64,000 bases of DNA from Melanopsichium pennsylvanicum (taxonomy: Eukaryota > Basidiomycota > Ustilaginomycetes > Ustilaginales): the NCBI GenBank assembly GCA_900208305.1, contig OAPG01000016.1, forward strand, positions 372,001 to 436,000, read 5' to 3'. How positions within the stretch are numbered: the first letter of the stretch is position 1; each line of letters opens with the position of its first letter. The translations under genes and the position numbers were made by a program. The notes beneath the pieces were generated by a model. The model was given only the letters and a program-made list of their open reading frames with translations, was not told where the DNA came from and searched no databases. Shown here piece after piece: positions 1-64,000 of this stretch.

Positions 1-879
1 TCACATTGTGTACCTGCAGCCTTGTACCTTGAACCTTGAGCTTGACTTTCCCCACCGCTCGGCTCGTCCATGATCTATTCTCTTCTTGGTAGGGTCGTGC
101 AACTCATTATGCGTTTGCCAGACACTCCGTGCTGGAGCGGGGGACTGGTGTTCAGCCTCTCCCTTTTTTTTTTTTTTTTTTGTGTTTTGCCAGGGCTTCA
201 AAGTCGACACAGACTGACCTGCAGCTAGTATTTTCGATGTTTCCCCTTTCCTAAAAAAAGGGTTGAGTGAAACCTCTCCGCAACCACAAGAGGCGAGTCT
301 GTTGACACAGAGTGTCTGTGACTCTGTGTCTGGCACTGCAGCATGCCTTAAGATTTGAAGCCCCTTGAACTTACGTTCAGGCGGAACGTCCGTCACGACA
401 CACTTGTCTCTCTCACCCTTCATCTTTCCTCGACTAACTTCACCCTCGTATCTCTTCCACACTTTATATACTCACACTCATCAGCCTCATTATCACAGTG
501 TAGCGCCATCACCGCCCCAACAACGGAAAATCACCGTCACAGTACAACAGGCACCTCACCAACCTCGGATTTGGAGTGCCACAACAGGACGGCTTCCTTC
601 TTGAGTCTCTGACTGCACTTTCCATGACCCTTTACTGAAGGTCACATCTATATAAGAAACAGCTATTCATCACCACCACCAGCCTTTTCCCAGCATAGCT
701 TTCCTCCTCCGCTTTGTCGCAATCGAGATACCCTCCTCGACACCAACAGCCGCATTCGCCGAGTAGCAGCCCGCTGGCTTAGACAGCGTACGCATGGCGA
801 AGATAACCCTTCTCTAGCTACGCGCTGTATCGCGCCATCGTTCTCTGCCACCAGCGACACACATCGCGCACTTGCAACG
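1..879. other. Intergenic/5' region without a supported gene
   Basis: No credible gene seen. The longest open frame here (minus strand, 1-462) is low-complexity and reads through the complement of an 18-base T run at 164-181, so I treat it as chance. The right part is probably promoter and leader of the downstream aspartyl protease. The protease frame stays open upstream of its ATG back to about 664 without another in-frame ATG, so an unseen upstream exon is possible. Confidence 0.5.
649..656 (+). promoter_or_regulatory. TATA-like box upstream of the aspartyl protease gene
   Basis: TATATAAG lies 224 bases before the ATG at 880. Position and strand fit a core promoter with a leader of roughly 190 bases. 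Sequence match only. Confidence 0.4.
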
Positions 880-3405
880 ATGCGACTTAACGGGAACCCA
901 GATTTGCTCGCCTCGCCGCGAGTCCACTCGTTAGCTGACGCTGATGCAGCCCATATGCTCTACAAGCGTCAAGCCGCATCTTCTGCATCTTCTTCAGCTG
1001 TCTCGTCACAGTCAACTTCGTCAACGTCATCGCCTTCGTCGTCGTCGTCGTCTTCGTCTTCGTCTTCGTCGTCGTCGTCGTCTTCGTCTTCGTCTTCGTC
1101 GTCGTCTTCGTCTTCGTCTTCGTCAACATCTTCACCCACCATATCCTCCTCCTCTCAGGCCGGCGGTGCAGACGGGTCCTCTTCTGCTTATTCACCATCC
1201 GCGTCGTCCTCATCCAATTCTTCGGACACTTACGGTGGAATGAGCTCTCCGGCATCCGGTTCGCTCAATAGCACTCGCATCGTGCTGGGAAGAGGCTTCG
1301 CCAACGGTCAGCTCACCTACACTGTCCCTATCACCGCCGCCAACCAGCAGGTGAACGCACAGCTCGACACGGGCAGCGGTGATCTCTGGCTCGCAAATCA
1401 GGACTGTGACAGCGACTCGTGCCGAGGTCACCAGGGCTTGACCGTTACCAAGTTTAACGACCATGCCGATTCGGTGGTTGACCAAGACACTCCATTCAAC
1501 ATCAGCTACCTCCTCGGCTCTGCTTTAGGCAAGGTCAAGACCGCCTCGATGCTCTTTGGCGATCCCGTCTTGTCGCGTCTCATTGTCAACTCTCAAGCCT
1601 TCGGATCGTGCAATCAGGTGTCCGATGAAGACATGGACTCGGGCAACTTTTCTGGAATCATCGGTCTGGGTCCACCCGCCAACAGTCTCATCCAGGCCGA
1701 CCTCAATGCGACCAGTAATACAGCTTATTTGAATGTGAACGTACGCCCGCCCGAGACCGGTGCTGTCTTGGCAGGCTTCTGGTACAACGCTCGTCCCGGA
1801 CGCAGATTCATGGGCATCGGTCTGCAGCGTCTTGAAGAGGACGGCGGCAGCGGTGATAGTGTTTTGACCATCGGCAATCACGATCCTGCCTACGCAGGCA
1901 GCGTCAACCCCAACATCAGCTACACCAGCGCTATCGGCGACGCAGATGGTGTTGTGCGTCATTGGCGGGTCGCACTTACCGATCTCAGTGTTCAGCTCAC
2001 ACACGGTATCACAGAGCCCATCCCCATCGGCACATCAAGCGTCATAGCTGGCTCCAACGCTATCGCAGTCTTTGATTCCGGCGCCAGTGTCAATCTCGGG
2101 CCCGAAAGCACTCTCAATGCACTCTATGGCGCTTGGGGCATTGGCCCTGCCTCGGATGGTGGCTATTACGTCCCTTGCGATCTCCAGTTGAATATCACAC
2201 TTGGACTAGGCGGCATTCGTATACCCATCCACCCGCTCGATGCCAGTCTGCAGACTGACTCAGGCAACGGCCCATCTGGTGATAGTTCCGTTTGTCTTGG
2301 TTCCTTCCAGGCCCTCCGCTCGCTCTCCGGCACTTCCAATGGCGCCAACTTGAACGCTAGCTTCCTCCCCGCCGATTTTGTCCTCTCACCCGCCTTCATG
2401 CGAAGTGCATATACCGTCTTCTCCTGCGATGGTGGCCTCAACACCACCGAGGCTCTAGCTGCCAACATGACCACTGCAAGCCCGTGTCAAGCTGCCGTTG
2501 GTCTTCGACCACTCGTCAACATGACGGCCGCCACAGCCCAGTTCACAGCCGTTCGTATCAAGAAGCAGACTCTGGGCCAATCTGGTTTGAATGGGGGTCA
2601 CTCTAGCTCCGGTTCCGGCAATACCAAGGGACTTTCGGAGGGCATCAAGGTCGTCATCGGGTGTGTTAGTGCTATTGTTATCATTGCTGTTCTGTTCGGC
2701 GTCGCGCTCTGGCGTCTGCGAAGGAGACGTCGTCGCATTGCTGCGGCTCGTGCTGCTCTCATCGGCGCACAGGGCGAGAAGCCCGGTGAAAGGGCATCGG
2801 GCGTTGGCGCCGGTCACAATGGAGTTAGCGGTCATACAAAGAAGCAGAGCAACCCTTACAGCATTGTCAAGATCGACGGTCTCGACGTTCCCATGGAAGA
2901 GCTTGGCAAGGACGATGACAGCAGCAGTCAAGTGGTTCTTTCGCCAGCACAGCGTGCCAAGGCACGTCAACTGCACCACATGCACGGCGTCTTTGACGAT
3001 GAGCTGCACGACGACGAGGCTGGCCGCGGCGCAGACCCACGATGGGGCGAAGAGTTTCCCATGAACCCTCAAAACTATCAAGCGGCCGGACTCGTCAGCT
3101 GGGATATATCCTCCACTGGCTACGTCGACGCTCGCCAAGTCAAGAATGCTTATCTTGCCTCGCTCACAGCAGAAGAACGCAAGGCCTTCCTCGAAAATTC
3201 TGCCAGACGCCAAGATCCCAACTTTGGCCAAAACTCGATCCACGATCAACTCCGTACTCTTGACGAGCACAATGTGCAGTACACCCAGACTCAGCACGAG
3301 TATCGATCCGAATCCGGATTCAGCTCCCAAAATAACCGTGAAAGCGCCCGCGCGTTGTCCCCTGCACCACTGTTGCAGCAGGACGAGTTGCGCACATCCT
3401 CATAA
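880..3405 (+). CDS. Membrane-anchored pepsin-like aspartyl protease (A1 family)
   Basis: 841 residues, single exon. Both catalytic motifs of the A1 family are present: DTGSG at about residues 162-166 and DSGA at about 397-400, so the enzyme looks active. A serine-rich stalk of about 80 residues (about 34-115) precedes the catalytic domain. After the protease domain there is one transmembrane helix at about 587-612 followed by a run of arginines, then a cytoplasmic tail of about 220 residues. The arrangement suggests a type I surface or vacuolar-membrane protease like fungal yapsins, although yapsins usually end in a GPI signal rather than a long tail. The annotated N-terminus (MRLNGNPDLL) has no hydrophobic signal peptide, which is odd for a protein with an extracellular catalytic domain; a missed 5' exon is the likeliest explanation. 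The natural substrate cannot be told. Confidence 0.88.
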   Translation: MRLNGNPDLLASPRVHSLADADAAHMLYKRQAASSASSSAVSSQSTSSTSSPSSSSSSSSSSSSSSSSSSSSSSSSSSSSSSTSSPTISSSSQAGGADGSSSAYSPSASSSSNSSDTYGGMSSPASGSLNSTRIVLGRGFANGQLTYTVPITAANQQVNAQLDTGSGDLWLANQDCDSDSCRGHQGLTVTKFNDHADSVVDQDTPFNISYLLGSALGKVKTASMLFGDPVLSRLIVNSQAFGSCNQVSDEDMDSGNFSGIIGLGPPANSLIQADLNATSNTAYLNVNVRPPETGAVLAGFWYNARPGRRFMGIGLQRLEEDGGSGDSVLTIGNHDPAYAGSVNPNISYTSAIGDADGVVRHWRVALTDLSVQLTHGITEPIPIGTSSVIAGSNAIAVFDSGASVNLGPESTLNALYGAWGIGPASDGGYYVPCDLQLNITLGLGGIRIPIHPLDASLQTDSGNGPSGDSSVCLGSFQALRSLSGTSNGANLNASFLPADFVLSPAFMRSAYTVFSCDGGLNTTEALAANMTTASPCQAAVGLRPLVNMTAATAQFTAVRIKKQTLGQSGLNGGHSSSGSGNTKGLSEGIKVVIGCVSAIVIIAVLFGVALWRLRRRRRRIAAARAALIGAQGEKPGERASGVGAGHNGVSGHTKKQSNPYSIVKIDGLDVPMEELGKDDDSSSQVVLSPAQRAKARQLHHMHGVFDDELHDDEAGRGADPRWGEEFPMNPQNYQAAGLVSWDISSTGYVDARQVKNAYLASLTAEERKAFLENSARRQDPNFGQNSIHDQLRTLDEHNVQYTQTQHEYRSESGFSSQNNRESARALSPAPLLQQDELRTSS
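1021..1131 (+). repeat. TCG/TCT trinucleotide tract encoding polyserine
   Basis: Mixed (TCG)n/(TCT)n triplets code for an almost pure serine run inside the aspartyl protease. The phase is always Ser on the plus strand, so length changes stay in frame and would only lengthen or shorten the stalk. Confidence 0.9.
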
Positions 3406-3724
3406 GCCCCACAAACAACATAGCACCTTCTTTGTACTCTGTTTCTTTTCTCTCTAGCTTGTAACGGACCTTAATTCTATCACTGCTTTGCTTTATTTAT
3501 CGGAACATCACTGCTTCACCCTTTGTTGCCACCCTTGCAATGCAGATCTTAATCCACTTGTCCATTGACTGCGAGCCAAACTGAATGTGTTCAGTAAGGT
3601 CAAAACCCGAGCATGTGAGACGATGAATCATCTTGGCTTGTGTGATGGAAGCAAGACGAGCCTCAATACGTGCCTGTTACATTGTCTGGTTTGATTCAAT
3701 TCTCACAGCATTTAGGCGGAGCTT
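3406..3724. other. Intergenic, no feature seen
   Basis: 3' flank of the aspartyl protease and left flank of the decayed Fanzor sequence. I see no gene, RNA or clear repeat. Confidence 0.5.
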
Positions 3725-5031
3725 TTGATCCGTCATATGTGCATCAACAGGTTGCTCCCTCTCGAGACGTCGACCCATCCCCTCAAGCTCGCCCAGCACC
3801 GAGGTAAAAGACAGAGGAAAAGGCGTCTTTGGTCGCCCTGGATCCTCAGTTCGGTTCCTTCGAATTCGAACGTGAGCAGCTCAAGCCTAGGAGGCAATCT
3901 TGTGCCTCTGAAGCCACTTGAACAAGGACACACCGAGGTTGCGATCCCTCCCGAATCTTATCGATGACCTGAAAAAACGGACCCCCGCATAGTCAAGCGT
4001 GCGGAGGCAAACCCCAGAGTTCCGATCAGACTTCGAGGCCAGTCTCAACGCCGCTGTTTGATGGACATCTGCAAGAAGAGAGCAATGGCCAGAGACGACA
4101 AGTACAAGTTGCCTCGCGAGTGAGGATTCGAGTGTGACCGCTTTGGGCAATGGTACTCAATCATGATCTATCAATTGACAAAGGACGCCAACTTTGTCAA
4201 GGACAAATTAGCGAGGAAGCGTTGCGAAGGTTAGACGACCTTTCAAGCTCGGTACTAGTTGCTTTCTCATGTTGGCACTTGGGGTCTTCACATATCAACT
4301 TGTTTGCCTTGTCATTCTCAGATCTGCATCACAGGTCCGATCAAGGTCAGAGGGGCTGAACCTGGTGCTTGCACCTCTTTCACAATCTAAGTTGTGAGGG
4401 TCAAGCTATAGACGTTGACAATGAGGAGAACCGAGACCGTCTCAAAGCCCTTCGGCAGACTGCGGATGGTTGACATGGCCTGCGATATCAGCAAAGACCT
4501 CAAAATCGTTGCCCCTCAAACAACATCAGCACAGTGAAACGGAAGTCAAAAGGATGCCCACTTGTCCTCCACCAGGAGTGTCGCAATCTTCGCGACAAGG
4601 AACGAGGTACTGCAATGAAGGCAAGAAACCTGATTCGTGATCTGCACTGTCGAACGACGAACTACATAGCGGCGACCTCGGGCATTGCCGTCATGCCGAG
4701 GACGGAGGTGAGTCACAGGCTCGCACGCTATAGCGGTATGGCTCTTTCTACAAAATGGGAACTCAAAGGCTGGTCACATGGGGCGTTCATCAATCGTCTC
4801 GCTCTCAAATGCTTTGACATGCAGTACGATCGACGATACCAGCTTGGTCGTTCAACGGTGCTTCTTGTTCAACCGGAGGCTTTCACATCGAGAACGTGTG
4901 CAAGTTGCGGTTAACTCAACGAATTCGTTGATTTGAAGGAAGTCCCTGCTTGCCCAGCTCCCAACTGCGGCTATGTTCTGGACCGCGACTATAAAGGCGC
5001 GTTCAACGTGCTCATCAAGAATGTTCCTTAA
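3725..5031 (+). pseudogene. Decayed Fanzor (eukaryotic TnpB/OrfB-like RNA-guided nuclease)
   Basis: The C-terminal part reads as the RuvC and zinc-ribbon region of the TnpB/Fanzor family. An LHCRTTNY stretch is followed by MPRTEVS (RuvC-II glutamate, codon 4705-4707), RSTVLLV, then TCASCG, an in-frame TAA at 4912-4914, and beyond it CPAPNCG and DRDYKGAFN (RuvC-III aspartate at 4981), ending at 5029-5031. A second frame upstream carries GAEPGACTSFT at 4355-4384, the RuvC-I position, with Glu where the family has the catalytic Asp. Further upstream, RFGQWYSI (about 4138-4161) fits the strand before RuvC-I. In-frame stops at 3965, about 4121, about 4232, 4388 and 4912 plus one frame change show that it is dead. 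Homology rests on motif order; ends of the mobile element were not found. Confidence 0.8.
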
Positions 5032-5414
5032 TCTCTTTGTCTACCACATTCCCTCTGGGATCTGCTTTCCTTGAAATCTCGTTCTCATCTCGTTCGTCCT
5101 CCTGGTAACTGAGTTGGTCTCCATCGCATCCAACCTATACGTTGTCTGATGCAGCAGGCTAAAGCGAGCGACATGCACTTGATGCATCTTCAGGGCTTTG
5201 ATCCCTCGCCGTCACGGATCGTCTTGTCTCAGACTCGATTGATCCTAGGGCTCGCTAAAGTGCAGTTCAGTCTTGTCTGTCCTCACTCTCTACTTAAAGC
5301 CAAGTAGTTCAACTCAACGCGAACCTTTCAACGAGACTTGCTTGTGTGGTGATGAAAGACTAGACGTGTTCTTATTCGACTATGGACAAGTATGCACAAG
5401 AAGCGGTGATTAAA
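5032..5414. other. Intergenic, possible right flank of the Fanzor element
   Basis: No gene or structural RNA seen. The right end of the ancestral Fanzor-bearing transposon should lie here, but I could not identify terminal inverted repeats. Confidence 0.4.
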
Positions 5415-6476
5415 TCAGCGATTCATCTTGAAGACGGTCTTGAGTACCTTCCTGTCATTGAAGAGCTTGTAGTACTCGGGGGCATCCTCAATGGGCCTTG
5501 TGTGCTGAATGAAGCCGCTGAAGAGATCGTGGTGCTTTGCTAGGAGCTTAACGGCGGGGTCGAATACTGCACGGACGGGGCAACGGCCGAACTGGAAGCG
5601 AAGGTTCTTGTTGTAGAGATCGAGGCCTTCGAGGGTTACTGCGTGGGTGTGGATACCGCAGGAGGAGACGACGCCAAAATTGCGGACGATCTGAACGGCG
5701 AGCTGAAGAGCAGGTCCTGCACCGACGACTTCGAGAGCAACGTCAGCACCGCGGCCTTGGGTGGCATCTTTGAGAACCTTGACTGGATCATCGTCCGTGA
5801 GATGGAGGGGGATAGCACCATGCTTCTTGGCTTCTGCGAGACGTTCAGGAATCGAGTCGATGGCGTAAACTTTGCTGAAGAAGGAGCAGGCAGCGGTGAT
5901 GGCGCAAAGACCGACGGGCCCGCATCCAATGACGACGGCCACGGTGTCCTTGCGCTCTGCTTCGTTGAGCATGGTGTAAGCGTTGTTGGCGACAAAGTAT
6001 CCGGTGGGGAAGATGTCTGCGGTCAAGAGCATGATCTCGTCGGGGACATCGTTGGGAATGGGGTAAAGCGTAGTGTCGGCAAGCGGAACGAGCACGTACT
6101 CTGCTTGAGCACCGTCGAGAGGAACGGAACCAAAGACGCGGGATTGTGTGCAACGACCGGTCTGGTTACGGTTGCAGAAGAAGCAGTCGCCACATGACAC
6201 GGTGAAAGGGGAAACGACCTTGTCGCCCTTGCTCCAATTCTTGATGCCGGCGCCAGTCTCGTAGATCTCACCGACGAATTCATGACCAAGGATAAAGTCG
6301 TACTTGGGGACGGGCTGATGACCACGGTAGATGTGAAGATCGGAACCGCAAAGAGCGGCGAGGTTGACTTTGACGACGACTTCGCCTTGACCGGGCTTGG
6401 GGATGGGACGGTCGAGGACAGCGACATTTTCGGGGCCTTGAATGACGACTGCTTTCATGGTGTTAGGGGCGGACAT
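5415..6476 (-). CDS. Zinc-dependent medium-chain alcohol dehydrogenase
   Basis: 353 residues starting at MSAPNTMKAVV; the frame is open a few codons further but has no ATG there. GroES-like catalytic domain with CGSD and GHEFVGE zinc ligands, then the structural zinc loop C-x2-C-x2-C-x7-C (CGDCFFCNRNQTGRC). The Rossmann NAD(P)-binding glycine motif is GCGPVGLCA, about residue 183. Length and order match the formaldehyde-dismutase/threonine-dehydrogenase-like branch of cytosolic Zn-alcohol dehydrogenases. Substrate is not predictable from sequence; possible roles are aldehyde or polyol oxidation. Single exon. Its promoter side faces the RING E3 gene across about 670 bases. Confidence 0.92.
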   Translation of the reverse strand: MSAPNTMKAVVIQGPENVAVLDRPIPKPGQGEVVVKVNLAALCGSDLHIYRGHQPVPKYDFILGHEFVGEIYETGAGIKNWSKGDKVVSPFTVSCGDCFFCNRNQTGRCTQSRVFGSVPLDGAQAEYVLVPLADTTLYPIPNDVPDEIMLLTADIFPTGYFVANNAYTMLNEAERKDTVAVVIGCGPVGLCAITAACSFFSKVYAIDSIPERLAEAKKHGAIPLHLTDDDPVKVLKDATQGRGADVALEVVGAGPALQLAVQIVRNFGVVSSCGIHTHAVTLEGLDLYNKNLRFQFGRCPVRAVFDPAVKLLAKHHDLFSGFIQHTRPIEDAPEYYKLFNDRKVLKTVFKMNR

Positions 6477-7146
6477 GATGATCAAGCTGGATGTTGAGGG
6501 TTTGTGCTATGTTCGAGCGAAACGGTGGTGACGACTGAAGTGATGCAGTTGGAGATATATGCGGATGTTGGACTGGAAGAGCTTGGCAGCGAGTGGCACG
6601 GACCCTAGCTAGAATAAGCACGATGACTGTGTACAATAGATGTCGTGTGCGGGGCTGTTGGTGCGATTCCCCGCAAAATTGTGCGAGCACAAGATGTGGC
6701 TGATTCGCTTAGAAACGACCATAGGCGGTCTCTGCCAAGAAAGCGGACGGTCAAACACTGAGGAAGTAAGAAGCACTTGGTCCATGGTGTCGGTACCATG
6801 CTCAAGAGTGTGCTCAAAAGTGTGCTCAAAAGTGTGCTCAAAAGTGTGCTCAAAAGTGTGCTCAAAAGTGCGCAAGGGTCTTATGATGGATTCCCTTACG
6901 GCAATCCAGTTCAGTCTAGTAGAACCTTTTCATTCCCCAACATGTTTTGTAGTAGCCTCCACGTTGGTAAGCTCGGAAATCAGCTAGCTCATCTTGTAAC
7001 CGTTTAAGGCTTCCAGTCTCGAGTTTCCCGTCCACTCTCCCAACACCTCACAAAACTCGTACCGTCATCGTTGATAGCTCCATACCAGCACCAAGCAGCG
7101 CCTTCAACCAAATTCGGCTGCTCGGCAGCTGTGTACTTGGCCAACC
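6477..7146. other. Divergent promoter region between alcohol dehydrogenase and RING E3 genes
   Basis: Shared upstream region of two divergent genes. The only structure seen is a 12-base tandem repeat, listed separately. Confidence 0.5.
6801..6872 (+). repeat. Six-copy 12-bp tandem repeat
   Basis: Six head-to-tail copies of CTCAAAAGTGTG; the first and last copy each carry one substitution. It sits in the divergent promoter between the dehydrogenase and the RING E3. The unit is a multiple of three, so it stays open in some frames on both strands, which explains the repetitive short frames; I do not regard those as genes. Confidence 0.95.
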
Positions 7147-9741
7147 ATGCCAGGCCAAATCTTGGACGCCTTCCATCATGGCAAACATTGGCTAACCTCC
7201 ACCACTGGCGCACCGCTACGAGTCGCATACGACTTCCTTTTCCCTCCTCTCGATCACCTTTACCTTGATGATACTGCATCTTCCGATACTACGGAATGGC
7301 GCGCCAACACTGCCCGCCGTGCTTTGTACGACACAGGCACTGGTAGCTCTTCTTCTGCATCATCCGGCTTTCATGCAGACGGTTCGATAGAGCATGTCGA
7401 CGCGTGGGATAGCTTCTCCGATAGCCCCTGGAATTTTGTCATCAGTAGGTATGCGATAGCGCTGGTCATCGCTGCCATCGTGAACAACAGGGTACAGCAC
7501 ATCTGCAGACCCAGGGGTGGTGGAATAGCTCGGCTGTCACAACTACAAAGGATTGCTTTGCGGTTGCCAAGTTTGATACTGCTGGCTCGATCTGTTTTCA
7601 TCTTTACTACTGTTGTTGCAGATGCATTCTTGGCAGAGTCGAATCCTGTTAACACACTACTACGAAGCTGTACGACAGCATCCTGGCGCAATGCTTGGCT
7701 CGCTAACACGCCCATGTCAGGATGGGCCCTCGACCGCTTCGGCTCCAGCAGCAGAGACGCTTTGCTTCGAGCTCGAGATGCTTCAGCACTCTGGGCCGCC
7801 TTCATATCGACTTGCGTTGCCGTCATCACCGACTCCGTTGTACGCAATCTGGACGCAGACCGCGAAGAACCACCAGCGTTCAACTTGGTCGGCTTCGCTT
7901 TCTTACTTCATTTCCACTCCTTCTCCCCGGACTCACCCGCCAACGAGCACGTTTACCTCTGCGTTCTTCTCCAGATGCTTCAGATCCTATCAACAGCACT
8001 TTCGAGATGTCGCCGTCCTGTCTATGCTCCACGCTTGGTCATCTCCAGCTTCTTTGGCATCGGCTCGCTCTTGCATTACGTGTTGGCAGCAAACTCGGGA
8101 CGCTATCCGTTCCTGGAAGCACTCAGTCGTACGCCAGAGATTGCGTTGGTGCTTGTGGTGCTACTGACAGTGACATTGCATGCGCTTACTATGCTGTTGC
8201 TCGAGGGTGGTATTCAGCCTGATCGTCTGCTCTTTTCAAGATCTAACCTGCCGTCGATGGATGAAGACTGGTCGTTGGCACTGTTCAAGCTAGGTACCGC
8301 ATGCATGGAGTCGACACGACTTACCGGGCTCGAACGCGAGGTCGAGCCACTGTTAATCTGGGACGTACCCTACATCGAACTCAGCTCAAGCGGCCAGATT
8401 CAGCTTGTCGACCCGCTTCTGTCTCGCTCATCGACAATGTCTCACATGCACGACCCTTCCCATCACTTCACGAGCGCTGAATCCGGCGGCCTCTCACGGG
8501 AGATCAAAGAAATTCGCATAGAGCCGACAGTGCAAAGCGGCTCCTCCTATACCTTCGGCCACGCCGGCCTCGCTTGGGTTCGCGCTTTGGTCCACTTTGT
8601 CGCTATGACCCTGCTCGTGCTGCGTAACTTGTCGGTGATGACCTTTCGCAAGGTTCTGCGCACGGTTGGATTGCCGGATCCAACCATGCCACGCTGGGTG
8701 TATAAGGCGCTTCGCCTTGTGCGGCTCGTCTGGCACGGCCGCAATGGCGAGGCGAGGAGGAGGGAGAGGCGGGCGGCCGAGGCGCAAAGAAGGAGGCAGC
8801 GCCAAGGGCAGCAGCAGAGATATGCACAGCGGCATCACAATCTTACCGGGTCGGTAGAGCTTGCCCAGTCACAGAGAGGATCAAGAAGCGTTGGTTCCTT
8901 GCTTGGCTTCTCGCGGCTGTACAGAGCGGAGGCAGCGCCATTGCGTGCTAGTCCCATGGCCGCAGAAATGGACGAGGCAGCCAGATGCCCGTCACTCGCA
9001 GAGTCGAGGCGCTCCGGTCTGGCACGCCTTGACTCTCCAAATCGAGAGATTGCAGCCACGGCAGCGGATGTGGGCAGCGACGAAGGAGACGACGACTTCG
9101 ACCTTGATGTTGCAAAACAGGATGTTTATGACTCGGACGACGGTGAAGCACAGGAGTCGGCAGAAGAGCTCGAAGCGGACGAAGTCTCTGGCCTGCTAGA
9201 GGATTTAGGATTTTTTGCCGAGCGCGAAGGGACCGAAGATACCACCACGTCAACACAGCTGACAGTTCGCTCGGGTGCAGAAGCATTCAATCGGCTTCTT
9301 CTAGCCCACTTGACCCGATCCAGGAGCCAAGCACCACTCACACGATCCGCGTACAACTCGCTTCTCCGCCTCTCGTCTGCTTCCACAGACCAAGACTCTA
9401 CATCCTGGTCCTCTGGTTTGATGGCGCAAGCGGACATGCATCTTGCCCAGTCTTTGATCGACCGGCTAAATCACCAGCGCGGGTCACGGCCACGCATTGC
9501 GAGCGACGATGCACGCAGATTGTGCGTCGTCTGCTGTACGGAAGAACGCAACGTCATTTGCTGGCCTTGTCGCTGCTTGTGCTTGTGTATGGATTGTAGA
9601 GAACACCTGGCTTCGCGTCCGCCCGCGCCAAGGAGCGCCGTGAGCGGAGAGAGTGGTGCGAGACCAAGGGACGAAGCCACGCACCTGTGCCCCACTTGTA
9701 GAACTCCTGTCCAGGCTTTCAGCCGCTTGTTTGTTCCGTAG
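7147..9741 (+). CDS. Multi-pass membrane RING-finger E3 ubiquitin ligase (Asi1/Asi3-like)
   Basis: 864 residues, single exon. The N-terminal half has several hydrophobic helices (about 97-115, 135-160, 200-222, 240-260, 300-345, 480-500). A basic stretch (about 535-560) and an acidic, probably disordered region (about 640-710) follow. The last 65 residues are a RING-type zinc domain: CVVC, then CWPCRCLCLCMDC, then CPTC about 30 residues later (about 792-855). A C-terminal RING after several membrane passes is the layout of yeast Asi1/Asi3, which act in inner-nuclear-membrane protein degradation, and of some ER-membrane E3s. Membership of the Asi group is an inference from architecture and the cysteine-rich CRCLCLC core; the E3 call is firmer. 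Confidence 0.75.
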   Translation: MPGQILDAFHHGKHWLTSTTGAPLRVAYDFLFPPLDHLYLDDTASSDTTEWRANTARRALYDTGTGSSSSASSGFHADGSIEHVDAWDSFSDSPWNFVISRYAIALVIAAIVNNRVQHICRPRGGGIARLSQLQRIALRLPSLILLARSVFIFTTVVADAFLAESNPVNTLLRSCTTASWRNAWLANTPMSGWALDRFGSSSRDALLRARDASALWAAFISTCVAVITDSVVRNLDADREEPPAFNLVGFAFLLHFHSFSPDSPANEHVYLCVLLQMLQILSTALSRCRRPVYAPRLVISSFFGIGSLLHYVLAANSGRYPFLEALSRTPEIALVLVVLLTVTLHALTMLLLEGGIQPDRLLFSRSNLPSMDEDWSLALFKLGTACMESTRLTGLEREVEPLLIWDVPYIELSSSGQIQLVDPLLSRSSTMSHMHDPSHHFTSAESGGLSREIKEIRIEPTVQSGSSYTFGHAGLAWVRALVHFVAMTLLVLRNLSVMTFRKVLRTVGLPDPTMPRWVYKALRLVRLVWHGRNGEARRRERRAAEAQRRRQRQGQQQRYAQRHHNLTGSVELAQSQRGSRSVGSLLGFSRLYRAEAAPLRASPMAAEMDEAARCPSLAESRRSGLARLDSPNREIAATAADVGSDEGDDDFDLDVAKQDVYDSDDGEAQESAEELEADEVSGLLEDLGFFAEREGTEDTTTSTQLTVRSGAEAFNRLLLAHLTRSRSQAPLTRSAYNSLLRLSSASTDQDSTSWSSGLMAQADMHLAQSLIDRLNHQRGSRPRIASDDARRLCVVCCTEERNVICWPCRCLCLCMDCREHLASRPPAPRSAVSGESGARPRDEATHLCPTCRTPVQAFSRLFVP

Positions 9742-10708
9742 AGCTACGAACACCCTGGCATGGTTGGACCATACGCATCCGATGTATCGATACGTTTACT
9801 ATGGCATAACCTAGCAACACGTCTACTATCATATCAGCTCTGAATGAATCTAAAGAAGTGCTGATAATTTGTGCCTGTCAGCGTGCATCCACATGAGTAT
9901 AGTATCTCACCAATGTCCAATTAAAGGCTCGTAAATCTGGAGCGTGTAGCTGTACACATTTCACAGGAGTTGCTCTAGCCAGCTTTGTGCCATCTTGACT
10001 CAGGCGTTCGACTTGCGTGATCCCGTTACATAGGGTCACAGAAGGTGCTACTAGTCCAATGCCACCTCGTCTTTTGATGTTTTCACACAGTACGCATTTG
10101 AAAAGTGATGTTCTGTACAGTAGACTGTACCTTTACAGTGAACAAAAAGCCAAATCTAGGAAAGGAGTTATTCTCATCGAAGTAGCTCGGCGAGAAGTGT
10201 AGCAGCACACAACGGCGTCCCCGATAAAACAAGGTTAAAGCCACTAATACGCGTCAAGAGTCTTTGTGACACCATCTCACCACCATCATGATCGTAGACT
10301 CAAAAATTCCTATATCACAAAGCATCCTAACACACTATAGAGCGATTCTCATCTTCTCAGTGTTGAAAGCCACTCTTTCAAAGCCATACTTTCGACCGGC
10401 CTCTAGCCTCACGCTCACCACGTCGATTAACCATCCGTGCAACTATGTATTCTTCAACTCACCCATCGCAGGACAGTCGTGAGACCCTTGTGAAATTCGA
10501 TATGTGTGACACCTCGACTGTGTTTCGTGGTTGATTTGCACCACTCTCAATCTTATGTTCTTGCTTTCGTGAACATAACCCCAGGTCTTGACATGTAACC
10601 AGACTACTGCTTAGCACATACAATCTTGCTAGATCTTAGATCACTACAAACAGAAGAAATGTAGACTCAAACCAAAACATGATTGCAATACTAATCTGGG
10701 CGAACAAA
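9742..10708. other. Intergenic region upstream of tRNA-Thr
   Basis: About 970 bases with only short, uninformative open frames. No repeat or RNA recognised before the tRNA. Confidence 0.5.
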
Positions 10709-10790
10709 GCCGGCTTAGCTCAGTCGTAGAGCGTCGTACTTGTATCCATACGATATACGAAGGTCACTCGTTCAATCCGGGTAGTCGGCA
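10709..10790 (+). tRNA. tRNA-Thr (anticodon UGU) with a 10-nt intron
   Basis: Complete cloverleaf. The acceptor stem GCCGGCT pairs with AGTCGGC (one G-T wobble), the D stem is GCTC/GAGC, and the T arm is ACTCG-TTCAATC-CGGGT. Anticodon stem TCGTA (10734-10738) pairs with TACGA (10756-10760). The loop begins C-T-TGT-A, giving anticodon UGU at 10741-10743, followed after position 37 by a 10-base insert (10745-10754), the canonical place for nuclear tRNA introns. Removing it leaves a 72-nt tRNA before CCA addition. The D loop has AGTCGTA where GG is usual, a mild oddity. Discriminator base A; no encoded CCA. Confidence 0.88.
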
Positions 10791-10795
10791 AAAAC

Positions 10796-10800
10796 TTTTT
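10796..10800 (+). terminator. RNA polymerase III T-run terminator of tRNA-Thr
   Basis: Five T residues begin six bases after the discriminator base, the normal Pol III stop signal. Confidence 0.75.
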
Positions 10801-11138
10801 GTCATTTCAATTTTGGGGGATCATAGGAATCGAGTAGATTGTGTGGAAACGACGTTAAGATCCTGCAGGATATTAAAAAAGCAAGGTCGCGCAAAGGCAT
10901 CTTTTTGAGTTTTCTGCCGTGTTAGGGTGTGACTCGCGGCAGAGACGAGATTAGCAACAAATTATTTTGTGATTTTAGAAATTGGTGTAAATGCTTACTT
11001 AGCCTGCTAAACGTTAAGTTTGTGAACTGAGTGCGATCCGTCTTTCCTACTGCTTCCCTAACATCAACCCCTCATCGTTTCGCTTCTACCGAGGCCGCTG
11101 CATCTATCAGCAGCAAGGGCTTTCTTGCCTTTCCGATC
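10801..11138. other. Promoter region of the t6A dehydratase gene
   Basis: No gene seen. The downstream coding frame is open back to about 11031 but without an ATG, so this part is taken as leader. Confidence 0.4.
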
Positions 11139-13670
11139 ATGTCCGACCCGAGCTCTTCATCGTCATGGCTCTCGACGCTATCCACTCCCAACGGCAGAAA
11201 TGCTCTGCTCATCGGCTCGGTTGCGATAGGCTCATCCATCGCAACTGCAGTTGCCATCCTTGGAACGCAGCGCATCACACGACGAAGGAAGCGCCAGGAT
11301 CTCTCCGATTCGGTCGCCAAATCTGCCAACGCTCAAGGTACAGATCGCCTCCAGCGCTTCGATCTCAATCGTGACGAAGCATCGTCATCCACGGACGGAG
11401 GCACTCCACGCTACCTCTCAGGTCTCGCGAGCAATTCGCTTCGCCCAGCTTCACACTTGCGCCATTCCACAAGCTTCTCTTCCAACCTACCACAATCACC
11501 CGCCGGTCCATCGCGTGCAGAGACCATAGGTCGTACCGACACCTTCTCGCGTAAACGTCAGCCATCGGTCGAACAATGGGATGAGAGCCTGATCCGCGAA
11601 CAACTCTCTCGCAACTACAGCTTCCTCGGAGAAGAAGGCATGACTGCTATCCGCAACTCTTTCGTCATTGTCGTCGGTGCCGGAGGTGTAGGATCATGGG
11701 CAGCGCTCATGCTGCTGCGCTCGGGCGTCTCCAAATTGCGACTCATCGACTTTGACCAGGTCTCACTTTCTTCACTCAATCGCCATGCCTGCGCGACACT
11801 CGAGGATGTGGGCCGACCCAAAGTGGTGTGCTGCGCAGAAAAGTTGGCACAAATAGCACCATGGGCCAAGTTGGAAGCATGGGTGGAGCTCTTCCGCGGA
11901 GACGAAGCCGAGCGCCTTCTAGGCGGCAATCCGACCTATGTCGTTGATGCGATTGATAACATCGATACCAAGGTCGACTTGCTGCGCTTCTGTGCCGAGC
12001 GCAAAATCAAGGTCATCAGCTCTATGGGTGCTGGAGCTAAGAGTGATCCCAGTCGCGTTCAGATCTCAGACATTAGCGTCACTTCGGAGGACCCGCTGGC
12101 ACGTAGCGTTCGTCGCCGTTTGAGAGCTCTTGGGTACCCGCCCATCCCACCAAAGGAGGCAGAGGAAAAGGCCAAGCGCGAAGCTGATGCGCTCGAAAAG
12201 GCTCAGATGCCGAAAGCTGCTCGTCGACCTACCAATAAGGGCGGGAAGAAGGGGGGCAACAAACAGGAACTCGATGCACCAGCAGCTAGCACGGATCTGG
12301 ATCGCACACCCGTCAAGGCTAGCCCCAGCGATGAACTTGTCCGCAAGGCCGCAAACAGCAGCAACAGCAGCAGTGGCGCTTCTTCACCTCAGACCAAACC
12401 CAGTGCCAGCAACAGCAACCTCAGCGGTTCTCTGATTCCACGACACTCACGTCACGTGGCATCTTCGCCTTCTCCGCTCGCTTCTCGAAGTGGAAGTGCA
12501 ACGGATCTCACCTCGCTGAATACACCAGCTTTGACCAACGGCACTGCGCCTGCCTCTGCATCCAGCTCAAAGGCGATGCTAAGCGCACTGCCCCAAGCAC
12601 CACGTCACAGCCGACGCGCGAGCAGTGTTTCGTCGTTTGGTTCAGGCGCGTACGCAACACCAATGTCAACGCCATCTGATGAAATGGCGGCGTTGCTGCC
12701 ACCCGAAGATGATGCCGACACGATTTTGCGAACGCTCGACGACCAGAGCGATGCCGTTAATGTTGATGCCGATTCGTTGGCACCTACACAGATCCCACTT
12801 GACCGTCGTGCATCTCAAAGTAGTGCCGCAGCGTCCGACGCAACCGCCGTCGACCTTGCCGCACATTCGGCGCCTCGATCCTCATTGCACGAGACACTTC
12901 GCCGCCGTGTGTCCGAGGTTGAGGAGCTGTCCCCCTCCCCTTCCAGCTCTTCGCCCGCTCTTTCGCGCTCCACCTCGTTCAAACCCTCTGTTGCCAACGC
13001 TACTGCCGAAGCAGCCGGGACCACGGAACCGACCTTCTTCATTCCCTGCGTCTACTCCACGGAGAAGTCCGATACACGCCTTCTGCCTCTCGATGATGAG
13101 GAGTTCGAGAAAGGAAATGTGGACGAACTTGCAGCTTTGGAAGATTTCCGCGTCCGTATTTTGCCCGTTCTCGGACCTCTGCCCGCCATGTTTGGCTTGG
13201 CCGTCGCGACGTACATTATTTGCGAGATTGGCGGTCAAAAGATGGAGCCCTTGGCATTCAAAGGTCGGCGTAAGCTGTACGAGAAGCTGTTCCAAGAACT
13301 TTCGGTGTCCGAATCGCGCCATCCCGTCCCAGGCACCAAACCTGCAGTATCAGTCGACAATGGCGGGCCAAGACACAACATTCCTTTCTCTGTCAACGAT
13401 GTAGCGTACCTATTCGAGGAGGTGTTTAGGGGTAGGAGTATTGTTCCTCCTTTTGATAGTCTGTCGGGAGCGCAGTTGGAGAGATGGGATTCCACTTTGC
13501 CGTTGAGCTTCCAAAACGTGGCATTGTTTTCGAGGAGCCAGGCCAAGATCCATGAAGCTCAGGTGTTGAAGAAGGGTCGAAGTCCTGTGGAAGTGTGGGG
13601 TGCGGATGCTGCGCATATGATGAAACGTAGAATGGCTAGTGAGAGGCGAAGTGGATTCTTCCGGTTCTAA
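11139..13670 (+). CDS. tRNA threonylcarbamoyladenosine dehydratase (Tcd1/Tcd2, TcdA-like)
   Basis: 843 residues from the ATG of MSDPSSSSS. An N-terminal hydrophobic helix (about 21-43) fits the outer-mitochondrial-membrane anchoring of yeast Tcd1/Tcd2. The E1-like adenylation domain follows: REQLSRNYSFLGEEG, the ATP loop VVGAGGVGSW (about 179), DFDQVSLSSLNRHA, VDAIDNIDTK, SSMGAGAKSDP. The C-terminal part FFIPCVYSTEKSD ... RILPVLGPLPAMFG completes the family fold. The enzyme dehydrates t6A37 of ANN-decoding tRNAs to cyclic t6A. Unusual: about 300 low-complexity, Ser/Ala/Lys-rich residues (about 330-630; nucleotides about 12130-13030) split the domain at a point where yeast has a short loop. 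The frame is open throughout, so it is probably translated. Confidence 0.92.
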   Translation: MSDPSSSSSWLSTLSTPNGRNALLIGSVAIGSSIATAVAILGTQRITRRRKRQDLSDSVAKSANAQGTDRLQRFDLNRDEASSSTDGGTPRYLSGLASNSLRPASHLRHSTSFSSNLPQSPAGPSRAETIGRTDTFSRKRQPSVEQWDESLIREQLSRNYSFLGEEGMTAIRNSFVIVVGAGGVGSWAALMLLRSGVSKLRLIDFDQVSLSSLNRHACATLEDVGRPKVVCCAEKLAQIAPWAKLEAWVELFRGDEAERLLGGNPTYVVDAIDNIDTKVDLLRFCAERKIKVISSMGAGAKSDPSRVQISDISVTSEDPLARSVRRRLRALGYPPIPPKEAEEKAKREADALEKAQMPKAARRPTNKGGKKGGNKQELDAPAASTDLDRTPVKASPSDELVRKAANSSNSSSGASSPQTKPSASNSNLSGSLIPRHSRHVASSPSPLASRSGSATDLTSLNTPALTNGTAPASASSSKAMLSALPQAPRHSRRASSVSSFGSGAYATPMSTPSDEMAALLPPEDDADTILRTLDDQSDAVNVDADSLAPTQIPLDRRASQSSAAASDATAVDLAAHSAPRSSLHETLRRRVSEVEELSPSPSSSSPALSRSTSFKPSVANATAEAAGTTEPTFFIPCVYSTEKSDTRLLPLDDEEFEKGNVDELAALEDFRVRILPVLGPLPAMFGLAVATYIICEIGGQKMEPLAFKGRRKLYEKLFQELSVSESRHPVPGTKPAVSVDNGGPRHNIPFSVNDVAYLFEEVFRGRSIVPPFDSLSGAQLERWDSTLPLSFQNVALFSRSQAKIHEAQVLKKGRSPVEVWGADAAHMMKRRMASERRSGFFRF

Positions 13671-13817
13671 CCAACAGCTTTCAGACACGCGACGTTGGAA
13701 TGTGAAGATGTTCACTTTTCATGGTGTATAATTACAAAAGACATGCGATAAGAAGAGCATTGTGCTAGAGTTGTGTGATTTAAGTGTTGTATTTAGCTTC
13801 CTCGTCAAGGGGGGGGA

Positions 13818-15644
13818 TCACTTATCAGTGATGCAACCGTGACTGGCATCGGAGACGTTGCGAACAAACTTGAGCAAGTGACCTGACTTTGGCTTGAGGG
13901 GCAGAGGCTTCCACTGCTCGCGACGCTGTTCGAGATCGGCGTTGCTGACACCGACGAGTTGGATGCTGTTGGTCTCTGCGTCGATGCTGATCACATCACC
14001 ATCCTGGACGAGGGCGATGGGACCTCCAACCTGTGCTTCCGGGACGACGTGGCCAATGACGAAACCGTGGGAACCGCCAGAGAATCGACCGTCCGTGAGA
14101 CAAGCCACATCCTGACCAAGACCAGCACCCATGATGAGAGAGGTGGGCTTGAGCATCTCTGGCATACCGGGACCACCCTTTGGACCCTTGTAACGAAGCA
14201 CGATGACAGTCTTTTCGCCCTTTTTAATCTCACCCTTTTCGACGGCTGCTACCATAGCATCCTCGGTGTCAAAGACACGTGCTTTACCGGTGAATCGCAA
14301 ACCTTCCTTGCCGGTGATCTTGGCCACCGATCCACCAGGAGCCAAGTTGCCCTTGAGGATACGAATGTGACCGGAGCTCTTCAGAGGCTTTTCGACAGAT
14401 CGGAGGACATCCTGACCATGAGGGAGCTTGCCACGCTCCTGAGTCCACCTGTCCACGTTTTCGGCGAGCGTGCGACCGGTGACGGTGATGTGTTCGCCCT
14501 TCATGAGCTTGTTTTCGATACAGTATTGGATGACGGTGGGGATACCTCCGAGCTTGGAGTGTACATCTTCCATGACGTACTTTCCTGATGGCTTGAGATC
14601 GGCGAGGAAGGGGGTTGCGTCGGCGATGCGTTGGAAGTCGTCAATGCTCAATTGGATGCCAACCGAGTGTGCGATGGCGATCAAGTGGAGCACGGCATTG
14701 GTAGAGCCACCTAGGACCATGGTGAGGGCAATGGCGTCCTCGAAAGCGGAGCGGGTCATGACGTCGCGTGGCTTGATGTCCTTTTCGAGGATGTGACGCA
14801 TGGCTGCACCCATGTTCTCGGCCTCTGCAATCTTTTCGGGGTACTCTGCGGGGAAGGAGGACGAACCGGGGAGGGTCATACCAAGAGCTTCGGCGCACGA
14901 TGCCATGGTGTTGGCGGTGTACATTCCGCCGCATGCACCTGGACCAGGGCAGGCGTTGCGGACGGTGTCGTATCGAACCTTTTCTGCGTCGGGGGTGCCG
15001 CCATTGGCAAGGTATTGACCGTAGGACTGGAAAGCGGAAACAATGTCGAGGGTGCCTTGGACGCTAGCACATCCACCAGGACGGATGGTACCACCGTAAA
15101 GCATGATACCGGGACGGTTGAGCCTTCCGAGAGCCATCAGTACACCAGGCATGTTTTTGTCGCATCCTGGAATGGTTACACAACCGTCGAGCCAGTGACC
15201 ACCGCATGCGGTTTCGACGGAATCAGCAATGAGATCACGGGAGGGAAGCGAGTAGGACATGGCATCTGTACCCATCGAGATACCATCTGAGACACCAACG
15301 GCACCGAATTGGTAGCCGGTGAGACCTGCTTCTTGGACAGATCTTTTCACACGCTGAGAGATGGCGAGGAGATGGGCATTGCATGGGTTGCCTTCGTACC
15401 AGATGGAGCCAATACCGACCATGGCATGTGTTAGATCTTCGTCAGACTCGATACCTTCTGTGGCGTAGAGCATGGCTTGGGAAGCACCTTGATCTTTAGG
15501 ACCGGTGATGATTCGGGAGTACTTGTTGAGGGCACCTGGGACTGCTCGGTCTGCATTGAGATTGGTAGATGTGGAAAGGGCGCGACGGGGAGCGTGACCG
15601 CAACGAAGGAGGGAGCCCGAAGGCCTGAGAGCGGATCGGAGCAT
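13818..15644 (-). CDS. ILV3: Dihydroxy-acid dehydratase (branched-chain amino acid synthesis)
   Basis: 608 residues from [11 protein letters not shown] chose this ATG rather than in-frame sequence further upstream because it gives a typical arginine/serine-rich mitochondrial presequence. The IlvD family signatures are all present: PGCDKNMPG (about residue 160) and [16 protein letters not shown] (about 230) with the iron-sulfur cysteines, then [15 protein letters not shown] near the C-terminus. The enzyme converts dihydroxy-isovalerate and dihydroxy-methylvalerate to the keto acids leading to valine, leucine and isoleucine in the mitochondrial matrix. Length is standard. Single exon; 3' ends of this gene and the t6A dehydratase converge about 150 bases apart. 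Confidence 0.97.
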
Positions 15645-16343
15645 ATTGAGTGATGTGATGTGAACGGAGGTGGTGTCGGTCACGACCAACTGTCGGTGTT
15701 GCCGAATAGATATAAGTTTATGAGCTTTCAAGCTTTTCTTCTTGTCGAATCAGAGTAACCGGCTTTGTGTGAGCTTCCGAGTCATTTTCGGCCGCACCGA
15801 GATGGCGGGCAGAAGGCCAATAATAATTTCATTGTTTCATTGGCAACGAATGAGATTGAAGTAATTTTGACCTGGTTTCAATTTTTGGGCAATGTTAAAT
15901 TCGTTTGATTGGAATTCCAAATTTGACTTGGCACGACAGTTGGTTTTCTGAGTTTGCAGCTCCTTTTTCACCTGTTTGTTGGTCTCGCGCGTTTTGCATT
16001 TTTCTAAAAATGAGCAAATTCGCGCTGGCTCCACTCTTGCTCGAATTCACATTCACCTAACAACCAAAGGCCCGTGTAACATCACCATCTGATGGGCGGA
16101 GTTCCGATGCGAATGTATGTGCAACTTGCCAAGAACCCTGAATCAAGTCTTACACAAAGTCGTCTTCGTTGGACCACTCCTTCACACCAACTTGATCACA
16201 ATAATCGACACACCCTCCTAATAAAGCACCGCATTCACAGCTCCATTTGTTATCTTCTCAAGCATCTAACTCGCCTACGCTGATACCACCAAACGCCCAC
16301 TTAGACGCCGACTTCCTTCGTCCTACACAACACACACCCCACA
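15645..16343. other. Divergent promoter between ILV3 and the Ser/Thr-rich surface protein
   Basis: AT-richer region, about 700 bases. No gene seen. I looked for a Leu3-type CCGG-N2-CCGG site and did not find one. Confidence 0.45.
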
Positions 16344-16959
16344 ATGAGAATTCTGAGAGCCATCTCTCTTCAGTGCCTCGCACTTGCACTCCTCGCTCTC
16401 TGTGCAGCCGTGTACGCACAAAACGCTGCTTCTTCAACACAAGCGCAAGCTAGCTCGAGCTCACCTGCTTCCAGCGCAAGTGGTAAGTACATGTGGCAGC
16501 ATAATCCACAGCGATGGCCACTTGATCTCTGCCCATTCGATCGAGGTTGACTGACTCCCTGCTCGTTCTCCTGTGTCCCTACTGCATTGATCGCGCCTCC
16601 CCGAACCCACAGCTACCAGTGCACCCTCATCATCAGGTTCAGCGTCTTCTTCAGCATCAGGCTCAGCTAGCGCATCTGTCTCTGGCTCCGTCTCCTCCAA
16701 TTCTACCAACTCGACCAACTCGACCTCCTCCTCCAGCACCACGCCCTCAACCTTCCCCATCGCAACCGTCCCTTCCACTGGCTACTTGGCAGGTACCGCT
16801 TCTGCTCCCGCTCCGGGTGGCGCGTCAGGCTCCAGTGCTACTGCAGCCGGTCCCAACGACAGTCACATTGTCAGCGCTGCTAACATCATGCTCTCGTCGT
16901 TCGCCGCAATCACCGCCAGCGTAGTGGCAGTGGCCACTGGAGTCTGGTTGCTGCTCTAA
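16344..16959 (+). CDS. Small Ser/Thr-rich secreted protein with GPI-anchor signal (2 exons)
   Basis: Exons 16344-16482 and 16613-16959, joined in phase 1; the 130-base intron starts GTAAGT, ends CCCACAG and contains TTGACTGAC as branch site. Product 161 residues. Signal peptide of about 25 residues (MRILRAISL ... CAAVYAQ) is followed by a Ser/Ala/Thr-rich, lysine-free mature part likely to be O-mannosylated. A C-terminal hydrophobic tail (NIMLSSFAAITASVVAVATG-type, ending WLLL) follows small residues (SAAN), the pattern of a GPI-anchoring signal. This is a cell-surface protein of unknown function, common in fungi. The unspliced frame ends at residue 68, so the intron is needed for the anchor. 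Confidence 0.85.
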
Positions 16960-17870
16960 CCACCGGCTGCAACACGGTGCCCTTCATCAGCTTTCGGTTC
17001 TACTCTTGCTTTCACCTCAAACCACAGGCTCGTACTTGCTTCTCTTTCGCATTAATGGACTTTAATTCTACTATACACAAAGCTGGTCGAAAGGCTCAAA
17101 ACGTAAACGTTCAGCGACGACTGTCCGTGTGATGAGGCTCGGGTGCATGTTCTCAAAATCGTTCAAGTGCGATTGTCGTAGTCTCGGTAAGATATTTGGT
17201 TCAAAGACAAACACAAACATCTGTCAAGTCAGCCCTGGGTTGCTTATTTGCCGCAGAATGAGCGCTCGAAGTTAGTAACGACCTGCAACAAGCATGTTGC
17301 TGGACCATCTCTCCCGGTCATGGTGTATGACTTGGGAGACATACGAATCAGACTTTGAATGGCGCCCAATCGTGCTCTCCCAGTAGCAGTGTATCCTTCA
17401 TCACTAGGTCCCCCTTTCTCTTGCTTCGGCCCTGTCATCATCTGAGTTTGGGCAATGAAGCATGCAGACTGCAATACATCCAAGTGGTGGAGATTTAAGT
17501 GCATGCAGCTGTTGCATGACGCATGCTATTCAAAGAGGTCCAAGCAGCATGACTATTGCCCATCTGTTGCAATGATCACAATCCAGGGCTGCTCATCCTC
17601 TGCTCCAAATTGCGAATCTGCCAAGGTTCACAATTGCGATTTCCCCGGTGTTAGATCCTCCTTGTGACCGACGGCGTGCCGAAGTCGGAAATCATCCTAA
17701 ACTCCACAACTCCATGCGTCTTGCAGCAATCCAATTCGCCGGCGAGCCAGGAATATCTGATGCCCACGATACGAGAACCGCAATTCAGACGTTCGATCCG
17801 ACACTGTTGCTCTTTTCATCGTCTTCCAAGCGACTGCCCCTGTGGAGAACTTTCTCGGCCCATCGCAATC
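16960..17870. other. Intergenic, no feature seen
   Basis: About 900 bases with only short unsupported open frames on both strands; they lack recognisable domains and codon bias. The right end is the leader of the Snd2-like gene. Confidence 0.45.
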
Positions 17871-18628
17871 ATGGTATGTATTTGGATCACTGGCCATCGC
17901 TTTTCTGGAATGCCGTTCACGAGTTTACCACCTTTTTCTTTCTTTCTTTGCGAACCCTGATCAACATTGACGCTATGACAGGCTCGTGGAAGCGCAAAGA
18001 AAACTGCCAGTGGCAACATTTTTCTCCTAACCCTCCTCCGCAACGGCTTTCTCGCTACCAACTCGATTTATCTCTTGGTCCGCTTCTACTTTTTCCGATC
18101 GAGCGTCACCAAACGCACCGTGTTTGGCTATGTCGCATCAGAAGCTATCGCTATGGTGCTCTGGTTTACGTTGCAGGGCATGGCTACTCAGGGAAACGAC
18201 CTTCAGCAGAGCGGGTTGACGCAGTACATGTTCGATATCATCTACGTGACGTGGTTCGTTCAGCTCGCTTCGCTGGTTTGGGGTAAGTTGTGGTATCTGT
18301 ACCTGGTTGTAAGTGTCGCCCTTTCTTCATTCCCTGCTTTGCTTTCTCTGTGTTTACCTTCGGGCCCTTGCACTAATACATGCCTTTGAGACGATTGCAG
18401 ATTCCTGGCTACGGAGCATACATCATCTACAACAAGATCCTGCTCCCTTATTTATTCCGGGGTCAAAGCCCCTTTGCCTCGCTGCAAGGCATGCTCAAGG
18501 GAAGCCAGCCGGGTGCTGCCAATGCAGCTGGACAACAACAGGGAGCGGAGGCCGTGTCCAAAAGACAGCAAAAGCTTCAGGCACGTGCCGCAAAGGGAGA
18601 CCCTCGTGTCCAAGTCCGCAAGCGCTGA
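17871..18628 (+). CDS. Snd2/TMEM208-like ER membrane protein (3 exons, first exon is only ATG)
   Basis: Exons 17871-17873, 17982-18308 and 18401-18628, giving 185 residues. The first coding exon is just ATG, directly followed by GTATGT; intron 1 ends ACAG and exon 2 begins with the conserved basic N-terminus ARGSAKKTASGN. Intron 2 has GTAAGT, CACTAATAC and GCAG. The protein has four hydrophobic segments (about 14-35, 47-65, 88-108, and 111-130 ending LLPYLF), then a basic tail with KRQQKLQARAAKGDPR. Order and length match the DUF788 family (yeast Snd2/Env10, human TMEM208), which acts in SRP-independent targeting to the ER. The start exon is supported by the splice site and by family-like N-terminal sequence, not by transcript data. 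Confidence 0.85.
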
Positions 18629-19858
18629 GCATAGGCCTGTAGCACCACCAACACCCCCGAACCGATCCGGGCATTGTAGCACTAGGACACAAAGATGAAA
18701 ATAGGCAAACTGGTGTCAGGAAACGTCAGAGGTGTGCTTGATTTGGGCTTCCGAATTGAGCGAAAGCATCAAATAGGAAAAGGACAGTCAAAGCCAGATG
18801 AGCCGGCGACTGCCCACAGGAGCTGTGCAAAAAGCGAGAGTCAACGTCAATTGTAGCCCAGTCCAAGGCGGATGCTGTGCATCCTGTAACGAGGTACAGC
18901 ACTGAGCCCACATTCAAGCGAATGATATAGTGTTGAATCCGACAACCGGACGGGCAAGGCGTGCTGCGCTTGTGCGGCTATCGGCTGAACCGACGCAACT
19001 ATCGGATTTCTTCAAGCGGAAAATGAATAAGGAAGGAGTCAAAGCGGTGCTGCTTTGCGTTTCCCGTGTGCTGTCGCGTTTGTGACCTTGACCCACTGTG
19101 ATGAGGTTCAATACAGGTGTCGTGGCACAGCCGAATGTGTGGGAGCAGATCGGGGAGGCGCCGTCACATGAGGTCGTTGCCCTCCTCCCCCTTGATCTGC
19201 TGCATTTCTTTCTTACAGTACATTACAGTATTGTGGGTGACGACAGTATCAACGTCGGCCAAATGGGCCTTTCAATAATCATCAACGAAAGCTGGACTCT
19301 GCAGTTCTGTTTTTGAATGTTCTCTTCGTGATGTCAGCGATGCCGGAAGCGATTATGAAGACCGATCTGTGCTCCGTGGCGCAGGGCAACTGCCCTAACC
19401 CACCGTGAGAGCAATGGCCCCTGCGCAAATGTGATACAGCTCACAGTCCCATTTCGGTGGGCCATTCACCGCTCAAATGAATCCGCTGCTCTCTGAGATG
19501 GTCGCAAAGTGGGAGAAGCAAGTGAGGTAGGGTGCTGCGAGACTTGAGCGTGCTAGAAAGCATAGGAGAGGGCGAAATTCGCTCATGCAGCAACTTGTCG
19601 ATGGAAAGGTATAAGTAACCCCCTTTTCTCCCCTTCCTCCTCGATTCTACATTCGTCAACGTTTTTACTGTCTCGCTCTATACATCCGAGCTTCAGAGCT
19701 ATCGTTGATCGATTTCATTGTCTCTTCCTCTCTCCTTGCTCGTACGTATCGGCGCGTCGTGTCGCCATCCATCTGGATCATCTCGCTTCTGCTATCATTG
19801 GCGCTGACATCGCTTTTCCCATCCATCCATCTCTGCCGCCAAAACCAGAATTGTTAAC
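18629..19858. other. Intergenic region upstream of the small secreted protein
   Basis: About 1.2 kb; only short unsupported frames. TATAAGTA at 19610-19617 could be the core promoter of the secreted-protein gene, with a leader of about 220 bases. Nothing else recognised. Confidence 0.4.
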
Positions 19859-20227
19859 ATGAAGACCGGCTCCATCTTCTCGCTTCTTGCCATCGCTTCG
19901 GCCGTCTTGCTCGGCCTTACCAGCGCCACCCCTGTGCCTGCTCCCCAGGACCAAGCCCTTCGCGAGGACGGGCACTCCTCGGTTGTCCTTCGACTCAACA
20001 ACAACCGAAGGGCACACTGCCACATTTCCTTGTCCCCTTCCGGCACCAGGGCCGAAATCGTCTCGTCTAAACTCGTTGCCAGCGGCAAGATAAGTTGCAA
20101 GAACAACAGCGACGAAAACCCGCGCGTTAAGGTCTGTGATTTGGGTCAGCAAGCCACGGAAGATGAAGGGACCCAGACGCTAAAAGATGCGTGTGATGGG
20201 CATAACGGGAAGTTTCAGGTAATGTGA
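19859..20227 (+). CDS. Small secreted cysteine-containing protein, effector candidate
   Basis: 122 residues. Clear signal peptide (MKTGSIFSLLAIASAVLLGL, cleavage probably after TSA) and no later transmembrane segment. The mature part of about 98 residues has four cysteines (HCH, SCK, VCD, ACD), enough for two disulfides, and no domain I recognise. Size, secretion signal and lack of known domains are those of smut effector candidates; that role is inference. The last codons TTT-CAG-GTA-ATG-TGA contain a possible splice donor; splicing to the CAG before 20359 would replace the last two residues by one, so the C-terminus is uncertain by a few residues. Confidence 0.75.
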   Translation: MKTGSIFSLLAIASAVLLGLTSATPVPAPQDQALREDGHSSVVLRLNNNRRAHCHISLSPSGTRAEIVSSKLVASGKISCKNNSDENPRVKVCDLGQQATEDEGTQTLKDACDGHNGKFQVM

Positions 20228-20526
20228 GAGTGATGTATCCGAGCATGGAGGGAGGAGCATTTCGCAGTGGTTCAGTGGGGTGGGACGGGTTGTTGAGCTC
20301 AGCATCTAAGTCTCACTTCCGATCTTCGTACTCATGTGGTGCTCCCACGTTTGGACAGGACTGAAATCGAGCTCTCTTTCTGTCAATGCACATCCGTTCC
20401 TGCTTTTGTACGACGCTATCTTTGTTCAATGCTATTGATCACATTCTTGATACACATGGACTGCGACGCGTGATTACGTAAATATCGATGGGAGCAGTGA
20501 TGATCCCTGCTCCTACTTCGCCGCCG

Positions 20527-23500
20527 CTATGCTCTCGACGCAGTGGCCAAAGCGGCACCACTGGCAGTATTTCCCTTGTAATAATTCCTTCCCTTCTTGT
20601 CATCACTCACATCCTCCTTTGTAAAGTAGTGCTTTGCCACTTCCAACAGCCATTCCCCTTTGATTCTTATGGTCTGACGCATGAAATTTTTACTTGTCTC
20701 GACCAGCTCAAAGTAGCACAGATACGGCGGTTGCGGTATCTGCTTGTAGAGACAGCTACTTGGATGAATGTGGATCGTAGTACTCTGCTTGAGGCCCCTG
20801 TACGCTTCACCTCCCTTTTGGATCCTGGCGGTGTTCATAAAGTACCCGGCCAAGATAGACTTTTGGATTCCACTTATGTCCGATGGATCGAGATTTGATT
20901 CTGGAGAGAGTTCCACACGCTCGCAGAGCCCGGCAAGTTGATCTCGCACATCACGAACTCGAGCGAGAACTTTAGGTTGAACAAAATTTTCCAAGCAGAA
21001 TTGATGGTCGTAGTTGGATTGCACCCATTGCTCCCAGACATTCAGCAAGGTAAAGTGGTCACCTGCTGGGTGAACGAAGGCTGCACGTGCACGATCGGCG
21101 TGCATCTTCTTGTCCTTGGGCCGAAAGAAGAGCGCCGAAGACTCGGAGAGCATCGAAACGATCGATAGAACTTCTTCAGTGCATTCGTAGTTTTCGGAAG
21201 CCAGGATTGCTTTAGAGAGCTGAGGATCGACGGGAAATTCTGCCATGCGCCGACCGAGCTTAGTGAGTTCTCCCTTGTCGTTGAGCGCTCCAAGCGCGTA
21301 GAGCAGTTCGAAGGAGCGCATCAGGGTGTCACTCGGTGGCGGGTCTAGAAAGTCGAAATTGAGCAAGTCATTGATACCTAATGACTTGAGCAGCAAAACC
21401 ACATTGGCCAGATTCGTCCTCTGGATCTCAGGCGCGGTATTCTCATCCATCTCGTTCTTGAACGCCCACTTGGTGAATAGCCGAAAGCATTTTCCTGGCC
21501 CAACTCTACCCGCTCTTCCCGCTCTCTGGTTTGCACTCGCCCTAGAACACGGAACCACCGTCAGAGAAGTCATGCCTGTCCTTGGATTGTAGCTGTTCTG
21601 CTTGACGAAGCCAGGATCGATGACAAAAACTACGCCATCGATTGTGATGGATGTCTCTGCGATGTTAGTCGCTAGAACGACTTTCCTTGCTCCCTCGGGC
21701 GTAGGCTCAAAGATTTTGGCCTGCATCTCTGACGGAAGGTTCGCGTAGATGGGACACGCAATAAGCTCGGCAACCTTGTTTCCCAACGCTCTACTTGTGG
21801 CCTGCAAGTTCTCCATGGCTGCGTCGATCTCGTCTTGGCCCGTCAAGAAAACGAGAATATCGCCGCGTGGTTGGGTGGCGTGGATCTGGAAGATGGTAGT
21901 AATGGCTGCGTGCAGATAGTTGGCTTCTGGCTGAGGCGTGTAGTGGATGTCCACGGGATAGCGACGGCCGGGGACGTTGAAGATGGGCGCATCATCGAAG
22001 AACTCCGAAAATTTCTCTGCGTCGAGAGTTGCGGACGAGATGAGGAGCTTGAGGTCCGGTCGGAATCTGGCAATGTCCTTGACCAAGCCGAACAAGACAT
22101 CAGTGCTGAGGGTCCGCTCGTGCGCTTCATCGATGATCAGGGCCGAGTAGGAGCTCAGATCAGGCTCTGTGAGGAACTCTCGGAGCAACATGCCGTCGGT
22201 CATGTATTTGATCACGGTATCATCCGAGGTGCAGTCCTCGAAACGGATGCTGTAGCCGCATTCCCTGCCGAGACGGACACCCATCTCCTCGGCTACACGA
22301 GCTGCGACCGACATAGCTGCCACTCGACGTGGTTGCGTACATCCCACCTTTTTCCCGTTTTTGGTGTATCCTGCTTCGTGCAAGAATTGAGGTAGCTGAG
22401 TAGTCTTGCCTGATCCCGTCTCTCCTACTACAATTAGCACTTGATACTCGTCGATAGCATCCAGCAATTCCTGCCGCAACGCGTAGACTGGCAGGGACTC
22501 TCTGGTGGCTTGGATCTTGGCAGCTCTGGTTTCAGCTTCTTCGATCTGCTGCTGGAGAAGCTTATCTTTGGCGCTCGTCGTGATGGTGCCGGACATTTGC
22601 GATTCGACGACAAACTGAATGGTTTGAGACTCGTCAAAGACGTAATCGTACTGCTCGACGAGCTCTTTGGATGCTTCGTTTGCCGAGTCAGGGACGTAGC
22701 GTGATCGATCGATCTGCTCCTTTTCGAATTGTTCCGCGTCGGTGACGTGGGACTGCTGGGCTGATCGCTCGGTTCTCGCATCGTTGTAGCGCTGGTAGAG
22801 GGCTTGCTTCTTCTTGGCTGTATCGAGCTTGCCTCTTTCGGTGATGTAGTCTTCCGGCATGGCGTAGCCCGTATCGGCGTCGTCGATACGTGCTCTCTCT
22901 TCTGCCAGTCGCAACACCTCTCTCTTGTACTCGAGATCTCTCTCTTCGCGCTTGGTCATCTTCACACCCTTGAAGAAGCGTTCCTCATCTTGAATCTCGA
23001 GCTTTAGGAGCTCCATGCGTTGCTGTGCTCTTTTGGCTAGATATTCTTGCCTGGATCGATCACGAAGATTAGGCATAGCCGAAGAGCGAGCATCGTCGTC
23101 TTCAGCCAGGAGCCGGCGCGCGGCGGCTTCAGGGTTGAGCTTAGCCGAGGTACGATCTTCGACCATGTTGCGGGTGCTGCCCTTATCTTTGTCGCGCATA
23201 CGCCGCGCAAACTCGTCTCGTTCGGCCAAGTCTTTGAGACGTGCACGCTCGCGAGTATCGTCGTCAGAGCTGTGGTCGTCAACACCGTCTCGAACTCGGG
23301 ATGTCGCTGGACTTAGCGAATGGGAGTGCCTGCGTTCGTCGTCTCGTGTCGTTCGCGCGTCTACTTCGTGGGAGGCATTATATCGCTTCTTTTTCTTCTT
23401 CTTCTCAGGTTTGATAGTGAGCTCTTCTTCTCCATTCTCATCGTCAAGCAAAAGACCATAACGTTTTTTGCTGGGCTTTGCGTTGGATTTGTTTGCACCG

Positions 23501-23769
23501 CTCGAGGAAGACGATGATGCTCCGCGCGAAGCGCTTTGGGATGCTCTAGGCACGCGCTTGTACAGCTCGGTGGCAAAGATGCGCGCATCGTCAGTAGAGG
23601 GCAAGCCGAGGGAGCCCAGACTATGAAAGAGGTCGACGGGAGTGGAAGCGGAGGATGCTGAAACTTGGATGAAATCGATGATGGAGGATTGGGAGAGGCC
23701 AAAAAATCGCATGCTATTGTCGCTGATCCAGCGTCGCAGCTCAGAGTCGGGAGCCATCTTGGTCAGCAT
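20527..23769 (-). CDS. PRP2: DEAH-box spliceosomal RNA helicase Prp2/DHX16
   Basis: 1,080 residues, single exon. The N-terminal 400 residues are charged and contain KKKKKKR-type basic runs and RERAR-rich coiled segments. The helicase core has GETGSGKTT (about 446), TQPRRVAA, DEAHERT (about 548), SSATLDA (about 575), FLTGQDEID, TNIAETSITIDG and QRAGRAGRVGPG. After it come the winged-helix, ratchet and OB-fold domains, with YFMNTARIQKGG typical of the Prp2/Prp16/Prp22/Prp43 group. The ELVETSKNFMRQ and N-terminal features favour Prp2, which remodels the B-act spliceosome before the first catalytic step. A second ATG four codons on (MAPDSELRRW) is an equally possible start. Confidence 0.93.
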   Translation of the reverse strand: MLTKMAPDSELRRWISDNSMRFFGLSQSSIIDFIQVSASSASTPVDLFHSLGSLGLPSTDDARIFATELYKRVPRASQSASRGASSSSSSGANKSNAKPSKKRYGLLLDDENGEEELTIKPEKKKKKKRYNASHEVDARTTRDDERRHSHSLSPATSRVRDGVDDHSSDDDTRERARLKDLAERDEFARRMRDKDKGSTRNMVEDRTSAKLNPEAAARRLLAEDDDARSSAMPNLRDRSRQEYLAKRAQQRMELLKLEIQDEERFFKGVKMTKREERDLEYKREVLRLAEERARIDDADTGYAMPEDYITERGKLDTAKKKQALYQRYNDARTERSAQQSHVTDAEQFEKEQIDRSRYVPDSANEASKELVEQYDYVFDESQTIQFVVESQMSGTITTSAKDKLLQQQIEEAETRAAKIQATRESLPVYALRQELLDAIDEYQVLIVVGETGSGKTTQLPQFLHEAGYTKNGKKVGCTQPRRVAAMSVAARVAEEMGVRLGRECGYSIRFEDCTSDDTVIKYMTDGMLLREFLTEPDLSSYSALIIDEAHERTLSTDVLFGLVKDIARFRPDLKLLISSATLDAEKFSEFFDDAPIFNVPGRRYPVDIHYTPQPEANYLHAAITTIFQIHATQPRGDILVFLTGQDEIDAAMENLQATSRALGNKVAELIACPIYANLPSEMQAKIFEPTPEGARKVVLATNIAETSITIDGVVFVIDPGFVKQNSYNPRTGMTSLTVVPCSRASANQRAGRAGRVGPGKCFRLFTKWAFKNEMDENTAPEIQRTNLANVVLLLKSLGINDLLNFDFLDPPPSDTLMRSFELLYALGALNDKGELTKLGRRMAEFPVDPQLSKAILASENYECTEEVLSIVSMLSESSALFFRPKDKKMHADRARAAFVHPAGDHFTLLNVWEQWVQSNYDHQFCLENFVQPKVLARVRDVRDQLAGLCERVELSPESNLDPSDISGIQKSILAGYFMNTARIQKGGEAYRGLKQSTTIHIHPSSCLYKQIPQPPYLCYFELVETSKNFMRQTIRIKGEWLLEVAKHYFTKEDVSDDKKGRNYYKGNTASGAALATASRA

Positions 23770-24664
23770 TCAGCAGCTGATCAACGCAAAGCTGCTGATA
23801 TTGCAAGTTCGATGGACAGCAAACAAGCGGTGGTGACGCACGACAAAGAGAACGGTGAGGGTTGATTGCAAGACTGGAAGGAAAGGGTCGAGGTGCAGGC
23901 ACATTGTTCAACTGAGCACACAAAAGTCTCACCGTAAAATCTCGGGTAACGGAAAATGGCCTGGACCCTGTCTTTCACATCACATCGTAAAGAGTGTTTT
24001 TTCGTCAGGGATGCAGACAGAATCCAGATCATCTGGCTGTTAGATCTCAACCTCAGACCAAAGCCAGATTGTCTGGATTTGCCTGGCTCCTCACCTAACC
24101 CAAGTCACTTGAATTGACCATGGCTTGTAGGAGACAGATGACCTGGATTTGGCTTGGCTCCTACCAAGGAGCCAGCATAATTTGGAGCTGGCTTTGCAGA
24201 GCAGATTGCCTAGCACTTAACAGCAAGTTCCAGGTTGTTGCCATGGAACCTCTTGTGCAATTGGACCAAATAAGAGCAATTTTGGTGCATCTCCATTGTA
24301 ATGAGCTCAAGTCAATCCAGGTCCAGGATTCCTACCAGATCACAGTATCACAAGAGCATTACAGCAATTTGGAGACCATTGTCAGGGGCCAAACGTGCCT
24401 AACTTGGGATTTGATTTAATATCCAATGAAACCTGGGGTTTTATTGTGTTTCAAAAAGAAACCTGCTGGAAGTGTGTGTTCTATCCAGTTTTGTTCTGAG
24501 ATCCACTGGAACTGTTCCAAGTCAACTAGCCTCTGTGAACACTCCATTCAGCGGTAGTGCGGCTTGTCCAAATGATTGTATGACCTGCGCTATACACAAG
24601 TGTCCTTGATGCAAGCGCCTGTTGCTGTCTACAACGTCTCCTGGGAACTTGAGGGCCGTGGTCA
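23770..24664. other. CpG-poor degenerate repeat DNA, no gene
   Basis: Beyond about 23960 base composition changes: TG and CA are frequent, CG is rare and open frames are trivial. Near-repeats of a TGGATTTG/GGCTCCT motif occur at about 24070 and 24145. A stretch near 24435-24470 resembles, inverted, part of the tandem units at 40640-41525. I read this as old, decayed transposon or satellite DNA. Confidence 0.55.
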
Positions 24665-24960
24665 CTGTCTGATAAGGCTACGGTGTGAGTTTGGTTGCCG
24701 TGGTTGAGGTGCTGTAGTGTCAGTAGAGGTGCTGACAGTTGTCAAGGATGTTTGGTTTCTCCAATGAGGAAGACACAAACACTGTAATGCTGCAATACCT
24801 GGTGATTGCAACGGAGACAAGAAGTAGATACTGAGAAACTTATAACATATGACTAAGGTAATGAATAATAGAGTGGATGAGCCCCACCCCTTCACAATTG
24901 AAACAAATGCCCTCTTATATCTTTCAAGCCCTGCTTGAAGTTCTTTTCCGGATCCCTCTT
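24665..24960. repeat. Degenerate LTR related to element A
   Basis: Collinear with part of the element A LTR. GTGGTTGAGGTGCT occurs at about 24699-24712 (25327-25340 in the left LTR), and ATAGAGTGGATGAGC at 24868-24882 (25502-25516), at nearly the same spacing (168 versus 175 bases). Intervening sequence is diverged and CpG-depleted. Ends are not defined; it may have been the target into which element A inserted. Confidence 0.6.
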
Positions 24961-25004
24961 ATCAGGGCCCCCTGTATCGGCGGTTAGTCTCTTTAGCTGC
25001 CTTG

Positions 25005-26015
25005 TGTCAGCGGTCGCGTGCCAGAGATCCGAATTCCCGTGAGAAAGCGCGACTTGCCGGATTTCAGTGAATTCCGGCGGTTAAGCTTGGCCTCAACGGA
25101 TATCGAAGAGAATCCCGCGAGTGGCGATCTCTCGACGGATATCGGCTGACCGCTGGTGACACTCCGTACAGAGGTAACGCGGCAAGCTCGGACGGGGTAT
25201 TCGGTCGACGTGAGTGCCACGACGTCGACGGGATACTGCTGATGGCTGGGTTAGACCTCAGCCGTTGTTGCCGGTGGAGTTATGAGGGACTGGTTGTGGT
25301 GCCAGGCCCGCGGTTGAGGTTCCGCCTGTGGTTGAGGTGCTACAGCGTCGATTGTGGTGTCGACGACGTCTATACGTTGTTCTCCGTTCACCGACGGGGA
25401 CACAGACTATATGGATCGCAATAAATGGTATTGCGATGTGCGACGTGTGAAGAGTATGGTAAGTACGACGTACTGATAACTATGTGTGACTGAGATATAA
25501 GATAGAGTGGATGAGCTTCCGCTCATCCGATAGCGGGGAACAGAGTATTTATATATATGTATCGTGTGCGAGGTCCATCGGTACTGTACGACCTGCGTGC
25601 GTCGAGCTTGGACCCCCGCACGATAAGACTGCCCCCTAGTCCTTCGGCAGGGTGCTTCCAAGCACGCCCGCGTGCTCCCTCTCCGTTGCCCCCTGGGCGT
25701 CGATAGGCCCACGTGTCGTTCCGGCGTGGCGTTGGTCGCCGCCATCGCAGATGCTCCCCTTGCCGTCGATACCTTCGATATCCGGCGAGTCACTGCCACT
25801 CGCCGAATTTCCGTGAGATCCGTTGAGACCTGCTCTCTCACCGGATTTCGTCCGATTCAACTTCTCGGTCCTGCGCTAACCTTAAATCCCATGAGCCCAC
25901 CAATATCCACCAGATCTCCCTGAGATCCGTCAAGACATGCTCTCCCACCGGATCTCAGCCAATTCAACATCTCTGGTCTGCGCAGACCTCTTCCTTGGGA
26001 CCCACTCCCGTGACA
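25005..26015 (-). repeat. 3' LTR of element A
   Basis: 1,011 bp, complete. On the sense (minus) strand a TATA-like ATATATAAATA (about 25546-25561) is followed about 40 bases on by ATCCACTCTA (25502-25511), the segment complementary to the primer binding site. Contains two copies of the dispersed palindrome (25053-25080, 25798-25827). Confidence 0.95.
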
Positions 26016-26028
26016 CTACCCCCCCTTC
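26016..26028 (-). other. Polypurine tract of element A
   Basis: On the sense strand GAAGGGGGGGTAG directly abuts the 3' LTR start TGTCA, the normal place for the plus-strand primer. Confidence 0.85.
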
Positions 26029-26067
26029 GAGAGCCGAGCTCCGTTGAGGCTTAAATAGGGTCGGCGG

Positions 26068-27278
26068 ATGTTCCCCCCAACTTGTTCTTCCACCAACAGC
26101 GCTCTCCAATACGTCACCATGTCAACCCCTTCCCATACCGCCACTTCCGCTGCGTCATCGCGACCAGCGTCAACACGAATGCCTGCCCTCAGGGCAGAAG
26201 AGCCTGTGCGCCGTAGCGTCAGGCTTTGCGAACGCAACCCTGCCACTCGGGCAGTGGCAACACCTTCGGCTGTCGGCCTCGAGGCCACAGCTCCGTCGTC
26301 CCTTGCTGCTGGCGAACAGCCCCTCGAGATTGTTGCTGCCGAGCAGCTCGTTGCGTTGCGGTCGACGCCGCGGCCACTGGAACCGCTGTTTTTGGGAAAC
26401 GATGCCGCGGAGGAGGAGGAAGAGCGGATGGAGGCGATGGAGGTGGAGGAGTCGGTTGTAGGGAGGATTAGCAAGGTCGGGGAGGACCCTGTCGCTCCGC
26501 TCGTTGGGCATCATGTGCCCAACTACCTCGAGATTGCGCTGTGGGCGGAGTCGCTTATCGCTCCGGTGTTGCTGGTGTTCGTAGCGTGCGGGGCCTGGCC
26601 CCCTACTTGGGAGGTATCGGAGGGTTCCGTGACGGCCGGTCGGCTGCATCGTCTGGTCCTCCTTCGACTGACCGAGGGCTGCATGCCTTGGCCGAGCTGG
26701 CAATGCGCCCGATGCGCGAAGCTCGGAATACCGTAAGTACTACTGCTTCCTTCTCCGTTCGATACTTGTGTCCGTTCGACACGCATTGCTGACCGCGGTT
26801 CTCCCCTTTTTTCTGTCCCAGTTGTTTTGCGTCGGCTTTCGCTGACGTACTTTCTGCCGGTGGCAAGGGCAGGACTCCGCGCGCTTGTGTGCACTGCCAT
26901 CTTGGCGGCCACAAGAAATGCGTGCGTACTGTGAGGGCGTTGCCAACGACGGTATACGCTGGCGACGCTCCCCCTCGCCATCTGCATCGAGGCAAGCGTG
27001 GCGTCGAGCGAGCTCACGTCACGGGAGCGGGAGGTCGAGGATTGGGGGAGGTACGTGGGATCGACCGTGACTCGGATGGTGTGGCGGACCCCCACTGGGC
27101 GCATGCAATGCGCATCATTTGGTCTGCCTTGCCTCGTAGTCGGCGAGTCCCGGTGCTGACAATGATCGAGGAGTACTTCGATCGTCAGCGGCGAGTGCGG
27201 TCTATGCGCTCGCCATTCGAGGCTCTCGAGCCCTCTTTGGTGCCTGGGCCTTCGTCAGCCCCCGAGTCGGCGGAGTAG
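26068..27278 (+). CDS. Antisense accessory gene of element A, Zn2Cys6-like protein (2 exons)
   Basis: Lies between pol and the 3' LTR of element A on the strand opposite gag-pol. Exons 26068-26732 and 26822-27278; the 89-base intron has GTAAGT and a pyrimidine tract ending CCCAG. Product 373 residues (356 if it starts at the second ATG, 26119). The intron splits the cysteine cluster: CARCAKLGIPC spans the junction (C-x2-C-x6-C), and after about 20 residues comes CVHCHLGGHKKC (C-x2-C-x7-C). This is the spacing of the fungal Zn2Cys6 cluster except for a longer linker. N-terminal to it are an Arg-rich VRRSVRLCER stretch and an acidic run of glutamates. DNA binding is inferred from the cluster only. 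The intron and uninterrupted frame suggest a real gene. Confidence 0.7.
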
Positions 27279-27495
27279 TCTGTGCCCGCTGGCTGTGTCG
27301 ACTTGTTGCAATGGCAGTGCTTCGTTACCCATTGAACCTAGTGTGAGCTTGATTGTGTGACTTCCGGTGTGCAACAGGTGCGACGACTCTGAGAAATATA
27401 CTTGTCAACTCGCGTTGCCCATTAAGGCCTGAGATCCTTTGGATCATGCATTCCTCGGCGAATTTTGTGACTTTTAGGTTCTCGTTACCCCGCGA

Positions 27496-27520
27496 TTTTT
27501 TTTTTTTTTTTTTTTTTTCT
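27496..27520 (+). repeat. Poly-T run in element A
   Basis: About 25 consecutive T residues between the accessory gene and the chromodomain remnant. Confidence 0.9.
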
Positions 27521-27721
27521 CTGAGATCCGTTGAATTCTGCAGTACTCGGCGGATTTCGTGGAAATTCCCTGAGTCGGGGTCATTGTCCGGATCTCGATT
27601 CCTGCAACCTTCTACCTTCGCCGCTCGACATCGTCCTTGTCGAGCTTCGTCCTTGTCGAGCTTCTTACCATCTTACTCTCCTGTGATGGCATGCATCGCG
27701 GCTCGCAAGCTCCTCTTTGGC

Positions 27722-27832
27722 TTAGTGTCTCCGTCCCCCTGCCGATTCCTCATACTCCCGGATGAGGTCTGGGCAGTTGAGACAGTCTGTCGGTTCCCAC
27801 GAGGCTGCCTCCTCGGGGTAGCCCCTCTGATT
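27722..27832 (-). pseudogene. Out-of-frame integrase chromodomain remnant of element A
   Basis: Read in the frame next to pol, this stretch gives GYPEEAASWEP and CPDLIREYEES, the core of an integrase C-terminal chromodomain (usual form GYPEEEATWEP...L..EY). It is fused directly to the pol sequence ending GLPKSEG, so the roughly 280 residues normally between them are missing. Confidence 0.85.
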
Positions 27833-30575
27833 TAGGTAACCCTTCAATGAAATCCATCGAGATGGAATTCCAGGGTCTTGACGGCGTCGACAGCGGCTGC
27901 AAAAGGCCATATGGTCGGTGTCGCGGTGCTTTATATCGAGCGCACACTGGGCAGCTTGCTACATAGTCAGCAACCCATGCCGCCATATTCGGCCACCAAT
28001 AATGCCGCCTTGTGAGCTCGAGGGTGGCGTCTTGACCTGCATGGCCAGCGGTAGCGCCGTCGTGGCATTGGGACATTACCATGTATCTCAGGTGCTCCAC
28101 CGAGAGCGAGCGATCCTTTGCTTCGGCGGCACTCCGAGTGTTGCGTTGACCTTTCTTACCTGGTAATGTGACTCGTGGCACCACTAGCCGACCATCGCGA
28201 TACCACAGGCCATGTCTAACTTCGAAAGGTTGCTTCTGATGAAGCTCTGCGAGCTCAGCATCGAGCGGCTGGAAAGTCTTTACGAGTTGGACCAGCCCTC
28301 CCTCCGCAATATCGGACATTGTTGGTTTTAGCATATTTATTTGAGATTCGGCGAGTAGCTCTTTCTTGGCGAATTTTGGTGAAATCCGCCGAGTTGAGTC
28401 CACTCGGCGGTTTTCGAAATCCTCGGCAAATACTCGTGCCGGTAACAGCTGTCGGACGTTGTGTAGGTCTTCTTCTGCGGTCGGCTGCATATCACTTTGT
28501 CGTGTCAACGCATCTGGCTCTCCCGCTTTATCTCCCGGTCTGTATTGGAGTACGAAGTCGAAGTCAGCGAGTAACACTGACCATCGAGCCTGCCGACCTG
28601 TGATCTTCCGCTGAGACTTGAAGTATTTGAGCGCCTCGTGATCAGTGAGAATAATGAGCTGACTAGGTAGTCCTGCAAGCATGTGCTGCCAGTGGTTGAG
28701 ACAGACGACAACAGCGAGGAGTTCCTTGTCATGGATCTCGTAGTTCTTCTCCGCCGATGCCATCTTGCGCGAGTAGAATGCTATTGGGTGCCATCGTCCG
28801 TCGTGCTCTTGTTTAAGTACTCCAGCAAGAGCAAAGTCGCTTGCGTCCGTTTCCAACCGGGTAGGACGATGGTAATCGAAGTGTTTGAGAACCCCAGCGG
28901 TGGTGAACATTTCCACCAGCTTGTGGAAAGCAGCGCGAGCGTCGTCAGGGAGGTCGAACTTCTTGAATCGCTCTGTGGGCTTAACGAGGGAAGTGAGCGG
29001 TCTCGCTATACGCGCAAAGTGAGAGATGAATCTGCGATAGAAGTTGGCGAACCCGAGGAAGCGTTGGATGTCGTGTATAGACTCCGGCATCGGCCATTCC
29101 TTGATAGTCCTGATCTTGTCGGGGTCCATCTCGATACCTGACGGCTTGATGATATAGCCGAGAAACTCAACAGTATCGGTATGGAACACGCACTTCGAGA
29201 GTTTGGCGAATAACCGCCATACCTTGAGCCTACTGAGCACCGTCCTGACGTGCTCGATGTGTTCCTTCTCGTTGTCGCTGAAGATCAGGAAGTCGTCAAG
29301 GTATACTACCACGTATACGCCAATGATGTCGCGGTAGATGGTGTTGATGAGCGATTGGAAGTGCGCGGGCGCATTTGCCAATCCGAATGGCATGACCAGA
29401 TACTCATACAGTCCGAGTTGAGTTCCAAACGCGGTTTTCCATTCGTCCCCGTTGGCGATCCTAACCAAGTTGTAAGCTGCCTTTAGGTCCAGCTTGGTAT
29501 AGATCTTCGCTTTTCGTAGGAGGAACAGCTGCTCCTCGATTAAGGGCAGTGGTGCTCGGTTCTTAACCGTGACCTCGTTGAGACCGCGGTAGTCTACGCA
29601 GAGTCGCAGGCCGCCGTCCTTCTTAGGCACGAAGAGGACGGGGGATTGCGCCGGGCTCTTTGAGGGCCGAATGAATCCCTTCTCGAGATTCTCTTCGAGG
29701 TACTTCCTCAGCTCGGCCATCTCCTTAGGCCCCTTGAGATATAGCGGACCTTGAGGTGGCGTCAAACTGGGTAGTAGCTCGATGTGCAAGTCGTGCTTCG
29801 TGTGAGGGGGAAGCTTGTCCGCTTCGACCTCGTCGAATACATCCTTGAGGGGGTAGTACGGGGCTGGGATTTTGACGGCAGTGGGAGGCTCTTCTAGTGT
29901 TGTTTCCATCTCTATGCCTTTGTCGCCTCCCGTGGGGACAAAGCCAAACGACGGGAGCGACGTCGGAGGAGCGCTGATTAGCATGACCCCTATGGGCCCA
30001 TCCCGTAGTGCCGCCTGAACGAGCTCGTTGGCGTCGACAAACTTGTAGCCATGTACTACTAAGTTTGCTCGAGATTCGGCGGATCGGCCGGTCTTGGCGG
30101 ATTTCGGTGAAATCCCTTGAACGACCGCGTCTGACCGGATCTCGTTGGGTTTTCCGAAATCGAGCTGTCCAGTATCCCAATGGACCCTTGGCTGTAGGCG
30201 TCGTAGTTCATCGTACCCCAGGATGAAATCGTAGTCGCTAGCGTCAGCGACGGCGACCCTGAGCATCCCTAGGTGTTGTCCTCCTATGACTACGTCGACG
30301 TCAGCAGCGCTCGTGATTGTGAGGGAATGTCCGGTCACTCCGTGTACGGTTCTGTTTTTTATGGGTTTTGTGGTTATCGAGTACTTGCGAACAAACGGAG
30401 CTGAAACTATAGACAATGCAGCGCCGGTGTCGGCGAGAATGCTAGCAGGATGGTGGTTGACCGTACCTGCTAGCTCGAGTACTGAGGCACCGGAAGCTGC
30501 AGAGAAACATAATGAACAATCTTGACATATACAAGGTGATGGCAAAGGCGGTCTTAGAGCGATGCATGCCATCAT
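27750..30575 (-). CDS. pol: Pol polyprotein of element A, integrase core deleted
   Basis: 941 residues. Order: retropepsin with ADTGAALSIV (about residue 50); reverse transcriptase with LDLKAAYN, MPFGLANAP and YLDDFLIFSDN; RNase H with ETDASDFALAG and HDKELLAVV; integrase zinc domain with H-H-C-C (about 780-830; CPVCARYK); then MDFIEGLPKSEG, where the integrase catalytic core should begin. The frame instead runs into a different frame of the chromodomain and stops. Pol is in the -1 frame relative to gag and is most likely made by frameshifting upstream at 30593-30599, not from its own ATG, although that ATG overlaps the gag stop as ATGA. Ty3/gypsy pol order and chromodomain place it among chromoviruses. 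Confidence 0.92.
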   Translation of the reverse strand: MMACIALRPPLPSPCICQDCSLCFSAASGASVLELAGTVNHHPASILADTGAALSIVSAPFVRKYSITTKPIKNRTVHGVTGHSLTITSAADVDVVIGGQHLGMLRVAVADASDYDFILGYDELRRLQPRVHWDTGQLDFGKPNEIRSDAVVQGISPKSAKTGRSAESRANLVVHGYKFVDANELVQAALRDGPIGVMLISAPPTSLPSFGFVPTGGDKGIEMETTLEEPPTAVKIPAPYYPLKDVFDEVEADKLPPHTKHDLHIELLPSLTPPQGPLYLKGPKEMAELRKYLEENLEKGFIRPSKSPAQSPVLFVPKKDGGLRLCVDYRGLNEVTVKNRAPLPLIEEQLFLLRKAKIYTKLDLKAAYNLVRIANGDEWKTAFGTQLGLYEYLVMPFGLANAPAHFQSLINTIYRDIIGVYVVVYLDDFLIFSDNEKEHIEHVRTVLSRLKVWRLFAKLSKCVFHTDTVEFLGYIIKPSGIEMDPDKIRTIKEWPMPESIHDIQRFLGFANFYRRFISHFARIARPLTSLVKPTERFKKFDLPDDARAAFHKLVEMFTTAGVLKHFDYHRPTRLETDASDFALAGVLKQEHDGRWHPIAFYSRKMASAEKNYEIHDKELLAVVVCLNHWQHMLAGLPSQLIILTDHEALKYFKSQRKITGRQARWSVLLADFDFVLQYRPGDKAGEPDALTRQSDMQPTAEEDLHNVRQLLPARVFAEDFENRRVDSTRRISPKFAKKELLAESQINMLKPTMSDIAEGGLVQLVKTFQPLDAELAELHQKQPFEVRHGLWYRDGRLVVPRVTLPGKKGQRNTRSAAEAKDRSLSVEHLRYMVMSQCHDGATAGHAGQDATLELTRRHYWWPNMAAWVADYVASCPVCARYKAPRHRPYGLLQPLSTPSRPWNSISMDFIEGLPKSEGLPRGGSLVGTDRLSQLPRPHPGV
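28365..28393. repeat. Palindromic dispersed motif, copy in pol of element A
   Basis: CTTGGCGAATTT and AAATCCGCCGAG flank a five-base centre and pair at 10 of 12 positions. Similar copies occur at 25053-25080, 25798-25827, 27453-27478, 27546-27574 and 30093-30121 and in the right LTR. Here the copy is read through in frame by pol. Confidence 0.75.
30093..30121. repeat. Palindromic dispersed motif, second copy in pol of element A
   Basis: CTTGGCGGATTT, then CGGTG, then AAATCCCTTGA. Same family as the copy at 28365-28393, also read through by pol, in the region between protease and reverse transcriptase where sequence is poorly constrained. Confidence 0.7.
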
Positions 30576-30599
30576 TGCATCGCTCCAAGGTCGTTTCCC
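30557..30599 (-). promoter_or_regulatory. -1 ribosomal frameshift signal between gag and pol of element A
   Basis: On the sense strand the heptamer GGGAAAC (30599-30593) is in the gag frame as G-GGA-AAC. A 7-nt spacer follows, then a perfect 10-bp stem GAGCGATGCA/TGCATCGCTC with a 9-nt loop (30585-30557). After a -1 slip the pol frame is open without interruption. This is the classical X-XXY-YYZ plus stem layout. Confidence 0.88.
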
Positions 30600-31942
30600 T
30601 CGTCCTCGTGGTAGGGCTCGCCTGCGTCGTGATCGTCGGCGAAGAGGTTGGGGTCAAAGTGGTCTTCAAGACCGCCATCGTCTTCGCGATGGTCTTCAGC
30701 TCCGTCTCCTTCCTCTGGTGAGCCGTCCTGTGGTTTCTCCGACTCCAACACCACGTGCGCTCGCATCTGTGGTCCTGATGGTCTAGCCGGGTAAACCGTT
30801 GGCTTGGCGTCTGGACAGTTCCGCTGCCAATGCCCGGTCTTGCCGCAGACCCTACAAGCGTCGCTGTTAAATGTCGTCGGCCCGGGGACGACCCTTCGGT
30901 CGTCGCGAGGTCTCGGTGGTGCTTCCCGTACCGGCAGCTTCTGTGCCAGATGAGGGGGCAACGGTCGAGAGCCAGTTCTCTGGGGAATGCCCGGTTCGGT
31001 ATGAGCAGTCCTGATTGCTGGGGTTGGGGCGAAGCGGACAGCATTCTGCTGATGCCGCATACGCTGGCGATCAATGTCCTCGACCTCCCGGTACCAGGCC
31101 CACTGGTCTTCCGGTGGGTTACGCTCAAACTTCTCCTGAAGTGAGCGAGTAAGGCTCCCTCGGAAGAGGTCGATGACGAACTCAGGGTCCTCCATGTGGC
31201 ACTGAGCTGCCAGGTCTCGGAATTGCTCGACATGTTGCGTTGCTGCTCCTGGTGTGTTGGTAATAAGCCTCAACGCTAGGAGTTTGTTGTAGGCATCGAC
31301 CCTGTCGCTGCGCTGATTGTACAGCTCCCTGAGTCGGGTAGTGAAGTGGCTCCAATCATGGAAGAGCATCCCTTGACGATGCCGATTGACGCGGAGCTTA
31401 CCCTTCCACCACTCTCGAGCGGTGCCCTCGAGCTGGGCTGCCGTGTGTAAGATCATCGAAGTATGGTCGTACACACCATTAGCCTTGAACCAAGCGTCGG
31501 CCTCGAGAATGAAGATATCGATGTCGCGAGTGTCGAGCTTGGGGAATGGAGTCTTGAGGGCAGCGTGGGGCTGAGTGTCCTGTTCACTGCCAGTGCCGGT
31601 CCATGCCTCCGGGGTCACCGGTTTGACATACCGAGGTCCAGTAGGCGTAGCGTACTTCTCTTGGTCGGTGTACGCTCGTCGGTCGAGAATGTCGAAGGTG
31701 ACGGACCGAGGGTGTGGTCTAGTCGCAGGCGTGGGTGTCTCGAGACCACCGAGGTAGGACTCATCCGCCTGCTGCGAGGCTCGACGGGTCGGGGAGCTTA
31801 GATCATGCTCCCTGGCTCGTCGACCAGGGGATGGAGTCTCCTGTTGGTTGAGCCGAGCCTTGAGTGCGGCATTGTCTACCTGCTGCTGCTCAAGGAGGGC
31901 GATGAGGCGGTCGAGTCTGTCATGTAGTGCAGAGTCGGCCAT
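30572..31942 (-). CDS. gag: Gag of element A with CCHC zinc knuckle
   Basis: 456 residues beginning MADSALHDRL. The N-terminal heptad-like segment (DRLIALLEQQQVDNAALKARL) suggests a coiled coil; the middle holds the capsid-like retrotransposon gag domain with WWKGKLRVNRHRQG and YNQRSDRVDAYNKLLAL; near the C-terminus lies one zinc knuckle CRVCGKTGHWQRNC. The acidic C-terminal tail ends at the frameshift signal. Gag forms the virus-like particle and packages the RNA. The frame is intact. Confidence 0.92.
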   Translation of the reverse strand: MADSALHDRLDRLIALLEQQQVDNAALKARLNQQETPSPGRRAREHDLSSPTRRASQQADESYLGGLETPTPATRPHPRSVTFDILDRRAYTDQEKYATPTGPRYVKPVTPEAWTGTGSEQDTQPHAALKTPFPKLDTRDIDIFILEADAWFKANGVYDHTSMILHTAAQLEGTAREWWKGKLRVNRHRQGMLFHDWSHFTTRLRELYNQRSDRVDAYNKLLALRLITNTPGAATQHVEQFRDLAAQCHMEDPEFVIDLFRGSLTRSLQEKFERNPPEDQWAWYREVEDIDRQRMRHQQNAVRFAPTPAIRTAHTEPGIPQRTGSRPLPPHLAQKLPVREAPPRPRDDRRVVPGPTTFNSDACRVCGKTGHWQRNCPDAKPTVYPARPSGPQMRAHVVLESEKPQDGSPEEGDGAEDHREDDGGLEDHFDPNLFADDHDAGEPYHEDEGNDLGAMQ

Positions 31943-31971
31943 CTTGGTGAACTTGGGGCGTCGCTTGTACG

Positions 31972-31981
31972 ATCCACTCTA
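31972..31981 (-). other. Self-priming primer binding site of element A
   Basis: On the sense strand TAGAGTGGAT lies one base after the 5' LTR end. The same ten bases occur on the opposite strand inside the LTR (32481-32490), so the element's own RNA contains the complement ATCCACTCTA. It lacks the TGG start typical of a tRNA-primed site. Confidence 0.75.
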
Positions 31982-31982
31982 A

Positions 31983-32894
31983 TGTCAGCGGTCGCGTGCC
32001 AGAGATCCGAATTCCCGTGAGAAAGCGCAACTCGCCGGATTTCAGTGAATTCCGGCGGTTAAGCTTGGCCTCAACGGATATCGAAGAGAATCCCGCGAGT
32101 GGCGATCTCTCGACGGATATCGGCTGACCGCTGGTGACACTCCGTACAGAGGTAACGCGGCAAGCTCGGACGGGGTATTTGGTCGACGTGAGTGCCACGA
32201 CGTCGACGGGATACTGCTGATGGCTGGGTTAGACCTCAGCCGTTGTTGCCGGTGGAGTTATGAGGGACTGGTTGTGGTGCCAGGCCCGCGGTTGAGGTTC
32301 CGCCTGTGGTTGAGGTGCTACAGCGTCGATTGTGGTGTCGACGACGTCTATACGTTGTTCTCCGTTCACCGACGGGGACACAGACTATATGGATCGCAAT
32401 AAATGGTATTGCGATGTGCGACGTGTGAAGAGTATGGTAAGTACGACGTACTGATAACTATGTGTGACTGAGATATAAGATAGAGTGGATGAGCTTCCGC
32501 TCATCCGATAGCGGGGAACAGAGTATTTATATATATGTATCGTGTGCGAGGTCCATCGGTACTGTACGACCTGCGTGCGTCGAGCTTGGACCCCCGCACG
32601 ATAAGACTGCCCCCTAGTCCTTCGGCAGGGTGCTTCCGAGCACGCCCGCGTGCTCCCTCTCCGTTGCCCCCTGGGCGTCGATAGACCCACGTGTCGTTCC
32701 GGCGTGGCGTTGGTCGCCGCCATCGCAGATGCTCCCCTTGCCGTCGATACCTTCGATATCCGGCGAGTCACTGCCACTCGCCGAATTTCCGTGAGATCCG
32801 TTGAGACCTGCTCTCTCACCGGATTTCGTCCGATTCAACTTCTCGGTCCTGCGCTAACCTTAAATCCCATGAGCCCACCAATATCCACCAGATC
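31983..32894 (-). repeat. 5' LTR of element A, first part (912 bp)
   Basis: Matches the left LTR base for base except at five positions I found, up to AGATC (32890-32894), where element B begins. The LTR resumes at 40535. Confidence 0.95.
32488..32505 (-). promoter_or_regulatory. Perfect hairpin beside the predicted RNA start in the element A LTR
   Basis: GATGAGC and GCTCATC form a 7-bp stem around GGAA on the sense strand, between the TATA-like sequence (32524-32539) and the self-priming segment (32481-32490). It may lie at the 5' end of the genomic RNA; the exact start is unknown. Confidence 0.5.
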
Positions 32895-33324
32895 TGTTAA
32901 GGCTGTAGGGTCTAGATACCGCGGGCGGCTACAGCCGGGATGGAGGCTACGGGTACGGAGAGGTCGTAGGCGGGGCAACACAGGCGGTCGGGGGTCAGAG
33001 CACACTACTGCGTTGCTATAGAGCTAACTAAGTAATACATGCGACGAGGTCCGGAGGCAACCTCATGTCAGGCGGGGGCGGGGTGGTAAGGTACAGGAAC
33101 TATCGGTCACTTCCCACCGCGGCGTTACAATGTTAGGTTGCCGACGGTTGTATCCTACGTACGGAGGGACCAGCCGCGGTTGGGCGGTAGGAGGATCGTG
33201 TCAGGCCGACCGCTCCGCTGCAAGGGGTCCGGAGAGGGTCGGTCGGGGCCCGATCACAACGATCGCTCAATCGGGAGGGGGGCCGAGCACCCCCTCTTTG
33301 GACTCCGGTTGGTAGGCACTAACA
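32895..33324 (-). repeat. 3' LTR of element B
   Basis: 430 bp, TGTTAAGG...CACTAACA. Carries A or T where the right LTR has CpG at 32977, 33149, 33222 and 33258. Confidence 0.96.
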
Positions 33325-33333
33325 TTACCCCCC
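33325..33333 (-). other. Polypurine tract of element B
   Basis: GGGGGGTAA on the sense strand immediately before the 3' LTR, matching the GGGGGGGTAG tract of element A in position and form. Confidence 0.8.
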
Positions 33334-33627
33334 GGTTCAGGCCGACTGGTCCCCAGGCGGCTGATAGGACAGGAGGGCGAGGGGGGTCGTACTCCCTCAA
33401 CCTTAATCCGCGCCAGGGGCGCCTCTCTGTACAAGTTGCGACGCTCGTCTCGGCAATTTAATCGCGGATGCGCAGCAATGAGGCAATACCACCCACAATG
33501 CCTTGGACCGGCGGAATTGACTGTGCGCCATTGCTCGTGCGTAGCTATCGAGGAGGGATATAAGGATGGGGTTCAACGGGTCTTCCTTCTCAATTTCCCC
33601 CATTCTTCCCCATTCTTTTTTTTCACA

Positions 33628-35082
33628 ATGTCGTTGCCACCAGCAGACGCTTCCTTGGATTGTCTTTTTTTTGCAATGTCGTTGTCACCAGTAGACGCTC
33701 CCATGGATTCCCCGGCCGACAACCCGTCGGCCGGTGTCAGTACCGTTCCCCCTCCATCGCCTACGTCCGCGACGGCGGCAGCGTCGGCAACAGCAGCAGC
33801 AGCAACAACAACAACAGCACCAACAACAACAACAACGTTACCCGCTTCCGGAGGTGAGTCGATCGTGGTTCCGTCGTGATTCGGTTGCGGATGGGGGCCC
33901 AGAGGGCCTGACAACCACCGGTCGGTGCCGTGGAATGGGTTACTGACGTTTGTTCCCTCCCCCTTGTTTCGATTACGACAGATCGGCCGTCGGAGACCTC
34001 CGCTGGTCCCATCCGGGGGGTGCGCCGTTCTCCGCGTGCTCACCTTTCCCGGGGGGCCAACTCGGGCCGTCGCAAGCGCGCCGTGTGTCAACAGTCTGCC
34101 GATCCGTCGGCCATTCCTTCCTCTGCATCGACCAACACTTCCCTCGTCCTGGCGCCCCGGAATTCGATGCCGTGGTCGCGTCCTTCGGTTCCCATTGAGA
34201 TCACTCCGGAACTCGTTGGTGATGGTAAGTATTTGTTCCATTGCTGTGTTGATTGGGATCGCTACTGACGTTTGTGTTTCCGTGGCCGATACGACAGACC
34301 TTGCCCCGCTATGGGCCGAGACGTGGGGCGATTGCTACGCCTGCGTATGCGCCGGCGTTGCCTGTGAGCGGGCGGGAGGCGATCTCCGCTGCCGTCGGTG
34401 TCAGGGGCACCACGGGCAACCCTGCGACGCGGATATGCGCGGTAAGTATTTCCGTCGGGCGTCTGTCGCGATGTCTTGGGTGGTCGGCTGACTCTTGTTC
34501 CTCCTTTTGTTTTCCTCGACAGTCCCACCACTTGGCGGCGCCCAAGGTCCCCTCCAAATGAGGGTTTACGCGTGCTTGCTTGAGAGGTGGAGGTCCGGAG
34601 GGGTCGGTCGGCGTCGCCGCCCCCACCCCAACGTCAGGTTGTCGCTGAGGACACTTGGCGAGATCCCGGAGGAGGAGGAGGAACTGAGGGAGGAGGTGGC
34701 TCGGGTGGGCGCGGTGGGTCGGGAGCGGGAGGCGGCTCGCAAGCGAGCTAGGTCTCGCCCCAACCGTCCAGCCGAGGCTGCCCGAGAGCGGCGCCGCACT
34801 CGGGCGCGGGCCCAAGGCCAGCCGGAGGAGTCCGCTACGGGCCTGGGGGATCTGGGTGCGGCCGTAAGGCGTGCCGAGTCCCTCTTCCACGGGGTGCAGG
34901 AGGGGACTGAGTTATTTCAACAGGGGCTGGCCGACGTGGCTGCGCTGTTGCTGACAGAGTCGCTGAGGACCGGCGGCGAGCGAGAGCTCTGCCGGATCAG
35001 CAAGATCCAGCAACTGTCGCAGAACACGCGACAGCAGGTGGACGTGGTCTGGGCGTGGTTGGAGGGCTTCCTGAGGGACTAG
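33628..35082 (+). CDS. Antisense accessory gene of element B, Zn2Cys6-like protein (4 exons)
   Basis: Opposite strand to gag-pol, between pol and the 3' LTR. Exons 33628-33853, 33982-34224, 34298-34441 and 34523-35082; three introns, all phase 1, with GTGAGT or GTAAGT donors, TACTGAC or CTGAC branch sites and CGACAG acceptors. Product 390 residues. Ala/Thr-rich low-complexity N-terminus; basic VRRSPRAH...GRRKR stretch; cluster CYACVCAGVAC-x8-CRRCQGHHGQPC, i.e. C-x2-C-x6-C-x8-C-x2-C-x7-C, the Zn2Cys6 pattern; then a glutamate/arginine-rich coiled-coil-like region and a helical C-terminus. The whole model keeps one frame, strong evidence for a functional gene. The first 25 residues contain a near-duplication (MSLPPADAS / MSLSPVDAP). 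DNA binding and a role for the element are inferred. Confidence 0.8.
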
Positions 35083-35265
35083 CCCCGGGGCCCCTCCTCG
35101 AATGCATTTGTTTTCTTTTCTGTCGCTTGCGTGTGTGTGTGTCCGTGTGTGGGAGTGGGGGTGAGGGGAGCCCGACCGGGTCTCCTACTCCAGAGGTCGG
35201 GGACCGGAGGGGTTTTGGCTCCGGCGGGGGGGTCTCCCGACGGCGACCGTCGCTCGTATCCGTGC

Positions 35266-38200
35266 CTAACGCCGGGTAGGGGCCGGCTCGGTCGGGTTCG
35301 CGGCGTGGTACGCAGCGACCAGATCCGGGGCGCGGTCCACGTCTTCCGCCGGGACCCAGCTTGGGGGGTACCCTACCCAGGAGACCTTGTACTGTAGGCG
35401 TCCGGCGCGGCGGCGGGAGTCCAATACGCCCTCGACTTCGAAATCGGCGTAGTCGTCCTCCAGAGTAGTTGGTTGGGGGGCGTCGTTGGACTCCCTGACT
35501 CCGTCGGGGTATGGCTCCAGCATCTGTACGTGAAAGACGGGATGGACCTTCCACGACGGAGGCAGGAGGAGTCGGTAGGCTCGGTCGCTAATCACCTCGT
35601 CGACTTTGAACGGGCCGGCGAGGGGGTTGGAGAGCTTGTGGGAGGGTCGGTCGCTGCGGAGGTGCTTGGTACGGAGGAGCACCAGGTCCCCCCGGCGGAA
35701 CGAGACGTCGCTCCTGCGACGGTTAAACCACTTCGCAACGGCAAGGTTGGCTTTGGCGATGGCGTCCTGGCACACCCGCACTTTATCCGCCGACGGAACG
35801 TTGGAGGTGGCCGGGGGGATGGAGGGGTGTGCCCGAGGTGCAAATGTGAAGCAAGCTATAGCCGGGGCGATGGTTGTGGTCGCCGACGGTCTTTGGTTCA
35901 GCGCGAGCTGGGCTGTCGGCAGGAGGGTTGCCCAGTCGCTGTGGTCGTAGGCCGTATAGAAGCGGAGGAACAACTCCAGCGTCTGGTTGGCTCGCTCGGT
36001 CTGGCCATTTGTTTGAGGGTGGTAGGCCGACGAGTAAGACCCTTTAATCCGGAGGGCCCGGAGGAGTTCCGTCCAAACGGAAGCTACAAACGTGGTTCCT
36101 CGGTCAGATACAATGGTGTCCGGGAGGCCAAAGTATGAAAAGACGTAGCGGTGGAGCTGGTACGCCAAAGTCTCCGCCGTATCGGTTTTGTTTGCAGGAA
36201 TGAAGACCACAAACTTGGTGAGGCGGTCGACGACTACGAAAATGGAGTTGTAGGTGGTGCCGTTGGCAAGGGAGGGCGGGAGGTCAGTGATGTGGTCCAT
36301 GGTAATAGTGGACCAGGGCCGATCGGGAGGGACCGACGGGAGAAGGTAGCCGTGGGGTTTGTGACGGGGGTGTTTTGCCCTTCGGCAGGCCGCGCAAGAG
36401 GCGACATAGCTATTGGTGTCCTGCACCATGGTTGGCCAGTAAAAACGTTGACGCATGAGATGGAGGGTCATCTTGCGGCCAGGATGTCCCGCCGTAGGGT
36501 GGTCGTGCAGTAGGTGGAGTGCCTTGTCCCGTAATTGGGGTGGCAGGTAGACGTGACCCTCTGTGGTGTACGGGACACCATCGCGGACGGCAACGTTTGG
36601 GGGGAGGTTGGCCGCTTTCCGGAGGGTTTCGATCCACTCCGTAGGCAGGGGGTCCGAGGAGTGTACGCCGGCTGCCCTTGCAAACAAGTTTGCAGGGAGG
36701 AGAGTGGCTTGGTTGGCGGGGTCTGGGCGCGACGGTCCGTCGGGGAACAAGTCGTGCCGGCGACTCAGAGCGTCGGGGCGGACGGCCTCCTTACCCGGAC
36801 GGTAGTGGAGGACGAAGTCGAACTCAGCCAGGTCGGCTTGCCAGCGGGCTTGGCGACGGTTGAGTTGTCGCTTTGTCTGAAAATACTGGAGCGCCTGGTG
36901 GTCGGTGTAAATGAGGAACGGTCGGGTGAGGCCATGGAGGTAGTGTCTCCAAGCGCCGCAGGCGTCTACGATAGCCAGGAGTTCCTTGTCGTGGATTTCG
37001 TAGTTACGCTCCGCCGGGATCATCTTTCGCGACCAGTATGCCACAGGATGGAGGGTATGCGAGCGGCTGTTGGGCTCGGCGCTCGCGTCGGCGCCCGGCT
37101 GTGGGTGCCACTGCGACAGCACGGCGGCTACCACAGCGTCGCTCGCGTCTGTTTTGACGACGGTGTAGAGCGTTGGAGAGAAGTGCCGGAGGATAGGGGC
37201 AGAGGTGAACGCTTCTTTCAGCCGGTTGAAGGCTGCCGTTGCTTCCGGGGGCAGATCTACCTTTCCGGAGGCTCCTCCTTTCAGGAGGTTGGTGAGGGGG
37301 GCCGCTACACGAGAATAGTGGCGGATGAAGCGACGGTAGAAGTTGGCAAATCCGAGGAAGACTTGGATCTGTCGGATCGACTGTGGTGGCGGCCACTCCA
37401 AGACTGTACTGACCTTGGTTGGGTCCATGGAGAGGCCGTCGGGACTGACGAGGTAGCCGAGGAACTCGACGGAGTCGGTGTGGAATTTGCATTTGTCCGG
37501 AGCGCAATACAGCTGATGCTTCCGTAATCGATCCAACACTTGGCAGACGTGGTGGTGGTGGTCGGCCTCGTTGTCGGAGAAGACTAGGATGTCGTCCAGA
37601 TATACGATGACGGACATGTCTAAGAGATCCGACAGCACGTGGTTCATGAGCCGTTGGAAGGTCGCCGGAGCGTTGCAGAGGCCAAACAGCATGACGAGGT
37701 ATTCGTAGCTGCCGTAGCGCGTGCGGAATGCGGTCTTCCATTCGTGGCCGGGGGCGATCCGGAGGAGGTTGTAGGCACCCTTCAGGTCGAATTTAGTGAA
37801 GATCTTGGCCGTCGCCAGCCGATCAAGGTGTTCGGAGATGAGGGGGATCGGGTAGCGATCCTTGACGGTGATGGCGTTGAGGGCGCGGTAGTCCACACAC
37901 GGCCGGAGGCGACCGTCCTTCTTTGGTACAAAAAGAAGGGGCGCGGCAGCTTGGCTACTCGACGGTCGGATGAAGCCAATGGCCTGCATCTTCCGGAGGT
38001 AGTTCCGGAGCTCCTCTTGTTTGCGGTGCAACAGGGAGTAGAGTGCGCCGTAGGGAGGGGTTTTGCCAGCCTCCAGGTTGATCTCGTGGTCGTGTGGGCG
38101 GTGGGGAGGCAATTGGTCGGCCCTCTCGGCGTCGAAGACGTCGGCGTACTCGCGGTACTCTGGCGGTAGGACGGCGAGGTCGGTCGCGGAAGCTCGGAGG

Positions 38201-38823
38201 GGCAGTAGCTCCTCTTCCGGTTCTGGGAGGACCAGCAGGTCCTCCTCAGTGGAGACCAGCTGTCGCCGGCCGACCAAGTTGTGGAGTTCGTTCTTTTCGA
38301 TTTTGGGGTTGGAGGGCACCGTGACGGTGTGGGGGACCCGGAGGTCCCACGTAGGGAGGGTATAGTTTGGCTCCGGCCTGGCGGCCTCGATCCAATCCAT
38401 TCCCAACAGCACGTCGTGGGAGGTCATGGGGGTGATGAAGAGTCGGTGGCGTGAGGTGATGCAGTGGTTGTTGATGATGATATCCACCGCCGCGTGGCGA
38501 CTGATGGCGGCCAACATGCCCTGGAGGAATGTGGCGTGGACGGATTTACGGAGGGAGTGGGTAGGAATGTTGGCCGTTGCGACCATTTCGGGAGTAATGA
38601 AAGAAGCGGTGGCGCCGGTATCGAGCAAGGCAAGGCCTTGCGTGTCGCCGACGCTTACCAAGCATTCGTAGGTTGGTAAGGTAGGGTGTCGATGGATCCG
38701 GAGAACGGATCCCTCTTGCTCCACGACGGGAGTGTCGGTCCGGTGGGCTGCCCAGAATGCTGCGGCGAGCACCCGGAGCTGGCTTAGGTTGTCGATGGGT
38801 TTGGACCGAAGGAACCCATCGAC
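35266..38823 (-). CDS. pol: Pol polyprotein of element B (protease, RT, RNase H, integrase, chromodomain)
   Basis: Open from the gag/pol overlap to 35266, about 1,185 residues after the frameshift; no ATG is needed. Domains in order: retropepsin (LLDTGATASFI), reverse transcriptase (FDLKGAYNLLRI, LFGLCNAPATF, VIYLDDILVFSDN), RNase H (KTDASDAVVAAVL, IHDKELLAIV, YTDHQALQYF), integrase zinc domain (H-H-C-C, CAACRRAK), integrase core (VVDRLTKFVVF, VSDRGTTFVA, and HPQTNGQTERANQ with the catalytic Glu), GPF-type tail (AGPFKVDEVI) and a chromodomain (YKVSWVGYPPSWVPAEDV). All catalytic acids are visible and the frame has no stop, so this pol appears active. Chromodomains of this group direct integration to heterochromatin, which fits its position in a repeat island. 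Confidence 0.95.
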   Translation of the reverse strand, partial: VDGFLRSKPIDNLSQLRVLAAAFWAAHRTDTPVVEQEGSVLRIHRHPTLPTYECLVSVGDTQGLALLDTGATASFITPEMVATANIPTHSLRKSVHATFLQGMLAAISRHAAVDIIINNHCITSRHRLFITPMTSHDVLLGMDWIEAARPEPNYTLPTWDLRVPHTVTVPSNPKIEKNELHNLVGRRQLVSTEEDLLVLPEPEEELLPLRASATDLAVLPPEYREYADVFDAERADQLPPHRPHDHEINLEAGKTPPYGALYSLLHRKQEELRNYLRKMQAIGFIRPSSSQAAAPLLFVPKKDGRLRPCVDYRALNAITVKDRYPIPLISEHLDRLATAKIFTKFDLKGAYNLLRIAPGHEWKTAFRTRYGSYEYLVMLFGLCNAPATFQRLMNHVLSDLLDMSVIVYLDDILVFSDNEADHHHHVCQVLDRLRKHQLYCAPDKCKFHTDSVEFLGYLVSPDGLSMDPTKVSTVLEWPPPQSIRQIQVFLGFANFYRRFIRHYSRVAAPLTNLLKGGASGKVDLPPEATAAFNRLKEAFTSAPILRHFSPTLYTVVKTDASDAVVAAVLSQWHPQPGADASAEPNSRSHTLHPVAYWSRKMIPAERNYEIHDKELLAIVDACGAWRHYLHGLTRPFLIYTDHQALQYFQTKRQLNRRQARWQADLAEFDFVLHYRPGKEAVRPDALSRRHDLFPDGPSRPDPANQATLLPANLFARAAGVHSSDPLPTEWIETLRKAANLPPNVAVRDGVPYTTEGHVYLPPQLRDKALHLLHDHPTAGHPGRKMTLHLMRQRFYWPTMVQDTNSYVASCAACRRAKHPRHKPHGYLLPSVPPDRPWSTITMDHITDLPPSLANGTTYNSIFVVVDRLTKFVVFIPANKTDTAETLAYQLHRYVFSYFGLPDTIVSDRGTTFVASVWTELLRALRIKGSYSSAYHPQTNGQTERANQTLELFLRFYTAYDHSDWATLLPTAQLALNQRPSATTTIAPAIACFTFAPRAHPSIPPATSNVPSADKVRVCQDAIAKANLAVAKWFNRRRSDVSFRRGDLVLLRTKHLRSDRPSHKLSNPLAGPFKVDEVISDRAYRLLLPPSWKVHPVFHVQMLEPYPDGVRESNDAPQPTTLEDDYADFEVEGVLDSRRRAGRLQYKVSWVGYPPSWVPAEDVDRAPDLVAAYHAANPTEPAPTRR

Positions 38824-38835
38824 CCTTAGTTTCCC
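38791..38835 (-). promoter_or_regulatory. -1 ribosomal frameshift signal between gag and pol of element B
   Basis: Sense-strand heptamer GGGAAAC (38835-38829) is in gag phase as G-GGA-AAC, immediately before the gag stop TAA. After a 5-nt spacer comes a perfect 11-bp stem, GTCGATGGGTT/AACCCATCGAC, with an 11-nt loop (38823-38791). Pol is open in the -1 frame through this point. Textbook layout. Confidence 0.92.
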
Positions 38836-39920
38836 TCCGGGGGATCCTCCGAATCCGATAGGTCACTGTCGGGGTTGGAGGCTGACCCGTCATCCATGGG
38901 GTTGACGAGTATAGTCCCGGAATCGTTGTCGAATGAAATAGCATGTGCCCGGAGAGTTTGTGTTTGGGGTGCCTTCGGGCAGTCACGGGCCAAATGGTCG
39001 CTGCCACCGCAGCCAAAGCACTGCCCGTTGGTCCGTCGGTGCTGGCGGAGGCGTTCCGCCGCATCACGCATAGGGTCCTTGGCCGGTAGTGGAGGTCGTT
39101 CCATTTTGCGGGGTCCCTCCGGAGGCTCTCGTTTGGCCGTCACGGCTGGGAGGGGCGGTCGGTGTCGCAGCTGTGACTCCGAGGGTCTTGTCGTGGCCTC
39201 CTGTATCACCTGCATCCGGCGCTCCGTGACAATGGCGGCGTTGATGAAGTCACGGATGTCGGTCATCGGCACGTGGGTGAGCTTTTCCCGTAGGCGCGGC
39301 CGGAGGCTTTGTTCGAACAGCATCAACGCCTGCTGCTGGTCGGTCAGGTGCGATTTGGCCGTCAGCGACATGAACTCCGCCGCGTGCTCCGATACCGATC
39401 CCTTCTGGCGGAGGGCATTCAGTTGGAGGCGTGCGGTGTAGCTGGGGTCGGGATCGCCATGGACGCGACGGAGGTCGGCGCAAAAGGCCCTCCAGGAGCT
39501 CATCCAGGGCGGATCCTCCCCCTCCTGTTGTCGCACATTGCGAATGCGGGTTCGTGGTTTGCCCGTCATGTTGCCGATGGCAAACATGATGCGACAGGCA
39601 TCCGTCGGAAACTTGGAGGGATTAGCCTCGAAGTTGAGTTCGCATTGATCCAAGAAGTCCTCCAGTTTGTCTTGGCTGCCGTCCCATTCCGGAGCCTGGA
39701 GTCGAATCTCTGGCTCGCGGGGCGCGGCCTCCACGTAGACGGGGGCTACGGTTGGCGGGGGGACCTGGGCAGCGGTTGCTCCTTGGTAGTGCTGGGAAGA
39801 CTCCGGTCTAGGTTGATCCCCCCTGGGGAAGAAGGCGGCCTCTAGCAGAGCGGTAATGCGCCGCTGTTGTTCAGAGGTTTCACGCAGAAGCGCCAGGATA
39901 TCCACTTGCCCTTGGACCAA
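38826..39920 (-). CDS. gag: Gag of element B with CCHC zinc knuckle
   Basis: About 364 residues are shown from a TTG codon; the frame is open further upstream to the LTR but holds no ATG. It contains a heptad-like N-terminal part (LALLRETSEQQRRITALL), the capsid-like gag domain (LEDFLDQCELNFEANPSKF), and one zinc knuckle CFGCGGSDHLARDC near residue 300, then an acidic tail ending at the frameshift heptamer. The only suitable upstream ATG (40060-40058) lies in another frame, which joins the gag frame only if one base is added in an eight-base C run (40016-40023). So this copy may have lost its normal gag start by homopolymer slippage, or the run is a sequencing error. Confidence 0.85.
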   Translation of the reverse strand: MVQGQVDILALLRETSEQQRRITALLEAAFFPRGDQPRPESSQHYQGATAAQVPPPTVAPVYVEAAPREPEIRLQAPEWDGSQDKLEDFLDQCELNFEANPSKFPTDACRIMFAIGNMTGKPRTRIRNVRQQEGEDPPWMSSWRAFCADLRRVHGDPDPSYTARLQLNALRQKGSVSEHAAEFMSLTAKSHLTDQQQALMLFEQSLRPRLREKLTHVPMTDIRDFINAAIVTERRMQVIQEATTRPSESQLRHRPPLPAVTAKREPPEGPRKMERPPLPAKDPMRDAAERLRQHRRTNGQCFGCGGSDHLARDCPKAPQTQTLRAHAISFDNDSGTILVNPMDDGSASNPDSDLSDSEDPPEGN

Positions 39921-40015
39921 GGTGGTCAGGGCGGCGGGCGGTTTGCCCGAGGGTGCAACAACGCTGGCAGGCTCGTCTCCGCTGGGGGAGATGGTGGGGG
40001 CGTCTCCCTCCGCTT

Positions 40016-40023
40016 GGGGGGGG
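40016..40023 (-). other. C8 homopolymer at the frame break in the gag 5' part of element B
   Basis: Eight C on the sense strand. The ATG frame upstream and the gag frame downstream differ by -1 across this run. Confidence 0.6.
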
Positions 40024-40088
40024 CGTCCGTTTGGTTTCGTCGGTTGGAGCGTGTACTCATCTTGGTTACGACGTCGTCCCGTGGGGAG

Positions 40089-40098
40089 GTCGCATGTA
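40089..40098 (-). other. Self-priming primer binding site of element B
   Basis: Sense-strand TACATGCGAC, one base after the 5' LTR end. The same ten bases occur on the plus strand inside the LTR (40241-40250 and 33036-33045), so the element RNA contains the complement GTCGCATGTA. Same layout as in element A. Confidence 0.75.
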
Positions 40099-40099
40099 A

Positions 40100-40529
40100 T
40101 GTTAAGGCTGTAGGGTCTAGATACCGCGGGCGGCTACAGCCGGGATGGAGGCTACGGGTACGGAGAGGTCGTAGGCGGGGCGACACAGGCGGTCGGGGGT
40201 CAGAGCACACTACTGCGTTGCTATAGAGCTAACTAAGTAATACATGCGACGAGGTCCGGAGGCAACCTCATGTCAGGCGGGGGCGGGGTGGTAAGGTACA
40301 GGAACTATCGGTCACTTCCCACCGCGGCGTTACAATGTTAGGTTGCCGACGGTCGTATCCTACGTACGGAGGGACCAGCCGCGGTTGGGCGGTAGGAGGA
40401 TCGTGTCAGGCCGACCGCTCCGCTGCGAGGGGTCCGGAGAGGGTCGGTCGGGGCCCGATCACGACGATCGCTCAATCGGGAGGGGGGCCGAGCACCCCCT
40501 CTTTGGACTCCGGTTGGTAGGCACTAACA
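40100..40529 (-). repeat. 5' LTR of element B
   Basis: 430 bp; keeps CpG at 40182, 40354, 40427 and 40463 where the left copy has CA or TG. Confidence 0.96.
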
Positions 40530-40534
40530 AGATC

Positions 40535-40633
40535 TCCCTGAGATCCGTCGAGACATGCTCTCCCACCGGATCTCAGCCGATTCAACATCTCTGGTCTGCG
40601 CAGACCTCTTCCTTGGGACCCACTCCCGTGACA
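40535..40633 (-). repeat. 5' LTR of element A, second part (99 bp)
   Basis: Continues the A LTR beyond the AGATC duplication and ends TGACA, followed by the CCTTG target duplication. Confidence 0.95.
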
Positions 40634-40639
40634 CCTTGC

Positions 40640-41525
40640 ACCTGTGTACACTGGATTTGGTCCCCATGCTTACCAGTGCTGGCTACCTGAGCCAGTAGCT
40701 GCTTATTGCTTGACCCCAAATCCTACCAAGCCTGTTAACTGGACCCTCTGTACCTGCCAGAGATCCTTATCGCTCCTGTAGCGGCTGTCTATGTCCCCTG
40801 GTACCTGTTCACGGCTTCCAGCAAGTGTCCAACCAAAATTGGCTGGAAACCCACCTTTTACCGGGACTCAATACAAAACCCAATAAGACCAAGGGTTTCA
40901 TCCGGACTCATTCTGAGTACCTGTAACACTTCTCCTATCACACTTTGTGCAAACCTGGGCCATGTGCTTATTGGTACTGACTCCCAGAGTCAGTCACCAA
41001 CAGCAACTGGGCCTCATACATGTGACCTATCTGACTAAGACTTCCATACCAGCTGGAAGCCTAACATACCATGCCAAGGCCTTTGGTAGACCACATTTCT
41101 TATCCATGGCATTTGGCAGATCCCCAATCAAGTTTGGCTAGAACTCCCTATCTTATTGGCAGTCAAATTGAAACCCAATAAAACTAACGGGTTTATCTGG
41201 CTTGGTGTTTTGCGCCCTGGAACACCCCTCTTATTGTGTTGTACGCAAACCTGGTCCCTGTGCTTATCAGTTCTGACTTCTGGAGCCCATGACTGACAGC
41301 AGCTGGACCTCCTACATTCTATAATATCTGTCTAGACCATCCATACCAGCTAGAGTCCAGGCATCCCATGCCAATGCCCTTAATAGTTCCTGTTTCTTAT
41401 CTATGGGTTTTGGCAGATCCCCAACTGAGTTTGGCCAGAACTCCCTATCTTGTCAGAAGTCAAATTTTGAAGTCCATCAAAACTAGAAATTTGGTCCAGT
41501 CTGATGTTTTGCGCCCTATAACACA
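40640..41525. repeat. Three diverged tandem units of about 300 bp
   Basis: Units at about 40640-40950, 40951-41246 and 41247-41525. Shared landmarks in each: an opening like CAAACCTGG..CCTGTGCTTA, a central block like TTGGCAGATCCCCAA (clear in units 2 and 3), a GGCTAGAACTCCCTATCTT-like block, CCCAATAA.AC, and a close near GCGCCCT..AACAC. Unit 1 is the most diverged. No coding potential; CpG is rare. Confidence 0.7.
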
Positions 41526-42270
41526 GTGGTAGTCTGGAAGGACTGGTTTGTTTGATCAACTTGATGAGATATGTGTCTCAATGGACTTGGCTTTTGGACT
41601 ATGTAATGTCACAATCACCATGCTAAACAGTGAATTCACCCAAGAGACCAGACTGCCAATACTGTGTGAGTAGCTGATCTGGATGGTGGTAGTGCTTGTG
41701 CTCACAATCAGGCACACATGGTTGTCAACCTTGCCTGAATAAAGTTGCTGTTTGCTTGAGATAATTTACCCCACATTCCTGAGTCTCATCCACCATCCTC
41801 TGCCCCCAAAGCTGTACAATATTGTTGCAAACTGGCAAGGCATGCTCTGGCAAGGCTTGAGATCCATTGGCAGCCTCCATTTGAGTGCAGCAATCAAGGT
41901 GGGGTGAGACAGATATGATGGTGTTACTCATAGTGATATTTGGAGGCAACAAGACATCCACAAACACACTGCTGATGATGCACACTTTCACTCTTACTCA
42001 TCATTTGTAAGCAATGTATATCACTGATAAAAGAGATTGGCAAGCAAAATAGGAATATGTCAGCTAGCACAGTTCAGGTTTTCTATCCTACAAGGCCACT
42101 AGAGCATCCTTGCTATCCACAGCTAACAAGAGGAAGAGAGTAATGTAAATTACATTACAGTATGCAGCTGAGCATAAAGGGTAAAAGTTATGTAGTGTGG
42201 AGTACAGCAAGACTTTAAAGCGCTGACTTGGCCAAGAGACAATGTGGTACATGACAAAAGAAGTACCAAT
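41526..42270. other. CpG-poor intergenic DNA next to the repeat island
   Basis: AT-rich and CpG-poor, with only short unsupported frames. Probably further decayed repeat; no terminal repeats or domains recognised. Confidence 0.4.
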
Positions 42271-45024
42271 TCACAACAAATCCCAGCCTTCTTCGGCAGA
42301 TTGCTTACGGGACTTGCCGCTGAGTGCACGGGAAGCCGCATGACGCCCTGGCTCCAAATTGCCAACTCCTACTTCTACGCCGTTGAAGATGACAGCACCG
42401 GGGCCGACTTTGACCTCCAAAGTCTGCGCTTCTGAGGGCTCTTTTTGCTCGGTCTTGACGACAGCCGAGTCGCTTTTGACGCCATTCTCTGCCTTGGATG
42501 CATCGCGGCCGCGTTGGCGTAAAAAGTCAAGCGAAGGCGGAGGTTGAGCTGAAGTTGCCGAAGCGCCCGAAGCGCCGCGCGCGTCCGCTCCGACACGCTG
42601 CTTCTGAAGGCTACTGACAACATCAGGGCGTGCGCTTTGCTTGGGCAGCGCCACTTTCGGATCTGAGACTGCCTGATGAGGGGCGGCGGTTCTGCGAGAG
42701 GGCTGCTGGGTTTTTTTTTGCGGAACCGAGCAAGGATCTTGAATGTTGAGCACCGAGGCAGCTGCTTCTCCTACATCCACGTAACTCTGTTCGAGTATCT
42801 TTGCCGGCTTGAGCGACCTTGCGCTAGCTTGGCGTGTACCAGAAGCGCTGCTCGAATTTGTCTTGGGATGTCTCGGCGCGCCGCGTTTGTAGCCGTCGGC
42901 TGCCGCATTGCTGGGCTCCAAGATCTGTGCGAGCTGTTCATAGTCCAAAGACGGCAGGCTGAGATCCTGAATGCTAGACGTGCGGATGTAATTGGCATGA
43001 GCTTGACGACCCAGCTCGGACTGGTGCACAATTTGATTCAAGAGGTGGAGCGGATTTGCGGCGGCCGCGACGAGATCAAGCTGAATACCTTGCTTCGTGG
43101 CGAGATAAGCGACGTTGTAAGAAAGCATGACCAGTGCCGACACAAACGACTTTGCTGCTTGGTCTGATTTGGATCTTGAGGATGATGATGATGAAGACGG
43201 CGTGCGTGCATGTGCTTCCGAGCGGTCATGATCCCTGTGCGAGTCAGTATCTGCGTTGACAGGGCTAGAAGTGATTTTGGCAGATTGCGCAGCGGCGGAT
43301 GCCAAGCCCCAGGGTAAGCCGGTGCCAGAGGGAAGGTGAATATACGACTCGATTGTGGACAATGTAGACGCTCCCAGGCCAATGGTAGATTCCGCGAGAT
43401 GATTGAGTTTGGACGCTCGCGCCGCAGCTGCGTGGGACGCAGTGATATGTGCGTAGGCACTCGACGAGAGGTAGAGCGTCTTTGCACTCGAACCCCCGCC
43501 GCCATCCCAGAGCGGATCGGGACGGATGGCGAGCCTTCCCTTGTGCTGTTCGATGGCGAAGGGCAAAGCGACGCCGAGATAGCGTGCGAGCAATTGAACT
43601 AAGTTTGCAGCATGCGTGACAGCACCGTTGACTGTGTCGCGAGGGTATCTGCGTGCCTCGCTGGGTAGGGGCAGTGGCAACGAGGAGATAGACCAGTTGC
43701 TCGATGAAGCCGATGAGGGTGAGTTGTCGTCAGCACGTCGTGCGTGCAGCGCAGGGGACCGGGCTGTGTCGCGGTTGGAGCTTGGTGCAGTGGTTGCGAA
43801 CGAGGGCGAGTTGGCATGACCGAGACCGAAAGCGCCGGGTATGTATAGTTCGGAAAGCCTACTGATGCGCTGTGCTACAGAGCTGCTGGCGGGCAGATCG
43901 ACCTGGCGAGGCTTGGAGATGGAGGATGCAGACGAAGTGGTAGCGGGAGGAGAAATGTTGTAGAGATCAAACGCCTGGCGGGCCAACGTTGCTCTACGCA
44001 CTGCAAGCTGAGTGGATACGGCTGTGGCTCGTGCGTGAAGTAACGCAATACTGTGCCTGATACGGGTGAGAGTGGCACCTAGCTGATGATGGGTGGATTC
44101 TTGAGGCGGAGTGATGGTGGCGGCGGATGGGTCGTGGGACTGTTGTTCGTAGTGGGTATAAACGTCGGTATAGATCAAGGGCGTATGGATATGATCAGCG
44201 GCTGGATGGGAGAGCCAACGAGATTTGGCTGCGATACGTGAGCGGTGTGCAGCCGAGGGTGTAATAGGAGCAGAGGAGCCTTCAAGGGCTGACCAGGCTT
44301 TTGCAAGGTTCTGTTTGCGAAGTGCAATGTGGGCAAGCTTCTCGCTGAGCTGTTGCTTGGCTTGTAGATGGGCTTGGTGTGATTCGCAAATGCATTGGTG
44401 GATGTTCTGAACGCGCGAGATGATGGCGGCCCTTTGGGCGCGTAGTTGTATGAGGGGATGCAGAACAAGATGAGGGTCGGAGCGATGTGACGACGAGGAG
44501 AATGAATCAGGCGCAGTCGTATCAAAGGGATCAGGCAGAAGAGTGGATTGGTCGATGGTGGGAATGTTGATGGGTATGTCGCGCGGCGAGCATGTGGATT
44601 GAGGTGGGTGAGGACGAGAATGAGTGCTACCAAAGAAGATGTGGTCTAGGGATGCTTTAGCCTTGTCTCGAGCGAGAGACAGCCTACGCATCTCGTTGTG
44701 GTGAGCTTGGATTCTGGAAGTCAAGCATGGATCGCAGTAGAAGCGTGTGTGGATGTGATGACAGTTGTCGCAGGCATGTGGCTGGATGAAAGAAGGAGAA
44801 GGGGTTGCGGCTGGTGAAGATGTGGGTACGGTGGCGGAGTGCTTGAGCATTGTGCGTGCGAGAGCAGGAGCAGGAGCGGGAGCGCAAGACGAATGATTTG
44901 GACCGATAGATGGATGGACATTGTTAGATGGCGGGCTCGAGATGGTGGTGATGGAGTGACGAGATGGAGTTTGACTGGGCCGAGATGGCCTGGATGCGAA
45001 TGCGGATGAGGAAGAGCAAGGCAT
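42271..45024 (-). CDS. Atg14/UVRAG-like subunit of the class III PI3-kinase complex
   Basis: 917 residues, single exon. The N-terminal cysteine motif CDNCHHIHTRFYCDPC (about residues 85-100) is typical of Atg14/Barkor. Long helical stretches with QQL/KQNL heptads follow (about 105-150 and 190-245), and a middle domain (about 375-620: SRLSELYIPGAF, VTHAANLVQLLARYLGVALPF, TLYLSSSAYAHI) fits the BATS/UVRAG-type C2-like part. SALVMLSYNVAYLATKQGI is the conserved end of the fold. The rest is low-complexity Ser/Ala/Lys-rich. It would tether Vps34-Vps15-Vps30 to autophagosome formation sites (Atg14) or endosomes (Vps38/UVRAG); the cysteine motif favours Atg14. Larger than yeast Atg14 (344 residues) because of disordered inserts. 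Confidence 0.75.
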   Translation of the reverse strand: MPCSSSSAFASRPSRPSQTPSRHSITTISSPPSNNVHPSIGPNHSSCAPAPAPALARTMLKHSATVPTSSPAATPSPSFIQPHACDNCHHIHTRFYCDPCLTSRIQAHHNEMRRLSLARDKAKASLDHIFFGSTHSRPHPPQSTCSPRDIPINIPTIDQSTLLPDPFDTTAPDSFSSSSHRSDPHLVLHPLIQLRAQRAAIISRVQNIHQCICESHQAHLQAKQQLSEKLAHIALRKQNLAKAWSALEGSSAPITPSAAHRSRIAAKSRWLSHPAADHIHTPLIYTDVYTHYEQQSHDPSAATITPPQESTHHQLGATLTRIRHSIALLHARATAVSTQLAVRRATLARQAFDLYNISPPATTSSASSISKPRQVDLPASSSVAQRISRLSELYIPGAFGLGHANSPSFATTAPSSNRDTARSPALHARRADDNSPSSASSSNWSISSLPLPLPSEARRYPRDTVNGAVTHAANLVQLLARYLGVALPFAIEQHKGRLAIRPDPLWDGGGGSSAKTLYLSSSAYAHITASHAAAARASKLNHLAESTIGLGASTLSTIESYIHLPSGTGLPWGLASAAAQSAKITSSPVNADTDSHRDHDRSEAHARTPSSSSSSSRSKSDQAAKSFVSALVMLSYNVAYLATKQGIQLDLVAAAANPLHLLNQIVHQSELGRQAHANYIRTSSIQDLSLPSLDYEQLAQILEPSNAAADGYKRGAPRHPKTNSSSASGTRQASARSLKPAKILEQSYVDVGEAAASVLNIQDPCSVPQKKTQQPSRRTAAPHQAVSDPKVALPKQSARPDVVSSLQKQRVGADARGASGASATSAQPPPSLDFLRQRGRDASKAENGVKSDSAVVKTEQKEPSEAQTLEVKVGPGAVIFNGVEVGVGNLEPGRHAASRALSGKSRKQSAEEGWDLL

Positions 45025-45157
45025 TTCGAGATTATAACCCCGGACGAGAGATATGGGCGTTGATGAATGATGGGCCTAGATGTAGGCGCAAGCAGGTGGA
45101 GCGGGTCAGATGTTTTGGAACGCTTTATGATGGGTTTGAAGCTGGCGAGTGGGATGA

Positions 45158-45170
45158 TTGTTGTTGTTGT

Positions 45171-45261
<91 letters not shown>

Positions 45262-45275
45262 ATGATGATGATGAA
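45158..45275 (+). repeat. Trinucleotide microsatellite (TTG)n(ATG)n in a divergent promoter
   Basis: Four to five TTG followed by about 30 ATG units, broken once near 45261. It lies between the starts of the Atg14-like gene (45024, minus) and RBX1 (45534, plus). Confidence 0.95.
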
Positions 45276-45533
45276 GGGTAGCATACAGTATACGGTAATT
45301 TACTGGACCCTGACCCGTTATTAGGTTGAGTATATGATAATCAAATCGGGCCAAAATTCCCGATCGCATCCACAGTCAGAGTGAGGAAGCGAGTCTGTGC
45401 GCGCTCAAATCCAACTGGAATGGCTCAGTCCTGTCACTTTGCGCCGCCTTGTGCTTGTCACCATCATCATCCTCTCTTACTTTGATCATCCCCACCAACA
45501 CTTCGATCTCATTCAAATTCACTCGCTCAAGTC

Positions 45534-46427
<894 letters not shown>

Positions 46428-46730
46428 TACTTGGACCAAGGACACCAAACCTCAACTCATGTCCGCTTCTACACGACTCCCTGCCATCTTTGTACATTAG
46501 CTTCCCTTTTCAGCCTCGCAATTACTTGTCTGTTCTGGCTCAGCAACCGCTCCGACATCATCCGGGAAAGCGTGGTCGAATATGATTCATGCTTGAGTCT
46601 TCTCAATGCCACACATTCAACTCAATCTCCTCACAGTGAGTTCACGACCGCACCTCTTTGGTTTTTTGCACCAAGCAAAAACTTGTCGACTTCTGATTTG
46701 TTGGGACAAGGGTGCCATACGTTGCTGCAC

Positions 46731-49700
46731 TCACAGCCCGCTGATCCTAGTCAACCGAACCATGCCGTCTTCGCTCGCACTCGCCAGCATCGCGTCATCC
46801 CCATCCTCTAGCACTGGCGGCCGGAAAGCCAACTGGTTGATCTGCTCACTAGCCATGTCCTTGACCTTCAACGTCGCCACCCATTCCTCATCCACTCCAT
46901 CCACCCTCTGTCCCTTACGCTGCAGAATCTCCACCTCGCCATCCTCTTTACCAACTGCGATGATCAAATCCGCTCCAAACGCAACTGCTGTCACCGCTTC
47001 GTTCAACTTGATCGTCTGCAACAACTTGAATGGCTTCTCCCCTCTACTCTCCGGCTCCAACTCAAATATCTTGATCGTCTTATCCCTCGACGCTGTGGCA
47101 AACACGTACGGCCTCGAAACGTCGTTAGACCATGCGCAATCCCATACGATCCTCGCATGCGAACGCTCTCCTGTAAACGGCACGAATTCCACACGCTCAC
47201 CGGCTGCACAAGTCTTCTGCTCGTACATCCTCCAACTCCTGTCCCTAGAACACGTCAGAATGAATCTTGAATCCATGCTCCACTGCATGCGCGTGATACT
47301 GAGCGAATGGCCTTCTAGCACGGCGCATTCTCTCCAATTCGCATGCCTATCGTGAATGCGTACCACCGCATGGTCTTCACTCGTGGCCTTACAGCTCGAA
47401 GCCACAAAACGCCCGCCCGTCATGCGTCGACCGTCATCCACGGGATTCGATGGATTAGCACACACCCACAGCAACTCATACCCGTGTCCATATAGCTTTT
47501 CCAGCTCTGGCCAGAGCGTTTCCACTGCCAACTGTTCTTCGCATGGAGGTTGACCAAGAACCGCAGAGAGCGACTCCTTGGCCGAGCCGATAGGTTGTCC
47601 GCTTGCTGATGGCGCTTCTTCGATGGCAGAGCCTTCAAACACTGCTCTGTTGGACAGACCGAGCGGAGGCACAGAAGCTCCGACGGGGCGGGACGAAACG
47701 TGGTCCACGACGTGTTGGCTCGTGGCATCTCGTTGATTTCCTTCTGTAATCCGAAGTTGCTGTGATATGCGATGTCTCTTTGCGGTTTCCAAAGCTTTGA
47801 CGCGGCGAGGACCTTGGCCCATGAGCCATTTTCTGATGGCAGTACTGCCGATCTTGCTGCCAGCCAAAGCCTTGGCATCGCCCTTCAACTCGGTTTCTCC
47901 CTCGCTTCCTACCACACCAATCACCCAGTTCTCGAGTGAGTTCAGCCCGTTGTCTTTCCTCTTGCCATCGATAAAGTCTGCCCCTGAGATAGTCTCGTCA
48001 GTGACCACGAGCGCCTGGAGGTCAGCCTCTGTCGCAGCTGGACCTGCTACGTCTTCGAGCTTTACAACGCGCTGGTTGAGCGCCGCGAACGGAAGGCGAA
48101 CGAGGCTGATGAACGCATTGACGCTGGCGATGCGCTCCTCGATGGGCTCGAGCAGGTGTGCATTTGATTTCTTGGCAAGCATGGCGTCGTCTGTGACGCC
48201 TACGATGATCTCGCGGTCGGCGATGAGGGAAGCCATCGTGAGCAAGATCTTGTGGCCCACATGGAGGTGGTCAAAGGTTCCGCCGAGCGCAACCACAGGG
48301 TAGCAGACAAGGCCTTTGTTGTCGTCTTCACCGATCGAGCTAAAAGAGTTCTGCTGGACGTTGGTCAAAGGAAGCTTTTCGGGTGATACGCCGAGCTGTT
48401 GCCAAATGGTCGCTGGGTTACTATCGAGTTCTGCATCCACCTTGACCTGCGTGTCTTGAGAGCGCAGGCGTCTCGCAACATCTTTGAGCGATGCGTCGGG
48501 GACGAGCAAGATCGTAATGTTGGCGAGCATCAAGCCACGTTTGACAGCCACGCTCCATGCTTGTGCATAAAGCCATTTGAGGTACAGCTCGATTTGTTTG
48601 AAGCTGAGTCCTTTCAATGGTCTTGTGAAGAGCAAAGATGAAACAATCGCTGTAAAAGAATCGGTTTGCTTGTGACAGCATCGCTCAACTGTCTGTCTTA
48701 TCAGACCTCCGTGTCTGATCGCCGACTTGAGCAAGCCTATCTGCGGGTCCACGGACAAATGCAACAACGTGTCGGTCCCAGCAACAGGGCGAGATGCAGA
48801 TCGTGATTCTTGCTCCGAGCCGAGCGTAGCGCAATCGAGACCGTATTTGCCCGCAGTTCCGACGAAACCGCGTGGCGCAGAAAAGACACGCAAGACCTTT
48901 TCGTCGGCGGCCGAGACAAAGTTGAGTCGGTCCAACCACGATACGGAATGAAGATCGTACCCGTGAGACTGGGGCCGAGCAATCTCGTGCCACGTAGCTT
49001 CGCTTGTATCCAGAGGTTGGCCATGCTTCCGCATGGGACGTGCGTGAAGACGCGTGGTTTGATCATCGGAACAGCTGAGCAGGAACTCTCCACAAGGTTC
49101 CCACGCGACCGACCTGGCTGCAGCAAAGTGACCGGTGACAGGATCGGTGACTTGCCATTGAGGATTGGACGACTGGGCTGATCGTTGCGAGAGGGTCCAG
49201 ATGTGGGCGGAGCCCCCCCAACCGTGGGCAACCACTGCTGAAACGGTACGATCTTGGTCTTGCGCGAACGAATGTTGGCGCAACGGCTGCCAGAGCGCGC
49301 CAAAGAAGCCAAGATTGCTGGCACCTCCTACCTCACCGAAGCGTTGAGAGGGCAACCAGATGGAAGAAGCGAGGTGATGCATAGTGGGACCTTTGGCGCG
49401 CTGGGCGCCTCCTGTGGAAAGAAGGGAAGCGTCGAAAGTGGGGAAAGGCGAGCCTGTAGCAGCGTCGATTCGCTGTCCAGAAGGCGTCCACAAGATGAGA
49501 CTATTGTCTGCAGATGAGGAGAGAAGTGCTGCGGGTTGATATGCTTTGGCGTCGGCTGCGAGGACACCCGGGTGCCAGCGCACGCCTGTGACCCAATTGT
49601 CATGGCCCACAAGGAGGGCGTCAAAGGTGATAGCCCAGTTCTGAACAGAGCCGTCCAAGCGTGTTGTGGAGAAAGGATGGGCACGTGTGGAGATGTCGCC

Positions 49701-50618
49701 AGACTTTGTACTCTTGTCCGACTCGATCTTGGAGACCAGGTGTTCGAACTCGTCATCCTTGCTCGAAGATGCTTGAGACATTTGTGATGGTGATGTATCA
49801 TGCTGAGGAGCTATCTTCCAAAGCCTGACGCTGGCGTCCTGAGATGCACTGGCGAGCATGAGAGTGTCAATTTGGGTTTGAGTGTCGGCAGAGGTGAAGG
49901 TGTTGCAAAGGTCAAGCGATTTGACCCAATCATCGTGACCCTCTAAGGAGAGCTTGTGCTGAAATTGAAAATGGTCAGGTGCCGAAGATGTGGCAGACGC
50001 AAAGACGTCGATCTTGTTTGTGGTGGTGGCAAGCGCCATGAGCAACTGAATTTCTGAGTTCGAGATGGGTGCGGAGGCGGAGTTGGGCAGTGGAAGGAGC
50101 GAGAGGTCAAGAGGGAATCGTCCTTTTAGATCGATGGTTTGAATAAGTGCTGGTTGATGCGAGTGATCGTGTGCGAAAGACCATACTTTGAGCACGCCGT
50201 CTGAAGCACCAGAGACGATCAGCGAATGATTGAGTGAAGAGGTTTGTGAGCGGAGCACGCCAAGAGCCGAAACTGAGCCATGGTGTGCTGCCTTGATGGT
50301 GTACACTTGAACCCAAGATTGGTTGTGTTCAAGTTTCCACACTGTAATAGCACCTTCTGCTGAGCCAGCAACGATGCAAGGATGTGAGGATATCGACGCA
50401 AGATTGGCGAATTTGAGGGATGTGATGGGCTTGCAGAAGCCAGTGGCAAGAAGTTGTGTGACGCCAGGCGAACAAGGATGACCTGGTCTGTGCCAAATGG
50501 CAATGGATTTGTTGCTTGCATAGGCGATGACGCTGTGAGGAGCGTTGGCCCAATCTGCGATATGATTTGCGCGATTGAAGGCGGCCGATATATAGGAACT
50601 TGAGGCTTGCGGCGGCAT
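46731..50618 (-). CDS. ELP2: Elp2 (Elongator WD40 subunit) with an internal phosphopantetheine adenylyltransferase domain
   Basis: 1,295 residues from MPPQASSSYISAAFNRANHIADW, the family start; one uninterrupted frame. The first part (to about residue 590) is the first Elp2 propeller (WVKSLDL, HDNWVTGVRWHPG, RSVAWEPCGEFLLSCSDDQTTR, HGYDLHSVSWL, LRVFSAPRGFVG). Then about 390 residues form a complete eukaryotic-type PPAT (Cab4/CoaD): N-terminal part, then VVALGGTFDHLHVGHKILL with the HxGH nucleotidyltransferase motif, EPIEERIASVNAFI and SKIGSTAIRKWL. Elp2 resumes with PPLGLSNRAVF, LWPELEKLYGHGYELLWV and the second propeller (GHSLSITRMQWSMD, ARIVWDCAWSNDVSRPYVFATASRDKTIKIFELE). Elongator modifies wobble uridine; PPAT makes dephospho-CoA from 4'-phosphopantetheine. 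The insertion falls exactly in the inter-propeller linker. The alternative, two genes joined by mis-assembly, is unlikely given the continuous frame. Confidence 0.93.
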   Translation of the reverse strand: MPPQASSSYISAAFNRANHIADWANAPHSVIAYASNKSIAIWHRPGHPCSPGVTQLLATGFCKPITSLKFANLASISSHPCIVAGSAEGAITVWKLEHNQSWVQVYTIKAAHHGSVSALGVLRSQTSSLNHSLIVSGASDGVLKVWSFAHDHSHQPALIQTIDLKGRFPLDLSLLPLPNSASAPISNSEIQLLMALATTTNKIDVFASATSSAPDHFQFQHKLSLEGHDDWVKSLDLCNTFTSADTQTQIDTLMLASASQDASVRLWKIAPQHDTSPSQMSQASSSKDDEFEHLVSKIESDKSTKSGDISTRAHPFSTTRLDGSVQNWAITFDALLVGHDNWVTGVRWHPGVLAADAKAYQPAALLSSSADNSLILWTPSGQRIDAATGSPFPTFDASLLSTGGAQRAKGPTMHHLASSIWLPSQRFGEVGGASNLGFFGALWQPLRQHSFAQDQDRTVSAVVAHGWGGSAHIWTLSQRSAQSSNPQWQVTDPVTGHFAAARSVAWEPCGEFLLSCSDDQTTRLHARPMRKHGQPLDTSEATWHEIARPQSHGYDLHSVSWLDRLNFVSAADEKVLRVFSAPRGFVGTAGKYGLDCATLGSEQESRSASRPVAGTDTLLHLSVDPQIGLLKSAIRHGGLIRQTVERCCHKQTDSFTAIVSSLLFTRPLKGLSFKQIELYLKWLYAQAWSVAVKRGLMLANITILLVPDASLKDVARRLRSQDTQVKVDAELDSNPATIWQQLGVSPEKLPLTNVQQNSFSSIGEDDNKGLVCYPVVALGGTFDHLHVGHKILLTMASLIADREIIVGVTDDAMLAKKSNAHLLEPIEERIASVNAFISLVRLPFAALNQRVVKLEDVAGPAATEADLQALVVTDETISGADFIDGKRKDNGLNSLENWVIGVVGSEGETELKGDAKALAGSKIGSTAIRKWLMGQGPRRVKALETAKRHRISQQLRITEGNQRDATSQHVVDHVSSRPVGASVPPLGLSNRAVFEGSAIEEAPSASGQPIGSAKESLSAVLGQPPCEEQLAVETLWPELEKLYGHGYELLWVCANPSNPVDDGRRMTGGRFVASSCKATSEDHAVVRIHDRHANWRECAVLEGHSLSITRMQWSMDSRFILTCSRDRSWRMYEQKTCAAGERVEFVPFTGERSHARIVWDCAWSNDVSRPYVFATASRDKTIKIFELEPESRGEKPFKLLQTIKLNEAVTAVAFGADLIIAVGKEDGEVEILQRKGQRVDGVDEEWVATLKVKDMASEQINQLAFRPPVLEDGDDAMLASASEDGMVRLTRISGL

Positions 50619-50759
50619 TTTTGTTCTGAGCGACCAGAAGATGAAGGGCAAGAGGTATAAGGTGATGGTGCTTCGAGGTGAGAGATGGCAAGGAAGCACA
50701 AAGCCAGATGATCATGGCTTGAGCCACGAAACATATTCCGACAAGAAAAAAAAAGGGTA

Positions 50760-52762
50760 CAGTCGAACCTCTCAAAATGACACAATTCAATTTTTTAAAA
50801 TTGCAAAAAATAATATTGACCTGCAACAGCCAAGCAACAGCATATCTTCATCTATACTTGCTCTATTGACTTGCAACAACTTGTTACAGTATGAGCCATC
50901 ATAAGGCTTTGGTTGCTTTCTCTTGTTGAGTAGAAATATAAATGAGCTCAATTGTCCAAGACCTCATGTCTTAGAAGCCCATACAGTGCATGCATAAACT
51001 GTCCCCATAAAATCACTGTCACCACACATCAAGCCATTGCTCAATGAATACAATACCAAACACACGATCAATATATATTGTTGGAAAGCTCTTGACAAAC
51101 TCTATTCAGCCATACTTTAAGAAGGTGCAAAAGCGTGAGTGGTAAAATGTGAAAACTGCTTGTAATTTGTTTTTAGCTGGGACACTTTTTGGAGTGCCCT
51201 TTTCCAGCACTTCAATACTTTGTGTTGCCCCCCTTTGCCTTCAACACAGCTTGTATGCGCCTGGACATGCTTTCAATGAGTGTTTGACATGTTCCTGGAG
51301 CAATAGAAGCCCATTCAGCTTCAATTCTCTTGAGCAATTTTGCTTTCTGACTTTACAATAGTATTATACTTGCCAAGTCACTTCTTCAATTCTCCCAACA
51401 GATTTTCAGTGGGGTTAAGGTTAGAAGACTGTGCTGACCATTCCATGACATCAATATTCTTGTCCTTGAGCCAATTTTTAGTCTTCTTGGACCAGTGTTT
51501 GAGGTCAATGTCCTGTTGAAAGATGAGATTTGTATAACTACACCTATTGCACATTTCCAGCATTGTCTTGGTCAGTTTCTCATCCAGCATCTGGTTGTAC
51601 TGGCTTGAATCCATCCTTCCAAACACCATGCACATTGTATCGACGCCTTTCCATGCCATACAGCCCCAGATCATGATACAGCTGCTGCCAAGCTTTACAG
51701 TAGGCTTGACAAGTTTGCTGCAGAGCTGGCATCCTTTACCCAGCATTGCTTCCCCCCATCAGGTCCAATGAAGTTGATCTTGATTTCATCAGACCAGATA
51801 ACCCTCTTCCAGTCTTCTACCATCCAATTCCTGTGCTTGAGAGCAAACTTCATACGTTCTTTGAGGCGTTGCTTCTTGAGAAAAGATTGTGGTTGCTCTC
51901 CATGCAATTTGAACTGAATGAACTGGAGCACCTTCCTTACTTACTTTGGGCAAGCATTGATGTTGAAGGTTTCATTCAATGTTTGTCAAGCTCCCTTAAC
52001 CATTTCATTGCAGTTGAGCTCAAATTGCAGGTCCAGGAAGCAAAGATGATGGGGCTGTAATTTTTTTGGCCAACCACCTTTTGACTTTGGGATGTCTACA
52101 GGTGCGCTTTTGCTTATGCGCTGCACAATAAACTTTATAAGACCAATACGTATAGCCACTGAGCAGATTTTCTGCCCATTTTGAAGGTGATGCAGCACTG
52201 TGCTGCGCTTCTCTGGACCAATTTTGGTCAGGGTATAGCATATTTGGTGGTAGTGGCTCAGAATTTCAATCACACTGCTCAACCTTAACAAAACAAACTG
52301 AAACTTTCCATGTCCCCCACATACGCATATTTTGACCAGCTTGCAAAGTTTCAGCTCAATTGGAAGCCCACAAGAGCCACAATGAAGTATGGGGTCTCTG
52401 TAAGAGCATGGTCCATTTACTGTCCCAGAGAGAAAATTATTTTCGCTTTTTTTACCTGCACAAAATTTGCTCATTTGAAACATTTGACCACTCCATCTTG
52501 TAGAGCAAGAAGAGAGCTTTCGATTGACATAAGCTACTTGTATGCTATCATACATGGTTGTTGAGCATAGAATTGATGTGTGGTGACAGTGATTTTTCGG
52601 GGACAGTTTACGCGCGCACTATATCATACAGCATTATTGTCACCAGAGTGTGATTTGCAGCAGTCGGATATCACACAAAGCATTAACAATCAAACTTGAT
52701 TTTGTCTCAATATTTGCTCAATTATATCTCTCAAATTGTGTGATTTTGAGAGGTTAGGACTG
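50760..52762 (-). mobile_element. Tc1/mariner DNA transposon with TA target duplication
   Basis: Left end CAGTCGAACCTCTCAAAATG and right end (reverse complement) CAGTCCTAACCTCTCAAAAT form inverted repeats of about 30 bases with one indel and few mismatches, flanked by TA on both sides (50758-50759, 52763-52764). Length 2,003 bp. It contains a decayed transposase on the minus strand. It stands 141 bp from the ELP2-PPAT start and 181 bp from the ATE1 start. Confidence 0.9.
51212..52555 (-). pseudogene. Decayed Tc1-type DD34E transposase
   Basis: Pieces in several frames read as one transposase. The N-terminal helix-turn-helix part lies at about 52000-52250 (GWPKKL region), then KERMKFALKHRNW and VIWSDEIKIN (first Asp), MIWGCMAWKGV, LIFQQDIDLKHWSKKTKNWL (second Asp) and NLNPTENLLGELKK (Glu). 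There are 34 residues between the second Asp and the Glu, the Tc1 DD34E spacing. The C-terminal end RRIQAVLKAKGGNTKY precedes a stop at 51212-51214. Frameshifts near 51720 and 51360 and stops in between make it non-functional, though the catalytic acids remain. Confidence 0.88.
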
Positions 52763-52771
52763 TATTTTGAT

Positions 52772-52773
52772 TA

Positions 52774-52803
<30 letters not shown>
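52772..52803 (+). repeat. (AAAT)n microsatellite
   Basis: About seven AAAT units just outside the right end of the mariner element and 140 bp before the ATE1 start. Confidence 0.9.
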
Positions 52804-52805
<2 letters not shown>

Positions 52806-52943
52806 AAGATGCCGAAAAAGAAAGGGTCCAAAGTTGCCTCCACTTTAGATACTCTACTTTGACAAAACAGCATCAAACCGTACAGCAAAGCTCAGCTGTT
52901 TGCATCAACACCATCACACCATGTAGCGCTTCTCAAACTGATC

Positions 52944-54455
52944 ATGCAGTCAGACGATAGAACAACAGTTCAGCTATCCATACTATCCCCTGTTGGCTAC
53001 TCATCTTCTTCATGCGGCTATTGCACTCCACCTGGCTCGGGCAAACGAAGCTCACACAACACTAGCAAATCTTATGGCGTTAGGGCCCATCGTCTGTCGC
53101 CCTACCACTATCAAACTCTCATCGATCAAGGGTGGAGACGTTCGGGCGACTACATCTACAAACCAGATGTGCTGAGGACGTGTTGCGCCCAGATACCCAT
53201 CCGTCTCCGCGTTGATACCTTCAAGCCAAACAAGCGTCACAGACGTACCCTCACCAACCTCCTCTTTCGAGTTCGTTCATCAAAACCAAAACCGGCCAAA
53301 TGGAAGGGAAAATGGAGCAGAGGAAGAGACTGGGATGTAGAGAAGCGCTGCGACGAGATTTTGTCTCCTTGTGATGCTAGACAGTCCGCAGAATCTGCAG
53401 CTTCCTCGGCGTGGGCGGATGAGGTGGCAGGTCCTATCACGCATAAAATGCAAGTGCGTCTAGCTCTTGCCAGTAGCAGCGACGAAAAGTACCAGCTATT
53501 TCGCAAATACCAAGCAAAAGTACACGGAGAGTCACAAGACGAGATTAGCACTGAAGAGGGCTTCCGTCGGTTCTTGGTGGATACCAGCATGACTCTGACC
53601 TGGCCTTCCAGCCGTCAACCTTTGTCTCCGATGCAAGAAGCGCAATGGCGAAACAAGAGCTTCGATTTGACCGCCTTGCCCCACGAGCTGCCGTACGGCA
53701 ATTATCATCAGGAATATCGTCTGGACGGCAAGCTCATCGCGGTCGCAGTGCTCGACATCCTACCCAAGTGCGTGAGCAGCGTCTATGTGTTTTACGACCC
53801 AGAGTACAATGATTGGCAATTAGGCAAGGTATCTGCATTGGAGGAGATTGCTCTGACCAAGCGCCTAGGTCGGCGCACAGGTATGGCCGAAGTGGCTTGC
53901 TACTACATGGGCTTCTACATTCACACGTGTCAAAAGATGAAGTACAAGGCAGAGTATGGTCCCAGTGAGCTGTTGGATTGCAGCACCTATCGTTGGTATG
54001 ACCTGGTTGATGTAGTGTCGAAACTGCACGTGAAGCAAGCTTTTGGTTGGTCAGACGCTCAGCAGCAATCAAGCCAGGACAATTTTACGGCTCAAGAAAC
54101 AATGCATGCGAGCAAAGATACGCAACAAGATCGAATGCGCCTACCGACGCAACCAATTCCTCCACCCGGGATGCTCGACGCTCGAGCCATGGTCGAAGCG
54201 CTGGACCAGACACTGCGCGGCTCAAAATCGTCTGCGCTCGGACCGGCACTGGATGCACTGCAAAGGGCCATGGTGCTGGAGTCACAGAGCCAGGGCGAGG
54301 GCATCAAGCCGGTATTCATGTCCAACATATTTCGGGACCATTTGCAAAGCAGGGGAGAACAAGACGAGGAGAATTCGGAGCTGGTGCAAGTGGTGGAGTG
54401 TGTGGCTGCACTGGCGAATGCTGAGCTAGTCTCGCAGACCGTTTTGTTCATCTAG
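52944..54455 (+). CDS. ATE1: Arginyl-tRNA--protein transferase
   Basis: 503 residues, single exon. The N-terminal domain has CGYC, SYGVRAHRLSPYHYQTLIDQ, GWRRSGDYIYKPD and TCCAQIPIRL, the conserved cysteines and basic motif of ATE1. The C-terminal GNAT-like domain has YHQEYRLDGKLIAVAVLDILP, SSVYVFYDPEY, LGKVSALEEIAL, YYMGFYIHTCQKMKYKAEYGPSELL. It transfers Arg from Arg-tRNA to N-terminal Asp/Glu (or oxidised Cys) of substrates in the Arg/N-degron pathway. Length matches fungal ATE1. Its promoter contains the mariner insertion; the 3' end converges with SEM1 about 100 bases away. Confidence 0.95.
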   Translation: MQSDDRTTVQLSILSPVGYSSSSCGYCTPPGSGKRSSHNTSKSYGVRAHRLSPYHYQTLIDQGWRRSGDYIYKPDVLRTCCAQIPIRLRVDTFKPNKRHRRTLTNLLFRVRSSKPKPAKWKGKWSRGRDWDVEKRCDEILSPCDARQSAESAASSAWADEVAGPITHKMQVRLALASSSDEKYQLFRKYQAKVHGESQDEISTEEGFRRFLVDTSMTLTWPSSRQPLSPMQEAQWRNKSFDLTALPHELPYGNYHQEYRLDGKLIAVAVLDILPKCVSSVYVFYDPEYNDWQLGKVSALEEIALTKRLGRRTGMAEVACYYMGFYIHTCQKMKYKAEYGPSELLDCSTYRWYDLVDVVSKLHVKQAFGWSDAQQQSSQDNFTAQETMHASKDTQQDRMRLPTQPIPPPGMLDARAMVEALDQTLRGSKSSALGPALDALQRAMVLESQSQGEGIKPVFMSNIFRDHLQSRGEQDEENSELVQVVECVAALANAELVSQTVLFI

Positions 54456-54560
54456 TGGTGGCCAACGCGGAATTATAAATGAATCAAGCGCAGGGATGCG
54501 GCCGTATGAAAATGGATTGTAAGGCTATTCAATGGATTGCGGATTGAAAAAGACAAGGGA

Positions 54561-55122
54561 TTAGGTCGACATTGCTTGCGGTGCGTTGCTCTGCTTGTCC
54601 AGTTCCGCCCTGTGAATGAGAACAAAGAAAAGAGGGGCAAAAGGATGGTGAGCCCTTAATGCCATTTGTAAGAGATGGGGGCAACCTGATCGAACTTACC
54701 TCAAAGCCTTGCTAAAGTCATCCTCGACAGTGTCATCATCCCACGAATCTTGCCAGAGATGATCTCCTGTGCTGGCGGATGAGGCGCCCATGGTGAGGCC
54801 TACTCCTGCGCCGGGTGCGTTTGATCCGCCTGGCTGCAAGTTAGAAAGATCTGTCTCTGTGTCGTTCCAATCTGTTTGGGAGGGGGAGAAATGGGAGGGA
54901 GAGAAAGCTGAAGAGGTGTGAGTGAACTGCGTGACGGTGTGACGGTGTAGGAGATTGGTGAAGGGAACATGTGGAAAAGGTTGGCATACCTTGCTCGTCA
55001 AACTCTTCAAATTCGTCATCCTCGTCGAGAGCGCCTAGTGATGGAAGAGAGGACTTTTGTTCGTGTGCAGGCTTTGTGAGATGCGGATCTGGCTTCGTGG
55101 TTTGTGAGTTGGTGGCCGACAT
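54561..55122 (-). CDS. SEM1: 26S proteasome lid/TREX-2 subunit Sem1/Dss1 (3 exons)
   Basis: Coding order on the minus strand: 55122-54990, 54871-54700, 54609-54561; 117 residues. Introns have GTATGC/AACAG and GTAAGT/CACAG ends. The spliced product has the two acidic-aromatic Dss1 motifs, LDEDDEFEEFDEQDWND at the first junction and LWQDSWDDDTVEDDFSKALR, then AELDKQ at the second junction. Longer than yeast Sem1 (89) and human DSS1 (70) because of a Gly/Ser/Ala linker of about 35 residues between the motifs. Acts as an intrinsically disordered stabilising subunit of the proteasome lid and partner of BRCA2-type and TREX-2 complexes. Without both introns neither motif is complete. Confidence 0.94.
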
Positions 55123-56322
55123 GATGAAGCAAGAGGCAAGCGCAAAAGAGCTCGAGTTGTGCGGAAACGGAGGCTGTGGATGGTATCAACGTGGGAGGTG
55201 GTGAGGTAACTTGTACTTTGAGATTGTGACAACCTGTGGAGAATGGATGCGGTCGAGCAAGGTAAAGGTGATGGCGTTGGAAGGTCGATGAGAAGGATGG
55301 AATCTGTCGAGAGTCTTGAATTTGGGTTGCAGCTCAAAAAGTGGAGTTGCAAAAAGGTGGCTTCAGCAGCGTACAAGTAAATCACGATCAATAATTACAT
55401 GTTACTTTGTGTGTGTGTCAAAGAATCGTGCACGCGCGTCCCGATCACAAAACTTTAATTTGTTAGACTCGAGCGGATCACAAATTCGAAACGAAATTCG
55501 AGTCCCAGCGTGTGTAGATTAAACGAATTTCTAGCATGGTCCGTGACCGCAAGCCGATGAGCAAAGTTGAGGGATACAGGCGAGACGTGCAGTAATTTAC
55601 TTACTATACAAGTACACTTGGCGTTGATCTAAGTTGTAGCTCAACACCGCACAGTTCATAGTTAGTATGGGTGTACGGTACGCCATGTGCATCTCAAAAG
55701 GGATCAAGTATGGACACAGCATGTGTGTCTGGTGTCAGTCAAAATGTTTATACTGGCTGGCAAGTTGAGTAGAGCCATTTGACTGGATTGTAATATATTT
55801 AAAACAAGTCAAAATTCATTCACTAATTTTTGGATTTGGCTAACTTTACGTGGGTCAAATTTGTGAATGTGAGAATACAAAATTGAATACAACCAAACAA
55901 TGTGAGCGGAGTGAGCTGGCGGCTGAATTTGGTCTTTGGAGTGCAACGCTTCCAACGCATCGCCATTTCTGAGGTCTGTGAATGTGAGATGTATCTGTGA
56001 CAGTCACAGTCTGTGCGAGCAGAGCAGAGTATACTGTGTACAGTGAGTGCTTTTCAACCACGCACCACGCACGCCCCAACCACGTCAGTTCAACCAAACC
56101 ACCTTCCTCTTGTTGTTCCCTCATCCTGCACATTTTCTTGGTTTTCCAACGCTTGCTCAGACTAGATAGTCACCATCATCTCCTCATCCCATTCGCAACT
56201 TTGCAATCACTCAACCACATCTGCGTTTCACCTGAATCTCTCTTGGCTCTTGGGCTCAGCCCGCTCACTTGCTCTCTCCCCTTCCCGCCTTCAGAGCCGC
56301 TCCCTTCTCTTTTCCACTCAAA
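55123..56322. other. Divergent promoter region of SEM1 and SEC31
   Basis: About 1.2 kb; short frames only, no domains. AT-rich part at about 55740-55880. No repeat or RNA recognised. Confidence 0.45.
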
Positions 56323-59300
56323 ATGAAGGCTTATATCAATCGCACAGCCACTTTTGCCTGGTCGCCTGCTACCTTCCAATCCGATCCTCCCCTCATCGCA
56401 ACCGGTACCGTCGCAGGCGCTCTCGACGAATCTTTTAGCAACGAAAGCGTTCTTGAGCTCTGGCAACCCAATTACACCGCCTCTACCGCCTCTTCCCAAC
56501 ACTCGCCAGATTCAAAACCTTTGGCTTCCATCTCGACGAGCGCGCGCTTCAATCGTCTTGCTTGGGGTTATGCAAACCATTCTCGTCCAAAAGGTCTTCT
56601 TGCCGCCGGTCTTGAGAATGGCGAACTCGGCATCTGGGATGCTGACAAAATTCTCACCGGCTCCTCCGAATCCGACGCTCAACTCATCAAAAACACAACA
56701 CACACCGGTCCCGTGAGAGGTCTCGATTTTAATCCGCTCCAGCCCAACTTACTTTCCAGCGGTGCTGTCGCTGGCGAAATTTTTATTTGGGATCTCAATT
56801 CGCCTGCAAAGCCATACTCGCCCGGCGCACGCTCCCAAAAATTGGACGAGATCACCTCGTTGGCTTGGAATTGCCAGGTACCCCACGTCCTCGCTACCTC
56901 TTCTAGCAGCGGTTACACCGTCGTTTGGGATCTCAAGGGGAAGCGCGAAGTGGTTGCTCTTCAATATGGCGGCGGTGCTGGCACCGCAGGCGGCAACATC
57001 GGCTTCAACGCCGGTGGTGCTCTCGCTGCTGGCGGCCGTCGCGGCATGAGCGCCGTCGCTTGGCATCCCGATACACCTACCAGATTGGTCACCGCCAGCG
57101 AAGACGATTCGAGCCCTGTCATCATGCTCTGGGATCTAAGAAACTCGCGTGCTCCCGAAAAAATCATGACCGGTCACGACAAGGGTGTTCTTTCCCTTTC
57201 GTGGTGCAAGCAGGACGCCGACCTCCTCCTCTCGTGCGGAAAGGACAACCGCTCCATCTGCTGGAACCCTCAGACCTGCGAGATTGTCGGCGAGCTTCCA
57301 TCCAGCTCCAACTGGTCTTTCGAGGTCCAATGGTCCCCCCGCAACCCTGCCATGCTTGCCACCGCCAGCTTCGATGGCAAGATTGGCGTCCACTCGCTTC
57401 AAAGCACCAACGCACCTCGGAACGACGCTCCTGTACAGCAACCACTCTCCGATGGCTCCGACTTTTTTAACCAGACAAGCGCTCCCGAATCCGCCCCTAA
57501 GGCTCTCTCGCTCAAGCAGCCTCCCAAGTGGCTTCGTCGTCCCGTCTCGGCCGTCTTTGGTTTCGGCGGTCAACTCGTATCCAGCGGTGGCTCGTCCTCA
57601 AAGCCATTCAGCCCTACCGTCCACCTGCGTGACCTCGTCTCGGAGCCTTCCATCGTCGAAAGGGCCACCAAGCTCCAACAAGCACTCGAGTCCCAGAGCC
57701 TCGCAGAATTCTGTGCCGAGCGGAGTCAGGACCCTGCCACTCGACCCGACGACATTGCCAACTGGAAGGCGCTCCAAACCCTCTTCCGTGCCGACTCGCG
57801 CGATGAGTTGGTCGCGCTTCTCGGCTTCTCCAAGAACGATGTTGCCGACAAGGTATCTCGCTCAATCGCTGCCTTCAAGTCCAATGGTGCAGCTGCTGGA
57901 GGCGACGCTACACCTGTCATCAAGCCTGTCGACGAGCCTGCTGCTCCAGTGGACGTTGCTGCTTCCGAAGATACTGCCGCTATTCAGGCTGCCCAGGTGG
58001 CTGCCGAAACTGCAGAAGCTGCCGAAACTGCCGACGCCGCTGACAAGGCTCCTGTAGCTGAAGCCGAAGCCAAGGATGCCAACGAGCCTAGTCTTTTTGG
58101 CGACGACACCGGGGGGGGTTTCGCTGGTTCCGACTTCTTCAGCCAGATCTCCACCGACACTCCCGCCGTCCGATCCGCTTTGCCCGCTCACCTCCTCTCC
58201 GATTCCCGAACGCCTGTCGACATGTCTGCTGCCGCTACCGCTGGCTCGCCCGGTCCTTCGTCGGTGGCCAGCGAAAGCATTCGCCCTTCCACTTTCAAGA
58301 TCTACCCTTCAGAGGAATCCGAGGCTGACAAGCTCATCACCCGCGCCCTTGTTCTTGGCGACTTTGAGAGCGCCGTCTCGCTCTGCATCAACAGCGACCG
58401 CTTCGCCGACGCTTTCCTCCTTGCTGTCCGTGGCGGCGACGACCTTCTCGCCAAAGCACAAAAGGCCTACTTCGAGAAGCGCACCGCTCAGCTTCCTTAC
58501 TTGCGCCTTTTCCAGAGCATCGTCTCGGACGATCTGTCCGACGTCGTCCAGAACGCCGATCTGAGTGAATGGCAGGAGATCTTTGTCGTACTCTGCACCT
58601 TTGCCAAGCAGGACGAGTTCAGCAACTTAATCGAGCAGCTTGGTCAGCGCCTCGAGTTCCAGTACACCGTCGCCCGCAACTCCGACTCGGCTGCAGCAAA
58701 GGAACATCGCAAGAACGCCGTACTCTGCTATCTCGCTGCAGGCAAGCTCGAGAAAGTCGCTGGCATGTGGATCGATGAAATGAAAGAAGAAGAGCTTTCT
58801 CTTCGTTCTTCCTCCACTCAAAAGAGCGATGCTCTCTCCGACAGCACCCTCTACTCTGCTCGTGCCGAAGCTCTTCAGACATTCATGGAAAAAATTACCG
58901 TCTTTCAGAGCGCTGTGGGCTACGTCGACGTCGATCTCCAGCAGCCCACCCAAGACTCGGTTGTCGCAGAGATCGGCGCACGCTCCTACAAACTCGCTCC
59001 CCTCTACGATCGCATTCACGAGTACGTCGAGTTGTTGGCCGATCAAGGTCTGATCACGCCCGCTCTCAAGTTCGCCAACCAGACACCTTCTGACTACCGC
59101 CCTCAGGGTCCTATCGACCAGGGTGTCAGTGGCTCTCTCACAGCCACTGCACTCAAGCAACGCTTGCTCAAGGCTGAGGGTGCCCGTCCCAAGAGCGACG
59201 CGCTTGCTTCTGCTGTTGTCGCCTCTGGCTCTGCCAGCAACGATCATGCTGCTGTCTCTGCTTCTACCTCGGCTTACGCGGCAGCTTCGACGTCGAACGG

Positions 59301-60648
59301 ATACGCTTCTTACGATCCGTACGGTCAGTCGAGCACTGCATCCGCGCCATCGATCCCCTCGGTACCTGCCGTGCACACGTATTCGGATCCCTACGCAGCT
59401 GCCACACCTACACCTGCCGCATCGGTACCCCTCCCTGCTACGCAATCGAGATATGCACCTGCGGTCCCCGCTCCCGTGCCCACTGCCATCCAGCCCGAGC
59501 CTGTGCAGTCCAACACCTACGGCACCTACGGCGCTCAGCAGAGCTACCAGTCGGCATACCAGCCAGCTCAGCCCATGATCCCTGCACCACCCACCTTTGG
59601 CGGCTCGTCGTACGGTCAGCAGCAGCAGCAATCGCTTCCTCCGCCTCCACCCCTCAAGCGTGATGCGTCTGGATGGAATGACGTTCCTGAAGGACTCGCA
59701 GCCCCCAAGCGTACTCCCAGTGCCATGTCGCAGCACAAATCAACCACGGCCATCACCTCGCCCTTCCCCAACGCTCCTGCCCAAACACCTTCACCGTACG
59801 GTGCCGCTCCTGGGGCACCCCCCACTGGACCTCCTCGCGGTGTCACGCCCTCTCGTGGCATGATGAGCCCACCTCCCCAGGGAGCTCCTTTAGGACCAGG
59901 TCTTGCACAGCAGCGAGCCGGACCCCCAGGCGTTCGACCCCCTCCCAGCGGTGCTCCCATGCAGGGGCAGCCGCGACCTGGTCAAGGACCCTATGGTGCT
60001 CCGGCTCCAGCTCCTGGGCAGGCCCAGCAGGGTCCGCCTGGTTCAGGTGGCCTTGCTGCTGGGCCATACGCTCGACCTTCCGCTGGACCCGGCGCTCCCG
60101 GCGCTCCCGGCGCTCCTTACGGCAACGGCTTCCAGCAGCAGCAGCCGGGTGTACCAGGTGCCGGTGCGCTTCGACCCCCAGGCCAGGCACCACCGGGTGC
60201 TCCCGGTCTTGCAGGGCCTCCTGGCATGCTTCAGCGCTCGGCTACACCAGGCGGAGGTGCCGGCGCACCCCCTCGCAGTGCTACCCCCGGCGCTCGCAAC
60301 GCATCTCAGACGAAGTATCCACCTGGTGACCGTTCTCACATCCCCGAGAACCAGCGACCCATCCAGCATGCTCTGCAGCGCGAAGTAGTACGCTTGAGGC
60401 AGACTGCCCCTCCAGCTCAAAAGAGAATGGTCGACGACACCGAGCGCCGCATCAACCTTTTGCTCGACCACCTCAATTGTGGAACGATCGATGCCAAAAC
60501 CGTGTCGGGTCTCATGCAGATCGTTGCAGCCCTCGAAGCGAGGAACAAGCAAGCCGCACTCAACACTTATCTGCAGTTGGTGACGAGCAGCACTGGCGAC
60601 GTGGCTGCTGGGCTTGTGGGTGTCAAGATGCTCATCTCTCGTCTCTAG
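56323..60648 (+). CDS. SEC31: COPII outer-coat protein Sec31
   Basis: 1,441 residues from MKAYINRTATFAWSP; the frame is open a little further upstream but without ATG. N-terminal WD40 propeller (about 1-360: GLENGELGIWD, HTGPVRGLDFNPLQPNLLSSGA, SLSWCKQDADLLLSCGKDNR, VQWSPRNPAMLATASFDG). The alpha-solenoid ACE1 follows (about 660-960: ITRALVLGDFESAVSLCINSDRFADAFLLA, WQEIFVVLCTFAK). Then a Pro/Gln/Gly-rich region (about 1000-1340) that binds Sec23, with PPPPPL and many PPG runs, and a C-terminal helical domain (QKRMVDDTERRINLLLDHLNCG). Forms the outer cage with Sec13 on ER-derived vesicles. Order and length are typical. Single exon. Confidence 0.97.
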   Translation: MKAYINRTATFAWSPATFQSDPPLIATGTVAGALDESFSNESVLELWQPNYTASTASSQHSPDSKPLASISTSARFNRLAWGYANHSRPKGLLAAGLENGELGIWDADKILTGSSESDAQLIKNTTHTGPVRGLDFNPLQPNLLSSGAVAGEIFIWDLNSPAKPYSPGARSQKLDEITSLAWNCQVPHVLATSSSSGYTVVWDLKGKREVVALQYGGGAGTAGGNIGFNAGGALAAGGRRGMSAVAWHPDTPTRLVTASEDDSSPVIMLWDLRNSRAPEKIMTGHDKGVLSLSWCKQDADLLLSCGKDNRSICWNPQTCEIVGELPSSSNWSFEVQWSPRNPAMLATASFDGKIGVHSLQSTNAPRNDAPVQQPLSDGSDFFNQTSAPESAPKALSLKQPPKWLRRPVSAVFGFGGQLVSSGGSSSKPFSPTVHLRDLVSEPSIVERATKLQQALESQSLAEFCAERSQDPATRPDDIANWKALQTLFRADSRDELVALLGFSKNDVADKVSRSIAAFKSNGAAAGGDATPVIKPVDEPAAPVDVAASEDTAAIQAAQVAAETAEAAETADAADKAPVAEAEAKDANEPSLFGDDTGGGFAGSDFFSQISTDTPAVRSALPAHLLSDSRTPVDMSAAATAGSPGPSSVASESIRPSTFKIYPSEESEADKLITRALVLGDFESAVSLCINSDRFADAFLLAVRGGDDLLAKAQKAYFEKRTAQLPYLRLFQSIVSDDLSDVVQNADLSEWQEIFVVLCTFAKQDEFSNLIEQLGQRLEFQYTVARNSDSAAAKEHRKNAVLCYLAAGKLEKVAGMWIDEMKEEELSLRSSSTQKSDALSDSTLYSARAEALQTFMEKITVFQSAVGYVDVDLQQPTQDSVVAEIGARSYKLAPLYDRIHEYVELLADQGLITPALKFANQTPSDYRPQGPIDQGVSGSLTATALKQRLLKAEGARPKSDALASAVVASGSASNDHAAVSASTSAYAAASTSNGYASYDPYGQSSTASAPSIPSVPAVHTYSDPYAAATPTPAASVPLPATQSRYAPAVPAPVPTAIQPEPVQSNTYGTYGAQQSYQSAYQPAQPMIPAPPTFGGSSYGQQQQQSLPPPPPLKRDASGWNDVPEGLAAPKRTPSAMSQHKSTTAITSPFPNAPAQTPSPYGAAPGAPPTGPPRGVTPSRGMMSPPPQGAPLGPGLAQQRAGPPGVRPPPSGAPMQGQPRPGQGPYGAPAPAPGQAQQGPPGSGGLAAGPYARPSAGPGAPGAPGAPYGNGFQQQQPGVPGAGALRPPGQAPPGAPGLAGPPGMLQRSATPGGGAGAPPRSATPGARNASQTKYPPGDRSHIPENQRPIQHALQREVVRLRQTAPPAQKRMVDDTERRINLLLDHLNCGTIDAKTVSGLMQIVAALEARNKQAALNTYLQLVTSSTGDVAAGLVGVKMLISRL

Positions 60649-61184
60649 GTGGTTTAAAGAGCTTCGATTGACGGCTGTTGTACGTGTCAAGAACCAATTG
60701 TAGATACTATTGTCTTTTACTTCCTGCTCATTTGAGTGGGACGACTTTTCTCGTAGTTTGCGCTCGTCTTGCGTAGCTTGTGACGCTCTTGAGCTTATTG
60801 AGACTGCCGAGCGGCTTGAATGTGACTGTGACTGAAGAAAGATGTGATGCTGTGACTCCGAGGAAGTGTGATTTTTCGCTTCCATCGCGGGTGTGGCCGA
60901 GAAGCGGCAATCACATGCACTAACGCACGTTCCACGTTGATCAACACAGCTTTTAGCGCTTCCAAGGTGCACACTCTTCCGCTTCATCTTGGTCAAAGCC
61001 ACCATCGCACCATTCCTAACGACTTTGGTCAGCCGAACTGGAATTGGTATCAAACCCAGCAAACTCGGCCAACCCTTCTGCGGCTCAAGAGATCTCAGCT
61101 CTGCTCAAACAACGAAAAGTTCTTTTCTCGAACAACAACACTTTTGCAGCTCATCTGTCCTCCCAAAACAATCGGCTTGGCACC
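60649..61184. other. Intergenic region between SEC31 and the NECAP-like gene
   Basis: 3' flank of SEC31 and leader of the next gene, same orientation. No additional gene supported. Confidence 0.45.
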
Positions 61185-62048
61185 ATGTCCGAGGGTTACG
61201 AGACGGTCATCTTCGTCGCACGCGAGTGCTTCGTCTACCGAGTTCCTCCACGATCCTCCACAGCAGGCTACAAAGCGGGCGAGTGGGGAGACATGGAAGC
61301 ATTCCTCTGGAAAGGTCGACTGCGGATCATGGAATTCTCTAACTCCAACACATGCTCAATCCGTCTCGAAGATGGCGACTCCGGAGAACTTTTTGCTGAA
61401 TGCCCTTATGATGTGACAGGTACGAGCGTCGAGCCCGTGCTCGACTCGAGCAGGTACTTTGTGCTCAGAGTCGAAAGCGAGGGGCATGATGGCAAGAAGA
61501 AGAAGGCTTATATCGGTATGGGAGTAAGTACAGCTAGGGATTCCAGATGTCAGAAGCAAGCGAAAGACCGTTGCCTGTGTGAACCTCATTCCAGATCGTA
61601 TGCTGATCACCAACTTTTCGGCATCACTCGTGCACTACAGTTTCAAGACAGGAGTGATAGCTTTGACTTCAATGTCGCTCTTCAAGATTGGACAAAGTAG
61701 GTTCAAACGCTTCACTCCAAATCCTTCGGTGTTTCCATCGATCACTAACGCCGCCAGCACTCCCTTTCGATTTTTCCGTGGCTACACAGACGTCAAAAAG
61801 CAGCAGCAAACCGAGCGGCTGATCCTTCTGCAAACGACAACGCATCGCTTCTCGACGACGGCCCCTCACCACACCTACCCACGGGGATCAAAAAGGACTT
61901 TTCCCTCAAAGAAGGCGAGACATTCGCAATCAAGCTTCCTGGCGGCGGAGGTCGCAAGATCGCCCCAGCATCGTCGTTAAGTTCTTCAAGTCTCGGCGGG
62001 TACGGCGGTGGACCGCTGCTGCCGCCTCCTCCAAGCAAGAAGCGATAA
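61185..62048 (+). CDS. NECAP-like adaptin-ear-binding coat protein (3 exons)
   Basis: Exons 61185-61523, 61641-61696 and 61790-62048; 217 residues. Introns: GTAAGT/CTACAG and GTAGGT/ACACAG. The spliced product follows the NECAP PH-like domain closely: YETVIFVARECFVYRVPPR, GYKAGEW, LWKGRLRIMEF, CSIRLEDGDSGELFAECPY, SSRYFVLRVES, AYIGMGFQDRSDSFDFNVALQDW and KDFSLKEGETFAIKLP. NECAPs bind AP-2 and clathrin-coat partners and control coat assembly in endocytosis. The C-terminal tail is Gly/Pro-rich, ending PPPPSKKR. The middle exon is only 56 bases; without it the DFNVAL motif is lost. Lies next to SEC31, another coat protein, but I see no sign of co-regulation. Confidence 0.93.
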
Positions 62049-62255
62049 TGGCAATCGACTCTCACGGACACTCGCCCGCTTACTCATGCACGCATCTCGT
62101 TTGCAATCACATCTACTTTCGAAAAACAAAAAAACAACGCTGCATGCGGAAGTCTTGAACTATCGAAAGATGGAAGCAGCTGGCATCTGAGGCCAGGTGC
62201 GAGGGTGAGTCGATGATATTCAGGCAGTCCAGAAGGTCCGAAAACATTGGCACGA

Positions 62256-64000
62256 TCAAAGGAGGAGCTTCATCCACTTCGAAAGGCCTTCTAGCCCCTT
62301 GATATTGAGCGGAAGTTGTGGCTGGTGGTAATCAAAGTTGGGGATCTTGAAGCCTTGAATCTCGACTCGAGCCGCCACCTCTAGATCAAGCATGAGTTGA
62401 CCTTTGCTCTTGAGAAAGGCTCCAACCATGTCTTCGAGCGGTTGAGCAAGTACGACTGTAACAGGAGAACTCTTTTGCTGACCTGGCTGCTTGACGCTGC
62501 CTGCGGGTACCCGTAGCGGGTGCTCGGGTTCGTAGTTAATCGTGCAGCTGCCGAAAGGCTTGCCTTTGTAGGTGGCCATGAAGGACATGGCGACGAGGTC
62601 AAAAGGCACGCCCAGAGGATTATTAATGACGAAATCAGCATCTACTGAAGCGGCCGTCAACGCAGTGACGCCGAGAGTGATGGAGATGCTGTCAATCAAA
62701 GTGCGATCTATCATGGGCTTGAGGTCGAAGGACAGCTTGATAGTCTTCAGTGCAGGGATGAGCATGGCAATCTCGCTCGACTCGTCATCGCCTCGGATCT
62801 CGAGCGTAGTTGTGCGGCCTGACAAGAAGTTGGCGGGGATATCGCGGACCGCTCTCTCGACCTCGAGTGGTGGACAATAGCGGAAATGAATCTCGTGTAC
62901 AGCAACTGGCCCGGTCCCTAGTATGAAGCCTCTGGAAATATGGGCTCTTCCAACGTACGAACCTCGGTAGAATGCGGCCATGGTAAGATCTGTATCTGGC
63001 AGCGCCAGCTGGAATGTCTTGGATGGGTTGTTAAGATAGAGCGAGAAGACGATCTTCAGAGACTCTGTCGATGCTTCGACCACCTGTAGGTTGGTGTACT
63101 GAACAGGGCTCGATCGTAAGCCACGAACACCATCCATCTGCAATACGTGAGGGTACTTTCCGAGGTCGACATCGATATGAACTTCACCGAGCGCCACCTC
63201 GACCCGGGCACGAGCTTTGCCGCAGATGCTGATCTTATCGGTTGCCTCGCAATCGGCAATATGCGCGATAAGCTGGGCCAGACCCTCGCTTGGCTGGGTA
63301 ACGAGCTTGAAGGATCCAGGAGCAAGGCGAACGAGACGACAGGACTTCCCGGTTTCCTCGCCATCGCTCTGACCGTCACTGTCCTCGCAGGGTGTGCACG
63401 ATTGCACATCCGTGTCGATCCGACCTGTTCCTACGCACCCGTATCCCTCAAAGTGCACCTCTACATCGGCTTGCACCGACAGAATCTCGAAGCGAACACT
63501 GAGTGGCACTTCGACTTGGAAACTTATCTCGTCGAGGTCGGCATTCATTGGCTTGCCTTTCCGGAAGCTGGCGAAGAGCTGCTTAATTTGCATTCCTTTG
63601 ATGATTGGGTGCAAGTCTTGTCGAAGCACAGTCTTGATCGAAATCTTCTGGAAAGCCTGGTCGAGCCAGGGCACCTGCTTCTGCGAGAAAGTTGAGCTGC
63701 CTGAAGTACTGATGGACCCGGCTCTGGAAAGCTTAATGGATTCTTTGCGCTGAAGCGAGGTGGGAGACGCTTTCTGAATCGATATTGACGAGGTTTTGCT
63801 GCGGAGGTGAGGCGGTACCTGGGTGCGATTAAGCGCCAAGTTTTGCATTTCGCCCATGGCAAAGGCTCTGTAGCCGTTGATGGATAACTCAGCAGGCACG
63901 CCAGCTAGCACTGCGCTTGCGAGGTTGCCGAAGGCTTGCAAGGCAGCTTTCTTGTACTGCGAGACGGACCGATTCTCCTTCAAGGACTCGCTGCCGATAA
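62256..64000 (-). CDS. DUF3712/LEA14-like membrane protein, N-terminus beyond the window
   Basis: At least 580 residues; the frame is open to the right edge, so the true start lies outside. No ATG is seen upstream of the GSESLKENRSV region. Repeated beta-sandwich-like modules can be seen: RFEILSVQADVEVHF, SPVQYTNLQVVEASTESLKIVFSLYLNNPS, and SFDLKPMIDRTLIDSISITLGVTALTAASVDADFVINNPLGVPFDLV, with NP-x-G/NNPS turns like LEA14/Why-type domains. The C-terminus VEIQGFKIPNFDYHQPQLP is conserved-looking. Fungal DUF3712 proteins usually have a transmembrane helix near the N-terminus, which would be outside the window. Function is unknown; related proteins have been linked to membrane or lipid-facing roles, but I would not assign one. 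Confidence 0.65.
   Translation of the reverse strand, partial: IGSESLKENRSVSQYKKAALQAFGNLASAVLAGVPAELSINGYRAFAMGEMQNLALNRTQVPPHLRSKTSSISIQKASPTSLQRKESIKLSRAGSISTSGSSTFSQKQVPWLDQAFQKISIKTVLRQDLHPIIKGMQIKQLFASFRKGKPMNADLDEISFQVEVPLSVRFEILSVQADVEVHFEGYGCVGTGRIDTDVQSCTPCEDSDGQSDGEETGKSCRLVRLAPGSFKLVTQPSEGLAQLIAHIADCEATDKISICGKARARVEVALGEVHIDVDLGKYPHVLQMDGVRGLRSSPVQYTNLQVVEASTESLKIVFSLYLNNPSKTFQLALPDTDLTMAAFYRGSYVGRAHISRGFILGTGPVAVHEIHFRYCPPLEVERAVRDIPANFLSGRTTTLEIRGDDESSEIAMLIPALKTIKLSFDLKPMIDRTLIDSISITLGVTALTAASVDADFVINNPLGVPFDLVAMSFMATYKGKPFGSCTINYEPEHPLRVPAGSVKQPGQQKSSPVTVVLAQPLEDMVGAFLKSKGQLMLDLEVAARVEIQGFKIPNFDYHQPQLPLNIKGLEGLSKWMKLLL

Follow-up and report, generated by a model that had tools for sequence, protein, structure and literature searches.

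A Spliced Antisense Gene With a Cysteine Cluster in a Ty3/gypsy Element of Melanopsichium pennsylvanicum and a Second Antisense Gene in the Element That It Interrupts

Introduction

Element B, a Ty3/gypsy element in the genome of the smut fungus Melanopsichium pennsylvanicum, carries a four-exon gene on the strand opposite its gag-pol, and the element that it has interrupted, element A, carries a spliced antisense gene of its own. The spliced frame of the B gene, its splice and branch sites and the cysteines encoded by its third exon are retained from copy to copy of the element, and selection has acted on the frame; we regard the gene as almost certainly genuine. Among LTR elements, antisense accessory genes have been described chiefly in plants and in retroviruses such as HTLV-1, and we know of no settled function for those of plants. 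The window analyzed here is a stretch of 64,000 nucleotides that forms part of contig C16 of the 21.1-Mb M. pennsylvanicum genome, and coordinates refer to it unless another contig is named.

Element B and Its Nesting in Element A

Element B, a Ty3/gypsy element with a chromodomain, occupies 32895..40529 with gag-pol on the minus strand. It looks intact. A target duplication of 5 bp flanks it (AGATC, at 32890-32894 and again at 40530-40534), and it is bounded by a 3′ LTR of 430 bp (32895..33324, minus strand) and a 5′ LTR (40100..40529, minus strand) that differ at 4 of 430 sites. The gag frame (38826..40133, minus strand; 435 aa from stop to stop) contains a Retrotrans_gag domain and a CCHC knuckle that scores slightly below its cut-off. 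The pol frame (35266..38862, minus strand; 1198 aa) encodes protease, RT, RNase H, integrase, SH3, and chromodomain, with the protease-RT-RNase H-integrase-chromodomain order of the Ty3/gypsy chromodomain elements. Abutting the 3′ LTR at 33325..33333 (minus strand) is the probable polypurine tract, which reads GGGGGGTAA in the sense orientation.

Element A (25005..40633, minus strand) is split within its 5′ LTR by element B. It is flanked by its own target duplication (CCTTG at 25000-25004 and 40634-40638), and its two 1011-bp LTRs show 7 differences when the B insertion is excluded from the comparison. The window copy of A looks broken in pol, where the minus-strand frame at 27750-30653 stops before the integrase core. 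Elsewhere in the genome (L009; G000:C22:253590-253982 and 261734-262213), the two halves of an A-type antisense gene flank a B copy, an arrangement suggestive of a B insertion within the antisense gene of a third element family.

Structure of the Element B Antisense Gene

The B gene lies on the plus strand between pol and the 3′ LTR, the placement of an antisense additional ORF (aORF-3R). Exon 1 (33628..33853), exon 2 (33982..34224), exon 3 (34298..34441), and exon 4 (34523..35082, ending in the stop TAG) are separated by three phase 1 introns (33854..33981, 34225..34297, and 34442..34522) with donors GTGAGT, GTAAGT, and GTAAGT, respectively. All acceptors read CGACAG, and CTGAC begins 39, 33, and 35 nt from the respective intron end. 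A first-pass annotation of the same sequence had joined these four exons into one 390-residue frame with three phase 1 introns, consensus donors, CTGAC branch sites, and CGACAG acceptors, and both the exon joins with their frame and every one of these intron features were reproduced. The start that it had given, at 33628, fared less well. The frame is indeed open from that ATG, but conservation places the start at a second in-frame ATG downstream. Because 33 of 34 aligned copies retain ATG 33676 (L032 has ATT), whereas the 48-50 nt stretch in which ATG 33628 sits is absent from 12 of them, the conserved start is taken to be 33676 and the protein to comprise 374 residues rather than 390. Exon 4 encodes an arginine- and glutamate-rich stretch and, as judged by eye, a helical-looking C-terminus.

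Approximately 350 bp of internal sequence separates the 430-bp LTR from the B start codon. A TATAAGG motif at 33559..33565 (plus strand), found in all 19 copies for which flanking sequence was available, is a candidate antisense promoter element. Its counterpart in element A, CTTAAATAG, precedes the A-type ATG in all 29 aligned copies, and both motifs lie inside the element beside the polypurine tract and outside the LTR. The simplest reading is that the B and A antisense genes would each have their own promoter, as in maize Grande, for which a published account describes gene23 as an antisense ORF with its own promoter (PMC7264820).

Exon 3, which holds the cysteine cluster, can be skipped without loss of frame because it is 144 nt long and flanked by introns of the same phase (phase 1-1); skipping yields a product of 326 aa. 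Public gene models of B often omit this exon: among seven B-type database proteins, four (P0001-P0004) skip it, P0005 and P0007 contain it, and P0006 is read differently. These models lend some substance to the idea that the true product lacks exon 3 and that the main B protein therefore has no cysteine cluster, but the exon 3 frame, its splice sites, and its six cysteines are kept in 34 of 34 copies and two of the models include the exon, so that we consider the idea quite improbable. One of the two, P0007 (MEPE_01710; G000:C3:506576-506896), joins B exons 2-3 to an SNase/Tudor protein; it may represent a B fragment upstream of a host gene, and is perhaps a prediction artefact or perhaps a host-recruited exon.

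Conservation and Selection Across Copies of Element B

Matches to the B antisense region were found at no fewer than 44 places in the genome (40 of 90 candidates scored), and the alignment used here comprises the window copy and 33 of the other near-complete copies (n = 34). Random stops in other copies had been named by the first-pass annotation as the observation that would speak against a gene; instead, the spliced reading frame runs uninterrupted through 33 of the 34, the exception being L022 with a 5-nt deletion. An exon 4 stop was seen in 2 of 42 genomic matches, namely L022 and C16:2819, the latter outside the aligned set. GT-AG boundaries are present at 101 of 102 introns (intron 1 of L027 has AT), CTGAC falls within the last 45 nt of all 102, and every aligned copy has the six cysteines in register. 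The earlier proposal that the antisense gene belongs to the element is supported, and the gene is multi-copy.

Of nine indel events in the exons, eight have lengths divisible by three, as against 2 of 10 in the leader immediately before the conserved start codon and none of 4 in the introns; six of the eight fall in a trinucleotide-repeat tract (33803-33834), and the argument is weaker than it looks because slippage by three is expected in such a tract. Substitutions provide a second line of evidence. Relative to the window copy there are 235 distinct changes (94 synonymous, 139 nonsynonymous, and 2 stops), which were redistributed in 5000 shuffles among sites matched for base and CpG context. 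Synonymous changes exceed expectation over the whole frame (94 versus 75.0, P 0.0046), in exon 2 (32 versus 22.3, P 0.009), and in exon 4 (32 versus 23.1, P 0.023), and no excess was obtained in a control in which exon 4 was read in the wrong frame. In the same shuffle test, exons 1 and 3 taken singly gave no significant excess, and the 2 stop changes did not differ significantly from the 5.0 expected (P 0.12).

A shadow of coding on the other strand is a barely credible source of this pattern. An env-like sense frame (33573-34334, minus strand; 253 aa) is open in the window copy, but over 150 random pairs its dN/dS is 0.97 across exon 1 and 1.68 across exon 2, where the antisense frame gives 0.50, and the sense frame was rejected on those values.

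Constraint on the B gene is uneven with age. Across 36 pairs with dS>0.1 its dN/dS is 0.40, and over all pairs of 33 copies mean dN is 0.027 and mean dS 0.047. In 13 young sequences that have a full pol, the antisense gene has a pN/pS of 0.79, compared with 0.45 for pol. The gene resembles an aORF-3R in being kept in most copies with coding constraint, albeit weakly in young ones; it is real but fast-evolving, or relaxed in recent copies.

The Antisense Gene of Element A and Its Relatives

The first-pass annotation had missed both the insertion of B into the LTR of A and the antisense gene that A itself carries. The latter (26119..27278, plus strand) lies on the strand opposite A's gag-pol and consists of two exons (26119-26732 and 26822-27278) separated by a phase 2 intron (26733-26821); its spliced product of 356 residues is identical to database protein P0008 (MEPE_05597). 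In an alignment of the window copy with 28 of 40 other matches (n = 29), all exon indels are multiples of three, the intron varies in length from −19 to +4, and the donor GT is present in 28 of the 29. Synonymous changes number 181 versus 115.0 expected, a value reached in none of 5000 shuffles, and the 217 pairs with dS>0.2 yield a dN/dS of 0.26. The A antisense gene is clearly under purifying selection and is better constrained than that of B. An in-frame stop occurs in 13 of the 29 copies. In eight of them, some mutually distant, it falls at the same codon (index 260, window numbering; the count includes L074, which is seven codons shorter), and recurrent mutation, shared descent, and a meaningful truncation are possible explanations.

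A database search with the A-type protein returned 37 proteins, 24 from M. pennsylvanicum, 12 from Ustilago (hordei, nuda, tritici, and sp. UG-2017a), and one other. Three of these, P0042-P0044, probably share the A-type intron site, because their last residues are GIP or GTP, exactly the point at which a GTAAGT donor read through in A's phase gives TAA. The two-exon antisense gene of a third element family (L076) encodes a protein that shares 39% identity with P0008 across 210 residues (E 6e-36); the intron lies at the same codon in both genes, and the RTs of the two elements are 81% identical. Viral contigs gave 10 pattern matches to the A-type profile, none of which was confirmed. Relatives of the B protein were retrieved in two database searches (7 proteins, with the best 7992 candidates by shared words scored, and 6 proteins), all from M. 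pennsylvanicum. Homology between the A-type and B-type proteins is not claimed: hhalign gave a probability of 0.7% in a comparison limited by shallow profiles, and the B protein matched that of the third family at E 4.9.

These comparisons bear on whether the antisense gene might be a captured passenger with no role for the element, in which case the weak constraint on B would reflect recent spread. The ratio of 0.79 in young copies and the restriction of B-type homologs to M. pennsylvanicum are what such a passenger might show. Against it stand the lower ratio of the older B pairs, the persistence of the A-type gene with the same intron between elements whose antisense proteins have diverged so much further than their RTs, and the finding that genomic matches to B exon 3 all look element-derived, with no host source seen among them. 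A passenger therefore seems a rather unlikely explanation. A very improbable one is that the transcript acts as RNA, pairing with gag-pol RNA to dampen the element while the frame is incidental. Antisense RNA functions are discussed for LTR elements in one paper (PMC7264820), but the B gene does not overlap pol, it retains its frame, its splice and branch sites, and its cysteines along with an excess of synonymous change, and the A-type dN/dS again speaks for a protein.

In neither family has a copy lost its intron or introns (0 of 34 for B and 0 of 29 for A), which agrees with the earlier proposal that the introns persist through transposition. Such survival is expected if only gag-pol RNA is reverse transcribed.

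The Cysteine Cluster

The cluster encoded by B exon 3, CYACVCAGVACERAGGDLRCRRCQGHHGQPC, has the spacing C-x2-C-x6-C-x8-C-x2-C-x7-C, a pattern found a single time across the six frames of the window and in none of 60 windows simulated with its dinucleotide composition. The Zn2Cys6 domain (PF00172) has the spacing C-x2-C-x6-C-x5-12-C-x2-C-x6-8-C, and members of this family carry basic residues between the second and third cysteines. The spacing of B is common to such proteins and lies within their range in all 34 copies. However, B differs from them in having an extra cysteine and in the position of the cluster, which is central rather than N-terminal; on inspection, it reads VCAGVA between Cys2 and Cys3, with zero basic residues. 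The B protein has no match in Pfam at E≤10. The first-pass annotation had assigned the cluster to the fungal Zn2Cys6 type, and of this assignment the spacing holds but the domain identity does not, so that membership of the family was rejected. Judged from its sequence, the B cluster is a zinc-cluster-like motif that may work like a Zn2Cys6 domain but is not established as one, and the product is a putative DNA-binding regulator.

The A-type and B-type proteins both contain two C-x2-C...C units, the third cysteine loop of the A-type being 18-20 residues and hence outside the Zn2Cys6 range. P0008 scores 8.3 bits against the Zn_clus model (PF00172), below the cut-off of 21. NCBIfam gave no match for the A-type protein or for P0005, and a search of the PDB by sequence found nothing at E≤10. 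AlphaFold2 models were of low pLDDT (58.4 for B exon 3 and 42.2 for the A-type), with a best Foldseek E of 5.0.

Possible Role of the Antisense Protein

We can picture the B gene working as follows. RNA polymerase II would start at the TATA element a few hundred bases inward of the 3′ LTR, and antisense transcription would run against gag-pol, ending before or within the pol tail. Removal of the three introns would give an mRNA for the 374-residue protein, in which exon 3 would supply a zinc-binding cysteine cluster amid basic, low-complexity, helical stretches. Most likely the protein would be nuclear and act on the element's own DNA or chromatin, its simplest role being to regulate LTR transcription, as HBZ does in HTLV-1. 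The introns would stay because the RNA that is reverse transcribed represents the opposite strand. We would give roughly even weight to belief and doubt in the whole proposal, that is, an antisense accessory gene with its own internal promoter and a spliced mRNA encoding a nuclear zinc-binding regulator of the element.

The protein might instead serve integration, by tethering the pre-integration complex to chromatin or influencing site choice, rather than transcription. Nuclear accessory roles are suggested for plant antisense ORFs in one paper (PMC7264820), and B pol has its own chromodomain, so that targeting evidently matters to B; yet that same chromodomain already equips pol for the task, and the antisense protein bears no pointer to integrase. 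We judge an integration role unlikely, and the preferred reading remains that of a transcriptional regulator.

Relation to Known Antisense Genes

HBZ has a spliced form and is a bZIP protein. HBZ of HTLV-1 and APH-2 of HTLV-2 are presented in two papers as antisense accessory genes encoding nuclear regulators (PMC11963269; PMC7264820). The likeness to B has limits: the HBZ promoter lies inside the 3′ LTR, whereas the candidate B promoter is in the internal region, and where HBZ has a bZIP domain B has a cysteine cluster, no bZIP being found in the B protein by Pfam at E≤10.

Plant antisense ORFs share with the B gene their place, their strand, their presence in most copies, and a suspected nuclear or DNA-binding role; one study proposes nuclear action on the element (PMC11963269). 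B differs in its fungal host, in an unrelated-looking protein with a cysteine cluster, and in having three evidently constrained introns; the Retand paper does not use the word “intron”.

Among fungi, Boty/BcGypsy1 of Botrytis cinerea, an ascomycete unlike the host of B, is likewise a gypsy-type element with an extra antisense gene, brtn, reportedly the subject of Zhao et al. in 2011. The gene is named in two papers (PMC7264820; PMC8365987). No antisense gene of an LTR element from a smut or other basidiomycete was described in the titles and abstracts returned by searches of an open-licence library, and “antisense” occurs 0 times in an article on smut LTR elements (PMC9603552). As far as those searches show, what is new is a smut as host, the conservation of the introns, the cysteine clusters, and the presence of two unrelated antisense genes in nested elements.

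Conclusion

Two adjoining element families in one small fungal genome carry antisense genes that are present in dozens of copies and whose introns are conserved, and the A-type gene has homologs across smuts. A retroelement can evidently carry a gene with introns when that gene is encoded on the opposite strand. More broadly, smut gypsy elements could at least twice have acquired, at the same antisense position, unrelated spliced genes for cysteine-cluster nuclear regulators, fungi thus having reached an HBZ-like strategy independently, with exon 3 of B acting as a cassette switch; we find this doubtful, though worth entertaining. If it were true, inclusion or skipping of exon 3 could toggle between zinc-bearing and zinc-free forms of the B protein, and splicing itself would distinguish antisense mRNA from genomic RNA. 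With these elements, the function of antisense accessory genes becomes testable in a small genome.
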